64,000 nucleotides of DNA from Photorhabdus heterorhabditis (GTDB taxonomy: Bacteria > Pseudomonadota > Gammaproteobacteria > Enterobacterales > Enterobacteriaceae), in assembly GCF_018448905.1 (NCBI RefSeq), contig NZ_RCWA01000015.1, positions 45,068-109,067 of the forward strand. Direction: 5' to 3'. A program made the translations under genes and the position numbers. Below the pieces are notes generated by a model. That model searched no databases. It saw only the letters and a program-made list of their open reading frames with translations, and had not been told where the DNA came from. Positions 1-64,000 of this stretch are shown in pieces. The first letter of the stretch is position 1; each line of letters begins with the position of its first letter.

Positions 1-1170
1 TGATGCCAACGTAGTAATAAGCCATATGCGGGTGACCAATGTCGCTGGTAGAAAGGGTCACAATGAGCCAACAGATTTATTGGTGTTAATAGGCTGCATA
101 GCCACTGGCGAACATCTTCTCTTTTACATTTATCAGAACGTTGGTCATGCAGTAGGAAATAACAGCCTTCTTCTATCCTGCTTTCTAACGAATTATTACC
201 TGTACTATCGCTTTCCAAGTGTAGGGTTGTACAGACTAGTTTTTCCGCTAACTCTGGCAGAACCCATATATTCACCTCATCAATCAGCGCTCGAAAGCCA
301 AAGTAATTATCAAAGGCTCGGATTTGCAGTTTCTGAGAGCTATTTTTGACTACTTGGTAAGGACCCGTTCCTACTGGCATACGAGCAAAGTTCGGGAGTT
401 GATGCCATTCTTGCGGCAAAATCATGGCATGTGGACTACCAATTAATAAAGGGAGCCAGTGATCGGGTTCTGAAAGAAAAATATCAATTACGTGTGGTGT
501 CGGTGTTGTTACTTTTTCAATGTGGGAGAAAAGAGGCTGGTTACTTAACCTTTGTATCGAAGCAATGACATCTGCCATCTGTAATTCTCTTCCATGATGA
601 AAATGGATGGCTGGTCGCAGATAAAATCTCCAATGATTTGGCGATATCTGTTGCCAGTGATGAGCCAAATCAGCTTCTGGTTCCCCATTTTCCTCATTTA
701 TGCGTGTCAGGCTATTAAATATCTGCCTGACTAGATGAATTTCAGAACGGCGTAAAGGTGAGCCGGGTAGAAGGTTAAGGAACGGGCGATAATAGAGTAT
801 CCGTAGAAGGTTTTTTCCTTGCCGGAAACGGCGTTCAATCTGGGATAACACCATCTGACGAACGGCATCTTTATCATCAACGAGCTGAACTAGCTTTTCA
901 ATATTCTGTTGTTCAAGCAATTCTTCAGCTCGTTGTTGCTGGAGTTCTCGACCGTCACGCAAGAAATTCAATTGAGAACGTTTTCCTCGACCGGATTCTG
1001 CTTGCCATTGTAACCAGCCGGCTTTCTGCATATTGTTGAGCAGTGAGCGGATATGACGCTTTGAACAATGCAAGATATTTGCCAGTTCCTGTAATGTTGT
1101 TTCAGCCTCTTTTCCTTGATGATGTTGCCATAGTCTGATGAATTGTTGTTGTAAACGTGGGCTGGGCATA
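1..1170 (-). CDS. sgrR: SgrR, sugar-phosphate stress regulator (5' part, runs off the window)
   Basis: The reading frame is open from an ATG at 1170 to the left edge, giving 390 codons. E. coli SgrR has about 551 residues, so the C-terminal third lies outside the window. The N-terminus ([15 protein letters not shown]) is nearly identical to E. coli SgrR. Residues 1-110 hold the winged-helix DNA-binding domain, and from about 160 the solute-binding-protein-like domain begins ([25 protein letters not shown]). In E. coli SgrR senses glucose-phosphate stress and activates the divergent sgrS small RNA. A matching sRNA-like sequence lies immediately divergent here, which supports the call. No setA gene lies between this locus and leuD, unlike E. 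coli. Confidence 0.95.
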
Positions 1171-1236
1171 AAAGAGGAACTCCGTAGTATTATTGATCAA
1201 TTTTTGTTTCCTTATATTGAGCAGATAATTAACAGT

Positions 1237-1340
1237 ATTGAAAGTAGCTCAATAGGCCAGAACGATATCTGGCTTCTCCCCCAATTTTCTTGAGTAATGG
1301 TGATTTGCCAGCCAGTAAGCAAGCTTACTGGCTTTTTTTC
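1237..1340 (+). ncRNA. sgrS: SgrS-like small RNA
   Basis: This lies divergent from sgrR, the usual sgrS position. At 1291-1303 it carries TGAGTAATGGTG, which matches the E. coli SgrS seed TGAGTATTGGTG (pairs with the ptsG ribosome binding site) at all but one base. The seed is followed by a 10-bp stem (1311-1320 with 1323-1332) and a T run, the Hfq-dependent 3' end typical of SgrS. A second small hairpin (GCCAG/CTGGC) lies at 1256-1273. The 5' end is inferred from a GATAAT at 1224-1229; a TATATT at 1213-1218 is an alternative -10. At about 100 nt it is far shorter than the 227-nt E. coli RNA and has no room for SgrT. Seed and terminator are seen; the function is inferred. Confidence 0.75.
1311..1340 (+). 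terminator. Rho-independent terminator of the SgrS-like RNA
   Basis: GCCAGTAAGC and GCTTACTGGC form a perfect 10-bp stem followed by seven Ts. It lies just after the presumed target-pairing seed, as in E. coli SgrS. Confidence 0.85.
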
Positions 1341-1576
1341 TTATTGTACATTGTGTGTGTTGTTATTCTGTTGTTGTGGTTAACATGCACATAATAGAAG
1401 TCAGTATGGGGAAATTTAGAGATTTTATTCTGTGTTGTTTCTATTTTATGCATCGATTCAAAATTGAGTAGCAATCTGATGTTGGTTGAATTTTGTCTAG
1501 GTGCTGTTGTTGCTCTTGTGTATCAATTTCTGCAATGCTTTAAGCTAACGCTAAGGCATTTCTTCTATCTGGATGA

Positions 1577-1609
1577 TAAAAAAATCCCGCAGCAGAAAAC
1601 TACGGGATT
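1577..1609 (-). terminator. Terminator of the leu operon
   Basis: On the minus strand AATCCCG and CGGGATT form a stem followed by a run of Ts (1577-1584 on the plus strand are mostly A). It lies about 25 bases past the leuD stop. Confidence 0.8.
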
Positions 1610-1634
1610 GATCGATGAATAAATAAAGAAAAGA

Positions 1635-2237
1635 TTAACGCAAGAAAGCTGGCTGCTCCTGTTCGTAGGCTATTATGTCATCCAGATGTTGTAATGTCAG
1701 ACCGATGCTATCCAAGCCATTCATCATGCAGTGACGCCGGAAGTTGTCGATTTCAAAGTCATAACTTTTATTACCAGCATGCACTTTCTGTTGTCCCAAA
1801 TCGACGGTAAAACGACAAACTTGGTTTTGCTGAACCAGTTCGAATAGTTCATCTACATCTTTATCGTCTAATTTCACTGGCAGTAACTGGTTGTTGAAGG
1901 AGTTACCGTAGAAAATATCTGCAAAGCTTGGAGCAATAACAACTTTAAAACCATAATCCGTCAATGCCCAGGGTGCGTGTTCACGGGAGGAGCCGCAACC
2001 AAAGTTTTCACGGGCTAAAAGGATACTGGCACCTTGATAACAGGGCAGATTTAATACGAATTCAGGATTCGGTTTCTCTCCTGCATCATCAAGGAAACGC
2101 CAGTCGTGAAACAGATGGCGACCAAATCCGGTACGGGTAACTTTCTGCAAAAATTGTTTGGGAATAATGGCATCGGTATCAACGTTTGCGGCATCTAAAG
2201 GAGCAACTAAGCCAGTATGCTGAATAAATTTTTCCAT
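1635..2237 (-). CDS. leuD: 3-isopropylmalate dehydratase small subunit
   Basis: With LeuC this forms isopropylmalate isomerase, which converts 2-isopropylmalate to 3-isopropylmalate in leucine synthesis in the cytoplasm. The 200-residue protein has the usual LeuD length and swivel-domain signatures: [13 protein letters not shown] near residue 18 and [13 protein letters not shown] near 80. It is the last gene of the leuABCD operon and starts 11 bases after the leuC stop, with an AAGGAG ribosome binding site. Nothing is unusual. Confidence 0.98.
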
Positions 2238-2248
2238 AATTTTCTCCT

Positions 2249-3658
2249 TTATGACTTCTGTACAGAATTACGTACATCAATAAAATGGCCGTTAATCGCT
2301 GCCGCAGCTGCCATTGCTGGGCTAACCAGGTGTGTACGTCCCCCACGCCCCTGACGTCCTTCAAAGTTGCGGTTACTGGTTGAAGCACAGCGTTCACCCG
2401 GTTGCAGGCGGTCATTATTCATTGCCAAACACATTGAACATCCGGGTAAACGCCATTCAAAACCGGCATCCATGAAGATTTTATCCAAACCTTCCTCTTC
2501 CGCTTGTGCTTGAACTGGGCCTGATCCTGGAACAACGATCGCCTGAACTCCTAGGGCAACTTTATGGCCTTGCGCGATAGCTGCGGCAGCCCGTAAATCT
2601 TCAATACGGGAATTGGTGCAGGAACCAATAAAGACTTTATTAATTTTCACATCCGTCAGCTTAATACCGGGTTTCAAATCCATATAAGCCAGTGCTTTTT
2701 CAGCAGATGCGCGTTCAACAGGATCAATGAAAGATTCTGGTGCAGGAATTGCCTGATCAATAGCGATTACTTGTCCTGGGTTTGTTCCCCATGTGACCTG
2801 TGGGGAGATCTCTTCTGCATTAATAGTTACAGTTGTGTCATATTGTGCGTTAGGATCGGATTTCAGCGTCTTCCAGTAAGCAACAGCTTGTTCCCACAGC
2901 GCTCCTTTTGGTGAGAACTGGCGGCCTTTCATATAAGTAAAAGTAGTTTCATCTGGCGCAACTAAACCCGCTTTAGCACCCATTTCAATTGCCATATTAC
3001 ATAAGGTCATCCGGCCTTCCATACTAAGTGCTTCAATCGCTTTACCACAGAATTCAACAACATAACCTGTACCACCTGCACTGCCTGTTTTGCCGATGAT
3101 TGCCAAAACGATATCTTTGGCGGTAATAGCATCACCGACATTACCAACAACTTCTATTTTCATGGTCTTAGCACGAGCTTGTTTCAGGGTTTGAGTTGCC
3201 AGTACATGCTCAACTTCAGAAGTGCCAATACCGAATGCTAATGAGCCGAATGCGCCATGGGTTGCGGTATGTGAGTCACCACACACGATAGTCATTCCGG
3301 GCAGGGTCATACCTTGTTCCGGTCCGATCACATGAACAATTCCTTGGTAGGGGTGGTTTAAGTCATATAATGTGATACCGAATTCGGCGCAGTTTTTCAT
3401 CAACTCTTGCATCTGAATACGTGCCATATCACCACAGGCGTTTATATCTTTTGTTTGTGTGGAGACGTTATGATCCATTGTGGCGAACGTTTTACTGGGT
3501 TGATGAACTGGGCGACCTTTGGTGCGTAAACCATCAAAAGCTTGCGGGGAGGTTACTTCGTGAACCAGATGACGATCAATATAGAGTAACGGGATTTCAT
3601 TTGGTACTTCCCGGACGATATGAGCATCATATAATTTCTGATATAAAGTCTTAGTCAT
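2249..3658 (-). CDS. leuC: 3-isopropylmalate dehydratase large subunit
   Basis: This is the large, iron-sulfur subunit of isopropylmalate isomerase. The Fe-S cysteines are visible in [13 protein letters not shown] and [10 protein letters not shown]. The frame is open further upstream, but the ATG at 3658 gives [15 protein letters not shown], the usual LeuC N-terminus, and a 469-residue protein (E. coli 466). That start lies one base after the leuB stop, so translational coupling is likely. Confidence 0.98.
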
Positions 3659-3659
3659 A

Positions 3660-6316
<2,657 letters not shown>

Positions 6317-6356
6317 ATTGTGCTCCTCTCGTGGTTGTTTTTTGCGCCCAGCAGGT

Positions 6357-6383
6357 AAAAAAAACCCGCGCATGGCGCGGGTT
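6357..6383 (-). terminator. leu operon attenuator terminator
   Basis: AACCCGCGC (6363-6371) pairs with GCGCGGGTT (6375-6383), and a T run follows on the minus strand. It lies between the leuL stop (6418) and the leuA start (6316), exactly where a ribosome-controlled attenuator should be. Confidence 0.9.
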
Positions 6384-6417
6384 GTTAATGTCTGGTTTGG
6401 ACCAACTCTGTTTTGAA

Positions 6418-6501
6418 TCAACTCCGTTTTCTGTCCACCAGCATACCGCGCATATCAGATACGATTAGTAGTAGGTTTAATAGACAAATTGAGTGAATCA
6501 T
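6418..6501 (-). CDS. leuL: leu operon leader peptide LeuL
   Basis: A 27-residue peptide, [20 protein letters not shown]..., has CTA-TTA and then CTA-CTA-CTA codons near its start. Leucine codon runs of rare CTA type are the hallmark of leucine attenuation. Its position between the promoter at 6556-6584 and the attenuator at 6357-6383 fits. E. coli LeuL (28 residues) has four consecutive CTA codons, so here the run is split 2+3 by an Asn codon. An AAAGG ribosome binding site precedes it. Under leucine shortage the ribosome would stall at these codons and prevent terminator formation. Confidence 0.85.
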
Positions 6502-6555
6502 ATTGATCCAACCTTTCAGCAATATTAATGAGTGTTTGTGATTCCGATACTTTTA

Positions 6556-6584
6556 TTGATACGTTATCTTAAAAGTGATGTCAA
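6556..6584 (-). promoter_or_regulatory. leu operon promoter
   Basis: On the minus strand a perfect TTGACA (-35, 6579-6584) is followed after 17 bases by TATCAA (-10, 6556-6561). The predicted start of transcription lies about 45 bases upstream of leuL. Confidence 0.7.
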
Positions 6585-6601
6585 GAATTCATTTAGGCAT
6601 A

Positions 6602-7269
6602 TGATTCTTGGTTTTACTTTTCCTGTGGTGATAAATTGAAGTGTTAATCTGTATTTATTTGAAAAGATTTTATTTTATTCTTTTAAGACCCGTTTTGGCT
6701 TTAGTGATAAACTCATAATTATATAAAAAATAGCGTATTATACTTATTAATTAAAATTAAGTATTTTCCATGGGGAAAGATGGAAAGCGATTTGTATTTT
6801 TCTAAAAAACGTCATCTGTTATTGACAAAATAGATGTAAATAGGAAGTTATGTTATATATCCTTGAAAAAATAATTTCATAATATAATAACTCTGATAAA
6901 ATTGTTTAATAATAATAAATCAGTAATTTTATTATGAATTATGTCATTCTTTGATTTATTATCTTATCTAACGAACTAGAGTAAATGGATTGTTAACATG
7001 ATTGTACTTTTTTGTGAATAAATAATGAGCATCTACATTTTCTACTAATTGAAATTATATATTTTTAACACTAATAAGGGGATGCGCTGGTTAGCTATGC
7101 GTATTCAGATTTGTACAAGGACGATTCTTAATTATTTATCATCAAAATGATTAAGGTAATTGATCTCGTTAATAGTAAAAGTCATCGTAATATCTGAGTG
7201 ATGAATGAAGTATTTCCGATGTTTTGTTATTAGTTGGGGTCATCTGAATGAGTTTAGTGGAGTTAAACA
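6602..7269. other. AT-rich intergenic region between leu operon and leuO
   Basis: About 670 bases with no convincing gene. It is very AT-rich and full of short A/T tracts, as expected for an H-NS-silenced leuO control region. A TTGACA occurs near 6823 but I could not pair it with a good -10. The leuO ribosome binding site GTGGAG lies at the right end. I see no repeat or RNA structure I can name. Confidence 0.5.
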
Positions 7270-8214
7270 ATGGCTGAATACACCTCAGTAACGACAAACC
7301 AAAAAGGTCCAAGTGAAATTCATTTACGTAATGTGGATCTAAATCTGTTGACTGTTTTTGATGCGGTTATGCAAATGCAGAATGTAACACGTGCTGCGCA
7401 GATATTAGGGATGTCACAACCTGCGGTCAGTAATGCAGTTTCTCGTTTGAAGTTAATGTTCAATGATGAATTATTTGTGCGTTATGGGCGTGGAATACAA
7501 CCGACAGCAAGAGCTCATCAATTATTTGGCCCTGTCCGTCAGGCATTACAATTGGTATATAATGAGTTACCTGGGGTTGGTTTTGAGCCTGATGGTAGTG
7601 ACAGGGTTTTTAATCTTTCAATTTGTAGCCCTTTGGATATTAGGCTGGCCGCAAAAATAGTTGAACAGGTAAAACAAAATACGCCGAATCTGGGTGTCAC
7701 GATTAGATCATATCTGCATGATAATATTGAGCATCAACTCAGATATCAAGAAACTGAGTTTGTCATTAGTTATACGCAGTTGGAACGTACGGACTTTCAT
7801 CATTATCCGTTATTCAATGATGAATTGGTTTTGGCCGTTTCCAGTAGTCATCCAAGAATTGGAAATAGTATTAGTGAACAGCAATTGTATGAGGAGCATC
7901 ATGCAGTTGTATCCTTGGATAATGTAGATTCATTCAGTATCCCTTATTATGATGGTGGCGAGTGTTTGCGTTCTGTCGTTTATCAAGGAACTGACTTGAA
8001 TAGTGTGTTACATATTGTATCTCAAACCTATTTGGTTGCGGTTGCTCCAAGATGGTTGGTTGAACACTACAGCGAACAATTAGCAATAAAAGCTATTTCA
8101 TTACCGTGGGATAAAGTCAGTCGTCCGTGCTATTTGATTTGGCACGAATCTACAACAAAAGATAAAGGGCATCAGTGGATGAAATCGCTGCTGAGTCAAC
8201 TCGGTGGAAACTAA
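7270..8214 (+). CDS. leuO: LysR-family global regulator LeuO
   Basis: A 314-residue LysR-type regulator. The N-terminal helix-turn-helix ([38 protein letters not shown], about residues 22-64) and [19 protein letters not shown] are nearly identical to E. coli LeuO. The C-terminal effector domain is more diverged. LeuO antagonises H-NS silencing of many loci and in Xenorhabdus and Photorhabdus is tied to secondary metabolism and host interaction (established for the genus, not seen here). It sits between leu and ilvIH as in E. coli and ends at a clear terminator. Confidence 0.96.
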
Positions 8215-8224
8215 TTAACTTGGT

Positions 8225-8258
8225 ACTCACTATTGGATAACTGGTAGTGAGTTTTTTT
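8225..8258 (+). terminator. Terminator of leuO
   Basis: ACTCACTA and TAGTGAGT form an 8-bp stem followed by seven Ts, about 10 bases past the leuO stop. Confidence 0.85.
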
Positions 8259-8446
8259 CTTTATCACAAATTTTTCAACTTTTGATAAATATTCTTTTCC
8301 TGTTGTTCAGGAATAGGTAGACTGCAAGGAAATAGCTAACACCTGTAAGCTGAAAAGCGAGTAAGTGATGCAAACAGGTATTATTAGAGAATAAAGCCTC
8401 TGTTTTTTCTCTGATAAGAAAAATTTTTTCTAACAGGAAAAGAATT

Positions 8447-10249
8447 GTGATAACTGAAAATTTACACCCTTATCACTTGATAAACCGATTACAGCAACAA
8501 ATCAAACAATACCCAGAGAGAATAGCTTTTCGTCAATGGTCTCCAGAGGAACAACTCGAATTAAGCTGGAATGACATTGATAAAAAGGCAAAAGCTATTA
8601 GCCGGGCGTTGCTGGAGATGGGTATTGATGTACAGGAAAAAATTGGCCTTTTTGCACATAACAGTATGGCGTGGTCTCTGGTAGATATTGCTGTATTACA
8701 GCTCAGGGCGGTTACTGTTCCTTTGTATGCAACCAGTAGTCAGGAGCAGGCTGGCTTTATTCTTAATGATGCCGGTATACATATTCTATTTGTTGGTGGA
8801 CAGGCGCAGTACGATGTTGCTATCACATTGACAGAATGTTGTCCTCAGCTAAGTCATATCATTGTATTGGATGAATCAGTTGATTTGCACGATTGTTCAT
8901 TAGCACAACATTTATCTGACTTTATGACTGATAATAAATTACAGCATCAGTCTGAGTTAGAAACCCGTATTGTTAACCGCAACCTAGATGATCTTTTTAC
9001 GCTTATATATACATCTGGTACAACCGGTGAGCCTAAAGGTGTCATGCTTGATTATCGTAGTTTAGCATATCAGTTACATTCACATGACCATATACTGACA
9101 TTAACTGATCAGGATGTTTCTTTGAGTTTCCTGCCGTTATCCCACGTATTTGAGCGCGCATGGAGCTTTTATGTCATGCATACCGGCGCGCAAAACGTTT
9201 ATTTGACGGATACTAATTTTGTTCGTCAAGCTATGGCAGCTATTCGTCCAACAGTGATGTGTGCAGTGCCAAGATTTTATGAAAAAATTTATAGTGCGGT
9301 TTTTGAAAAGGTTTCTCAGGCGCCTTGGCATCGGAGGAAACTTTTTAATTGGGCGATTAAATGTGGAGAACGTCAGTTTTTACGTAAGCTGCAAGGTAAA
9401 AAAAATTGTCCCTGGTCAACGGCAATGCACCGACTAGCCGATAAATTGGTATTGAGCAAATTGCGTAATATATTGGGTGGCAGAGTCCGTTTTTTACCTG
9501 CTGCCGGAGCGCGTTTAGACGAAACCATTATCCTATTTTTCCTTGCTGTTGGTATAAATATCAAATATGGCTATGGCATGACAGAGACTTGTGCCACGGT
9601 TTCCTGTTGGGATGAGCAAGGTTACGTGCTTGGTTCTATTGGTACTCCACTGCCAGGTATTGACGTCCGTATCGGTGAAGAAAATGAGATACAGGTGCGC
9701 GGTCCAATTGTGATGAAAGGCTATTTCAATAATCAGGAAGAAACCGCCAGGACATTTACTCAAGATGGTTGGTTGCGTACTGGTGATGCGGGTAAATTGG
9801 ATGAAAATGGTTATTTGTTTATTACCGAGCGCTTAAAAGATTTGATGAAAACATCAAATGGTAAATATATTGCTCCACAAATGATTGAAAGCATTTTGGG
9901 GCAAGATCGTTTTATTGAGCATGTTGCGGTTATTGCTGATGCCCGTAAGTTTGTATCCGCTCTTATCGTGCCTTGCTATGATGCCTTGGAAGAGTACGCA
10001 AGATCAATCAATCTGAAATATCATGACCGAGTTGAATTATTGAGTAATAGCCACATTATGGCAATGTTTGAACAACGCCTAAAAGAGATGCAGAAGAACT
10101 TTGCCCATTTTGATCAGGTCAAGCGCTTCACATTACTGCCGCAACCATTTTCAATGGAAACAGGTGAATTGACTCCAACATTAAAATTACGAAGAAAAAT
10201 TATTATGCAGCGCTACCATCAAGAAATTGAGTCTATGTATCAGGATTGA
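8447..10249 (+). CDS. Long-chain acyl-CoA synthetase (AMP-forming, FAA1/COG1022 type)
   Basis: A 600-residue adenylate-forming enzyme that should activate fatty acids to acyl-CoA through an acyl-AMP. Motifs are in the right order: YTSGTTGEPKGVM (P-loop, about residue 187), LPLSHVFERAW, YGMTET (about 375), and GWLRTGDAGKLDENGYLFITERLKDLMKTSNGKY (about 440-470, with the hinge region). It resembles the FAA1-like long-chain synthetases rather than E. coli FadD. The start is a GTG at 8447 with AGGAAAAG upstream. No transmembrane segment is obvious. It stands alone between leuO and a small hydrolase; this gene is not at this place in E. coli. The substrate chain length cannot be told from the sequence. 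Confidence 0.88.
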   Translation: MITENLHPYHLINRLQQQIKQYPERIAFRQWSPEEQLELSWNDIDKKAKAISRALLEMGIDVQEKIGLFAHNSMAWSLVDIAVLQLRAVTVPLYATSSQEQAGFILNDAGIHILFVGGQAQYDVAITLTECCPQLSHIIVLDESVDLHDCSLAQHLSDFMTDNKLQHQSELETRIVNRNLDDLFTLIYTSGTTGEPKGVMLDYRSLAYQLHSHDHILTLTDQDVSLSFLPLSHVFERAWSFYVMHTGAQNVYLTDTNFVRQAMAAIRPTVMCAVPRFYEKIYSAVFEKVSQAPWHRRKLFNWAIKCGERQFLRKLQGKKNCPWSTAMHRLADKLVLSKLRNILGGRVRFLPAAGARLDETIILFFLAVGINIKYGYGMTETCATVSCWDEQGYVLGSIGTPLPGIDVRIGEENEIQVRGPIVMKGYFNNQEETARTFTQDGWLRTGDAGKLDENGYLFITERLKDLMKTSNGKYIAPQMIESILGQDRFIEHVAVIADARKFVSALIVPCYDALEEYARSINLKYHDRVELLSNSHIMAMFEQRLKEMQKNFAHFDQVKRFTLLPQPFSMETGELTPTLKLRRKIIMQRYHQEIESMYQD

Positions 10250-10260
10250 TTTTCAGGATT

Positions 10261-10342
10261 TATACCCTTCATCTTTCAAGCTGCTGCTTTGTTGGCTGCG
10301 TTCACTTGCTGCCGCCCTGCAACTTGAAATCTATTGGGTATA
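10261..10342 (+). repeat. Short copy of the TATACCC...GGGTATA palindromic repeat family
   Basis: 82 bp, beginning TATACCC and ending GGGTATA. It shares its ends (ATCTTTCAAG, CTTTGTTGGCTGC, CTTGAAAT..ATTGGGTATA) with the two 127-bp copies at 42375 and 44601 but lacks their GC-rich centre. It lies just after the acyl-CoA synthetase stop and could fold into a hairpin. It has no coding capacity. Confidence 0.85.
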
Positions 10343-10367
10343 TATCAAGTTAGTTAATGCTATTTCC

Positions 10368-10565
10368 TTAAACTGGTAATTCTTCAAGGAAAGTTCCAGG
10401 TGGTATCGCATCATATTTCACTAGGCACTTTCCCAAAGTTCCTTGGTTTTTAAAGATCTCAATATTGGCGAATAGACTGTAGTTCAGCCTTAAAAGTCGT
10501 AGATAAATGACATTCCCTGATATCGCTCTGTGATTGTTAAATATCACAGTTTTAATACTTGTCAT
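10368..10565 (-). CDS. Possible small hypothetical protein
   Basis: A 65-residue frame in an otherwise gene-free stretch. The C-terminal part (KCLVKYDAIPPGTFLEELPV) has a composition like a real protein, but I recognise no family. No good ribosome binding site precedes the ATG. It may be the decayed end of a former gene or a chance frame. Confidence 0.3.
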   Translation of the reverse strand: MTSIKTVIFNNHRAISGNVIYLRLLRLNYSLFANIEIFKNQGTLGKCLVKYDAIPPGTFLEELPV

Positions 10566-10768
10566 CTGAAAACTATTCGGCGATTCATGCTATAAAAATG
10601 TTATTTTATCTCAGAACAAAAAATTCATATGGTTTCAGGGGCTGGTGCTATTTTTTCTGCTAATTTATAAGGACTTGTTGACTGACAACATTATGTTATT
10701 CCTATCAGATAGATTATTTTATTTCTCATTGATTAAGAATAGGATATGAAAAGTATATGTAAAAGAGG

Positions 10769-10812
10769 ACTATAAAAATGAGCTGATAGTATTCTATGCT
10801 CGTTTTTATAGT
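10769..10812 (+). terminator. Long hairpin with T run upstream of the hydrolase gene
   Basis: ACTATAAAAATGAGC (10769-10783) pairs with GCTCGTTTTTATAGT (10798-10812) with a single G-T mismatch. The 14-base loop contains a further small stem (ATAG/CTAT). It ends 34 bases before the hydrolase start, so it might act as a terminator or attenuator in the leader. The rest of the gap (10566-10768) shows nothing I can name. Confidence 0.45.
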
Positions 10813-10846
10813 AAATAGAACACATTTTGTATAATTTGGTGAATTA

Positions 10847-11413
10847 ATGAATTTTGATAATTTAGTTATTGTTCATGGTTTTTTAGCAGCCCCTAATAGA
10901 CATTGGTTTCCTTGGCTTAAAGGTCAATATGAAAGGTCAAATATTCAGGTTATTGTGCCAGAAATGCCAGAATCACATGCTCCTTCTCCTCATTTGTGGC
11001 AAGAAAAATTGCAGCAAAGTATACCCAATCCTAATGAAAGAACGCTTTTTATTGGGCATAGCTTGGGCTGTATTGCCACACTCAGGTACATCTCATCTTT
11101 ACCTGATGATGTCACTATAGGGGGTGTCGTATTAATTTCAGGATTCTCTGAAGAATTACCTACCCTACCTGAATTAAGTACATTTACTGATGTGAATCTA
11201 GATTTTCGTCTCTTTATACAAAAAATAAAGCGGCGAATAGCAGTATTATCTCTTAATGATGAGATTGTACCCCCACAGTTTACATTAAATTTGAGCCAGA
11301 AGATTTGTGCTGAATTGTACGGTTTCCCTGATGGCGGGCACTTTTTAGATCGCGATGGTTTTACGATTTTTCCTAATCTGGAGAAGGTGTTAAAAGATAA
11401 TTCAATGTTGTGA
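10847..11413 (+). CDS. Small alpha/beta serine hydrolase, RBBP9/YdeN type
   Basis: A 188-residue cytoplasmic protein. VIVHGFLAAPNRHWFPWL at the start, the nucleophile elbow FIGHSLGCIATLRY (Ser near residue 72), LSLNDEIVPP (acid residue) and PDGGHFLDRDGF (His near 165) give a complete Ser-Asp-His triad in the order seen in the RBBP9/YdeN serine hydrolase family. The natural substrate of this family is not known. It stands alone upstream of ilvIH; an AT-rich leader with a long hairpin precedes it. No signal peptide. Confidence 0.8.
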   Translation: MNFDNLVIVHGFLAAPNRHWFPWLKGQYERSNIQVIVPEMPESHAPSPHLWQEKLQQSIPNPNERTLFIGHSLGCIATLRYISSLPDDVTIGGVVLISGFSEELPTLPELSTFTDVNLDFRLFIQKIKRRIAVLSLNDEIVPPQFTLNLSQKICAELYGFPDGGHFLDRDGFTIFPNLEKVLKDNSML

Positions 11414-11766
11414 AGAAATTGACTGGCTGTTTGCAGATATGTCAGGTCTGCTTATGTTCATAACCTGGCTATTTTGGTGAATTATTGGAATTAATATAAT
11501 TTATGGCGTGATAAAAGAATGAATTCATGATGAGGTATATGGATTTTGGCTGAATATTACCATATTTATAGACGGAATGGGATGATACGGATTACGGCAG
11601 AAGTGGTGGGAAGAGAATAGGGTGATGACAATTGCTAACATCCGTTTCTAGCGTTATGTTAATTAACTCAGCAACGATAATAGCTGAGAGTCTATTTGTC
11701 TTACTAAAATAAAAGTGGAAATAACTTCCGATTATTAACTTGCAAACAGAGCCTGGAGGAAAACCC
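11414..11766. other. ilvIH upstream control region
   Basis: About 350 bases without a gene. In E. coli the equivalent region is bound by Lrp at several sites; here I see only AT-rich sequence and, at its end, a strong CTGGAGGAAAA ribosome binding site for ilvI. No leader peptide with branched-chain codon runs was found. Confidence 0.4.
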
Positions 11767-13494
11767 ATGGAGATGTTATCAGGAGCTGAAATGGTCGTCC
11801 GATCGTTAATTGATCAGGGCGTTGAACATGTATTCGGTTATCCGGGTGGGGCAGTACTGGATATTTACGATGCCTTGCATACGGTTGGGGGAATTGGGCA
11901 TATCCTGGTACGTCATGAGCAAGGTGCAGTTCATATGGCTGATGGTTATGCCCGTTCCACGGGTAAGGTTGGTGTGGTATTGGTCACTTCTGGGCCAGGT
12001 GCGACCAATGCAATCACGGGTATTGCGACAGCTTATATGGATTCAATTCCAATGGTTGTATTGTCCGGTCAGGTAGCCAGTTCCTTGATTGGTAATGATG
12101 CATTCCAGGAATGTGACATGGTGGGTATTTCCCGTCCGATCGTGAAACACAGTTTTTTAGTGAAGAAAGCGGAAGATATTCCGAAGGTACTAAAAAAAGC
12201 TTTCTATTTGGCTTCTAGTGGTCGTCCGGGGCCAGTTGTTATTGACTTACCAAAAGATACGGTAAATCCAGCAATAAAACTGCCATATATTTATCCTGAA
12301 CAGATAAGCATGCGCTCTTATAGCCCGACGATTCAAGGGCATAAAGGGCAGATTAAACGAGCATTGAGAAAGCTTCTGAATGCGAAAAAACCGATTATGT
12401 ATGTCGGGGGCGGAGTAATTAATGCAGATTGTTCGGCAGAATTACTGGTATTAGCAGAAAAATTTCATATTCCGGTTGTCAGTTCCCTGATGGGATTAGG
12501 CAGTTTCCCGGCCACTCATCGGCAAAATCTGGGTATGCTTGGTATGCATGGCACATTTGAAGCTAACAAGGCAATGCATAATTCAGATGTGATTTTTGCT
12601 GTTGGTGTCCGTTTTGATGATCGAACGACTAATAATCTGGAAAAATACTGTCCAGAAGCAACTGTTTTACATATTGATATTGATCCAACATCAATTTCGA
12701 AAACCGTTTCCGCAGATGTACCTATTGTTGGGGACGCTAAACAGGTTCTGAGGCAAATGCTGGAATTGTTGGAAAAAATGGAAGATACGCAGGACCCGGA
12801 TGCATTGAAAGATTGGTGGTTATCTATTCAGCAATGGCGTAGTCGTAAATGTCTCAATTTTGATCGTAATGGCGAAAAGATTAAACCTCAGGCCGCTATC
12901 CAGGTTCTTTATCGTCTGACTAAAGGCGAAGCTTATGTCACTTCGGATGTTGGGCAGCACCAGATGTTTGTTGCATTGCATTACCCATTTGATAAGCCAA
13001 GGCGTTGGATAAGTTCTGGCGGTTTGGGAACCATGGGATTTGGTTTACCTGCTGCTTTGGGTGTCAAACTGGCGAAACCAGAAGCAACGGTAGTCTGTGT
13101 TACCGGGGATGGCAGTATTCAGATGAATATTCAGGAACTGTCCACAGCATTGCAATATAACCTGCCAGTATTGATTCTGAATCTAAATAACCGTTTCCTG
13201 GGGATGATAAGACAGTGGCAGGACATGATTTATGCCGGGCGTCATTCTCAGTCCTATATGGAATCTTTGCCTGATTTTGTCAAACTAGCAGAGGCTTATG
13301 GTCATGTTGGTATTTCTATTCAGAGTTATGATGAACTGGAAAGTAAATTAGCAGAAGCCTTGAAAGAGGTGACTGAAAACCAGCGGCTGGTATTTGTTGA
13401 TGTCACAGTGGATGAAACTGAACACGTATATCCTATGCAGATCCGTGGAGGGGCAATGGATGAGATGTGGTTAAGCAAAACGGAGAGAACCTGA
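11767..13494 (+). CDS. ilvI: Acetolactate synthase III large subunit
   Basis: This thiamine diphosphate enzyme joins two pyruvates (or pyruvate and 2-ketobutyrate) in valine, leucine and isoleucine synthesis. [35 protein letters not shown] at the N-terminus matches IlvI, with the catalytic Glu in [15 protein letters not shown]. The ThDP-binding [12 protein letters not shown]...[12 protein letters not shown] lies near residue 445. The start at 11767 gives 575 residues (E. coli 574) and has a strong ribosome binding site; an earlier ATG/TTG in frame at 11740 lies within that leader. It forms an operon with ilvH two bases downstream. Confidence 0.98.
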
Positions 13495-13496
13495 TT

Positions 13497-13988
13497 ATGC
13501 GCCGGATTTTATCTGTATTACTTGAAAACGAATCGGGGGCTTTGTCCCGTGTTGTTGGTCTGTTTTCCCAGCGCGGCTACAACATTGAAAGTTTGACTGT
13601 GGCTCCAACGGATGATCCGACATTGTCACGGATGACCATTCAGACTAAAGGTGATGCCAGGGTACTTGAGCAGATTGAAAAACAACTGCACAAGCTGGTG
13701 GATGTATTGCGGGTTAGCGAGTTGGTATCAGGTTCTCATGTAGAACGTGAGATTATGCTGGTGAAATTACAGGCCAGCGGATATGGACGTGAGGAAATCA
13801 AGCGCAGTACTGAAATCTTTCGCGGGCAGATCGTTGATGTGACTTCTACCCTATATACCGTACAACTGGTAGGAACCAGCGATAAATTGGATGCATTTCT
13901 TGATGCCGTTCGCGAGGCTGCTGAAATTGTAGAAGTGGCCCGTTCCGGTATTGTCGGTGTATCGCGTGGGGATAAAATTATGCGATGA
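13497..13988 (+). CDS. ilvH: Acetolactate synthase III small (regulatory) subunit
   Basis: 163 residues, the same length as E. coli IlvH. The N-terminal ACT domain ([39 protein letters not shown]) binds valine and makes the holoenzyme feedback-sensitive. The start is the ATG two bases after the ilvI stop; the longer frame that overlaps ilvI is not supported by homology. Confidence 0.98.
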
Positions 13989-14074
13989 AAAATCGCAAAC
14001 TGCGGGACAATGTACATACATTTACGAGGCTCTGCGATAAAGTAGGGCCTTTTCTGGATTTATGAGGAGTTAAT

Positions 14075-15082
14075 GTGAAACTGGATGAAATCGCCCGCCT
14101 TGCAGGTGTTTCGCGCACAACGGCCAGTTATGTGATTAATGGTAAAGCTAAGCAATACCGGGTCAGCGATAAAACGGTAGAGAAAGTGATGGCTGTGGTT
14201 AGAGAGCATAATTACCATCCGAATGCTGTGGCAGCGGGTCTCCGTGCAGGACGCACCCGTTCTATTGGTTTGGTTATTCCAGATTTAGAAAATACCAGCT
14301 ATACCCGTATTGCGAATTATCTAGAGCGTCAAGCTCGTCAGCGTGGTTATCAATTATTGATAGCATGCTCTGAAGATCAGCCTGATAATGAGATGCGCTG
14401 TGTTGAACACCTGTTACAACGTCAGGTGGACGCAATAATTGTTTCTACTGCATTACCTCCTGAACATCCTTTTTATCAGCGCTGGGCAAATCGTTCTTTG
14501 CCTATTATTGCGCTCGACCGCGCATTGGAAAATGAACACTTTATCAGCGTAGTGGGTGATGATTTTGAAGATGCAAAAATGTTGGCACAAGAGTTTCGTC
14601 AATTCCCCGCTGAGTCTGTGCTGTATCTTGGGGCATTACCTGAGCTATCCGTTAGCTTTCTGCGTGAACAGGGGTTCCGTGAAGCCTGGAAAGATGACCC
14701 TCGCGAAGTTATGTATCTTTACTCAAACAGCTATGAACGTGATGCAGCGGCTGAGGTGTTCGCTAAGTGGTTGGAAACTTACCCGATGCCACAAGCGTTG
14801 TTCACGACTTCTTTTGCTCTTTTACAGGGCGTAATGGATGTCACGCTTAAACACAGTGGCCGGTTACCTAATCAATTGGTTATTGCGACTTTTGGTGATC
14901 ATGAATTATTGGATTTCCTTGAATGTCCGGTGCTTTCTGTAGCGCAGCGCCATCGTGAAGTTGCGGATCAGGTATTAGAACTAGTACTAGCCAGTTTGGA
15001 TGAAAAGCAAAAACCAAGCCCAGGTATTACACGGATACACCGTGACTTATGCCGGAGAGGAAGCTTGAACCGAAAGTTATGA
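14075..15082 (+). CDS. cra: Catabolite repressor/activator Cra (FruR)
   Basis: A LacI-family regulator of 335 residues (E. coli 334). The helix-turn-helix [31 protein letters not shown] is identical to E. coli Cra, followed by a ribose-binding-protein-like effector domain. Cra senses fructose phosphates and controls the direction of carbon flow. The start is a GTG with GAGGAGT upstream. It is followed by a strong terminator that separates it from the dcw cluster. Confidence 0.97.
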
Positions 15083-15083
15083 T

Positions 15084-15120
15084 AAAAGCCCCCTCATTAA
15101 TTTTTGGGTGGGGGGCTTTT
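15084..15120 (+). terminator. Terminator of cra
   Basis: AAAAGCCCCC (15084-15093) pairs with GGGGGCTTTT (15111-15120), beginning right after the cra stop. Confidence 0.85.
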
Positions 15121-15574
15121 ACTCCAGATTTGTAGAAAAAAGTGTCAGAAGACAACTTTAGAACAATGCTTAAATTATTTACCAGAAAAAAGGCATGAAT
15201 ATGAATTTATTCGGATTTGGAATTTTTTGCTTTTTATCTTATCTCGTTGTTTTATTTATATATTAAATCGATTTTAATGATGTTATTTTTGATGATTTTA
15301 TTATCATTGTTGGTTTTAGTATCGAATGTACCCATTAAATGATAAATATTATTGTATGATGGTTGGATAGTAATGAAATGTAAATTATGTAAATAAACTA
15401 ATAACACAATTATTTTTTCATTATTTTATCGTAAACATTCATTCTCCCTTTGCTCGAAAAATTATTCAAAATTATCATAGTGTTAATTATTATTGATATT
15501 GCTAAATTCAATCATTGTGCTGCCAACTTCCAAAATCCTTTTACTAAATATAGCTAAAGCGCATCGGCTCTGGC
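15121..15574. other. AT-rich gap between cra and the dcw promoter
   Basis: About 450 bases of AT-rich sequence. Apart from the possible micropeptide at 15201-15266 I see no gene, repeat or clear hairpin. Confidence 0.4.
15201..15266 (+). CDS. Possible 21-residue membrane micropeptide
   Basis: ATG at 15201, preceded by AAAAAAGG at a good distance, opens a 21-codon frame encoding MNLFGFGIFCFLSYLVVLFIY, which would be a single membrane span. It lies in the gap between cra and mraZ. Such short hydrophobic frames also arise by chance in AT-rich DNA. Confidence 0.25.
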   Translation: MNLFGFGIFCFLSYLVVLFIY

Positions 15575-15604
15575 TTGACAAGGTTTTCGTCCCATCCGTA
15601 AACT
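15575..15604 (+). promoter_or_regulatory. Main dcw cluster promoter (Pmra)
   Basis: TTGACA at 15575-15580 and TAAACT at 15599-15604 with an 18-base spacer. The position, just upstream of the MraZ box repeats and about 60 bases before mraZ, matches E. coli Pmra. Confidence 0.75.
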
Positions 15605-15612
15605 CCTTATTG

Positions 15613-15637
15613 TGGGGATTAGTGGGATAAAGTGGTA
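15613..15637 (+). promoter_or_regulatory. MraZ operator repeats
   Basis: Three direct repeats TGGGG, TGGGA and TGGTA are spaced by exactly five bases (10-bp period). This is the arrangement bound by MraZ for autorepression in E. coli; the third repeat deviates at its fourth base. Confidence 0.75.
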
Positions 15638-15665
15638 ATTTTGAATTGTCTGAGGCAACTTGAGG

Positions 15666-16124
15666 ATGTTTCGTGGAGCAACGTTGGTTAATCTCGATAG
15701 CAAGGGACGGCTTGCCGTACCTACCCGATATCGAGCTATGCTAAACGAGGAATCGCAAGGGCAAATGGTTTGTACCATTGACCTTCATCAGCCATGCCTG
15801 CTGCTTTATACACTATCTGAATGGGAAATTATCGAAGAAAAACTTTCCCGCTTATCCAGTATGAATCCGGCAGAGCGTCGGGTACAACGTTTGCTCTTAG
15901 GTCATGCCAGTGAATGCCAGATGGACAGTGCTGGACGTCTTTTGCTAGCCAATACTCTGCGTCAGCACGCAGGGCTAGTCAAAGAAGTCATGCTGGTTGG
16001 TCAGTTCAACAAATTTGAATTGTGGGATGAGCAGGCTTGGTATCAACAGGTTAAGGATGACATTGCAACTGAACAATCCACACAACAACCTTTATCAGTA
16101 CGGCTACAGGACTTATCACTATAA
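15666..16124 (+). CDS. mraZ: Transcriptional regulator MraZ
   Basis: 152 residues, the same as E. coli MraZ, with two AbrB-like SpoVT domains each carrying a DSKGR/DSAGR motif ([28 protein letters not shown]). It is the first gene of the dcw cluster and represses it from the TGGGN repeats just upstream. The ATG at 15666 was preferred to a TTG two codons earlier because [14 protein letters not shown] is the conserved start. Confidence 0.97.
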
Positions 16125-16126
16125 AC

Positions 16127-17071
16127 ATGGCAAACAGTCATTTTAAACATACCAGCGTATTGCTGGATGAAGCAGTCAACGGACTGAATATTCGTGAAGA
16201 TGGAATCTATATTGATGGCACATTTGGGCGTGGCGGGCATTCACGCCTGATTTTGTCACAACTGGGTATGACCGGTCGTTTAATCGCAATTGATCGTGAT
16301 CCGCAAGCGATTGAAACTGCAAAATCGATTACAGATCCGCGTTTTTCAATTGTCCATGGACCGTTTTCTGAGTTAGCACACTATGTAGAAAAAGCCGGTC
16401 TGACAGGCAAAATTGATGGTGTATTACTGGATTTAGGTGTTTCTTCACCTCAATTGGATGATCCGGAACGTGGTTTTTCTTTTATGCGTGATGGGCCGCT
16501 AGATATGCGGATGGACCCGACTCACGGGCAGTCAGCTACAGAATGGCTGATGAAAGCGGAAGCGGATGATATTGCATGGGTGTTAAAAACATTTGGTGAA
16601 GAGCGTTTTGCCAAACGTATCGCCAGAGCAATTGTTACACGTAATCAGGAACAACCCATTACCCGAACAAAAGAGTTGGCGGATTTGATTGCTCAAGCCA
16701 GTCCGGTGAAAGAGAAGCATAAGCATCCAGCAACAAGGAGCTTCCAGGCGATTAGGATTTATATCAACAGTGAATTGGAAGAGATTGAGCAAGCGCTGGA
16801 TGGTGCATTACAGGTGCTTGCCCCACATGGACGACTTTCAGTTATCAGTTTCCATTCACTGGAAGATCGCATTGTTAAGCGATTTATTCGTCATAACAGT
16901 CGTGGGCCACAAGTACCGGCAGGATTACCACTGACAGAAGAGCAACTGAAAGCACAAGGCGGGCGTAGCCTAAAGTCTATTGGCAAGATGAAACCTTCAG
17001 AGAACGAAGTGGCTGATAACCCACGAGCTCGTAGTTCGGTTTTGCGTTTTGCTGAAAAAGTCAGTGAATAA
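16127..17071 (+). CDS. rsmH: 16S rRNA m4C1402 methyltransferase RsmH
   Basis: Methylates N4 of C1402 in the ribosomal decoding site. [28 protein letters not shown] (SAM-binding loop), [18 protein letters not shown] and the C-terminal [13 protein letters not shown] are diagnostic. 314 residues. It starts two bases after mraZ and its stop overlaps the ftsL start (TAATG). Confidence 0.97.
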
Positions 17072-17388
17072 TGGCAGGTGAACGTCACGGATTAGCCGGC
17101 ATTATCGGCAGCGATTTGCTCAGAAATGCCAAAATACCATTGATTCTTCTAGTGGCTGTGGTGGTTTCAGCCATAGTTGTTGTGACCACAACGCATGAAA
17201 CTCGTTTGTTGATTGCTGAAAAGGAGCATCTGGTATTGGAACGTGATGCGTTAGATATCGAGTGGCGTAATTTAATCCTTGAAGAAAATGCGCTTAGTGA
17301 GCATAGCCGGGTTGAGCGAGTAGCAGTTGAAAAAATGCATATGCAGCATGTTAATCCTGCACAGGAAAACGTTGTTGTTTTACAGTGA
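17071..17388 (+). CDS. ftsL: Cell division protein FtsL
   Basis: A bitopic inner membrane protein of 105 residues (E. coli 121; the difference is at the cytoplasmic N-terminus). One membrane span, about residues 22-42, is followed by a periplasmic leucine-zipper-like coil ([30 protein letters not shown]) that binds FtsB and FtsQ in the divisome. Translation is coupled to rsmH through a TAATG overlap. Confidence 0.95.
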
Positions 17389-17417
17389 GTTAATTTGATT
17401 AATTAATAAGGTAAGTG

Positions 17418-19184
17418 ATGAAAGTGGCACGCTCTGCGAAGTCAAAACGGCAAGAAGATAAAGCCAGCTTTGTCAGCTGGCGTTTTGCCTTGTTATGCGG
17501 GGGAATTGCCCTTGCTTTAGTTGGCTTGCTATTGCGAGTTACTTACCTGCAAGTTATTAATCCGGATCAATTGGTTAAAGAAGGGGATTTACGTTCTTTG
17601 CGCGTACAGTCAGTTCCTACCGCCCGCGGTATGATCAGCGACCGCATGGGGCGACCTTTGGCTGTCAGTGTTCCGGTTAATGCTGTATGGGCAGATCCGA
17701 AAGAGGTATTTGAAAAAGGGGGGATGACGGATGATACCCGCTGGAAAGCTTTGTCTGATGCCATTAATCTGCCTATTGAGCAACTTACTAGCAAAATCAG
17801 TGCTAATCCCAAAGGTCGTTTTGTTTATCTGGCGCGTCAGGTTAATCCATCGGTTGGCGATTATATTCATAAACTGAAATTGCCGGGAATTTATTTACGT
17901 CAGGAATCTCGGCGTTATTATCCGTCAGGTCAGGTAACCGCCCATATTATTGGTGTGACTAACGTTGATGGTCAGGGTATTGAAGGCGTAGAAAAAAGTT
18001 TTGATCGCTGGCTGACGGGTCAGCCGGGCGAACGGATTGTACGTAAAGACCGCTTTGGTCGTGTCATCGAAGATATTTCATCTGTTGATAGTCTGGCTGC
18101 ACACAATTTGGTATTGAGTATTGATGAACGCTTGCAGTCATTAGTTTACCGCGAACTGACAAATGCAGTGGCTTTTAATAAAGCGGAATCCGGTACAGCT
18201 GTACTGATAGATGTTAATACTGGTGAAGTGCTGGCAATGGCAAATAGTCCATCTTATAACCCGAATAATCGCATTAATGTGCCAAAAGAAGCAATGCGTA
18301 ACCGTGCGATCACCGATATTTTCGAACCGGGTTCCACAGTGAAACCGATGGTGGTAATGGCTGCGTTGAATGATGGTATTATCAAAGAAAATACAGTTAT
18401 TAATACAGTACCTTATAGAATCAGCGGCAAGGAAATTAAAGATGTGGCCCGTTATTCTGAATTATCCATCACCGGTATCTTACAGAAATCAAGCAACGTT
18501 GGTGTTTCTAAGCTGGCGTTAGCAATGCCCGCGACAGAATTAGTGGATGTCTATTCACGCTTTGGATTGGGAAAAGCAACCAATCTGGGATTGGTCGGAG
18601 AAAGCAGTGGCTTATATCCAACAAAGAGGCAACGGTGGTCAGATCTTGACAGAGCTACTTTTTCTTACGGTTACGGGCTGATGGTAACACCGTTACAGTT
18701 AGCGCGGGTTTATGCAACGATTGGTAGCTTGGGCATTTATCGCCCACTGTCAATTACTAAAGTTGATCCACCCGTGCCAGGTACAAGAGTATTTCCAGAA
18801 CCAGTCATGCGTACTGTCGTTCATATGATGGAAAGTGTGGCTCTGCCCGGCGGCGGCGGAACACGAGCTGCGATAAAAGGTTATCGAATTGCCATCAAAA
18901 CTGGCACAGCCAAGAAACTTGGGCCGGATGGCAAATATATTAATCGGTATATCGCTTACACCGCAGGCATTGCTCCAGCAAGTAATCCAAGATTTGCACT
19001 GGTTGTAGTCATTAATGATCCACTGGCAGGTAAGTATTACGGTGGTGCGATTTCTGCGCCGGTATTTGGCACCATTATGGGGGGTGTTCTGCGCATCATG
19101 AATGTGGAGCCGGATGCTTTGGCAGCAGGTGATAAAAACGAATTTGTGATTAATAAGAAAGAGGATACAGGTGGCAGATCGTAA
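17418..19184 (+). CDS. ftsI: Septal peptidoglycan transpeptidase FtsI (PBP3)
   Basis: Septum-specific class B penicillin-binding protein. After a short cytoplasmic tail and one membrane span (about residues 22-43) come the pedestal domain and the transpeptidase domain with STVK (active-site Ser), SSN and KTGTAKK motifs. 588 residues, the same as E. coli. I chose ATG 17418; a GTG sits one codon upstream. It works with FtsW encoded downstream. Its end overlaps murE by 14 bases. Confidence 0.97.
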
Positions 19185-20658
19185 TCTACGCGGTTTACTC
19201 GCTCCATTGGGTATTGATGCCCCAGAGCGTGCATTACGCGAAATGACATTGGACAGCCGTAAATCGGCTGCCGGAGATTTGTTTGTTGCTATTAAAGGGC
19301 ATCAGGCAGATGGTCGACACTACATTCCTCAGGCTATCGCGCAAGGAGTCGCGGCGGTTATTGCAGAAGCCCAAAGCGAGGCCGATAACGGGATTGTGCA
19401 GGTTATACATGGTGTTCCAGTTGTTTATGTGAGCGATTTGAATAATAAGTTGTCACAGTTAGCCAGTCAGTTTTATCACCACCCTGGTGATAAATTACAC
19501 CTGATTGGCGTGACCGGAACCAACGGTAAAACGACTACGACCCAATTACTTGCGCAGTGGGCTTTCGGATTGGGTGAAACCAGCGCAGTGATGGGAACAG
19601 TAGGTAATGGCTTATTGGGGCATGTGGCGCCAAGTGAAAACACCACTGGCTCAGCTGTTGATATCCAACTGGATTTACAACAACTTGTTCAACAAGGGGC
19701 TACTTTTACAGCAATGGAAGTCTCTTCCCATGGACTGGTGCAGGGGCGTGTGGCCGCATTACCATTTGAGGCGGCGGTGTTTACCAATCTGAGCCGTGAT
19801 CATCTTGATTACCATGGTGATATGGAACACTATGAAGCAGCTAAGTGGCTACTGTTTTCCTCTCACAATGTGAAACAACAAATCATTAATGCTGACGATG
19901 ATACTGGTCTGAAATGGTTATCCCGTTTACCGCAAGCGGTGGCTGTGACGATGGAAAACCGCTTGCCAGAAGATTGGCAAGGGCGTTGGTTGTCGGCCTG
20001 TGAAATAAAATATTACGATAAAGGCGTATCGATTACTTTTGAGTCCAGTTGGGGAGGCGGTACAATTGACAGCCCCCTGATGGGAGCCTTCAATGTCAGC
20101 AACCTGCTGTTAGCACTTTCTACCTTATTAGCGCTGGATTATCCATTGGAAAAACTGCTTGAAACGGCTTCCTGCCTTGAACCTGTTTGCGGGAGAATGG
20201 AAGTGTTCATTGCACCGGATAAGCCAGCAGTCGTTGTTGATTATGCTCACACACCTGATGCACTAGAGAAAGCTCTATCGGCTGCACGTCTGCATTGTAA
20301 AGGCAAACTTTGGTGTGTTTTTGGTTGTGGTGGTGATCGTGATAAAGGCAAACGTTCTTTAATGGGGAGTGTGGCAGAACAGTGGGCCGACTATGTGATT
20401 GTTACCGATGATAACCCGAGAAGTGAAGAGCCACAGACAATTATTGCTGACATTTTGACTGGCTTCATTGATCCGGGGCGAGCAATGGCGATTCATGGTC
20501 GTGTTGAAGCGGTGACCAGTGCCATTATGCAGGCAAAAGAAGATGATGTTGTATTAGTGGCGGGTAAAGGCCATGAAGATTATCAGTTGGTAGGCCATCG
20601 TCGTTTGGATTATTCAGACCGCTTGACTGTTGCCCGGTTACTGGGGGTAATTGCATGA
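19171..20658 (+). CDS. murE: UDP-MurNAc-tripeptide synthetase MurE
   Basis: Adds meso-diaminopimelate to UDP-MurNAc-Ala-Glu. 495 residues, with [15 protein letters not shown] (P-loop), the carbamylated-lysine region, and DNPRSEEP, where the DNPR motif specifies diaminopimelate rather than lysine. It starts with GTG inside the end of ftsI and overlaps murF by four bases. Confidence 0.98.
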
Positions 20659-22034
20659 TTTCCCTTACCTTGCAACAGTTGGCACAAGTTACTGACGGGG
20701 TACTAAATCAGGTGACTGAGCGGCAGGCAGTAGATATCTATATCCGTGATGTTACTACTGATAGCCGTAAGGTTGAAAATGGTAGTCTGTTTATTGCATT
20801 GAAAGGTGAACGTTTTGATGCCCATGATTTTTCTGATGATGTAGTAAAAGCGGGTGCCGGTGCTTTGCTGGTGAGCCGTGTATTAGCGGTTAATTGTCCT
20901 CAGGTCGTGGTCAAAGATACCCGTTTAGCAATGGGGAAATTAGCTGGTTGGGTTCGCCAACAGAGTAAAGCTCGAGTTGTTGCGCTAACGGGGTCTTCCG
21001 GCAAAACATCGGTGAAAGAGATGACCGCAGCGATTTTGCGTCAGAGTGGTAACACGCTTTATACTGCGGGTAATCTGAATAATGAGATTGGTGTACCGTT
21101 GACATTATTTAGGTTGACAGAACAGCATGAGTTTGCCGTGATTGAATTGGGTGCAAGCCATATTGGTGAGATTGCCTATACCACAGAAATGACCCGACCA
21201 GAAACAGCTCTGGTCAATAATTTATCCACTGCACACTTAGAAGATTTTGGTTCTCTGGCTGGTATTGCAAAAGCCAAGGGAGAGATTTTCTCTGGTCTTC
21301 CAGCAGAAGGTATCGCCATTATCAACGTGGAAAGCAATGATTGGGCGAATTGGCAACAGATTACTGGCAACAAAACGGTATGGCGTTTTTCCATGCAACA
21401 GGCATCGGATGCTGATTTTTATGCTACAAATATTCAGGTTAAGCAGCTGACCACTCATTTTCATTTGCATACCCCCATCGGCAGCACAGAAATCATTTTG
21501 CCATTACCTGGGAAACACAATGTTGCCAATGCCTTAGCTGCCAGTGCGTTGGCAATTTCTGTTGGTGCAACGCTAAAAGATATCCGTGTTGGATTGTCTG
21601 AATTGAGGGCTGTTCCGGGCCGGTTATTTCCAATCAATTTGGCGGAAGGAAAATTGCTGCTTGATGATACTTATAACGCCAATGTCGGTTCGATGACTGT
21701 TGCGGCTCAGGTGTTATCACAGATGCCTGGGTATCGAGTCATGGTCGTTGGCGATATGGGGGCGTTGGGTGAACAGGCAGAGAATTACCATCGTCAAGTG
21801 GGGGAAGCCGCCGCTGCTAGTGGTATCGACAAAGTATTCAGTGTGGGCACCTCAAGTATGCACATTAGCGAAGCGAGTGGTTGTGGTCAGCATTTTGTGG
21901 ACAAAACCGCATTGGTTGCAGCATTGGTTCCACTATTACAGCAACACAAAGTCATTTCAGTTTTAGTTAAAGGTTCGCGCAGTACCACGATGGAAGATGT
22001 CGTGAGCGCATTACAGGGGAGCTTCACATGTTAG
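20655..22034 (+). CDS. murF: UDP-MurNAc-pentapeptide synthetase MurF
   Basis: Adds D-Ala-D-Ala to complete the UDP-MurNAc-pentapeptide. [19 protein letters not shown] (P-loop), [10 protein letters not shown] and [11 protein letters not shown] are conserved Mur ligase motifs. 459 residues (E. coli 452). Overlaps murE (ATGA) and mraY. Confidence 0.97.
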
Positions 22035-23110
22035 TTTGGCTGGCCGAATATTTGGTCAAGTATCACACTGGCTTTAACGTCTTTTCTTATCTGACGTTTA
22101 GGGCTATCGTCAGCCTGCTGACTGCATTGGCTATTGCGTTATGGATGGGGCCGCGCATGATAGCCTTCCTGCAAAAATTGCAAATTGGGCAGGTTGTTCG
22201 CAATGATGGGCCAGAATCTCATTTCAGTAAACGTGGCACGCCGACTATGGGTGGTTTGCTGATCCTATTTTCAATCACAATTTCGGTACTGTTGTGGGTG
22301 CGTTTGAATAACCCATATGTCTGGTGTGTGCTAATTGTCCTGATTGGTTACGGCATTGTTGGTTTCGTGGATGATTACCGTAAAGTCGTGCGTAAAGATA
22401 CTAAGGGGTTGATTGCTCGTTGGAAGTATTTTTGGCAGTCAGTCTTGGCGCTGGGCGTAGCATTCGCGATGTATAGTGTCGGTAAAGATACCCAGGCAAC
22501 ACAATTGGTCGTGCCATTCTTTAAAGATGTGATGCCGCAACTGGGGGTGCTTTACATTCTGTTGTCTTATTTTGTGATTGTCGGAACCAGCAATGCAGTG
22601 AATCTAACTGACGGGTTGGATGGTTTGGCAATTATGCCGACGGTTTTTGTTGCGGCTGGTTTTGCACTGGTTGCATGGGCAACAGGTAATGTCAATTTTG
22701 CCAATTATTTGCATATTCCTTATTTGAATCATGCCGGTGAATTGGTCATCGTCTGTACTGCAATTGTTGGTGCTGGATTAGGTTTCCTGTGGTTCAACAC
22801 TTATCCGGCTCAGGTTTTCATGGGAGATGTTGGTTCTTTGGCATTAGGTGGTGCGCTTGGGACCATTGCTGTATTGCTGCGTCAGGAGTTTCTACTGGTG
22901 ATTATGGGTGGTGTATTCGTGGTGGAAACCTTGTCAGTTATCTTGCAGGTAGGTTCTTTTAAACTGCGAGGACAACGTATTTTTCGCATGGCACCTATTC
23001 ACCACCATTATGAATTGAAAGGCTGGCCAGAACCGCGCGTTATCGTGCGTTTTTGGATTATTTCTCTAATGTTAGTGCTGATTGGCTTGGCAACATTGAA
23101 GGTACGTTAA
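22028..23110 (+). CDS. mraY: Phospho-MurNAc-pentapeptide translocase MraY
   Basis: Transfers phospho-MurNAc-pentapeptide to undecaprenyl phosphate to make lipid I. A polytopic membrane protein of 360 residues, the same as E. coli, with the active-site motifs [22 protein letters not shown] and [13 protein letters not shown]. Confidence 0.98.
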
Positions 23111-23112
23111 TC

Positions 23113-24423
23113 ATGACGGATTATTTGGGTAAAAAAGTCATCATTATTGGGCTAGGGCTGACGGGCCTCTCCTGTGTTGATTTTTTTATGGCGCGGGGTG
23201 TTATTCCTCGCGTGATGGATACCCGTGCAATGCCACCTGGCAGGGGCAAGCTGCCTGATGAGGTTGAATGTCATAGTGGTAGCTTGAATGCCAAATGGTT
23301 GATGGATGCTGACTTGATTGTTGTAAGTCCCGGAGTTGCTCTGGCAACAGCCGAATTACAGGCCGCGGCTAATGCTGGTATAGAAATCGTTGGCGATATC
23401 GAGTTATTTTGCCGTGAAGCAACAGCCCCGATAATCGCAATCACCGGTTCTAATGGTAAAAGTACCGTGACTAGTCTTGTCGGAGAAATGGCGAAAGCGG
23501 CTGATTGGCAAGTGGGTGTCGGCGGTAATATCGGTCTTCCTGTGTTAGAACTATTGAAACAATCTTGTCAGCTTTATGTTTTGGAACTTTCCAGTTTCCA
23601 GTTGGAAACTACATATAGTCTTAAGGCAGCAGCGGCAACTGTGCTGAATGTAACTGAAGATCATATGGATCGTTATCCTCAAGGCTTGTCTCAGTATCGG
23701 GCAGTTAAATTGAGGGTTTATCATCAAGCGAAGGCATGCATTGTTAATGCTCAGGACGCTTTAACATTGCCGGAAACGGGTACCGATAATCGTTGTATTA
23801 GTTTTGGTGTCGATTGTGGCGACTACCAACTTGACAGTAAAAATGCGTTTTTGAAAGTTCACAATGAATCATTGTTAGCGACAAATGAAATCAAACTGAC
23901 AGGGTGGCATAACTACGTTAATGGGTTGGCTGCACTGGCGTTAGCTGATGCGGTTGATATTCCCCGTAAAGCCAGCTTGGCAGCATTGGCGGTTTACCCA
24001 GGGCTTGAGCATCGTTTCCAGCTTGTTCATCTGAACAAGGGGGTACGCTGGATTAACGATTCTAAAGCAACCAATGTTGGTAGTACGGAAGCGGCTCTTA
24101 ATGGCTTGGAGCTGAATGGCATGCTTTATTTGCTGTTGGGTGGAGAGGGTAAATCGGCAGACTTTTCTCCGCTCAAACCTTTCCTTAGCGGAAATAAAAT
24201 CCGGCTTTACTGCTTTGGTCGTGATGGTAAACGGTTAGCGCAACTACGCCCGGAAATAGCTATATTGACTGAAACTATGGAACAGGCGATGCGTGATATT
24301 GCGCCGCGATTGGTTGCCGGCGACATGGTGCTGTTATCTCCTGCTTGTGCCAGCCTTGATCAGTTTCGTAATTTTGAGCAGCGTGGTCATGAGTTTGCTC
24401 GTCTGGCTGAGGAGTTGGGCTGA
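23113..24423 (+). CDS. murD: UDP-MurNAc-L-alanine:D-glutamate ligase MurD
   Basis: Adds D-glutamate to UDP-MurNAc-L-Ala. [13 protein letters not shown] (nucleotide-sugar binding), [14 protein letters not shown] (P-loop) and [15 protein letters not shown] are the MurD motifs. The frame opens earlier inside mraY, but the ATG at 23113 gives [15 protein letters not shown] and 436 residues (E. coli 438). Two bases separate it from mraY; it overlaps ftsW by one base. Confidence 0.97.
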
Positions 24424-25616
24424 TGTTTATTTCCGGGTTCAGTAGATTAAAAGACTGGATTATTGATGGCCGTGAAACCGATGCTACTAATATAGTGTTG
24501 TATGATCGTACATTGATTTGGCTGACACTCGGATTAGGTATTATCGGCTTTGTTATGGTGGCTTCGGCGTCAATGCCGGTTGGGCAGCGTCTTGCAGAAG
24601 ATCCATTTCTGTTTGCTAAACGTGATGCGATTTATCTGTTGCTAGCTTTCGGATTGTCATTAATAACACTGCGTATTCCAATGGATTTATGGCAGCGCTA
24701 TAGCAACCTGATGTTGCTTGTCTCTGTTATTCTACTACTGGTTGTCTTGGCGGTAGGAAGCTCGGTAAATGGTGCCTCGCGTTGGATTGCGTTTGGACCT
24801 TTGAGAATTCAGCCAGCTGAGTTATCCAAACTTTCTCTATTTTGTTATCTCGCCAGTTATCTGGTGCGTAAAGTGGAAGAAGTACGGAATAACTTCTGGG
24901 GATTTTGTAAGCCAATGGGCGTCATGGTGGTGTTGGCTGTATTACTTTTAGCTCAGCCTGACTTGGGAACTGTGGTAGTGCTGTTTGTAACAACATTGGC
25001 TATGTTATTTCTAGCGGGAGCAAAATTGTGGCAGTTTCTGGCAATTATTGGTTCGGGGATATTTGCAGTAGTTCTATTAATTATTGCTGAACCTTATCGT
25101 ATACGCCGTGTAACTTCTTTTCTGGACCCTTGGGAAGATCCGTATGGCAAAGGTTATCAATTAACACAATCTTTGATGGCTTTTGGTCGCGGGGAGTTTT
25201 TGGGGCAAGGATTGGGAAATTCAGTACTGAAGCTGGCATACCTACCCGAAGCGCATACTGACTTTATTTTCTCTGTTTTGGCAGAAGAATTAGGTTACGT
25301 AGGTGTGGTTTTGGCGTTGTTAATGATATTCTTCGTCGCTTTTCGTGCGATGACTATAGGTCGTCGTGCGTTGCAGATGGATCAGCGTTTTTCTGGTTTT
25401 TTAGCGTGTTCGATTGGTATCTGGTTCAGTTTTCAAACCTTGGTTAATGTCGGGGCTGCCGCAGGCATGTTACCGACCAAAGGTCTGACTTTACCTCTGA
25501 TTAGTTATGGGGGTTCAAGTTTGTTGATTATGTCGACCGCTATCGTATTGCTATTAAGAATTGATTTTGAAACACGTTTGGCAAAAGCACAGGCGTTTGT
25601 AAGGAGTTCTCGATGA
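24423..25616 (+). CDS. ftsW: Septal peptidoglycan polymerase FtsW
   Basis: SEDS-family glycosyltransferase that polymerises lipid II at the septum together with FtsI. About ten membrane spans in 397 residues (E. coli 414). Conserved stretches include [40 protein letters not shown] and [12 protein letters not shown]. Confidence 0.96.
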
Positions 25617-26680
25617 GTGGTAAGACCCGGCGTTTGATGGTGATGGCTGGTGGAACCGGAGGACATGTCTTCCCGGGCTTGGCTGTAGCTCATCACTTAA
25701 AAAACCAAGGCTGGGAAGTTCGTTGGCTGGGAACAGCGGATCGTATGGAAGCGGATTTAGTGCCGAAACATGGTATTGAAATTGAATTTGTTCAGATTTC
25801 TGGCTTGAGAGGTAAGGGAATTAAAGCACTACTAACGGCGCCAGCACGAATTTTCAAAGCAATTCGTCAGGCAAAAGCGATTATGCGCCGCTATCAGCCA
25901 GATGTAGTGCTCGGAATGGGGGGGTATGTTTCTGGCCCTGGCGGTATTGCTGCGTGGATGTGCGGTATTCCGGTTGTCTTGCATGAACAGAATGGTATTG
26001 CCGGGCTGACAAACCGTTGGTTGGCAAAAATCGCTACAACTGTTTTACAGGCATTCCCTGGCGCATTCCCAAAAGCGCCTATTGTTGGGAACCCTGTTCG
26101 TGAAGATGTGCTGACATTACCCATACCTGAACAGCGTTTGGCAGGGCGTGAAGGCCCGGTTCGGGTTCTGGTTATTGGTGGTAGTCAGGGCGCGAGAATT
26201 CTCAACCAGATAATGCCCGAAGTTGCAGCCCGTATGGGTGATAAAATTACCCTTTGGCATCAGACTGGCAAAGGGGTTAAAGAAAGTGTTCAGGATGCCT
26301 ATAACAATTCAGTTAAGTGTGAACATAAGGTTACTGAATTTATTGACGATATGGCGCAAGCTTATGCTTGGGCTGATGTAGTGGTTTGTCGTTCTGGTGC
26401 GTTGACAGTCAGCGAAGTGGCCGCAGCTGGATTACCTGGGATTTTTATACCATTTCAGCATAAAGATCGTCAGCAATACTGGAATGCGCTGCCACTGGAA
26501 AGAGCTGGTGCAGCAAAAATACTGGAACAACCACAACTTACGGTTGATGCAGTGGTGGAATTATTAACTCAGTGGCAACGCCCACAATTGTTGGAAATGG
26601 CAAAAAAAGCCCGTTCAGCAGCAATTACTGATGCAACTGAGCAAGTATCGGCGGCATTAATCGATGCAGCCAAAAAATGA
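25613..26680 (+). CDS. murG: Lipid II synthase MurG
   Basis: Peripheral inner-face glycosyltransferase that adds GlcNAc to lipid [18 protein letters not shown] (G loop), [11 protein letters not shown] and [11 protein letters not shown] mark the family. 355 residues, the same as E. coli. Overlaps ftsW by four bases. Confidence 0.97.
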
Positions 26681-26735
26681 TTCAGACCACCTGAAAAAGG
26701 GTGGTGAAGTAAACATACACAGTGAAGAAGAAAAC

Positions 26736-28211
26736 GTGAATACACAACAACTGGCGAAATTAAGAGCTTTCGTGCCTGAAATGAGAAAAGTCAGGCATAT
26801 CCACTTTGTCGGCATTGGTGGTGCTGGCATGGGGGGGATCGCCGAAGTGTTGGCCAATGAAGGTTATCAGATTAGCGGATCTGATTTGGCGCCAAATCCG
26901 GTAACTCGGCAACTAACTAAGTTGGGTGCTCAGATTTATTTTAACCATCGTCCTGAAAATGTACTGGATGCGAGTGTTGTTGTGGCTTCAACTGCAATCT
27001 TAGCAGATAACCCAGAAATTATTGCTGCTCGTGAAGCTCGGATTCCGGTCATTCGCAGAGCAGAAATGTTGGCAGAACTGATGCGTTACCGTCATGGTAT
27101 TGCTATTGCTGGTACTCATGGCAAAACAACTACCACGGCGATGATTTCCAGCATTTATGCACAAGCTGGTTTAGACCCAACGTTTGTTAATGGTGGTTTA
27201 GTCAAAGCAGCAGGAACACATGCCCGTCTCGGTAGTAGCCGCTATTTAATTGCTGAAGCGGACGAAAGCGATGCTTCTTTCCTGCATTTGCAACCCATGG
27301 TGGCAGTAGTTACTAATATCGAAGCAGACCATATGGATACCTATCATGGTGACTTTGAAAAACTGAAACAGACGTTTATCAGCTTCCTGCACAACTTACC
27401 TTTCTATGGGCGTGCAGTCATGTGCATTGATGATCCAGTCGTCAAAGAGTTAATCCCTCGTGTGGGACGCTATATCACGACTTATGGCTTCAGTGAGGAA
27501 GCAGATGTACGTATCACCCATTATGAGCAAAAAGGTGCTCAAGGGTATTTTACTGTTAGTCGCCAAGATATGGTTGATTTGAAAGTCGTCTTGAATGCAC
27601 CGGGTCGCCATAATGCGCTAAATGCGGCAGCAGCAATTGCTGTGGCAACTGAAGAAGGTATTTCTGGCAGTGATATGCTGGCTGCGTTAGCCGGTTTTCA
27701 GGGAACCGGACGCCGTTTTGATTTTCTGGGGAATTTTTCTCTGGAGCATGTTAACCGCAAAAGTGGTAGTGCAATGTTGGTTGATGATTATGGTCATCAT
27801 CCAACGGAAGTGGATGCAACCATTAAAGCCGCTCGTGCTGGCTGGCCGGATAAACGTATTGTGATGATATTTCAGCCCCATCGTTATACTCGGACGCGTG
27901 ATCTGTACGATGATTTTGCCAATGTATTGAATCAGGTGGATGTATTGCTAATGCTGGACGTTTACTCTGCTGGCGAAGGGGTTATTCCGGGGGCGGATAG
28001 CCGTTCGTTGTGCCGTACTATCCGTAGCCGAGGTAAGTTAGATCCGATTCTGGTATCTGAGCCAGAAAAAGTGGCCGCTGTGTTGGCCCAGGTACTAGAC
28101 GGTAATGATTTAGTTCTGGTTCAAGGGGCCGGGAATATAGGCAAAATAGCGCGCAATCTGGCTGAAACCAAATTACAGCCATCTTTGAATGAGGAAAAAC
28201 ACCATGGCTGA
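26736..28211 (+). CDS. murC: UDP-MurNAc:L-alanine ligase MurC
   Basis: Adds the first amino acid to UDP-MurNAc. [30 protein letters not shown] (P-loop) and [13 protein letters not shown] are diagnostic. The frame opens with an ATG at 26664 inside murG, but the GTG at 26736 ([15 protein letters not shown] next) yields 491 residues, exactly the E. coli length, and has GAAGAAGA as a ribosome binding site. The 72-base longer version cannot be excluded. Confidence 0.95.
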
Positions 28212-29124
28212 GAAAGTCGCGGTATTGTTGGGAGGAACTTCTGCTGAGCGTGAAGTTTCACTGTTATCGGGACATGCCGTGCTAGCTGGATTGAAAGAAG
28301 CAGGTATTGATGCTCATCCAGTTGATACAAAAGATTTTCCTGTAACGCAACTTAAAGAGGCAGGATTTGAGAAAGTCTTTATCGCTCTTCATGGTCGTGG
28401 CGGGGAAGATGGTACTTTGCAAGGCGTATTGGAATTTTTGCAGCTGCCTTATACCGGAAGTGGTGTGATGGCTTCTGCATTGTCGATGGATAAATTGCGT
28501 ACAAAGCAGTTATGGCAAGGGATAGGGTTAATTGTCTCGCCATATGTTGCAATTAATTTTCAGCAGTTTGAACAATTTACTGATTCGCAACTCCAAGAAT
28601 ATGTAGCAGATTTAGGTTTACCATTAATTGTTAAGCCAAGTCTGGAAGGTTCCAGTGTGGGTATGACTAAGGTTAATGAGATTTCAGAGTTGCGTGGCGC
28701 ACTGGAAATAGCATTTCGTTATGACACTGACTTGTTGGTAGAAAAATGGTTGTACGGCCCAGAATACACTGTCGCTATTCTTGATGAGACGGCTTTACCT
28801 TCTATCCGTATTCAGCCCGCTGCTGTTTTTTATGACTATGATGCAAAATATTGGTCTGAGGAAACGAAGTACTTTTGTCCGAGTGGCTTAAGTGATGAAA
28901 AAGAGCAACAACTGGCAGAACTAGCACTAAAAGCCTACAAATCGGTTGGATGCAGTGGCTGGGGGCGGGTAGATGTCATGATGGACACTGATGGTGGTTT
29001 CTATCTGTTAGAAGTGAATACATCTCCGGGGATGACCAACCATAGCTTGGTACCAATGGCAGCACGTCAAGCAGGGTTAAATTTCTCACAATTGGTAGTA
29101 AAGATTTTGGAGTTGGCTGATTGA
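28204..29124 (+). CDS. ddlB: D-alanine:D-alanine ligase DdlB
   Basis: ATP-grasp enzyme making the D-Ala-D-Ala used by Mur[52 protein letters not shown] and [13 protein letters not shown] are hallmark motifs. The ATG at 28204 follows GAGGAAAA and gives 306 residues, the E. coli length. Overlaps the end of murC by eight bases. Confidence 0.97.
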
Positions 29125-29125
29125 T

Positions 29126-29929
29126 ATGTCTCAGGCGGCCCTGAAAGTAAAAGGGCGGGATAGTGAAAATAGTCGTTCCCGCCCTAGTAACGGCTCTTAT
29201 CTGGCAGGACTTATCTTCTTCCTGATGGTACTTGGGATCATTATTTGGGGGGGGGGGGCAGTTCTTAACTGGATGAAAGATGCTAACAGATTGCCTATTT
29301 CAAAGCTGGTGGTAACGGGTGAACGTCATTACACCACCAACGATGATATTCGGCAGGCAATTTTGTCATTAGGGCAGCCGGGAACTTTCATGACGCAAGA
29401 TGTGAATATCATTCAGCAACAGATTGAACGAATGCCATGGATAAGGCAAGTCACTGTCCGTAAACAGTGGCCTGATGAGCTGAGAATTCATCTGGTAGAA
29501 TATGTTCCTTATGTGCGTTGGAATGATACACAAATGCTGGATGCCGAAGGGCTGGTGTTCAGTATACCGGTTGAATGGGAAGCTAAAGGTCATTTCCCGA
29601 TGCTTTATGGCCCACAAGGTAGTGAGAAAGAGGTGCTTGATAGCTACCGGGCAATGGCTAAACTTCTCGCTGCCAATAAATTGAAATTAAAAGCTGCGGC
29701 AATGACTGATCGTCGTTCTTGGCAATTGACACTGGATAATGATATCCGACTAAAGCTGGGAAGAATGAATACAACAGGTCGTATTAAACGTTTTATCGAG
29801 CTTTATCCACTATTACAGCAGAACACAGAGAAAAGAGTGGATTATGTGGATTTACGTTATGACAGTGGTGCCGCGGTAGGTTGGGCTCCTTTACTAATTG
29901 GTGCTCCTGATGCTCCGGTCAATGGGTAA
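29126..29929 (+). CDS. ftsQ: Cell division protein FtsQ
   Basis: Bitopic divisome scaffold that binds FtsB and FtsL. Short cytoplasmic tail, membrane span about residues 27-47, then the POTRA domain ([24 protein letters not shown], from about 57) and the beta domain. 267 residues (E. coli 276). An uninterrupted run of 12 G (29247-29258) encodes Trp-Gly-Gly-Gly within the membrane span (codons 41-45). Such a run is prone to slippage, which is odd for an essential gene; a sequencing error would break the frame, so the length as given is probably right. Confidence 0.95.
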
Positions 29930-29971
29930 TAAACAGTTACTGGCAATAATATAGAGGCAGGCAGAATAACA

Positions 29972-31228
29972 ATGATCAAATCGACGGACAGAAAATTAGT
30001 AGTTGGCCTTGAGATTGGCACAGCAAAGGTATCTGCCCTTGTTGGTGAAATTCTGCCCGATGGTATGGTTAATATTATCGGGGTGGGAAGCTGTCCATCC
30101 CGCGGCATGGATAAAGGTGGTGTCAACGATCTGGAGTCGGTTGTTAAATGTGTACAGCGGGCTATCGATCAGGCTGAATTGATGGCGGATTGTCAAATTT
30201 CTTCTGTTTATCTGGCGTTATCTGGAAAACATATCAGTTGTCAGAATGAGATTGGGATGGTTCCCATTTCTGAAGAGGAAGTCACCCAGGAAGATGTAGA
30301 CAATGTCGTTCATACTGCCAAATCGGTTCGTGTACGCGATGAATACCGGATACTCCATGTTATTCCTCAAGAGTATGCGATCGATTATCAGGAAGGCATC
30401 AAAAATCCGGTAGGGCTTTCCGGAGTGCGTATGCAGGCGAAAGTTCATCTGATTACCTGCCATAACGATATGGCGAAAAATATCGCAAAAGCCGTTGAGC
30501 GCTGTGGTTTGAAAGTCGATCAGCTTATTTTTTCCGGTTTGGCTGCCAGCTATGCGGTTTTGACTGAGGATGAGCGTGAACTAGGCGTTTGTGTGGTAGA
30601 TATTGGCGGTGGGACGATGGATATTGCGGTGTATACCGGCGGAGCGCTACGTCATACCAAAGTAATCCCTTACGCTGGGAACGTCGTTACCAGCGATATT
30701 GCTTATGCCTTTGGTACACCACCAAGCGATGCCGAAGCGATAAAAGTACGTCACGGTTGTGCGCTGGGTTCGTTGGTTAGCAAGGATGAAAGTGTGGAGG
30801 TACCGAGTGTCGGTGGGCGCCCACCGCGTAGCTTACAGCGCCAAACGCTGGCTGAAGTGATTGAGCCACGTTACATCGAATTACTGAATTTAGTGAATGA
30901 TGAAATCCTGCGATTGCAGGAACAGTTACGTCAGCAAGGTGTTAAACACCATTTGGCTGCGGGTATTGTCTTAACCGGTGGTGGTGCCCAGATTGATGGT
31001 TTGGCTGAATGTGCTCAGCGTGTATTCCACGCTCAAGTGCGTATTGGTCAACCTCTTAATATTACTGGCCTGACGGACTATGCGCAGGAACCCTATTATT
31101 CAACAGCAGTAGGGTTGTTGCATTACGGAAAAGCCTCTCACCTTAATGGTGATGCGGATATTGAAAAACATATTTCAGTGAGTCGCTGGTTTAAGAAAGT
31201 CAGTAGCTGGCTGAAAAAAGAGTTTTAA
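29972..31228 (+). CDS. ftsA: Cell division protein FtsA
   Basis: Actin-like ATPase that tethers FtsZ to the membrane and recruits later divisome proteins. DIGGGTMDIAVYTGG (phosphate 2) and VLTGGGAQIDGLAE (adenosine) are clear, and the last residues (VSRWFKKVSSWLKKEF) form the membrane-targeting amphipathic helix. 418 residues (E. coli 420). Confidence 0.97.
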   Translation: MIKSTDRKLVVGLEIGTAKVSALVGEILPDGMVNIIGVGSCPSRGMDKGGVNDLESVVKCVQRAIDQAELMADCQISSVYLALSGKHISCQNEIGMVPISEEEVTQEDVDNVVHTAKSVRVRDEYRILHVIPQEYAIDYQEGIKNPVGLSGVRMQAKVHLITCHNDMAKNIAKAVERCGLKVDQLIFSGLAASYAVLTEDERELGVCVVDIGGGTMDIAVYTGGALRHTKVIPYAGNVVTSDIAYAFGTPPSDAEAIKVRHGCALGSLVSKDESVEVPSVGGRPPRSLQRQTLAEVIEPRYIELLNLVNDEILRLQEQLRQQGVKHHLAAGIVLTGGGAQIDGLAECAQRVFHAQVRIGQPLNITGLTDYAQEPYYSTAVGLLHYGKASHLNGDADIEKHISVSRWFKKVSSWLKKEF

Positions 31229-31291
31229 TTTTATACAGAGACTACATCTGTTTTTTGGTCTCGATATAAAGGCACAAAGCGGAGAGAAACT

Positions 31292-32452
31292 ATGTTTGAA
31301 CCAATAGAATTAACCAATGACGCGGTGATTAAAGTCATCGGCGTCGGCGGTGGCGGCGGTAATGCTGTTGAGCACATGGTGCGCGAGCGCATCGAAGGTG
31401 TTGAATTCTTCGCAGTAAATACGGATGCTCAGGCATTGCGTAAAACTGCTGTCGGCCAGACTATTCAGATTGGTAATGGTATTACTAAAGGCTTGGGGGC
31501 TGGTGCAAACCCAGAAGTTGGTCGTACGGCTGCACAAGAAGATCGTGATTCATTGCGTACTGCTCTTGATGGTGCGGATATGGTATTTATCGCTGCCGGT
31601 ATGGGAGGCGGTACCGGTACTGGCGCAGCACCTGTGGTCGCTGAAATTGCAAAAGAACTTGGGATTTTGACAGTTGCCGTTGTGACTAAACCTTTTAATT
31701 TTGAAGGTAAGAAACGTATGGCATTTGCTGAACAAGGGATCACTGAACTGTCCAAACATGTGGATTCATTGATTACTATCCCTAACGACAAGTTGTTGAA
31801 AGTTCTTGGCCGTGGTATTTCACTACTGGATGCTTTTGGTGCAGCTAATGACGTCTTGAAAGGTGCAGTTCAGGGTATTGCCGAACTGATAACACGTCCA
31901 GGCTTGATGAATGTTGACTTTGCTGACGTGCGCACCGTGATGTCCGAAATGGGCTACGCGATGATGGGTTCTGGTATTGCTCAGGGTGAAGATCGTGCAG
32001 AAGAGGCCGCTGAAATGGCAATTTCCAGCCCGTTACTAGAAGATATCGACTTGTCTGGTGCTCGTGGTGTTTTGGTTAACATTACTGCTGGCTTTGATCT
32101 GCGTTTGGATGAGTTCGAAACTGTGGGTAACACTATTCGGGCATTCGCGTCTGATAATGCAACTGTCGTTATCGGTACTTCTTTGGACCCAGACATGAAT
32201 GATGAGTTGCGTGTGACTGTGGTTGCTACTGGTATTGGCATGGATAAGCGTCCTGAAATTACGCTAGTTACCAACAAGGTATCTCAATCAAGTGCAATGG
32301 AGCACCGCCATCAGCAGTTGTCTGGTGGTCTGTCCTCATTGTCTGAAGAGAATAAACCTGCGGCAAAAGTGGTGAATGACCAAAACGCACAAACAAACAA
32401 GGAACCAGATTATCTGGATATTCCTGCATTTTTACGTAAACAGGCCGATTAA
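31292..32452 (+). CDS. ftsZ: Cell division GTPase FtsZ
   Basis: Tubulin homologue that forms the Z ring. [47 protein letters not shown] (GTP-binding loop, about residue 106), [11 protein letters not shown] and the C-terminal tail [14 protein letters not shown] that binds FtsA, ZipA and ZapD are all present. 386 residues (E. coli 383). Confidence 0.99.
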
Positions 32453-32496
32453 TAGCTAAAAGATTGGATTCTCCGCTTTTTGTGCTAAACTCCCCC

Positions 32497-33468
<972 letters not shown>

Positions 33469-33556
33469 CTCTTGGGTATGCAAGAGATAACTCAATGATA
33501 CATCAGTGGGTTATGCTATCTGTGATTTTGTTTTCGCTGACGTTTTTTACTCAGCG

Positions 33557-34081
33557 TTAGCGCTTCTTGTTGGCTGTGCTGGCACCCTCTCCGGCTAGTG
33601 CAGCCAATCGTTCCAATCTTTCCTTTAATTTTTTCGGACTACGGTTCGCCAATACTATTAATTCCTTAGCACTCTCTTGACTTAACCGACGTATCGGTGA
33701 GGTTTTGTGACTGATACTCATTGTTTTTGCGAGGCTCTGCGCATTATTGTCATGCTTAACCATTAGTGATGGGTTAATCCTGATGTCGATCGATGACAAT
33801 GATGGTAGAATTTCACTTCTTAATGTAGAGAGCAGCGTTGGCAACTCGTAACGTAATCTGGTCATCCAACTGGCGTTTCCTGCTTCCAGTACCAGAATTT
33901 GTTTGCGATAATTGGCGACCCGGCACCACGGATGTAATTGTGCGGGGAGTAGGCTAATAACTGCCCGATTTAGTTTTAATAAAGCGACAGCACGTTGCTG
34001 GATAACCTGAAGCGGGCTTTTCTCAACGGTAGAAGCGTCTTCAAAAAGAACATCTAATGATTGTGGGCGACTGTCGCGCAT
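33557..34081 (-). CDS. DUF721/DciA-like protein
   Basis: A 174-residue protein encoded opposite to its neighbours, between lpxC and secM. The N-terminal half (PLQVIQQRAVALLKLNRAVISLLPAQLHPWCRVANYRKQILVLEAGNASWMTRLRYELPTLLSTLR, about 22-88) has the KH-like DUF721 pattern of DciA: helix, a W-C-R-V-A segment, then L-V-L-E..SA.W...LR....LL..LR. DciA is the ancestral loader of the DnaB helicase in bacteria that lack DnaC. The C-terminal part is basic and Ser-rich. Its role in an organism likely to have DnaC is unclear. Confidence 0.7.
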   Translation of the reverse strand: MRDSRPQSLDVLFEDASTVEKSPLQVIQQRAVALLKLNRAVISLLPAQLHPWCRVANYRKQILVLEAGNASWMTRLRYELPTLLSTLRSEILPSLSSIDIRINPSLMVKHDNNAQSLAKTMSISHKTSPIRRLSQESAKELIVLANRSPKKLKERLERLAALAGEGASTANKKR

Positions 34082-34112
34082 ATAAAAGTAGTTCCGATAT
34101 AACGAAGGATTA

Positions 34113-34640
34113 ATGGGTATTCTAAATCTTTGGCGACAATTTGGTAGACGTTATTTCTGGCCACATCTGTTATTAGGGATGGTCGCGGCAAGTATTGGTG
34201 TTCCTACCATCTTAGTGGGTGTTACGGATAATATCTTACAAGCCAATATATCATCCAGTCAGCGTTGGCAAAATCAGGCTTTATCGGCTTTTGATAACCT
34301 ATTCTCACAGCAAAATGTTCAGCGTCAGCCTGCCAATAATGGTGCTAATTACTGGCAACAACATGCTGTACGTAATATGATCCGGCAGCTTTCTTTTGCT
34401 TTTTTTGTTTCCCAACCTATGAACGATGAAACAGCAAAACAAAGTATTCGGTTAAGTTCTTCCAATATTCAGCAGCTTGTGCTGGAAACGCTGAATGCAC
34501 TGTTAACTCGGGAGCCCCAGCTACCTGAACCGGTTTCAGATACACAGTTCCTGATTACCGCATCACAATCTTCTCATACAACGGTGTTTTGGATTGCAAA
34601 AGCCCAGGGTATTCGGGCAGGTCCTTCTGCTTACCTTTGA
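34113..34640 (+). CDS. secM: Secretion monitor SecM
   Basis: Upstream regulator of secA: its C-terminal arrest peptide stalls the ribosome when export is slow and exposes the secA ribosome binding site. The N-terminus (WRQFGRRYFWPHLLLGMVAASIGVP) is nearly identical to E. coli SecM and acts as an export signal. The C-terminus reads WIAKAQGIRAGPSAYL, keeping Trp160, Ile161 and GIRAGP with the same four-residue tail. The arrest-motif Phe (E. coli Phe150) is replaced by His155. The middle region is not conserved. 175 residues (E. coli 170). Confidence 0.93.
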   Translation: MGILNLWRQFGRRYFWPHLLLGMVAASIGVPTILVGVTDNILQANISSSQRWQNQALSAFDNLFSQQNVQRQPANNGANYWQQHAVRNMIRQLSFAFFVSQPMNDETAKQSIRLSSSNIQQLVLETLNALLTREPQLPEPVSDTQFLITASQSSHTTVFWIAKAQGIRAGPSAYL

Positions 34641-34687
34641 TCTTCATTTTTTTACAAGTTTCTAATAAATAACTATTTGTTGGCTGC

Positions 34688-34706
34688 GAGATAACGGCCT
34701 TATCTG
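34688..34706 (+). promoter_or_regulatory. Stem-loop masking the secA ribosome binding site
   Basis: AGATAA and TTATCT flank CGGCC and lie between the secM stop and the secA start, next to the secA ribosome binding site (GAGATG). The matching E. coli structure is opened by the stalled SecM ribosome. Confidence 0.6.
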
Positions 34707-34720
34707 AGATGTAACTAATT

Positions 34721-37432
34721 ATGCTGATTAAATTATTAACTAAGGTTTTTGGTAGTCGTAATGATCGTACATTGCGTCGTATGCGTAAGGTAGTTGATGT
34801 AATCAACTGTATGGAGTCAGAATTTGAAAAGCTATCTGATGACGAATTAAAAGGTAAAACGGTTGAATTTCGTGCTCGTTTGGAAAAAGGCGAATCGCTG
34901 GAGAATCTGTTACCTGAAGCATTTGCGACAGTACGTGAAGCAAGTAAGCGTGTGTTTGCTATGCGTCATTTCGACGTTCAGTTACTGGGTGGTATGGTTT
35001 TGAATGAGCGTTGTATTGCTGAGATGCGTACCGGTGAAGGTAAGACATTGACAGCTACTTTGCCTGCTTATTTGAACGCATTGACTGGCCGTGGTGTTCA
35101 CGTAGTTACGGTGAATGATTATTTGGCACAACGTGACGCTGAAAATAACCGTCCACTGTTTGAATTTCTGGGGTTGAGTGTTGGTGTCAACCTGCCAGGT
35201 ATGCCTGCACCCGTTAAACGTCAGGCATATGCAGCGGATATTACTTACGGCACTAACAATGAATATGGTTTTGACTATCTTCGTGACAACATGGCATTTA
35301 GTCCAGAAGAACGTGTTCAACGTAAACTGCATTATGCTCTGGTGGATGAAGTTGATTCCATTCTGATTGATGAAGCCCGTACTCCATTGATTATTTCCGG
35401 CCCTGCTGAAGATAGCTCTGAGCTTTATATTAAAGTTAATAAGCTGATTCCTAAACTGATCCGTCAGGAAAAAGAAGATTCAGATACTTTCCAGGGAGAG
35501 GGGCACTTTTCTGTTGATGAGAAGTCTCGCCAGGTTAACTTGACAGAACGCGGTTTGGTTCTGATTGAACAATTACTGGTGGATGCCAAATTGATGGAAG
35601 AAGGTGAATCCCTGTATTCACCCACTAACATTATGTTGATGCACCATGTTACCGCTGCGTTACGTGCTCATGCTTTATTTACCCGTGATGTTGATTACAT
35701 CGTGAAAGATGGTGAAGTCATTATTGTTGATGAGCATACTGGCCGTACTATGCAAGGGCGTCGTTGGTCTGATGGGCTACATCAGGCTGTTGAAGCCAAA
35801 GAAGGCGTAGAAATTCAAAACGAAAACCAAACTCTTGCTTCGATTACTTTCCAAAATTACTTCCGTCTGTATGAAAAACTGGCGGGTATGACCGGTACGG
35901 CAGATACAGAAGCATTTGAATTTAGTTCTATTTATAAGCTTGATACCATTGTGGTGCCAACAAACCGACCAATGATCCGTAATGATTTGCCGGATCTGGT
36001 TTATATGACTGAAGCTGAAAAAATTGAAGCTATCATTGAAGATATCCGCGAACGTACCGGTAAAGGGCAGCCGGTATTGGTGGGAACTATTTCTATTGAA
36101 AAATCTGAACTGGTTTCCCATGAATTGACTAAAGCGGGTATCGAGCACAACGTGCTTAACGCTAAATTCCATGCAATGGAAGCAGATATTATTGCGCAGG
36201 CTGGTCAGGCGAGTGCAGTAACTATTGCGACTAATATGGCTGGTCGTGGTACCGATATTGTGCTGGGAGGTAGCTGGCAGGCAGAAATTGCTAAACTGGA
36301 AGAACCAACAGAAGTGCAGATTGAAGAGATTAAAGCTGCATGGCAGGAGCGCCATGATATTGTTCTGGTTGCGGGTGGTTTGCATATTATCGGTACGGAG
36401 CGTCATGAATCCCGCCGTATTGATAATCAGTTACGTGGGCGTTCCGGTCGTCAAGGGGATGCTGGATCATCTCGTTTCTATTTATCAATGGAAGACTCAC
36501 TGATGCGTATTTTTGCATCTGATCGTGTTACGGGTATGATGCGTAAACTTGGTATGAAACCTGGTGAGGCGATTGAACACCCTTGGGTAACTAAAGCTAT
36601 TGCCAATGCTCAGCGTAAAGTAGAAAGCCGTAACTTCGACATACGTAAGCAATTGCTGGAATATGATGATGTTGCTAATGATCAGCGTCGTGCTATCTAT
36701 ACACAACGCAATGATTTGCTGGATGTCAGTGATGTTAGCGAAACTATTAGTAGCATTCGTGAAGATGTATTTAAAGCAACCATTGATGCTTATATTCCCC
36801 CTCAATCTCTGGAAGAGATGTGGGATATAGAAGGTTTGCAGCAGCGTTTAATTGCTGATTTTGATTTGGAGCTACCGATCAAAGAGTGGTTGGATAAAGA
36901 GCCTGAACTACATGAAGAAACTTTGCGTGAGCGTATTCTTGAACGGGCTATTGAAGTCCATAAACGTAAAGAAGAGATTGTTAGCACTGAAATGATGCGT
37001 AACTTTGAAAAAGGTATCATGTTGCAGACTCTGGATATGTTGTGGAAAGAACATCTGGCTGCAATGGATTATCTGCGTCAGGGTATCCATCTACGTGGTT
37101 ATGCTCAGAAAGATCCAAAACAGGAGTACAAACGTGAATCTTTCGCCATGTTTGCAAACATGTTGGAATCACTGAAATATGAAGTGATTAGTACATTAAG
37201 CAAAGTTCAGGTGAGAATGCCGGAAGAGGTTGAGGCATTAGAACAGCAACGTCGTATGGAAGCTGAACGTCTGGCAAAACAACAGCAATTAAGCCATGAA
37301 GTTGAAAAAGGTGCTTTGATGTCTGAAACAGAGGCTCAGATTGCCAGTGGTGTTCGTAAAGTAGGCCGTAATGATTTTTGTCCTTGTGGTTCAGGTAAGA
37401 AATATAAACATTGCCATGGGCGTTTGCAGTAA
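34721..37432 (+). CDS. secA: Preprotein translocase ATPase SecA
   Basis: Motor of the general secretion pathway. [20 protein letters not shown] (Walker A), [16 protein letters not shown] (Walker B), the second motor domain with [14 protein letters not shown] and [11 protein letters not shown], and the C-terminal zinc motif [14 protein letters not shown] are all present. 903 residues (E. coli 901). Translation is coupled to secM through the stem-loop upstream. Confidence 0.99.
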
Positions 37433-37437
37433 TGATG

Positions 37438-37460
37438 AAAAGGCGGGAAACCGCCTTTTT
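37438..37460 (+). terminator. Terminator between secA and mutT
   Basis: AAAAGGCGG, GAAA-type loop, CCGCCTTTTT, starting five bases after the secA stop. Confidence 0.85.
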
Positions 37461-37548
37461 ACTGTCAGCCTTAATCTACCTCCTTTGGAAACGATATTTG
37501 ACTATTGGTTGTTTAAGCAGCCAAAAAATAGATGAAGATAATAGTGAT

Positions 37549-37941
37549 ATGGAAAAGAAACACCTGCATATAGCTGCTGGAATTATTAGAAACTCACAAT
37601 ATGAAATTTTTATTACTCAGCGTCATGCTGATACTCATATGGGGGGATTCTGGGAGTTTCCTGGTGGGAAGGTCGAAAAAGGGGAAACACCTGAACAGGC
37701 TTTGGTTCGTGAACTACAGGAAGAAATCGGTATTACTGTTACTCATTATGAGTTGGTAAAAACGGTTGAACATGATTTTCCTGATAGACTAATTACCCTT
37801 TATTTTTTCTTGGTAGGTGAATGGGAAAATGAGCCTTTTGGCAAAGAGGGTCAGCTTTCTCGGTGGGTATTACAGAAAGATTTAATTGCAGATGAATTCC
37901 CACCTGCTAATCGCAGCATTGTCGCATTATTGACTACTTGA
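37549..37941 (+). CDS. mutT: 8-oxo-dGTP diphosphatase MutT
   Basis: Cleans 8-oxo-dGTP from the nucleotide pool. The Nudix box GGKVEKGETPEQALVRELQEEIGI is complete. The ATG at 37549 gives MEKKHLHIAAGIIRN and 130 residues (E. coli 129); the open frame further upstream runs through the secA terminator and is not coding. Confidence 0.97.
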   Translation: MEKKHLHIAAGIIRNSQYEIFITQRHADTHMGGFWEFPGGKVEKGETPEQALVRELQEEIGITVTHYELVKTVEHDFPDRLITLYFFLVGEWENEPFGKEGQLSRWVLQKDLIADEFPPANRSIVALLTT

Positions 37942-37946
37942 ATTGT

Positions 37947-37982
37947 TAATAGCCGCATTAATAATGAATAACGCGGCTATTT
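37947..37982. terminator. Bidirectional terminator between mutT and yacG
   Basis: AATAGCCGC and GCGGCTATT form a 9-bp stem between two convergent genes, with A and T tracts nearby. Confidence 0.7.
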
Positions 37983-37983
37983 A

Positions 37984-38181
37984 TTATTGCTCAGGTTGTT
38001 CACTCCAATCGTCGCTATCGGAGTCTTCACTTTGGCTTGATATCCGTTTTTCTTCATTTGCCCACTCGCCTAAGTCAATCAACTGACAGCGTTTACTGCA
38101 AAATGGTCGGTATGGGCTTATTTCTCCCCAAACCACACTTTTACCACATATTGGACATTCAATGGTTAATAACTCAGACAT
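37984..38181 (-). CDS. yacG: DNA gyrase inhibitor YacG
   Basis: A 65-residue zinc protein with four cysteines (CPICGK ... [21 protein letters not shown]) that in E. coli binds GyrB and inhibits gyrase. The tail is acidic and Ser-rich. Lies downstream of zapD in the same direction, as in E. coli. Confidence 0.96.
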
Positions 38182-38211
38182 AATCTCTCTCCGGATAATG
38201 AGTTTGTAATC

Positions 38212-38967
38212 TTAGCAGCATGCCAGTTCAAATGGCAAATGAGCAGGTATAGAGCCTTTTTCACTATCCAGAGGTAAAAAACGGATAGCAAAGCGGGTCT
38301 TATGACCAGAGATTTGAGGGAACAATAAAGGTTTTAATGGTAACCGTAATCTTAGTAAATCTGAACCTTCTGCTGTATCTTGGTGAAAACCGTTTTTACT
38401 GACTTCTGAACGGAAGGTAGCAGACTGGCGTATTAGTTCTAAAATACTTTCCAGGGCTTGTTGGAGTGGCAACAAGCTATCAATCCAGAATGAAACCATT
38501 TTATCTCTTTCTGATTGTGGCAAGTGAAGCCATAGATGCAGGGTGGGTAGATCAAAACCACAGCAGCCGCTTGGAATGCTGAGGCGCTGGCGTACCATAC
38601 TAATGATTTTATCTTCTTTAAGGGATTGCCCTAGCCGTGGTGCTTTGCTTAGTGCAACAGCTCGTTCTTTTAATTTTAATCTGAAATTATTGACGATATT
38701 AATATCAACATCAGGTATCTCGGCCCATTGTTTTAATTTCGCTTGTTGGCGTTCTAATTCTTTTAATAGTTCTGAACGTACTTCACCTCGTTCTAAAACT
38801 TCAAGGAGTTCAGCAACAGTACGGAAAAAGGCAAGGCTACTTGCCAATGAGTTTAAATGGCGTTGACTGGTGAGCTGTTGCAGAGAAGATTCAATTCGCA
38901 ACCATGATCGCATTTTTTCATTCAATGGGTGTTCAAAAATAATTGTAGAAGTTGGGTCACTCATCAT
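38212..38967 (-). CDS. zapD: Cell division protein ZapD
   Basis: Cytoplasmic FtsZ-bundling protein that binds the FtsZ C-terminal tail. 251 residues (E. coli 247). [58 protein letters not shown] and the end LPFELACC are conserved. Two adjacent ATGs (38967 and 38964) are possible; both overlap the end of coaE. Confidence 0.96.
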
Positions 38968-39580
38968 GATTATCCTGTCTGGCTGATCCAGCTAATCTTA
39001 AATATTGTTGATGTAGTTCGGCAACACGAGGAGCAATTGCCTGTACGTTATCATGATTTGAGATAATGTCATCGGCATAAGCCAGCCTCTCGCTACGGGA
39101 TACCTGTGCAGTCAAAATATTTTCAACCTGTTGGTTGCTAATACCATCACGAGTGGCTACTCGGTTGATTTGTAATTCAGGTGAAACGTCAACGACTAGA
39201 ATCCGATCTGCCAGATGTCCCAAATTATTTTCGACTAATAATGGAATAACCCAAATCACATAAGGTGCAGTTATCTGCTCTAATTGGCGTCTGGTTTCTT
39301 TATATATTAGAGGGTGAAGGAGTTGGTTAATCCATTGTTTTTCTTGTTGATTTGTGAAAATTTTCTGGCGTAACAGTGTTCGGTTCAGGCTACCATTTGG
39401 CGTTAGTATTTCATATCCAAAGTGTTCTTTGATGGCTTGTAACGCAGGAGTTCCAGGAGCTACGACTTCTCTGGCGATAATATCTGCATCAACAAGAGGA
39501 ACACCAAGAGCTGCAAAAGCATTGGCTATAGTGGTTTTACCGCTGCCAATCCCACCTGTGAGTGCAATAATATAAGTCAT
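38957..39580 (-). CDS. coaE: Dephospho-CoA kinase CoaE
   Basis: Last step of coenzyme A synthesis. P-loop [17 protein letters not shown] at the N-terminus, then [10 protein letters not shown] and LVVDVSPE. The ATG at 39580 ([10 protein letters not shown]) gives 207 residues (E. coli 206); the alternative five codons upstream is not supported by homology. In E. coli guaC lies between coaE and hofC; here only 91 bases separate the coding regions. Confidence 0.97.
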
Positions 39581-39671
39581 CCTATCCCTTAACATTACTT
39601 GATAGTATTTTGGGATTGTAACCGAAAGGGAGGCAGATGACCTAGAGCAAAACTATGGAATTGTTTTTATT

Positions 39672-40871
39672 TCAAGTGAGTATTGTACCTAGCTGAAAGA
39701 TTGGCAAATACATTGCGAGTAATAGTATGCCAACAATAATAGCGATTATAACCATAAGTATTGGTTCCAGTAGCTGAGCCATATTCTCGGAAATTTCCAG
39801 GGCCTGTTGTTGATACCACTCGGCTAGATTCTCCAATAACAGTTCTAAATTGCCAGACTCTTCGCCAACACTGATGAATTGTTGGCACAGTGCAGGAAAA
39901 CAAGGTTGTTGTTTCAGTGCTTCGCTCATTGGTATTCCTTGATTAATTTGGGTTCGTAAGAATTTCGTTGCTTTCAAAAATACCGGATGATTTATTGATG
40001 CAATAGCACTGTCTAACCCGGCTGTGAGTGTCAGGCCAGCTTTTTGTGTCATAAATAGGATATGGAAAAGTTGCCCTAATTGTTGGCAGCTAATTAATTT
40101 CGCAATAATCGGTAAACGTAATATCAGATTTTTCTCACGGACAACCCATATTATGTGGCGTTGGCGTAACTGTAGATAAGATAGGAGTAGTACTATTAAT
40201 CCAATAGCACCATAGCCACCATATTGAATAAGCCAGTTGGAAGTTATTAATAAACTATGGGTCAGCAAAGGGAGTTGTGCATCAAATGAACGATAAATGT
40301 GTTCAAATTCAGGTAAGACAAAAATCAGCATTAATAAAATAATGATGCTGGCAACAACGGTAATAATCAGAGGATAACGCAATGCTTTGGCTATTTTTTT
40401 CTGTAACTTGTCTTGTTGTTCCTGTTGTTTAACCAATAATTGGCAGCAGTTCTCTAATTGCCCAGTTAACTCACCAATAGCAATGAGTTGATAAAATAGA
40501 GTTGGAAATAGAAGTGGGTAATTTTTTAATGAAGCGGAGAGTGATTCTCCGCAGGTAATGTTTTTGCTAATATCTGACAATACGCAATGCCATAATGGAT
40601 TAACACACTCTCGAATAAGAATATTCAGGCAATTGAGTAATGGCATTCCTGATGATAATAGTGTTGCCAATTGACGAATGAAATTTATCCGGTAGGCAAT
40701 TTGTTGATGGTGGTAAAATATCCATTTGTCACATTTTATATTATAAGGTTGCAATCCAACATGGATAAGCTGTTGGTATAAAGTTTTTCGGTTATCACAT
40801 AGTGATTTTCCTTTTGATATTTCACCTTTATTATTAATTGCTTGCCAATGATAAATATAATGGATTTTCAT
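39672..40871 (-). CDS. hofC: Type IV pilus assembly inner membrane protein (PilC/GspF family)
   Basis: 399 residues with two repeated GspF-type domains (about 65-185 and 265-390), three to four membrane spans and the motifs RQLATLLSSGMPLLNCL and AGLTLTAGLDSA. It forms the platform for the HofB ATPase. Its ATG overlaps the hofB stop, so the two are coupled. In E. coli these genes are cryptic or weakly expressed; function here is inferred from family. Confidence 0.93.
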   Translation of the reverse strand: MKIHYIYHWQAINNKGEISKGKSLCDNRKTLYQQLIHVGLQPYNIKCDKWIFYHHQQIAYRINFIRQLATLLSSGMPLLNCLNILIRECVNPLWHCVLSDISKNITCGESLSASLKNYPLLFPTLFYQLIAIGELTGQLENCCQLLVKQQEQQDKLQKKIAKALRYPLIITVVASIIILLMLIFVLPEFEHIYRSFDAQLPLLTHSLLITSNWLIQYGGYGAIGLIVLLLSYLQLRQRHIIWVVREKNLILRLPIIAKLISCQQLGQLFHILFMTQKAGLTLTAGLDSAIASINHPVFLKATKFLRTQINQGIPMSEALKQQPCFPALCQQFISVGEESGNLELLLENLAEWYQQQALEISENMAQLLEPILMVIIAIIVGILLLAMYLPIFQLGTILT

Positions 40872-42316
40872 TATTCTTCTTGTCCTGTAACTTGATAAAT
40901 TTCTTCCAGTGTAGTGATTCCTTGTTCTACTAATAGAATGCCGGATGAAAATAAGGTCTCTTTTCTTTGAGAAATAATAATTCTTTGTAAATCTTGAGGA
41001 GCTTGCTGTGATAATACTTGCTGGAGTTCATGTGTTATTTCCAAAAAATCATAAATAGCAGTTCGGCCATAATAACCAGAGAAACAATGCTTGCAACCAA
41101 CTGCTAGCCATTGCCTGATAAATACAGAATTACTTCCAATATTAATCACTGTTTCATCCGTTTGCTGATTACGGCAATGAGGGCATAATTTCCTGACAAG
41201 TCGTTGGGCGATAATTAATTTGATACAAGACGCAGACATATAACCTGAAATACCCAGATTTTGTAGGCGAGATAATGTATCTACAGTTGAATTGGTGTGC
41301 AGTGTAGAAAGAACCAGATGACCCGTTTGTGCTGCTTTTACTGAGATTTCGGCTGTTTCACTATCACGTATTTCTCCTACCATAATAACATCTGGATCTT
41401 GTCGTAATAATGCTCGTAATACTTTGGCAAAATTGAGATCAATTTTACTGTTAATTTGTGTCTGATTAATACCATTGAGCGGGATTTCAACAGGGTCTTC
41501 TACACTGCAAATATTCTTTTTATTCTGATTCAGATATTGTAAACAGCTATATAAAGTTACGGTTTTTCCGCTACCTGTTGGGCCTGTCACTAAAATCATC
41601 CCTTGTGGTAATGCTAATTTTTGTCGTAGTTGATTTAATAACTGATCAGGGATACCTAACTGATCCAGTGACAGTTGCCGCATTGTATTTAATATTCTGA
41701 GTACAACTTTTTCTCCGTGTATTGTTGGTAAGGTGGCCATACGGATAGCATAGTTATGTTGTGCGTCATACCAATCAAATTGTCCATCTTGAGGTAAGCG
41801 TTTTTCGGCAATATTCAATTTCGCCATGATCTTAAGGCGTGCGGCAATGCTGGCATTCATTTGAGGAGATGGAGATGATAAGAGGTGTAATGCTCCATCA
41901 ACTCGGATACGAATACGATAACCTTGTTGAAATGGTTCAAAATGAATATCAGATGCACGCCGTTGAATTGCAGTTAATAAAGTTTGATTAATAAGCTGAA
42001 TGACTGGTACATCATTTTCATCTGCATTAATATCAGTCGTAGGTGGTAATAAAGGTGATTCTTCCTCTGGTAAATGACTTAGCGAAATGTTTTGGTGTAA
42101 TATTGATTCAATTCGTGCCAGCGGCCAAATTTCTACATTAACGATACGCCCGGAAATAAAGCGTAATGCCGCTAATAGATCATCATTGGGTAATTCACTG
42201 CTTGCAATTGTTATCGTATTATCTTCTTTTTTTATCACAACAGATTGATGTCGCTGACAAATATCATGAATTTCTCTTTCCATCAATGTGTTTTCTGCTG
42301 CTGAAAGTGGATTCAT
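40871..42316 (-). CDS. hofB: Type IV pilus assembly ATPase (PilB/GspE family)
   Basis: Hexameric secretion ATPase. Walker A GPTGSGKTVTLYS, the Asp box (SVEDPVEI), Walker B DPDVIMVGEIRDSETAEI, the His box and a Cys4 zinc motif (CPHC...CKHC) are all present. 481 residues (E. coli HofB 461). I chose the ATG at 42316, preceded by AGGA; the frame also allows a TTG six codons upstream. A palindromic repeat lies between it and ppdD. Confidence 0.94.
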   Translation of the reverse strand: MNPLSAAENTLMEREIHDICQRHQSVVIKKEDNTITIASSELPNDDLLAALRFISGRIVNVEIWPLARIESILHQNISLSHLPEEESPLLPPTTDINADENDVPVIQLINQTLLTAIQRRASDIHFEPFQQGYRIRIRVDGALHLLSSPSPQMNASIAARLKIMAKLNIAEKRLPQDGQFDWYDAQHNYAIRMATLPTIHGEKVVLRILNTMRQLSLDQLGIPDQLLNQLRQKLALPQGMILVTGPTGSGKTVTLYSCLQYLNQNKKNICSVEDPVEIPLNGINQTQINSKIDLNFAKVLRALLRQDPDVIMVGEIRDSETAEISVKAAQTGHLVLSTLHTNSTVDTLSRLQNLGISGYMSASCIKLIIAQRLVRKLCPHCRNQQTDETVINIGSNSVFIRQWLAVGCKHCFSGYYGRTAIYDFLEITHELQQVLSQQAPQDLQRIIISQRKETLFSSGILLVEQGITTLEEIYQVTGQEE

Positions 42317-42374
42317 TATTTTTTCCTGAGTCAATATATATTTATAAGGACGATAAATTAACTGTCTATTCTAT

Positions 42375-42501
42375 TATACCCGTTATCTTTTAAGTTGTTT
42401 CTTTGTTGGCTGCACTCACTCACCCCGGTCACAGAGTTATCTATGCTCCCGGGGATTCGCTCCCTTGCCGTCGCGATCCATCTTGAAATTCATTGGGTAT
42501 A
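42375..42501 (+). repeat. Palindromic repeat, full copy (127 bp)
   Basis: Starts TATACCC and ends GGGTATA. It is nearly identical to the copy at 44601-44727 (opposite orientation), with about ten differences by eye, and carries the GC-rich centre CACCCCGGTCACA...GCTCCCGGGGATTCGC. It sits between ppdD and hofB, within the pilus operon. Confidence 0.9.
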
Positions 42502-42514
42502 CATCTATTTGGCT

Positions 42515-42940
42515 CTAGAATTTGAATATTTCCTGACAACGATTCTTTAATGATTTACTTGCAGATTCGCATTTATAAATCCATTTAATTGTATCTGTCT
42601 GTGGATTTTTCATTGGAATCAATATAACGTTAAGATCTTTAAGGCTCTGTTGTCCATTAATAGTAATTTCTCCCTCTTTAACTGAAATATTTCCAATATA
42701 TCTGCTATTGTGACTATTAGGAATTGAAGTTGCTCCTGAATTACAGCCTTTAAAATCTTCAGTTTCAAAACTGCAAAGCTCTATACTTGATTTATAAGGT
42801 ACAATAGCTTGTAACATATCTGTTAAAGCTGCTTTTTGAATATATCCCTGGTAACTGGGAATGCCAATGGCACTTAAGATGGAAATGATAGCAATAGCAA
42901 CCATGATCTCCATTAAAGTAAATCCTTGTTGTTGTCTCAT
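42515..42940 (-). CDS. ppdD: Type IV major prepilin PpdD
   Basis: 141 residues starting MRQQQGFTLMEIMVAIAIISILSAIGIPSYQGY. The class III signal is cleaved after Gly6 by prepilin peptidase, the mature protein starts with Phe, Glu5 of the mature protein is present and the hydrophobic helix follows. Two C-terminal cysteines (YKCESA...NRCQEIFKF) can form the usual disulfide loop. The longer frame upstream is not coding. E. coli PpdD has 146 residues. Confidence 0.95.
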   Translation of the reverse strand: MRQQQGFTLMEIMVAIAIISILSAIGIPSYQGYIQKAALTDMLQAIVPYKSSIELCSFETEDFKGCNSGATSIPNSHNSRYIGNISVKEGEITINGQQSLKDLNVILIPMKNPQTDTIKWIYKCESASKSLKNRCQEIFKF

Positions 42941-43141
42941 ATTTTTCCTCCGTATTGTGGTATTGCGATATAGAGAATGAAGGAAAGAGAAAAAAATGAA
43001 ACAAGATGTATGAAGGTTATGGAATTGACTCGAAAAAAGATTTCTTAATTGCAAGGTTTGCAAAAATATTTACGGTGGTGTTCGCAAATTTTCTAGCTAC
43101 CCATTGCTAATTTACACCACCATCAATATCATTATTGTTAA

Positions 43142-44080
<939 letters not shown>

Positions 44081-44143
44081 CTACCTTGTTGTGCAGTGAA
44101 CGACTACTATCTTGGTTTTGTCATCAGATTTAAGGATGACAAA

Positions 44144-44838
44144 ATGCGGTTATATAAGGGTTGGACTGATAGAGTTAGAAAGATTCTTTCACCTCATCGT
44201 GATTTGCGTCTTCGAGGTGAGCTACCATTACTGCTCGTTATTCATAAATGAGTTCACTTCAAGGGAAGTTTGATAGCCTTTACATTGAGCAGCTCTGTAC
44301 TGGGACATGGAACGTAGAAGATGACGTTTTTTTCAAGGAAGTGGCAGGGTTGAGAGTTTCTGCTTATTGTTGTTACCCTATCCGTTGTGATAGTGAAATT
44401 GTCTGGCATATTCCATTTAATAGGCGGTCATGGCATGCTGACATGTCCTGCTATATAGGGTGGGGAAAAGGATGGGAAAAGTGCAATGATTTCTCCATGG
44501 GGTAGAACTGGAGGGGGCATATATTTAGTCACTTACCTGATACATATGAACCTTGTTGTGCTGACACAATGGATTATGCAGGCGTATTCGGATATGGATA
44601 TATACCCAATGGATTTCAAGATGTATCGCGACGGCAAGGGAGCGAATCCCCGGGAGCATAGCCAACTATGTGACCGGGGTGAGTGAGTGCAGCCAACAAA
44701 GAGACAACTTGAAAGATGACGGGTATAAAAGAGCATATCACTGGCCGCCATGATATTGCTTCGGGAAGAAAGACAGATCCAGAACCTTATTTCGATTGGA
44801 CACATTATCAGCAATTGTTGCAGGAGCAGAAAGAATGA
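44144..44838 (+). pseudogene. ampD: Decayed ampD (anhydro-muropeptide amidase) with repeat insertion
   Basis: Pieces of AmpD occur in order but in different frames. MRLYKGWTDRVRKIL...GELPLLLVIHK stops at a TGA (44249); one missing base would join it to SSLQGKFDSLYIEQLCTGTW...AGLRVSAYCC...IVWHIPFNRRSWHADMS...KCNDFSMG, which ends at TAG (44503). ELEG continues in another frame, then LVVLTQWIMQAYSDMDI, then the 127-bp repeat at 44601, then HITGRHDIASGRKTDPEPYFDW to a TGA overlapping the ampE start. The Zn-ligand region GHCDI reads GRHDI. AmpD recycles anhydro-muropeptides, and its loss is known to derepress AmpR-controlled ampC where those genes exist. Several independent lesions make a sequencing error unlikely. 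Confidence 0.85.
44601..44727 (-). repeat. Palindromic repeat, full copy (127 bp) inside ampD
   Basis: The same element as at 42375-42501 in the opposite orientation, bounded by TATACCC and GGGTATA. Removing 125 bases, so that one TA is kept, rejoins the ampD remnant in frame (SDMDI then KEHITG), which suggests insertion at a TA with target duplication. Confidence 0.88.
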
Positions 44839-45689
44839 CCCTCTTTATACTGTTGTTAGTGCTGGCGTGGGAAAGGTTATTTAAATTAGGTGACCATTGG
44901 CAATTGGATCACCGTCTTGAACCAATTTTTACCAACATAAAGTCTTTTTCATTATGGAAAAGCTTATTGATGACATTAGCTGTGATGCTGCTTACATGGC
45001 TATTCATTGTAATACTTGATGATTTTATGTTTGGAATTCTTGAACTGATTTTATGGGTGTTCATTTGTTTGCTGTGTATAGGTGCGGGGCGTTTACGGCT
45101 TGATTATCGTGAATATTTTCGTGCTGTTCATCAGGATGACAGAGAGCAACGAAGAGAATATCTTGCTCGTCTTGTCGTCATTCATGGTTTGCCCTCTGAT
45201 GCTAGTAAAGAAAATAAATTGCGAGAGATGCAGAATGCTCTTCTATGGATAAATTTTCGCTATTACTTGGCACCGATTTTTTGGTTAATCGTTGCCGGTA
45301 AATTAGGGCCGGTTGCTTTGATGGGATATTGTTTCTTAAGAGCTTATCAAGGCTGGTTAGCACAATATGGTACGCCAATTCAGCGTGCACAGTCTGGCGT
45401 TGATAGCCTGTTGCACTGGTTGGACTGGATTCCGGCTCGGTTGGCAGGAGTTGCTTATGCTTTGTTAGGGCATGGTGAGCGAGCTTTACCCGCGTGGGTT
45501 GCTTCTCTTAGTGATTTGAGAACTACGCAATATAAAGTAGTGTGTCAGCTTGCGCAGTTTTCATTAAGCCGTGAACCACATCTTGATTCAATTCAAACAC
45601 CTGTTGCAGCGGTGATACTGGCGAAAAAGGTGACTTTTTCTATCATTGTAGTTGTTGCCTTACTGACAATTTATGGGGCGTTGGTTTGA
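44835..45689 (+). CDS. ampE: Regulatory membrane protein AmpE
   Basis: 284 residues, the same as E. coli AmpE, starting MTLFILLLVLAWERLFKLGDHWQLDHRLEP and ending FSIIVVVALLTIYGALV. Several membrane spans and an internal cytoplasmic loop are visible. LREMQNALLWINFRYYLAPIFWLIVAGKLGPVALMGYCFLRAYQGWLAQY is highly conserved. Its exact role (beta-lactamase signalling or membrane sensor) is unsettled. It is intact although ampD is broken; its ATG overlaps the ampD remnant stop. Confidence 0.95.
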   Translation: MTLFILLLVLAWERLFKLGDHWQLDHRLEPIFTNIKSFSLWKSLLMTLAVMLLTWLFIVILDDFMFGILELILWVFICLLCIGAGRLRLDYREYFRAVHQDDREQRREYLARLVVIHGLPSDASKENKLREMQNALLWINFRYYLAPIFWLIVAGKLGPVALMGYCFLRAYQGWLAQYGTPIQRAQSGVDSLLHWLDWIPARLAGVAYALLGHGERALPAWVASLSDLRTTQYKVVCQLAQFSLSREPHLDSIQTPVAAVILAKKVTFSIIVVVALLTIYGALV

Positions 45690-45781
45690 GTCGTTGGCTT
45701 AATGACTCTGACCAATTTGGGTTTTATTTATCCCGTGTATGGAATTGTTTGACTTACCTTTAGCTATTAGAGCCGGTTTAT

Positions 45782-45801
45782 GCAGCGCCGACTGGCGCTG
45801 C
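45782..45801. terminator. GC-rich hairpin between ampE and the fimbrial operon
   Basis: GCAGCGCC, GACT, GGCGCTGC forms a perfect 8-bp stem in the gap between convergent ampE and the fimbrial adhesin. No clean T run follows in either direction, so the efficiency as a terminator is uncertain. Confidence 0.5.
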
Positions 45802-45818
45802 AACAATCGCCGCAACAA

Positions 45819-46970
45819 CTAAGCAGATGGTTGAACATCAGACCACACGGAAATAACCGCGACGGCTCTGGCTAGCCCTCCGGCGCCGTCAGTCTTCAAC
45901 AGAACCGGTACCACAGACACTTGCGTTGATGCCGTATAGTTATCGTTCCCTTGTTTAAGGTATCTTGAGTTCTCTCCTTCACCTCGGTGGCCGGTACTGA
46001 GTGATAAGGGTTTGTTGGCCGCATCAGTAAACATGAAGGCGACATCCTCTATTGAAGAGGCTAGGGCATTCGGTTTCCCCGGCACAAATGGCCCATCGAT
46101 CCGGTAGAGTAAGTGTGAATTTTGAAATACATCATCATCGCCGGAACAGGTGCTGCTTATCCCTATTTGTCTCGCTGATTCCAGTGTATCTCCCACCTGT
46201 TTACCTGCTCTTTTCACTGTTCCCCAATCCACCGATGACGGGGTAAGGACAACGGCACAGGTGGACGGTTTTTTAACGGATGAAAGGATGACTGTGGTCC
46301 ACAGGGGGTTCAGCATGCCGTTAGAACCCGATATTGCCGCTGGAACCCAACTGATCGAGCCTACTGACAAATGACTTCCCCCCGGTTTCGCATTGAAATT
46401 GCCGTCACTGTCCGGGTAAATTGCCCCGGTTACCGAGCGGACACTGATATCAACCAGACCGTTGGCATCCGGGACGCAGGGAATGTTAACGCTGGTATTC
46501 CCTTTGACCAGACTGGTTGATTGATAGGTATTGGGTGAACCATGCGTCTGGCAAGAGAGTGAAGATTGCCCAATATCAACCATAAAGTCACCAGCCTTTC
46601 CTACCCGGACGCTACTCGGTGACGACGAAGAGATCGATGAGCCTGTTCCCGATCCCACGGTGTAAGTCATCAGCTGCGTCCCGGCGGGGACGCGGCAGGT
46701 TGTCGACCAATCAAGAGGGCCACTGGTGGTATAACCCACTATTTCATCCCGTGAATAATCACGCTTATCTTTGTTGTTCGGCATCATGGCATAGCCGGTT
46801 ACGGTAACATTGCTAACTTTATTCACCAGTTCAGTCTCGCAGTTCTGATAAATTTCTGCCGCTTGGAGTGGTAATGCGGTCAATAAAAAGAACAGTGACG
46901 CCCCCAGCCCCATGATGGTTGGGATGGGGTTTGCTGCATGACTGCCCCACAAACGTTCAGTGTCTAACAT
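45819..46970 (-). CDS. Fimbrial tip adhesin (two-domain)
   Basis: 383 residues. A signal peptide (GLGASLFFLLTALPLQAAEI, cleaved near 38) is preceded by an unusually long hydrophilic head; a start at the second Met (about residue 20) is possible. The N-terminal region (to about 245) has several cysteines and no match I recognise, as expected for a receptor-binding domain. The C-terminal part (STCAVVLTPSSVDWGTVKRAGKQVGD...ISSTCSG...VSVVPVLL) has the Cys spacing and beta pattern of a pilin domain. It is the last gene of the operon after the usher, the usual place for the adhesin. Receptor unknown. Confidence 0.75.
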   Translation of the reverse strand: MLDTERLWGSHAANPIPTIMGLGASLFFLLTALPLQAAEIYQNCETELVNKVSNVTVTGYAMMPNNKDKRDYSRDEIVGYTTSGPLDWSTTCRVPAGTQLMTYTVGSGTGSSISSSSPSSVRVGKAGDFMVDIGQSSLSCQTHGSPNTYQSTSLVKGNTSVNIPCVPDANGLVDISVRSVTGAIYPDSDGNFNAKPGGSHLSVGSISWVPAAISGSNGMLNPLWTTVILSSVKKPSTCAVVLTPSSVDWGTVKRAGKQVGDTLESARQIGISSTCSGDDDVFQNSHLLYRIDGPFVPGKPNALASSIEDVAFMFTDAANKPLSLSTGHRGEGENSRYLKQGNDNYTASTQVSVVPVLLKTDGAGGLARAVAVISVWSDVQPSA

Positions 46971-47073
46971 CCTTCTCTCTCCAAATTACTTATCTGTTTA
47001 CATTGCTCTTTCGCTGCCGGGGCTAACCTCGCTTTTGGTGGTGTCCCGGACGTAAAAGCGATACCGGTGATAT

Positions 47074-47109
47074 CTCATATGGGCACCCCGGTTAGGCTGC
47101 CCATATGAG
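47074..47109 (-). promoter_or_regulatory. Intercistronic hairpin between usher and adhesin
   Basis: CTCATATGGGCA and TGCCCATATGAG form a perfect 12-bp stem with a 12-base loop, nine bases past the usher stop. There is no T run, so it may protect the upstream mRNA or damp expression of the adhesin rather than terminate fully. Confidence 0.6.
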
Positions 47110-47117
47110 GGTCACGC

Positions 47118-49760
47118 TTATAGACACACGGCATCGGCCTGCACCAGTTTCCCTAGGGTATCGGACGACACCTGATAACGGGTGGTACATTGTTGATCTG
47201 CCCCGTTTCCCCATTTAACTTTCACATGACCGGCGGACGGCATGCCGCTCAGATAAACTCGGCCGTTATCGCCTACAATGCCGTTGCCGACTTGGGTTGC
47301 GTTTCCTTCCAGCGTTGCGGTGGCGCCAAAGGGCACGGGTTTGCCATGATGTGTCAGGGTCAGTAGCAACTGGCTGCCCAGCCGAACCTGATAATTGACC
47401 AGCGTCACTGCACCTTTGGTCGGGTAAACGTTGCGGCTAGTCTGGTCAATATCGACCCCTTCCGGCAGGGTGGACGGATCTAGGTTGATGGTGTTTTTGT
47501 GGTAGACCGATCCGCCTGGCAATACGGCGTAGCCACGCCAGTCGGTCTGTACGTTGCCGTTGCTAACCGTCACCCCTTTCGCTCCGGGCGCGCGGACTAA
47601 TACCGCAGTATCTCCCAGCGAACGTGACAGCGTTATCCCGTAAGGATGGATTAGAAGGGCGCCGGACATGCCATAGGTGACGTGCCGGCTGTCTGCGTTG
47701 TCATTGTAACCCAGATTAACGCTCCCCTGACTGCCCTGATAACCCAGCGACAGGGTCCGGCTGTTTTGCTGGCCGTTGTGCCTCCAGCCTTGCTGGAGGT
47801 TATAACTCAGGCGGTTATCCCATAACATGCCACTGATGCCGGTCTGTTGAGAGAGGTTACCCTGCGAGTCGCGCGAGGCCGTATAGCGGGTGTAAACGCC
47901 CCGTAACGCCGACGATGATCCAAAGAGACTCAGCGGGATCTGCATATTGAATGATACCTGACGGTTTTCCGGCCAGTGGCCTTCGCCCTTTATACGAGAA
48001 ATGTTATAACTCAGGTTATAGCTGATCCCCATCAGCATCGCGTTGTAACCCAGACTTAGGTTGTTGTCGGTACGGCCATTCCAATAATTATTACGTGTCC
48101 CGGAGGCGTAAAGACTGCCCCAACGTCCCAGTGTCTGACGCAGGTTCACCTGCCAGGTGTTCTGACGCCGGTCAAGCGCCCACGGCACCTGATATTCATT
48201 CAGGCTGTACCCCATGCTGTTAGCATCACTGAAACTGTAGTAATGCTGAGTGGAATAGCGGTAGGCGGCCAGATCAATGCCGGTACCGGTACTGAGCAAG
48301 TTCTTGGAGTATTTCACGCGATAAGATTGGCCGAATTGCCCGCTTTCTTCCTGATCCTTGCGCCCCTGCAACTGTGCACGGGCCAGCGTCACATCCGCAG
48401 ACAGCGCGCCGAATGCACCCAACGAAACCCCCGAACCTAATACACCCGATTGGTAGTTGCCGGCGAACAGTCCCCCGCCGTACAGGGTGATACTGTTGGG
48501 TAAACCATAGACCAATGTGCCCATAGCAAAGACCGGGGAACGGCTACCATCGGTAAGGTTGCCGCCATGATATTGACCGGTCGTCAATTCATATTTAATG
48601 CCTCCGGGACGTTGCATCACCGGCAGGGACGATGAGGCTATTGTAGAGACGCGGGTGCGGCCATTTTCCTCTTTGATAGTCACCGTCAGGTCGCCAGCAC
48701 TCCCTGTGGTATAGAGGTCGGTGAAACGAAACGGCCCCGGCGCCACTGTGGTTTGATATACGATATTGCCATTCTGGGATACGGTCACCTGCGCATTGGA
48801 GTTTGCCACACCGGTTATCTCCGGGGCAAAACCGCGCTGACTGTCGGGTAACATGGCCTCCTCAGAGGCCAGTTTCATGCCACGAAATGGGATACTGTCA
48901 AAAATGTCGCCGCCGGTATAAGTTTCACCCGCCGTGAACTCACTGCGCAGTGCTGGTATGTCACGTTGCAGGTAGGTATTACTCACCTGCCATTGGGTCT
49001 GCGCGGATGGAGAAAAACGGGAGGCGCCCTCGTTGCGCTGACGATTGTAACTGTAAGTTTGCGTGCTGCGCAGACGCCACGGCCCCAGATTCAATCCGTT
49101 ACGAAAAGAGGCAAACAGATTACGAGAACGTGATCCTCCCCAGTTTCTCTGACCGTCATAACGCCCTTCCGAGCCGTTGACGGTGTAATTCATCAAAAAG
49201 GCCGGTATCCCGTTATCCCACAGTGACGGGTCAACCATCCCGGAATAATGGGGCTGCATGGCGACCTGTGGGACACTGAGATCCAGGCGCAAACGGGCGA
49301 AATCCAGTGTTGAGCGGGCGTGCGGGATCTGTTTCGTCAGATCCGTGATGAGGCTGTCGTCCGCTTTACCCTGAAAAGCCGGTAATCTGCGGGTATTGAC
49401 CCCATATTCTTCCAGTTGTGCGACGGTTAATACCGGTTGGAGATGGCCGTTAACCAGCCTAAATTCAATCTCTCGGTTGTCAACCTTATTCTGGTTCATG
49501 TAGACATCGACCAGATAGCGTCCCGGCGCGACATACCCCGCGTTTTCATACGCCGAGAGATCAACATGACTGTGTTCACCGTTAGCGCCCATCAGGAATG
49601 CGGGATTAAAGTATTCCCGCGCCGAAGCGGGCAAGGCCGTTGCCGTCAGTGAACACAGCAGACATATGTATACCGGACGGGGCCGGAAACCGCCCGGTTG
49701 ACCGGGCGCACGTTGGTTACCCGTCCGCAGTGCAGACGGAAATAAAGTGTTTATTGCCAT
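47118..49760 (-). CDS. Fimbrial outer membrane usher (PapC/FimD family)
   Basis: 880 residues. A long signal region (to about 47) is followed by the N-terminal periplasmic domain (REYFNPAFLMGANGEHSHVDLSAYENAGYVAPGRYLVDVYMN). Then come the 24-strand barrel with plug (MLPDSQRGFAPEITGVANSNAQVTVSQNGNIVYQTTVAPGPFRFTDLY is the family signature) and the C-terminal domains with a Cys pair (CTTRYQ...ADAVCL). It secretes and assembles the subunits from this operon. The start ATG has GAGATGAG upstream. The DNA is clearly GC-richer than the flanking housekeeping genes. Confidence 0.95.
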   Translation of the reverse strand: MAINTLFPSALRTGNQRAPGQPGGFRPRPVYICLLCSLTATALPASAREYFNPAFLMGANGEHSHVDLSAYENAGYVAPGRYLVDVYMNQNKVDNREIEFRLVNGHLQPVLTVAQLEEYGVNTRRLPAFQGKADDSLITDLTKQIPHARSTLDFARLRLDLSVPQVAMQPHYSGMVDPSLWDNGIPAFLMNYTVNGSEGRYDGQRNWGGSRSRNLFASFRNGLNLGPWRLRSTQTYSYNRQRNEGASRFSPSAQTQWQVSNTYLQRDIPALRSEFTAGETYTGGDIFDSIPFRGMKLASEEAMLPDSQRGFAPEITGVANSNAQVTVSQNGNIVYQTTVAPGPFRFTDLYTTGSAGDLTVTIKEENGRTRVSTIASSSLPVMQRPGGIKYELTTGQYHGGNLTDGSRSPVFAMGTLVYGLPNSITLYGGGLFAGNYQSGVLGSGVSLGAFGALSADVTLARAQLQGRKDQEESGQFGQSYRVKYSKNLLSTGTGIDLAAYRYSTQHYYSFSDANSMGYSLNEYQVPWALDRRQNTWQVNLRQTLGRWGSLYASGTRNNYWNGRTDNNLSLGYNAMLMGISYNLSYNISRIKGEGHWPENRQVSFNMQIPLSLFGSSSALRGVYTRYTASRDSQGNLSQQTGISGMLWDNRLSYNLQQGWRHNGQQNSRTLSLGYQGSQGSVNLGYNDNADSRHVTYGMSGALLIHPYGITLSRSLGDTAVLVRAPGAKGVTVSNGNVQTDWRGYAVLPGGSVYHKNTINLDPSTLPEGVDIDQTSRNVYPTKGAVTLVNYQVRLGSQLLLTLTHHGKPVPFGATATLEGNATQVGNGIVGDNGRVYLSGMPSAGHVKVKWGNGADQQCTTRYQVSSDTLGKLVQADAVCL

Positions 49761-49842
49761 AGCTCATCTCTGCTTCTAATTAAGCTTATGCTGTTAATCT
49801 TGAGGTCACTCTGCCGGTACATTGTCCGCCGATGTGGCGGGT

Positions 49843-50625
49843 TTATAACGGGGTGTGGCGATCCTGACTGTCGCCGGGAAAACGCCAGACCAAGAGGTCC
49901 GGCGTCCCGGCGGTAAACGAATAGGTTTGTATGCCTTTCGGGGGTACCATCGTTTGGCGTGTGTGGTCATCCGCATGCTGTGTTCCTACTTTCAGGACAG
50001 AGAAGGTCAGAAAATAAGGTGTAGGATTTTCTACCCGCAACTGCGTTCCCTGAAGGGAAAATTTCACCTGTTTAGCCACCGTGGCGTTATCCCGAGCGGG
50101 GACTCCCTGAGGACGATAAAACAGCCGAATATTCATCTGTAAGGCGACTTGCACTTGCGGGTTCTTGCCAGTTTGGCGCTCAGGTGTGCTAGTGTCCGGT
50201 ACGGCAACGCCGGGAATAGCCCGCAGCGAGACCACAAAGGCCGATTCCCGATCCGGCGGTAACTGCCCCCCAAGCTGGCGAATACGGAACAAAAATTTCC
50301 CGCCAGCTTCGACCCGTTTTAACGGCGGCAGGACAACAAAAGGAGGAGCTAGCCCGGTTTGGGTGTCAAAGCGCCCGGTATCGGGGTCCATCGGGCTGAC
50401 AAAACCCTGTACCAGATAGCCCTGCGCCGTATGATTGGTCATACTAAGGGTCACTCCGCCCGGGCTGTCTTTGGCGACATACGATAACTGCATCGGGGAG
50501 AACGATAACCCCTGATTCTCCGCCGCCTGCGCTTTTAATAGGCCGCCTAGCAGCAGGGCAAGACAGAAGGGGTAAATCATTGATCCACCGTGTTCTCGCC
50601 CATTCCCGTTACTGACTCTCTTCAC
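49843..50625 (-). CDS. Divergent periplasmic fimbrial chaperone-like protein
   Basis: 260 residues with a signal peptide (FCLALLLGGLLKAQAAE) and the two-domain PapD fold pattern: LSFSPMQLSYVAKDSPGGVTLSMTNHT...PPFVVLPPLKRVEAGGKFLFRIRQL...LPPDRESAFVVSLRAIPG...IRLFYRPQGVP. The two subunit-anchoring residues of PapD are changed: Arg8 aligns with Gln (SPMQLSY) and Lys112 with Arg (NIRLFYRP). The start is a GTG at 50625; an ATG 15 codons later is also possible. It may be specialised for one subunit such as the adhesin, or have an accessory role like PapJ; this is inference. Confidence 0.8.
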   Translation of the reverse strand: MKRVSNGNGREHGGSMIYPFCLALLLGGLLKAQAAENQGLSFSPMQLSYVAKDSPGGVTLSMTNHTAQGYLVQGFVSPMDPDTGRFDTQTGLAPPFVVLPPLKRVEAGGKFLFRIRQLGGQLPPDRESAFVVSLRAIPGVAVPDTSTPERQTGKNPQVQVALQMNIRLFYRPQGVPARDNATVAKQVKFSLQGTQLRVENPTPYFLTFSVLKVGTQHADDHTRQTMVPPKGIQTYSFTAGTPDLLVWRFPGDSQDRHTPL

Positions 50626-50655
50626 TTTCCACCTCTGGATAAAACAAGGGCGAAT

Positions 50656-51390
50656 TTAACTCACCACTTTGGCGGTAAATAGGTTTGAAGCCCCGCCGTA
50701 ATCATTAATCATCGACCAGCTCACCGATTTTTTGCCTTTCTGTCCGACATAGGTCACACAATCCTGCGGCGCTATCATGGAGGGATAGCGATTCAGATCG
50801 AGCGCCTGTCCGTCCAGCGTGAGGCTGTCCAGCGACAGGAAATACGGCGTGGGATTGCACGCCTTAATGCCATCCGGTTGCGACTGAAAGCGGAGCTGTC
50901 CGTACGCCTCTTCCGGCAACATCGGCAGGCCATGCGGTCGCCAGAAAAACTTAATTCGCATTCCCACGCTCATCGACGCCTGATCCCGAATGTGCTCATT
51001 CGCCATCTGATGGGAGGTGGGGATAGTATTTATCTGTACATACCCCAGCGATTCCCGATCCACCGGAAAGGGCGACAGATTAAAAGTCGGCAAAATACGC
51101 AGGCTGTTCTGACTATTGGCTTCCAGCCTGAACAGCGGCGGTGTCACCACAAACGCTGGTGCGGTTTTCTCCTGATTTTCAGTGATTCTCACCTGAACCA
51201 GCCACGCTTGAGGCGTGGTATTGACTACCGTTAGTGTCTGCGCCCGCTCCCCTTGGGTAAAAATCACCCGGGTTTTATTCAGGCTGATACCGGCTGCCTG
51301 ACAGGGTACTGTGCCGGTCATGCTCAGCCCCAGCCAGAACAACAGTGACATCAGTCTGTATCGCGTTGTGCGTACCCGACCTGTTTCCAC
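50656..51390 (-). CDS. Periplasmic fimbrial chaperone
   Basis: 244 residues, signal peptide (LLFWLGLSMTGTVPCQAAG) and PapD-type motifs: ISLNKTRVIFTQGERAQTLTVVNTT (Arg8 equivalent present), FPVDRESLGYVQINTIP and MRIKFFWRPHGLP (Lys112 equivalent present). The GTG start at 51390 follows CAGGAGG. It is the second of three chaperone genes in the operon, directly after the minor subunit. Confidence 0.92.
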   Translation of the reverse strand: METGRVRTTRYRLMSLLFWLGLSMTGTVPCQAAGISLNKTRVIFTQGERAQTLTVVNTTPQAWLVQVRITENQEKTAPAFVVTPPLFRLEANSQNSLRILPTFNLSPFPVDRESLGYVQINTIPTSHQMANEHIRDQASMSVGMRIKFFWRPHGLPMLPEEAYGQLRFQSQPDGIKACNPTPYFLSLDSLTLDGQALDLNRYPSMIAPQDCVTYVGQKGKKSVSWSMINDYGGASNLFTAKVVS

Positions 51391-51423
51391 AACGCCTCCT
51401 GAAACCTGTTACCTGAGAGACAC

Positions 51424-51996
51424 TCAGTGATAGTTAAATTGAAATTGAATATGCGCGGTCAGTTCACCGGGGGTGGGTACAGCCGTGCCGGATTCATGTC
51501 GCATATCCATCTGGAAGGTGATTTGACTGTCTTTAACAGCGTTACCCGGTGACGCTAAATCCACATAATCGCCATTTTTCAGGTAGCTCCCCAGCTCGCC
51601 TCCCGGTGATTGATAGCGCAGGCCAAATCCCACATTTCCCGCCACAGTGGAAGCCTTATCCCGAAATAACGTCGGGTGGTTTTCCGGCGTGGGGCCGGCT
51701 ATTTTAATGGCCGGGGTACGGCCCGCTCTGGCTGATCCCGCACAGCCTGACAACGCCAGCGTAATAGGCTTGTTGTCTGCCGCTTCGATATGTTCCGCAC
51801 TACGCTGTACTTCATTAAGCGGTATGGATGAAAACTCGACATGGGATGTCTGTACATTGAGTTCACAGGTTGGCTGTTCCAGCGTTAATGCCAGCGTCAG
51901 TTCTGCCGTGTTTGAACTTGCTCCTCCGGGCAGGGAGGCAGTACAAAGCAGACTGGCCAGTGTTGTCCGTCTGATAAGAGACCACGATTTTCGCAT
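51424..51996 (-). CDS. Minor fimbrial subunit
   Basis: 190 residues, signal peptide (ASLLCTASLPGGASS) and pilin pattern: Cys in LEQPTCELNVQTSHVEFSSIPLNEV paired with LSGCAGSA, and the C-terminal donor-strand-accepting end ELTAHIQFQFNYH with a penultimate aromatic residue. Its ATG overlaps the stop of the first chaperone (TAATG). It could be an adaptor or terminator subunit. Confidence 0.85.
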   Translation of the reverse strand: MRKSWSLIRRTTLASLLCTASLPGGASSNTAELTLALTLEQPTCELNVQTSHVEFSSIPLNEVQRSAEHIEAADNKPITLALSGCAGSARAGRTPAIKIAGPTPENHPTLFRDKASTVAGNVGFGLRYQSPGGELGSYLKNGDYVDLASPGNAVKDSQITFQMDMRHESGTAVPTPGELTAHIQFQFNYH

Positions 51997-52715
51997 TACG
52001 GTATCTCCCCTTGATAGGATGATTTTCCGCCGAGGTCATTAATCACCGTCCAGCTGACTTTGGCCGGGTAATGTATCCCTTTGAGGGAGAAAAACAGAAC
52101 CGAGAACGGAGAGACCATGTCCTCTTTCTGCTGCTGCGTCATCAGTTCCTGTCCGCCCACTTTCAGGGAGGTGAAGGTAATGTAATAAGGTGACGGATTC
52201 GTGACCGTTATCCCTGAGACTGTCGGTTTGAAGCGTAGTGAACCAAATCCTTGCTCTGGCAAAACCGGCAACCCTGACGGGCGATACATCAGCTTAATTG
52301 TGTTGGCCGTAGCAATTTGTACGCCCCCGGTGACCTGCTTACCGGAGGGATTGTCAGGTTTGAGGCTTAACGGGATGGCCTGCGCGGTAAACCAGAATAG
52401 GGATTCCCGGTCAGCTGGCAGGGCCTGGCCTGTTTTGATAATGCGAACCTGATTCTGGCCGCCGGGTTCCATGAGAAACAGGGGCGGCGTTACGAGAAAT
52501 GGAGCGGCTTTATCCCCCTTAGGGGTGGTACTGACTGTCATCTGCATCAGATAAACGGCCTCTTGACTGCTATTGCGTACCGAGGTTGCCGCCGCATGGC
52601 TGTCAGCCGGGTAGATAATGCGGGTAGTATCAATACTCACTCCCCCAGCCCCTGTGGCGGTGACCGATGAGCCTAGCAGACCGGCCACTATTATCGTTGT
52701 CATCAATCTTTTCAC
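51996..52715 (-). CDS. Periplasmic fimbrial chaperone
   Basis: 239 residues, signal peptide (IIVAGLLGSSVTATGAGG) and canonical PapD motifs: VSIDTTRIIYPADSHAAATSVRN (Arg8 equivalent), LPADRESLFWFTAQAIP and NTIKLMYRPSGLPVL (Lys112 equivalent). The start is a GTG with AGGTGA upstream. It lies directly after the major subunit gene, following an intercistronic hairpin. Confidence 0.93.
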   Translation of the reverse strand: MKRLMTTIIVAGLLGSSVTATGAGGVSIDTTRIIYPADSHAAATSVRNSSQEAVYLMQMTVSTTPKGDKAAPFLVTPPLFLMEPGGQNQVRIIKTGQALPADRESLFWFTAQAIPLSLKPDNPSGKQVTGGVQIATANTIKLMYRPSGLPVLPEQGFGSLRFKPTVSGITVTNPSPYYITFTSLKVGGQELMTQQQKEDMVSPFSVLFFSLKGIHYPAKVSWTVINDLGGKSSYQGEIP

Positions 52716-52756
52716 TGAGTCACCTGAAAATATCTGTTTTGGTATTGCGTAGGCAA

Positions 52757-52780
52757 GAATTGGACCTCCCTGTCCAATTC
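52757..52780 (-). promoter_or_regulatory. Intercistronic hairpin after the major subunit gene
   Basis: GAATTGGAC, CTCCCT, GTCCAATTC is a perfect 9-bp stem between the major subunit and chaperone genes, without a T run. In pap-type operons such stems stabilise the major-subunit message and lower downstream expression; the same is likely here. Confidence 0.6.
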
Positions 52781-52831
52781 CACTGCTATGTGTTCCTGGT
52801 GCCTAACGGCGTTGATTAGCTATAAATTTGA

Positions 52832-53398
52832 TTATCGAGTAACAAGTTGAAAAGTCAGTGGTGCACTGACACTTGTCCCCGCTGTAACAGCCGAAGGATT
52901 CTTGGCAACCAGCCCCACGCTAAAGGTTTTGGTAGCAGCTGTACTTAAAGTATTTTGGTCAGCAAAGTTAATCTTACTGTTGTTTGCCAGAAGCACTGTT
53001 TTACTCTTTTCCACCAGACCTACTGCCAGGCTACCGACAGCGGCACTAGAATCACCAAAATAACCATCCCCATCTAAGGTCTGTGTTCCTGTAATTTTCA
53101 AATCAACGTTTCGCTTCATCTTGTTGTCTGCTTGGTTGATTTCAGCATCACAGCCTGTTAGTGAAATAGTGAAATCCTGAGGCTTGACTAAAGTGTTTGT
53201 GGCAATAAAGTCGGCTTTTGCAGCAGTGCCTAGGTTGATGTCGGTCTTGTCAATGTTGAGTGCACAAGTTGGCGCTGCTACAGAACCTGACACGTTCACA
53301 TTCGCACTTTTACCAATATCAGCAGCATGTGCCATTCCCATCCCCATACTCAGGAGTACTGAGGCTAATACGCTGGTTTTCAAAATTTGCTTTTTCAT
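52832..53398 (-). CDS. Major fimbrial subunit
   Basis: 188 residues. Signal peptide MKKQILKTSVLASVLLSMGMGMAHAA, then a pilin domain with a Cys pair (VAAPTCALNIDKTDINLG ... SLTGCDAEI) and the C-terminal beta strand TSVSAPLTFQLVTR. First gene of the operon, with AAGGAATAG as ribosome binding site. Unlike the rest of the operon its base composition is close to that of the chromosome. The left edge of the probable invertible element lies 100 bases upstream. Confidence 0.92.
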   Translation of the reverse strand: MKKQILKTSVLASVLLSMGMGMAHAADIGKSANVNVSGSVAAPTCALNIDKTDINLGTAAKADFIATNTLVKPQDFTISLTGCDAEINQADNKMKRNVDLKITGTQTLDGDGYFGDSSAAVGSLAVGLVEKSKTVLLANNSKINFADQNTLSTAATKTFSVGLVAKNPSAVTAGTSVSAPLTFQLVTR

Positions 53399-53497
53399 TT
53401 CATCTATTCCTTATCTATATCTACTTAATACATTTTGTCTAAAACAACACCATGACAGATTAAACAGCTGGGCCGCCAAGGCGGTGCGTTTACTGGT

Positions 53498-53813
53498 CAT
53501 TTAGAGTTATTTTGTTCAGTTGTTAACTTAATGAAATATATCAATAAAAATATTAACCAAATGAAACCACTTCCGGCTTATACCATTTGGTTTGAGGAAT
53601 TTTGCCTTTAGGATGAGAAAATGAATATCAAATCGCTCAATAAATGATCTCTTAACAAGCCGTAATATCCGTAATGCAAGAAATAATTTCTATTTGAAAT
53701 CAAAAAATTAAGTAATTTTTTACAAAAAAACACAAAAAATATCTTTTAAGTGATGAAATTTTCCGTATACCGCCCCGGCGGTTGAAAATAACCGAACAAA
53801 ATAACTCTAAATG
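53498..53813. promoter_or_regulatory. Probable invertible element (fimbrial phase switch)
   Basis: Two perfect 20-bp inverted repeats, CATTTAGAGTTATTTTGTTC at 53498-53517 and its complement at 53794-53813, enclose 276 bp of AT-rich DNA with no gene. The total of 316 bp and the position upstream of a major fimbrial subunit are like fimS of E. coli and the mrp switch of Proteus. Inside, AACCAAATG/CATTTGGTT (53555-53592) is a possible regulator site. The best promoter-like pair I found (TTTACA 53719, TATCTT 53740, 15-base spacer) points right, away from the operon, so this copy may be in the OFF state; that part is weak. No recombinase gene is nearby. Confidence 0.82.
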
Positions 53814-54418
53814 TTCGGTTTTTTACCTTACATCAAAAACTGACTTCATCGAAAACAACCTCGCCGCTTTAGACAGTACTTTCCCTACATTTATGTCTCT
53901 CTGGTATTGTCCAAAAACCAAGATCTCTGAACGTTCCAAAAAAATGTATTAATCACGCTTATAAATTTTTCGGTATTTAGGGGGGATTGACTAAGCCTGA
54001 TATTAGGTTTGTTTTAAGATCATCCTCCATGCACTCGGTATTGAAATTGACTGGCGTTGTTCAGATACGCTGCGCTTTGAAAAGGTGCCCGGCGTAAACG
54101 GCACTGTGTCTGTTATTTAATCTTCACAACAAACTATCGCTGTAAGCTATGTGATGCGGGATGATAAATAATCACTAGCGGCATTTACTGCTGTGGCGGA
54201 TAAGCCGCTTTGGGAGGGAAGGTCTGCATACTCAGGTAAATGATTACTTTTTCCTTTTTATCAATAAATTAATGACAGTTTTCAATGATTATCACTATGA
54301 TTTATCTATTATGTTGAATCGTGTTCTGTCTATTTAGTGATAAAAAATTATTGTCATACGATAACTTTTAAAGTAATTTAACGACAGTTTAGTTGAGCAT
54401 GTAATGGAATGACATAAG
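53814..54418. other. Gene-free region right of the switch, with possible gene remnants
   Basis: About 600 bases with no complete gene. Two stretches on the plus strand read like protein fragments ending in stops: a frame ending ...KTDFIENNLAALDSTFPTFMSLWYCPKTKISERSKKMY near 53950, and KIILHALGIEIDWRCSDTLRFEKVPGVNGTVSVI ending near 54120. I recognise neither. The rest is AT-rich and unremarkable. Confidence 0.35.
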
Positions 54419-54997
54419 ATGTGTGATAAACAGGAGTTTGTAACTAATCCCAGGATCAGGCTACTCAGCTTTCTGGCTATTATTATTGCTTCCGTTATGG
54501 CAATTGCTGATATGGGGTTCCATATCGTTTCTTGGTCGTTATGGCATGATACCACTCGTCAGGCCGTCCTTCAGGCATATAGTGATCTTATGCCCGCATT
54601 GATTGAAAAGGGATTTAAGCAGTCTTTATTAAGTCAGATACTTTACATATCGCTGGATACGATACCACGAATCATATCAACCGCTTCTTATCTATTAATC
54701 GGAATTCTATTTTTCCGGTTTGCTAAAGGTGAAATATGGAGTGATCGTAATATCTTTGGTTCATTTATTATTGGTTTCCTGATGATTCTAGAACAACTTC
54801 TTTATCCAGTGATTGATACATTACAGGGAATGGCCTTATCTATAGATTTAGGAAAAGGACAACGGGTATTTAGTTTCTCGCTTGGTGTTAATTCAGAATC
54901 TCTGTTTATTATTATGTTTGGTGTATTCCTCCTGATATTTAGCTTAATTATGCGTGAGTCTAAGAAGATAAGCGATGAGCAACGTTATTTTATCTGA
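54419..54997 (+). CDS. DUF2975-type membrane protein
   Basis: 192 residues with four predicted membrane spans (about 16-36, 75-95, 112-132 and 160-178). The assignment to DUF2975 rests on topology and on the partner gene eight bases downstream, which is a YozG-type regulator; these two families are commonly paired. Function is unknown. It may be the membrane sensor of a small two-gene regulatory unit. Confidence 0.6.
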   Translation: MCDKQEFVTNPRIRLLSFLAIIIASVMAIADMGFHIVSWSLWHDTTRQAVLQAYSDLMPALIEKGFKQSLLSQILYISLDTIPRIISTASYLLIGILFFRFAKGEIWSDRNIFGSFIIGFLMILEQLLYPVIDTLQGMALSIDLGKGQRVFSFSLGVNSESLFIIMFGVFLLIFSLIMRESKKISDEQRYFI

Positions 54998-55005
54998 GAA
55001 TCATC

Positions 55006-55227
55006 ATGAGTATTATAATAAGATTGGATGTGATCTTAGCAAAAAGGAAAGTAAAGTCTAAAGAGTTAGCTGCAATTATCGGTATTACTGAGCAAAATTT
55101 ATCATTGCTGAAAAATGGTAAAATAAAAGGTATTCGTATTGATACATTAGAAAAGATTTGTAAATATTTGCAATGCCAACCTGGAGATATACTAGAGTAT
55201 GTGGAAGATCAAGAGGATAACAGCTGA
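55006..55227 (+). CDS. YozG-type Cro/C1 family transcriptional regulator
   Basis: 73 residues that are almost entirely a helix-turn-helix: IIRLDVILAKRKVKSKELAAIIGITEQNLSLLKNGKIKGIRIDTLEKICKYLQCQPGDILEYVEDQE. The pattern, including the final CQPGDILEY, is typical of the small YozG (COG3655) regulators. It is likely co-transcribed with the membrane protein upstream. Whether it acts on the neighbouring fimbrial switch is unknown. Confidence 0.85.
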   Translation: MSIIIRLDVILAKRKVKSKELAAIIGITEQNLSLLKNGKIKGIRIDTLEKICKYLQCQPGDILEYVEDQEDNS

Positions 55228-55298
55228 TAAAATTACTGTGTGTCTTTTGATATCTTGTTAGAGATGGAACTTAACATTAATTAACTCATTTTAATTGC

Positions 55299-55493
55299 AT
55301 GAAAATATCACTTATTTCATGTTTTTTATCTGGCTTGTTATTCCTGGGTGTCAATGGAGCATTAATAAAAAAGGTTTCTCCCTGTGATGAAGGGATGTTT
55401 TTTTCCATGGGGAGATATTGTTCTGATATTCCATGGGGTGCCAGAAAGATAAAATGCATATGTAGATATTATTTAATAGACCGTAAGAAATAG
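55299..55493 (+). CDS. Possible small exported Cys-containing peptide
   Basis: 64 residues with a signal-peptide-like start (MKISLISCFLSGLLFLGVNGALI) and several cysteines after it (SPCDEGMF, RYCSDIPW, KCICRYY). No clear ribosome binding site. I do not recognise it; it may be a remnant. Confidence 0.35.
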   Translation: MKISLISCFLSGLLFLGVNGALIKKVSPCDEGMFFSMGRYCSDIPWGARKIKCICRYYLIDRKK

Positions 55494-55563
55494 TCTTTAT
55501 TTATACATGGTTCTTATTTATATTAATTTTTTTAACTTATACAGCAATTCAAGGATATTAACA

Positions 55564-55836
55564 ATGAATAAATTGTTCATCATTTCATTATTAGTCTTTA
55601 TTATTACCGGATGTTCCAGGCCAACGCTTAATAGTAGTTATGTTTCAGCATGTGGTTATTCTGAATGTAATGTTAAGGATATAATTTCAGGTGCCAAAAT
55701 TAAAGTAAATACTAAGAATTCCCCCCCTAATTTTGATGAACACACACCAATCCAGGATAGACAAGTTATCCAATCAGGTGAACGGCCAGCTTTTGAAAAA
55801 GAAAGTTATAGTGTTGGAATGTCCATTGGTTTTTAA
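55564..55836 (+). CDS. Small lipoprotein of unknown function
   Basis: 90 residues starting MNKLFIISLLVFIITGCSRP, a lipoprotein signal with the lipobox ITGC. The ATG at 55564 follows AAGGATATT; the frame extends upstream, but that start lacks a signal. The mature part (SSYVSACGYSECNVKDIISGAKIKV...) is hydrophilic and unrecognised. Followed by a second lipoprotein gene. Confidence 0.65.
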   Translation: MNKLFIISLLVFIITGCSRPTLNSSYVSACGYSECNVKDIISGAKIKVNTKNSPPNFDEHTPIQDRQVIQSGERPAFEKESYSVGMSIGF

Positions 55837-55874
55837 TTTTATTAGTTATTTTATTTGTTTGTAGGAATTTTTGT

Positions 55875-56243
55875 ATGAATTTTACAAAAAGAATAGTTGT
55901 TATCCTTTTATCTATTTTATTTACTTTATTAAGTGGTTGTACGTCTTGGGAAAAACCGGGATCAACTCAGTTTGATAGAGACAGAGATTATTCTGAATGT
56001 AAGGAGCAGGGTTATTTTCGCTTTCCACCAGACTGGGACAGCAAAGTTGTTCATTCTTTTGAGACGAAACATTTCCCTTGTGAAGATAAGGACGGGAAAA
56101 AAGACAAATCTTGCGGGCATTATATCACTGTGCCAAAAGCGGAAGTTGAACGCTGGGATAAGAATGAATCTGCAAGGCGTTGGGTGATTTCTTCCTGTAT
56201 GTATGAAAAAGGGTGGCATGAAGAAACACGTTATTGGTTTTAG
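55875..56243 (+). CDS. Lipoprotein of unknown function
   Basis: 122 residues with lipoprotein signal MNFTKRIVVILLSILFTLLSGCTSW. The mature part has paired cysteines (YSECKEQGY, FPCEDKDGKKDKSCGHY, ISSCMYEKGWHEET). The ending CMYEKGW resembles small phage- or plasmid-type lipoproteins but I cannot name a family. It has GTAGGAATT upstream and follows the other lipoprotein gene by 38 bases. Confidence 0.65.
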   Translation: MNFTKRIVVILLSILFTLLSGCTSWEKPGSTQFDRDRDYSECKEQGYFRFPPDWDSKVVHSFETKHFPCEDKDGKKDKSCGHYITVPKAEVERWDKNESARRWVISSCMYEKGWHEETRYWF

Positions 56244-56636
56244 TGGCGCGCATTTTTTTCCACCGACAGCAGTTCTATGGAGCTGTTGCTGGTGGTTCCT
56301 CACATATTTGTAATTATTCCTTTCTAATCGCCGTTTTTAGCCACTCGGTTTTCCTGATTTGAGATACATTTATAACCTAATGAGATAATAGCTGTGTTTG
56401 AAGTTAATAATAGATGATTAAATATTTATAATGTTAGCATGAATATTCTATTATTTTATTGCTGTAACGATTCAATATGTCTATTTATACCTTTAAAAAA
56501 GGTTAAGTTAAATATTGTTGTAGCGAGTTTTTTAGCCTGTTGGTTATCAAATTTTACTAATTTTTAAAAAAAATTGTTAAAATTTGCAGGTTTTTATGAT
56601 TTAGCACAAGGTCTTTATGGACAGTTGGTGAATACT
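56244..56636. other. AT-rich gap upstream of the pdhR promoter
   Basis: About 390 bases. An imperfect inverted repeat (CCACCGACAGCAG and CTGTTGCTGGTGG, near 56258-56294) lies just past the lipoprotein stop and may end that transcript. Nothing else is recognisable. In E. coli aroP occupies this neighbourhood; there is no aroP here. Confidence 0.4.
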
Positions 56637-56665
56637 TTGTTACTTTTAGGGACCTGTGGTTTAAA
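56637..56665 (+). promoter_or_regulatory. Likely pdhR-aceEF promoter
   Basis: TTGTTA (56637-56642), a 17-base spacer, and TTTAAA (56660-56665). The PdhR operator overlaps the expected transcription start. The leader to pdhR would be about 290 bases. Confidence 0.5.
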
Positions 56666-56680
56666 TTGGTATTACCAATT
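56664..56680 (+). promoter_or_regulatory. PdhR operator
   Basis: AATTGGTATTACCAATT is a perfect palindrome matching the PdhR box (TTGGT-N3-ACCAA). It sits at the -10/+1 region of the candidate pdh promoter, so PdhR bound without pyruvate would repress its own operon. Confidence 0.88.
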
Positions 56681-56961
56681 GACTCCGGCATAGGCCGAAA
56701 CAATGTTTACCCATTAATTGCCTATCTTGATAGTAGGAAGTATTGATGCAGGCAGTTTGAACATGGACAGCACACAAAACCCGGAGCATATAAAACTGGA
56801 GTATGCAAAAATAGTGTGTGAGGATGACTCGCTTCATTCATCCTTCGGGTCGCATTAAAATGCATTCAAAAGTGAGTGTTTTTGTGTGAGTTCCATCCTA
56901 GGTTCAAATTTGACAAATAAAATAGCCTAATGAGATAGGTTCTAACTGGCTTATAGTAAAT

Positions 56962-57726
56962 ATGGCTTATAGCAAAATCCGCCAACCAAAATTATCAGAT
57001 GTCATTGAGCAGCGTCTTGAGCATCTCATCCTTGAAGGGTCTTTGCGTCCAGGAGAGAAGTTGCCACCTGAACGTGAGTTGGCGAAACAATTTGATGTGT
57101 CACGGCCTTCATTGCGCGAAGCTATTCAGCGGTTGGAAGCTAAAGGCTTTCTCTTTCGCCGTCAAGGTGGTGGAACATTTGTTCAGAATAATCTCTGGCA
57201 AAGTTTCAGCGATCCATTGGCACAATTGTTGGCAGGCCATCCAGAATCTCAGTTTGATCTCCTTGAAACTCGCCATGCTTTGGAAGGTATTGCAGCCTAT
57301 TACGCAGCATTGCGTGGGACTGACGAAGATTTTGAGCGTATTCGGGGACATCACCTTGTTATTCAACAAGCTCAGCAAAGTGGTGATGTCAATGCTGAAT
57401 CTGATGCTGTTCTGCAATATCAACTCGTTGTCACTGAAGCTGCCCATAATGTGGTTCTCCTTCATTTATTGCGTTGTATGGCACCTATGCTGGAACAAAA
57501 TATCCGGCAGAATTTTGAGTTTCTTTATACCCGTAGAGAAATGCTGATGGCTGTCAGTGATCATCGGGCAAAAATTTTTGAAGCTATAATGGCAAGACAA
57601 CCGGAGAAAGCCCGCGAAGCTTCCCATCGCCATTTAGCTTTTATTGAAGATGTTTTATTGGATCTCAGCCGTGAGCATACCCGCTGCGAGCGATCATTAC
57701 GGCGTCTCCAACAACATCCACAATAA
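56962..57726 (+). CDS. pdhR: Pyruvate-sensing repressor PdhR
   Basis: GntR-family regulator of 254 residues, the same as E. coli. Winged helix ([35 protein letters not shown], about 25-60) and FCD-type effector domain ([17 protein letters not shown] ... [15 protein letters not shown] ... [12 protein letters not shown]). It is released from DNA by pyruvate and controls the pdh genes downstream. Confidence 0.98.
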
Positions 57727-57814
57727 AATTAGCTGTGCAGATCCTGAAGTTTGCTGCGTCTGCATGGCTAGTCGAGTCCCTTGACTGAGGGCGCTAGCGG
57801 CAACAACAGTGAGG

Positions 57815-57869
57815 GCCTATCTTCCGGTCATGACCGGGTGAACGTCAAAGGTATGACCGGAAGATAGGC
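57815..57869 (+). promoter_or_regulatory. Long hairpin between pdhR and aceE
   Basis: GCCTATCTTCCGGTCATGACC pairs, with one bulged base, with its complement ending GGAAGATAGGC at 57869, across a 14-base loop. No T run follows. It may be an RNA processing or stability element that sets aceEF above pdhR expression. Confidence 0.6.
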
Positions 57870-57912
57870 TCCAAATAACCATTAGAAACAGATAACAGAT
57901 AAGGAATACACC

Positions 57913-60576
57913 ATGTCAGACATTTTGAAAAATGACGTGGACCCGATCGAAACTCGCGACTGGTTACAGGCGATCGAATCGGTCATCCGTGAAGAGGGTG
58001 TTGATCGTGCCCAGTTCTTGATTGATCAGGTACTGAACGAAGCACGTAAAGGTGGCGTGAATGTTGCGGCTGGTGCTGCTAACCGCGATTATATCAATAC
58101 CATTGCTGTTGAGGATGAGCCTGCTTACCCTGGCAATCTGGATTTGGAGCGCCGTATTCGCTCTGCTATTCGTTGGAATGCTGTGATGACTGTTTTACGG
58201 GCATCCAAAAAAGATCTGGAATTAGGTGGTCACATGGCTTCATTCCAGTCTTCAGCAACCATGTATGAAGTTTGTTTTAACCACTTCTTCCGTGCCCGCA
58301 ATGAAAATGATGGCGGTGACTTGGTTTATTTCCAGGGCCACATTTCGCCGGGCGTTTATGCTCGTGCTTTCCTTGAAGGTCGTCTGACTGAAGAGCAAAT
58401 GAATAATTTCCGTCAGGAAATTGATGGTAACGGCCTGTCTTCTTACCCGCATCCAAAATTGATGCCTGAATTCTGGCAGTTCCCAACTGTTTCAATGGGA
58501 CTGGGGCCAATCGGTGCTATTTATCAGGCTAAGTTCCTGAAATATTTGGAACACCGTGGTTTGAAAGATACATCCAAACAAACCGTTTACGCATTCTTGG
58601 GTGACGGAGAGATGGATGAGCCAGAATCTAAAGGTGCGATCACGATCGCAACTCGTGAGAAACTGGATAACCTAGTATTTGTTATCAACTGTAACCTGCA
58701 ACGTCTGGACGGGCCAGTTACGGGTAATGGTAAAATCGTTAACGAGCTGGAAGGTATTTTCAGTGGTGCAGGTTGGCAGGTTATTAAAGTTCTTTGGGGT
58801 GAGCGTTGGGATGAACTGCTGCGTAAAGATACCAGCGGTAAATTGATCCAACTGATGAACGAAACACTGGACGGTGATTACCAGACGTTCAAATCCAAAG
58901 ATGGTGCTTATGTCCGTCAGCATTTCTTCGGTCGTTACCCAGAAACGACAGAATTAGTCAAAGACATGACTGATGACCAGATTTGGGCATTGAACCGTGG
59001 TGGTCACGATCCGAAGAAAGTATTTGCTGCACTGAAAAAAGCGCAGGAAACTACCGGTAAACCAACCGTCATCTTGGCTCAGACTGTCAAAGGTTACGGT
59101 ATGGGTGATACTGCGGAAGGTAAAAATATCGCTCATCAGGTTAAGAAAATGAATATGGAAGGGGTTCGTCATTTCCGTAATCGTTTCAATGTACCTGTTG
59201 CAGATGACCAAATCGAAAACCTGCCGTATGTGACTTTCGATAAAGATTCTGAAGAGTACAAATATTTGCATGAGCGTCGCGCGGCATTGGGTGGTTATCT
59301 GCCAAGCCGTCGTACTCATTTTGAAGAGAAGCTGGAACTGCCAACGCTGGAAGATTTTGGTGCGTTGCTAGAAGAACAAAACAAAGAAATTTCTACCACT
59401 ATCGCTTTTGTTCGTGCTTTGAACGTGATGTTGAAGAACAAATCAATCAAAGATCGTCTGGTGCCAATCATTGCTGATGAAGCGCGTACTTTTGGTATGG
59501 AAGGTCTGTTCCGTCAGATCGGCATCTACAGCCCTAACGGCCAGCAGTATACCCCGCAGGACCGTGAGCAGGTTGCTTACTATAAAGAAGATGCGAAAGG
59601 CCAGATCCTGCAAGAAGGCATCAATGAGCTAGGTGCCGGTTCATCATGGCTGGCGGCGGCAACGTCTTACAGCACTAACAACTTGCCGATGATTCCGTTT
59701 TACATTTACTACTCTATGTTCGGGTTCCAGCGTATTGGTGATCTGTGCTGGGCAGCAGGTGACCAACAGGCGCGTGGCTTCTTGATTGGCGGTACTTCAG
59801 GTCGTACCACACTGAACGGTGAAGGTTTGCAACACGAAGATGGTCACAGCCATATTCAGTCTCTGACTATTCCTAACTGTATCTCTTATGATCCAGCATT
59901 TGCTTATGAAGTTGCTGTGATTATGCATGATGGCCTGGAGCGTATGTATGGTGAGAAACAAGAAAACATTTACTACTACATCACCACGCTGAACGAAAAC
60001 TACCATATGCCAGCAATGCCACAAGGCGCAGAAGAAGGTATCCGTAAAGGTATCTACAAACTGGAAAGTCTGGAAGGTAGCAAAGGTAAAGTTCAGTTGT
60101 TAGGTTCTGGCTCTATCTTGCGTCATGTTCGCGAAGCTGCGCAGATTCTGGCTAACGATTATGGTGTGGGTTCTGATGTATACAGCGTAACTTCATTCAC
60201 TGAACTGGCGCGTGATGGTCAGGATTGTGAGCGCTGGAATATGTTGCATCCAACAGAAACTCCACGCGTACCTTATGTTGCTCAGATTATGAATGAAGCA
60301 CCAGCAGTTGCTTCTACTGACTATATGAAACTGTTCGCAGAACAAATTCGTAACTTCATCCCGGCAAGCGAATTCCGCGTATTAGGTACTGACGGTTTCG
60401 GTCGTTCCGACAGCCGTGAAAACTTGCGTCATCACTTTGAAGTTGATGCTTCCTACGTGGTAATTGCTGCTCTGGGTGAATTGGCTAAACGCGGCGAAAT
60501 CGACGTGAATGTTGTGGAAGAAGCGATTAATAAATACAACATTAACCCAGAGAAAGTTAACCCGCGTCTGGCATAA
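57913..60576 (+). CDS. aceE: Pyruvate dehydrogenase E1 component
   Basis: Thiamine diphosphate-dependent decarboxylase of the pyruvate dehydrogenase complex. 887 residues, the same as E. coli. The ThDP motif [17 protein letters not shown] ... [11 protein letters not shown] lies near residue 230. [22 protein letters not shown] and [22 protein letters not shown] are conserved. Operon with aceF, 14 bases downstream. Confidence 0.99.
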
Positions 60577-60590
60577 GAGGTAAAGAACCA

Positions 60591-62177
60591 ATGGCTATCG
60601 AAATTAAGGTACCGGATATCGGTGCAGATGAAGTTGAAGTCACCGAAATCATGGTGAAAGTTGGCGATACAGTGGAAGCTGAACAATCGCTAATCACAGT
60701 GGAAGGTGATAAGGCTTCGATGGAAGTCCCGTCTCCTCAAGCGGGTGTTGTTAAAGAGATCAAAGTTGCAGTTGGTAATAAAGTTGAAACTGGCAAACTG
60801 ATTATGATTTTTGATTCGGCTGATGGTGCTGTAGAAGCAGCACCAGCTGAAGAATCGGCAGCTATGACACTGTCCTCTCGTATGGCAGAGCCGGAGTCAG
60901 TGGTTTCTGCGGCCATGGATGTTCATGTACCGGATATCGGCGGTGATGAAGTTGAAGTGACCGAAGTGATGGTTCAAGTAGGCGACACGGTTACAGCGGA
61001 GCAGTCACTGATCACCGTAGAAGGTGATAAAGCTTCGATGGAAGTGCCTGCACCATTCGCCGGTATCGTTAAAGACATTAAAATCAAGGTCGGTGATAAA
61101 GTAAAAACCGATTCTATGATCATGGTATTTGAAGTCGTGGGAGCAGCGCCTGCACCTGTGGCTTCTGCGCCAGCGGCTGAACCAGAGAAAGTGGTGCCAG
61201 TTATAGAGAGCAGAAGTTTCGTAGAAGAAGATAAAAACGACTTCACTGAAAATAATGCTTATGTTCACGCAACACCGGTAATCCGTCGTTTGGCTCGTGA
61301 ATTTGGTGTTAACCTGGCTAAAGTGAAAGGTACGGGTCGTAAAGGCCGTATTCTGCGTGAAGACGTTCAGGCTTACGTGAAAGACGCGGTTAAGCGTGCC
61401 GAATCCGCCCCTGCATCAGCTGGTGGTGGTCTGCCGGGTATGTTGCCTTGGCCGAAAGTTGATTTTAGCAAGTTTGGTGAAATCGAAGAGGTTGAACTGG
61501 GTCGTATCCAGAAAATTTCTGGTGCTAACCTGAGCCGTAACTGGGTGATGATCCCGCATGTTACGCAGTTCGATGAAACGGATATCACTGAAGTTGAAAA
61601 CTTCCGTAAACAACAGAATCAGGAAGCTGAAAAGAAACAGCTTGGTGTGAAGATCACCCCACTGGTGTTCATCCTGAAAGCGGTAGCAAAAGCGTTGGAA
61701 GAGATGCCGCGTTTTAACAGTTCTATCTCGGAAGATGGTCAGAAACTGACGCTGAAAAAATACATCAACATTGGTGTAGCAGTTGATACACCTAATGGCC
61801 TGGTGGTTCCAGTGTTCCGTGACGTTAATAAGAAAGGCATCATCGAATTGTCCCGCGAGTTGACTGAGATGTCTAAGAAAGCGCGTTCCGGCAAACTGAC
61901 TGCATCTGATATGCAGGGTGGATGCTTCACTATCTCAAGTCTGGGTGGTATTGGTGGTACTGCATTTACGCCAATCGTCAATGCGCCGGAAGTGGCTATT
62001 TTGGGTGTATCTCGCTCGTCGATGAAGCCTGTTTGGAATGGTAAAGAATTTGTACCACGCCTGATGCTGCCTCTGTCACTTTCCTTCGATCATCGTGTGA
62101 TCGATGGTGCTGATGGTGCACGTTTCATTACATTTATTAATCATGCAATGAGCGATATCCGCCGTCTGGTGATGTAA
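60591..62177 (+). CDS. aceF: Pyruvate dehydrogenase E2, dihydrolipoyl acetyltransferase
   Basis: Core of the complex. 528 residues with two lipoyl domains (each with the lipoylated Lys in [11 protein letters not shown], near residues 41 and 144), linkers rich in Ala and Pro, a peripheral subunit-binding domain ([33 protein letters not shown], about 225-260) and the catalytic domain ending with [16 protein letters not shown] (catalytic His). E. coli AceF has three lipoyl domains; two is common in related genera. The two domains are very similar in DNA, which could allow recombination. Confidence 0.97.
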
Positions 62178-62182
62178 TCTTA

Positions 62183-62203
62183 AAGGCCGGCCATATGCCG
62201 GCC
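62183..62203 (+). terminator. Hairpin after aceF
   Basis: GGCCGGC, CATAT, GCCGGCC is a 7-bp GC stem about six bases after the aceF stop, with only a weak T-rich tail. In E. coli lpd is expressed both with aceEF and from its own promoter, so partial termination here would fit. Confidence 0.55.
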
Positions 62204-62274
62204 TGATTGTTATTGCTGTGGCAGGGTAGCTTGCATCTGGTTGGTTTGTTGCGAGTTCTGTCACGTTAACGCGC

Positions 62275-62303
62275 TTTTCAGGTTATTAACAATTCTGTAA
62301 ACT
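62275..62303 (+). promoter_or_regulatory. Possible lpd promoter
   Basis: TTTTCA, a 17-base spacer containing GTTATTAACAATT, and TAAACT. The spacer resembles ArcA-type GTTA repeats, which would fit the known anaerobic repression of lpd. The -35 is poor. Confidence 0.4.
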
Positions 62304-62381
62304 GCTCGCGGTATGTAGGTCCCGGTGGAATATATCGTTTTTTGGCGTCTGACCCGCCGGACAAACAATTAAGAGGTCATG

Positions 62382-63809
62382 ATGAGTACTGAAATTAAAA
62401 CCCAGGTTGTGGTGCTTGGGGCAGGCCCAGCAGGGTATTCTGCTGCTTTTCGTTGCGCGGATTTAGGTTTGGAAACCGTCCTGGTGGAACGTTACTCTAC
62501 CTTAGGTGGTGTTTGTCTTAACGTTGGTTGTATCCCTTCTAAGGCATTGCTTCACGTAGCAAAAGTTATTGAAGAAGCTAAAGCTTTGGCAAATCACGGT
62601 ATCGTTTTTGGTGAGCCAAAGACTGATATTGAAAAAGTCCGTGTTTGGAAAGAAAAAGTTATCAATCAGCTGACCGGTGGTCTGGCTGGTATGGCTAAAG
62701 GCCGCAAAGTTAAAGTTGTCAATGGCATTGGTAAATTTACGGGTGCTAACACATTGGTTGTTGAAGGTGAAGGTGGCGCAACAACGATTAATTTTGATAA
62801 CGCCATTATTGCCGCTGGCTCCCGTCCTATCCAATTGCCATTCATCCCTCATGATGATCCTCGCGTATGGGATTCTACAGATGCACTGGCTCTGACAACG
62901 GTTCCTGGGCGTCTACTGGTGATGGGCGGTGGTATTATCGGTCTGGAAATGGGAACCGTTTACCACGCTTTGGGTTCTCAGATCGATGTTGTTGAAATGT
63001 TGGATCAGGTTATTCCTGCGGCTGATAAAGATGTGGTGAAAGTATTTACCAAACGTATCAGCAAGCAATTCAATCTGATGCTGGAAACGAAAGTGACTGT
63101 AGTAGAAGCCAAAGAAGATGGTATCTACGTCACGATGGAAGGCAAAAACGCACCGGCAGAACCACAGCGTTATGACGCGGTTCTGGTTGCTATTGGCCGT
63201 GTACCTAACGGTAAAATGCTGGATGCGGGTAAAGCGGGTGTTGAAGTTGATGACCGTGGCTTTATCCATGTTGATAAGCAAATGCGTACTAATGTACCGC
63301 ACATCTTTGCGATTGGTGACATTGTTGGTCAACCAATGCTGGCTCATAAAGGTGTTCACGAAGGCCACGTTGCGGCTGAAGTTATTTCCGGTAAGAAACA
63401 CTACTTTGATCCAAAAGTTATTCCATCCATTGCTTACACTGAACCAGAAGTTGCATGGGTTGGCTTGACGGAGAAAGAAGCGAAAGAGAAAGGCATCAGC
63501 TATGAAACAGCAACCTTCCCATGGGCTGCTTCTGGTCGTGCAATCGCCTCTGATTGTGCTGATGGTATGACCAAACTGATTTTCGATAAAGAAAGTAACC
63601 GTATTATCGGTGGTGCTATTGTGGGTACTAACGGTGGTGAACTACTAGGTGAAATCGGTCTGGCAATTGAAATGGGTTGTGATGCAGAAGATATCGCGTT
63701 GACTATCCACGCTCATCCAACGCTGCATGAATCTGTTGGTCTGGCGGCTGAAATCTTTGAAGGTAGTATTACTGATTTGCCAAATGCTAAAGCGAAGAAA
63801 AAGAAATAA
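62382..63809 (+). CDS. lpd: Dihydrolipoamide dehydrogenase (E3)
   Basis: FAD enzyme shared by the pyruvate and 2-oxoglutarate dehydrogenase complexes. FAD-binding GAGPAGYSAAFRCADLG, redox disulfide GGVCLNVGCIPSK, NAD-binding GGGIIGLEMGTVY and the catalytic His-Glu pair HAHPTLHE are present. 475 residues from the second of two adjacent ATGs (62379 and 62382), preceded by AAGAGG. Near-identical to E. coli Lpd. Confidence 0.99.
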   Translation: MSTEIKTQVVVLGAGPAGYSAAFRCADLGLETVLVERYSTLGGVCLNVGCIPSKALLHVAKVIEEAKALANHGIVFGEPKTDIEKVRVWKEKVINQLTGGLAGMAKGRKVKVVNGIGKFTGANTLVVEGEGGATTINFDNAIIAAGSRPIQLPFIPHDDPRVWDSTDALALTTVPGRLLVMGGGIIGLEMGTVYHALGSQIDVVEMLDQVIPAADKDVVKVFTKRISKQFNLMLETKVTVVEAKEDGIYVTMEGKNAPAEPQRYDAVLVAIGRVPNGKMLDAGKAGVEVDDRGFIHVDKQMRTNVPHIFAIGDIVGQPMLAHKGVHEGHVAAEVISGKKHYFDPKVIPSIAYTEPEVAWVGLTEKEAKEKGISYETATFPWAASGRAIASDCADGMTKLIFDKESNRIIGGAIVGTNGGELLGEIGLAIEMGCDAEDIALTIHAHPTLHESVGLAAEIFEGSITDLPNAKAKKKK

Positions 63810-63841
63810 TTTCTTAAATCGACCGATGTAATTTGACGAGG

Positions 63842-63870
63842 CGGCTTTCATTTATGGGAGCCGTTTTTTT
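63842..63870 (+). terminator. Terminator of lpd
   Basis: CGGCT and AGCCG enclose a 12-base loop and are followed by seven Ts. A group II intron begins five bases later. Confidence 0.8.
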
Positions 63871-63874
63871 ATAT

Positions 63875-64000
63875 GTGCGCCGGGCATGGCGCGTAGCGCC
63901 GTGACAGGCGCTGTTCTTTAGCTGTGGTGGCCAAAGAGCGACTAAGAGGTGAAAGTCCTCCACACACCCGGTGAGGGGAAGTGTTAGCTGAACGGCAAGG
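63875..64000 (+). mobile_element. 5' end of a group II intron, probably class C (runs off the window)
   Basis: The sequence starts GTGCGCCGGGCATGG, a group II intron 5' end. It continues with the domain I stretches AGAGGTGAAAGTCCTCC and GTTAGCTGAACGGCAAGG, which resemble the class C ribozyme pattern (GGTGAGAGTCCC ... GTTAGCCTAACGCAAGG). It begins directly after the T run of the lpd terminator, the classical target of class C introns, which recognise terminator stem-loops. The reverse transcriptase gene and domains V and VI would lie to the right of the window. Confidence 0.75.

Follow-up and report, generated by a model that had tools for sequence, protein, structure and literature searches.

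A candidate invertible promoter with likeness to the mad switch upstream of a fimbrial operon in Photorhabdus heterorhabditis

The 316-bp element preceding a seven-gene fimbrial operon in P. heterorhabditis is best explained as an invertible FimB/MrpI-type promoter, paralogous to the mad switch but diverged from it, that would be served by a recombinase acting in trans and was assembled in the state equivalent to OFF in mad. We put the probability of this reading at about 0.7; inversion, promoter, terminator action, enzyme and state are inferred from the sequence. In the proposed mechanism a tyrosine recombinase encoded elsewhere, either the mad-linked enzyme or a 77%-identical orphan, would bind two inverted half-sites in each arm, and strand exchange inside the 17-bp sites would flip the segment. 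In the orientation assembled here, a promoter near the right arm would face away from the operon, and a hairpin with a T-run just outside that arm would end its transcript at once (OFF). After inversion the same promoter would adjoin the left arm and read via the conserved leader into the operon (ON).

Architecture of the element and its operon

The sequence CATTTAGAGTTATTTTGTTC at 53498-53517 of the window (the whole 64-kb stretch of DNA that was analysed) is the exact reverse complement of 53794-53813, as the first-pass annotation had described it, and the repeat reaches 27 bp when two mismatches are admitted (93%; Table 1). The 20-bp pair is the longest perfect inverted repeat of the window (loop of at least 50, span of at most 1000) and exceeds all shuffles, where the longest such repeat was at most 17 bp for the whole window (dinucleotide shuffles, n = 60) and at most 15 bp for 52700-54500 (n = 500). 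The interior between the perfect arms, 276 bp with a G+C content of 29%, contains no ORF of at least 80 aa, in agreement with the earlier description of a gene-free interior, and an Rfam scan of 53000-54500 gave no match. From the start of the left arm to the ATG of the major subunit gene on the minus strand we measured 99 bp, previously given as about 100 bp. The layout of a fimbrial switch, a short gene-free segment before the major subunit gene flanked by inverted repeats, is thus present.

In the 226-contig draft of its own genome the arm sequence occurs only at these two sites with up to three mismatches allowed. A MITE (small non-autonomous transposon), or a repeat retained merely as a terminator hairpin, would likewise be short, AT-rich and gene-free with terminal inverted repeats, and the right arm does lie within a terminator-like hairpin. 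Nevertheless, we regard such an origin as most implausible, since the element is single-copy in its genome, stands before this operon family or its remnant at all ten loci found, shows no target-site duplication beside the arms and has a left arm without the outer half of such a stem.

The operon reads leftward and encodes, by Pfam and NCBIfam assignment, a major subunit, a chaperone, a minor subunit, two further chaperones and an usher, followed by a last gene. The product of this last gene had no Pfam or NCBIfam match and no meaningful match among solved structures (best E-value 0.54); its position suggests that it is probably the tip adhesin. The operon is placed between genes that we take, by recognising their proteins, to be nadC-ampE on one side and, on the other, a small membrane-protein gene, two small genes and then presumably pdhR-aceE. 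The pdhR-aceE side is common to seven other genomes (L156, L158-L162, L054), and the ampE-nadC side was reached in just two of those seven stretches. As a separate observation, the major subunit has 33-64% identity across five intact operons and no match in a sixth (orthologues in L154, L157, L159-L162), whereas the rest of the operon is steadier in the same orthologues (chaperones about 79-94%, usher 90-95%). The major subunit gene looks as if it had been exchanged or were under diversifying selection.

Table 1. Features of the element and of the fimbrial operon, in window coordinates.
Feature	Position	Strand	Basis
Last gene of the operon, probable tip adhesin	45819..46970	-	position (putative)
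Outer-membrane usher	47118..49760	-	family match
Third periplasmic chaperone	49843..50625	-	family match
Second periplasmic chaperone	50656..51390	-	family match
Minor fimbrial subunit	51424..51996	-	family match
Periplasmic chaperone	51996..52715	-	family match
Major fimbrial subunit (Fimbrial, PF00419)	52832..53398	-	Pfam match
Conserved 5' leader between element and major subunit	53399..53497	-	alignment
Left arm (gene side), perfect over its first 20 bp, with predicted 17-bp recombination site at 53498-53514	53498..53524	+	repeat, site model, conservation
Element interior, 276 bp, gene-free	53518..53793		ORF list, alignment
IHF-like sequence AATCAAAAAATTA	53698..53710	+	alignment
Block similar to the mad switch at its gene-distal end, state relative to the gene as in mad (least similar of the ten loci)	53718..53784		mad profile, 9 of 1000 shuffles
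Candidate -10 (TATACC) with weak -35, reading away from the operon as assembled	53766..53771	+	recurrence in loci (putative)
Right arm (gene-distal side), perfect over its last 20 bp, with predicted 17-bp recombination site at 53797-53813	53787..53813	-	repeat, site model, conservation
Hairpin AACCGAACA...TGTTCGGTT, its loop holding the right arm, followed by a T-run; would probably terminate rightward (OFF-state) transcription	53790..53824	+	folding, alignment

Predicted recombination sites, conservation and recombinases

To score the arms we built a symmetric model of 7-base half-sites from nine fimbrial switches (mad, mrf-like, E. coli fimS and six more), with the tested element excluded. 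The two arms rank 3rd and 4th among the 63,984 17-mers of the window, their score was reached 4 times when an arm was dinucleotide-shuffled 20,000 times and 11 times in as many plain shuffles, and the match begins at the very first base of the repeat. The score, 10.6, is lower than that of any site of the nine reference switches under leave-one-out scoring (11.9-20.0). We chose six of these nine by eye, for a visible CA...TG layout, from 28 recombinase loci of other genera; among the other 22 loci, three were alike and omitted (two near-duplicates, one weak) and 19 had no repeat of that layout. This choice favours the half-site model, and the shuffle test concerns the arms, not the choice. Read from outside inward the arm is CATTTAGAGTTATTTTG, against CAnTTAGGACCATTTTG in mad; reading in the opposite direction gives CAGTTTGGTGCATTTTG for the mrf-like arm, and the E. 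coli K-12 fimS sites CAATTGGGGCCAAACTG and CATTTGGGGCCATTTTG fit the same layout of two half-sites. Over 13 genomes the pattern CANTTNGNNNNATTTTG was found at 12-22 places per genome, versus 3-8 for the reversed pattern, among the matches listed, which include mad pairs and pairs of this element. For ipuS of E. coli CFT073, considered as a held-out control, the position presumed for it led to a stretch without a recombinase gene in its table and was left unused. Our analysis supports the fit of the arms to the half-site pattern of FimB/MrpI-type recombination sites, and we treat them as predicted sites.

Alternatively, the arms could be paired binding sites of a regulator acting by looping or co-operative repression. 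The fixed orientation, the constant spacing of 315-316 bp and the IHF-like sequence between the arms would suit such an arrangement; we consider it very unlikely, as the recombinase half-site model fits the arms at the first base of the repeat and the arms share their layout with the mad arms at the outer end.

Searching 59 genomes, we obtained nine full copies of the element in seven genomes, every one Photorhabdus, and a search of 13 Photorhabdus genomes returned the same nine. One more, in P. akhurstii (L054), came from a pattern scan of named genomes, for a total of ten loci in eight genomes. The six named element-bearing stretches are all Photorhabdus, with strains of P. akhurstii, P. noenieputensis, P. 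caribbeanensis and P. namnaonensis among the carriers; over the locus L054 and G008 share about 95% identity and may be close relatives. Beyond Photorhabdus, eight genomes gave short matches (23-59 bases), which we discarded as AT-rich chance. Over the arms the element spans 315-316 bp at all ten loci. In the ten-locus alignment 19 of 20 columns are invariant in each arm (95%), compared with 167 of 276 in the interior (61%), 70 of 97 in the leader and 50 of 177 in the right flank past the hairpin. The difference between arms and interior (Fisher p = 4e-6) comes from related loci on one tree and does not amount to ten independent trials. Across the region, conservation in 20-base windows peaks at the arms plus one to three adjoining bases.

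The element precedes one group of seven-gene chaperone-usher operons, intact at seven of the ten loci and decayed at three. It is present before all seven operons whose ushers are listed at 90% identity or more, and the partner arm is absent in all seven sister operons, with ushers listed at 82-86% (14 full-length ushers from 9 of 13 genomes). The sister operons (L024:1616-1633 and six like loci) carry a left arm one base short and a common upstream region of roughly 250-330 bases with no partner arm. In G008 a stretch resembling this upstream region (L154:12691-12780, E = 1.3e-9) sits just past the window-type switch on its gene-distal side, a placement suggestive of insertion of the switch-bearing operon at this point.

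The decayed operons lie at the aceE locus in G008 (L156, G008:C1:4280000-4296000), G010 (L158, G010:C18) and P. akhurstii (L054). The decay is alike in all three, the genomes are related (94-97% DNA identity), and the arms are still perfect; hence conservation of the arms need not mean control of the operon behind them. An intact operon copy is also present at another site in G008 and in G010; the G008 copy lies behind the mrf-like operon, roughly 9 kb from a recombinase gene. There, in a tandem cluster (L154 and L155, G008:C1:884000-916000), a recombinase gene with the mrf-like switch and operon is followed by the window-type switch and operon and then by a switch-less sister operon.

No tyrosine recombinase gene (PF00589) was found on the 109-kb contig (C15) that carries the element; neither this absence nor the outward terminator had featured in the first-pass annotation. 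Elsewhere in the genome there are three FimB-type recombinase genes, one beside the mad-like switch, one beside the mrf-like switch and one orphan; both of those scanned exceeded the NCBIfam cut-offs for tyrosine-type DNA invertases. The orphan (L037:1486-2106, on C51) is 77% identical to the mad-linked enzyme and has orthologues in 12 other genomes, that is, in 13 of 13 Photorhabdus genomes; within 1.5 kb of it in P. heterorhabditis we found no fimbrial gene and no inverted repeat of switch size. Co-occurrence is uninformative here, because the orphan and mad-type enzymes are both present in all 13 genomes, with or without the element. Linkage to a serine invertase (Hin/Gin) was not seen either, the two PF00239 matches in the genome falling on C26 and C19 and none on C15. 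For E. coli, passages of PMC6458436 and PMC6083910 document recombinases that act on switches to which they are not linked.

Orientation, candidate promoter and assembled state

Orientation was read from two marks: the ACTRGT-flanked arm leads inward to a TTAACT end and the ACCGAA-flanked arm to a TTCAACC-like end. All ten copies of the element have the same orientation relative to the gene. As controls in the same 13 genomes, 12 of 12 comparable mad copies were collinear, G003 having no matching interior (its mad locus at G003:C5:236498-236784 lacks a matching switch interior), and the mrf-like switch was mixed, 3 genomes showing one orientation and 10 genomes plus four further paralogous loci the other (3 versus 14 of 17; L094-L123). 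The mixed mrf-like and one-sided mad results imply that assemblies can show inversion, but that a switch kept OFF in culture need not do so. Inversion of mad itself was reportedly described earlier, by Somvanshi in 2012, in work that PMC5903667 and PMC5333078 cite. According to a passage of PMC5333078, mad is OFF in P-form cells and its ON form appears in symbiosis only; a long-read comparison of P. luminescens TT01 clones described there showed no major rearrangement and no mad inversion, in a passage that does not name the present locus. The first-pass annotation had named the absence of the flipped form from related strains as part of what would refute its proposal. In these assemblies the flipped form is absent, and the result is not decisive, since mad is likewise uniform.

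The uniform orientation would also be expected of a locked switch, formerly invertible and fixed in one state since no recombinase serves it. Such locking would further agree with the missing linked recombinase, with arm scores under those of all reference sites, with sister operons that retain just a left arm, one base short, and with the decay of the operon behind the element at the aceE locus in three genomes. We nevertheless hold it to be rather unlikely: both arms are nearly unchanged in eight genomes while the interior drifts, and mad is equally one-sided.

The invertible-promoter reading draws further on the interior. The locus that we call mad was so assigned, in place of a named record, by its position beside recG, its recombinase and its size, and the present element, which lies between nadC-ampE and pdhR-aceE and not upstream of madA near recG, is therefore called mad-like, not mad. 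When interiors were compared with the gene on the same side (120 pairs), the mean z was 3.02 in the same state (73% above 2) versus 0.31 in the opposite state (4%). A mad profile matched all ten interiors on the same-state strand, each match being reached by at most 9 of 1000 shuffles, and on the opposite-state strand none of the ten did better than shuffles. The similar stretch comprises about 70 bp just inside the gene-distal arm, and the matches start 3-4 bases inside the interior used in eight of ten loci, at 11 bases in one and elsewhere in one. The copy of the window is the weakest of the ten, at 1.0 bit and with 9 of 1000 shuffles reaching its score. In a search of a database of about 276 kb, the mad profile attained an E-value of 0.022 at best, three other loci of this element came first, and the window's own copy was absent from the matches up to E = 5; in the reciprocal search with the profile of this element, unrelated stretches came ahead of mad, whose E-values were 1.3 or higher. 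As the answer to a targeted question the likeness to mad is fair; as the outcome of a free search it is weak. Our confidence in an invertible promoter was slightly lowered because of the weak mad likeness of the window's own copy and the third decayed operon.

Two further likenesses were discarded. The interior of the mrf-like switch is not alike, its scores being reached by 81 and 192 of 300 shuffles. The upstream region of the sister operons had appeared similar to the inverted element (mean z 1.66 versus 0.10, 70 pairs; strong in one of four loci), which, had it held, would have been a hint of a past ON orientation; it was withdrawn after a profile search found no likeness in either orientation.

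A consensus promoter scan of 53380-54450 gave two sites, both outside the element and fewer than the shuffle mean of 5.2. Separate scoring with -35 and -10 weights yielded only weak sites inside the element. Among these an outward-reading TATACT, with a poor -35, is one of the top four candidates in eight of ten loci; the hexamer is TATACC in this genome and TATACT in the nine others, and its distance to the right arm's outer end is about 48 bases. The IHF-like sequence AATCAAAAAATTA is found at the same offset in all ten loci, five times perfect and five times with one mismatch. Just outside the gene-distal arm, AACCGAACA, 13 bases and TGTTCGGTT followed by a T-run fold with -10.4 kcal/mol, a value reached by 0.1% of 1000 shuffles. 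The consensus scan had found no terminator in 53380-54450, its loop limit of 8 excluding the 13-base loop. Eight of ten loci keep the stem intact and the other two carry a one-base change; the T-run is present in all ten, and with the element turned the hairpin still forms with a G-U pair (-9.5 for that stretch). This structure would probably stop the rightward transcription of the OFF state.

The element might also be invertible with the assembled state being ON and the promoter directed leftward. A leftward TATATT does recur as a candidate: in six of ten loci it ranks among the four best, 43 bases in from the left arm's outer end. We find this assignment quite unlikely: the outward TATACT is among the top four in eight of ten loci, the outward terminator suits an OFF-state design, and the likeness of the interiors gives the same state as mad, which is OFF in cultured P-form cells according to the passage of PMC5333078. 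Overall, the invertible promoter proposed at first pass finds partial backing, in arms that fit the site pattern and are kept in ten loci and in an interior end that resembles mad, while a flipped copy is wanting (ten of ten the same way) and the promoter consensus is weak.

Significance and comparison with known switches

Photorhabdus alternates between insect pathogen and nematode partner, and inversion of mad is the known switch. If our reading is true, the genus would possess a second mad-type switch without a recombinase of its own, and adhesins would be phase-varied as a network with the enzyme at a distance. A testable consequence is the number of promoters that flip when Photorhabdus changes partner. 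Such action at a distance has been reported for the Fim recombinases of uropathogenic E. coli in the relevant passages of PMC6458436 and PMC6083910. More speculatively, and less likely than not, the published "single promoter inversion" between pathogenic and mutualistic forms would not be single: one recombinase, mad-linked or its orphan paralogue, might flip at least two mad-type switches, so that a second fimbria would be ON with mad, or competing with it, in the nematode, and the different GAC and AGT centres would let one enzyme serve both without cross-joining. Furthermore, the half-site layout in nine switches bears on how these enzymes recognise unlike-looking repeats, a question called open in a passage of PMC6458436. 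Among the papers listed in our literature searches we found no report of the present switch.

Among the known systems, E. coli fimS (FimB/FimE) is similar in length (314 bp according to a passage of PMC5903667, versus 316 here), in its two inverted half-sites about a 3-base centre and in its position before the major subunit gene. In contrast to the present element, it is adjoined by fimB and fimE, and its repeats have 9 bp (as stated in part of PMC6083910) against 20 perfect here. The mrf-like switch of Photorhabdus (319 bp) has the same half-site layout, and its arm read the other way has ATTTTGTTTGGTT where the arm here has ATTTTGTTCGGTT; its site faces the opposite way, an MrpI-type recombinase gene is adjacent, both orientations occur among genomes and its interior is unlike the one here. 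The mad switch of Photorhabdus is close in size (323-328 bp), and its arms and those described here have CAnTTAG(4 bases)ATTTTG in common from the outer end inward; both elements lie upstream of a fimbrial gene and each is found in one orientation in assemblies. They differ in the site centre (AGT here, GAC in mad), in the operon and the locus (ampE-pdhR-aceE here), in the recombinase gene that adjoins mad and is missing beside this element, with no PF00589 match on its contig, and in what lies outside the gene-distal arm, a terminator-like hairpin here and the 3' end of the recombinase gene in mad.
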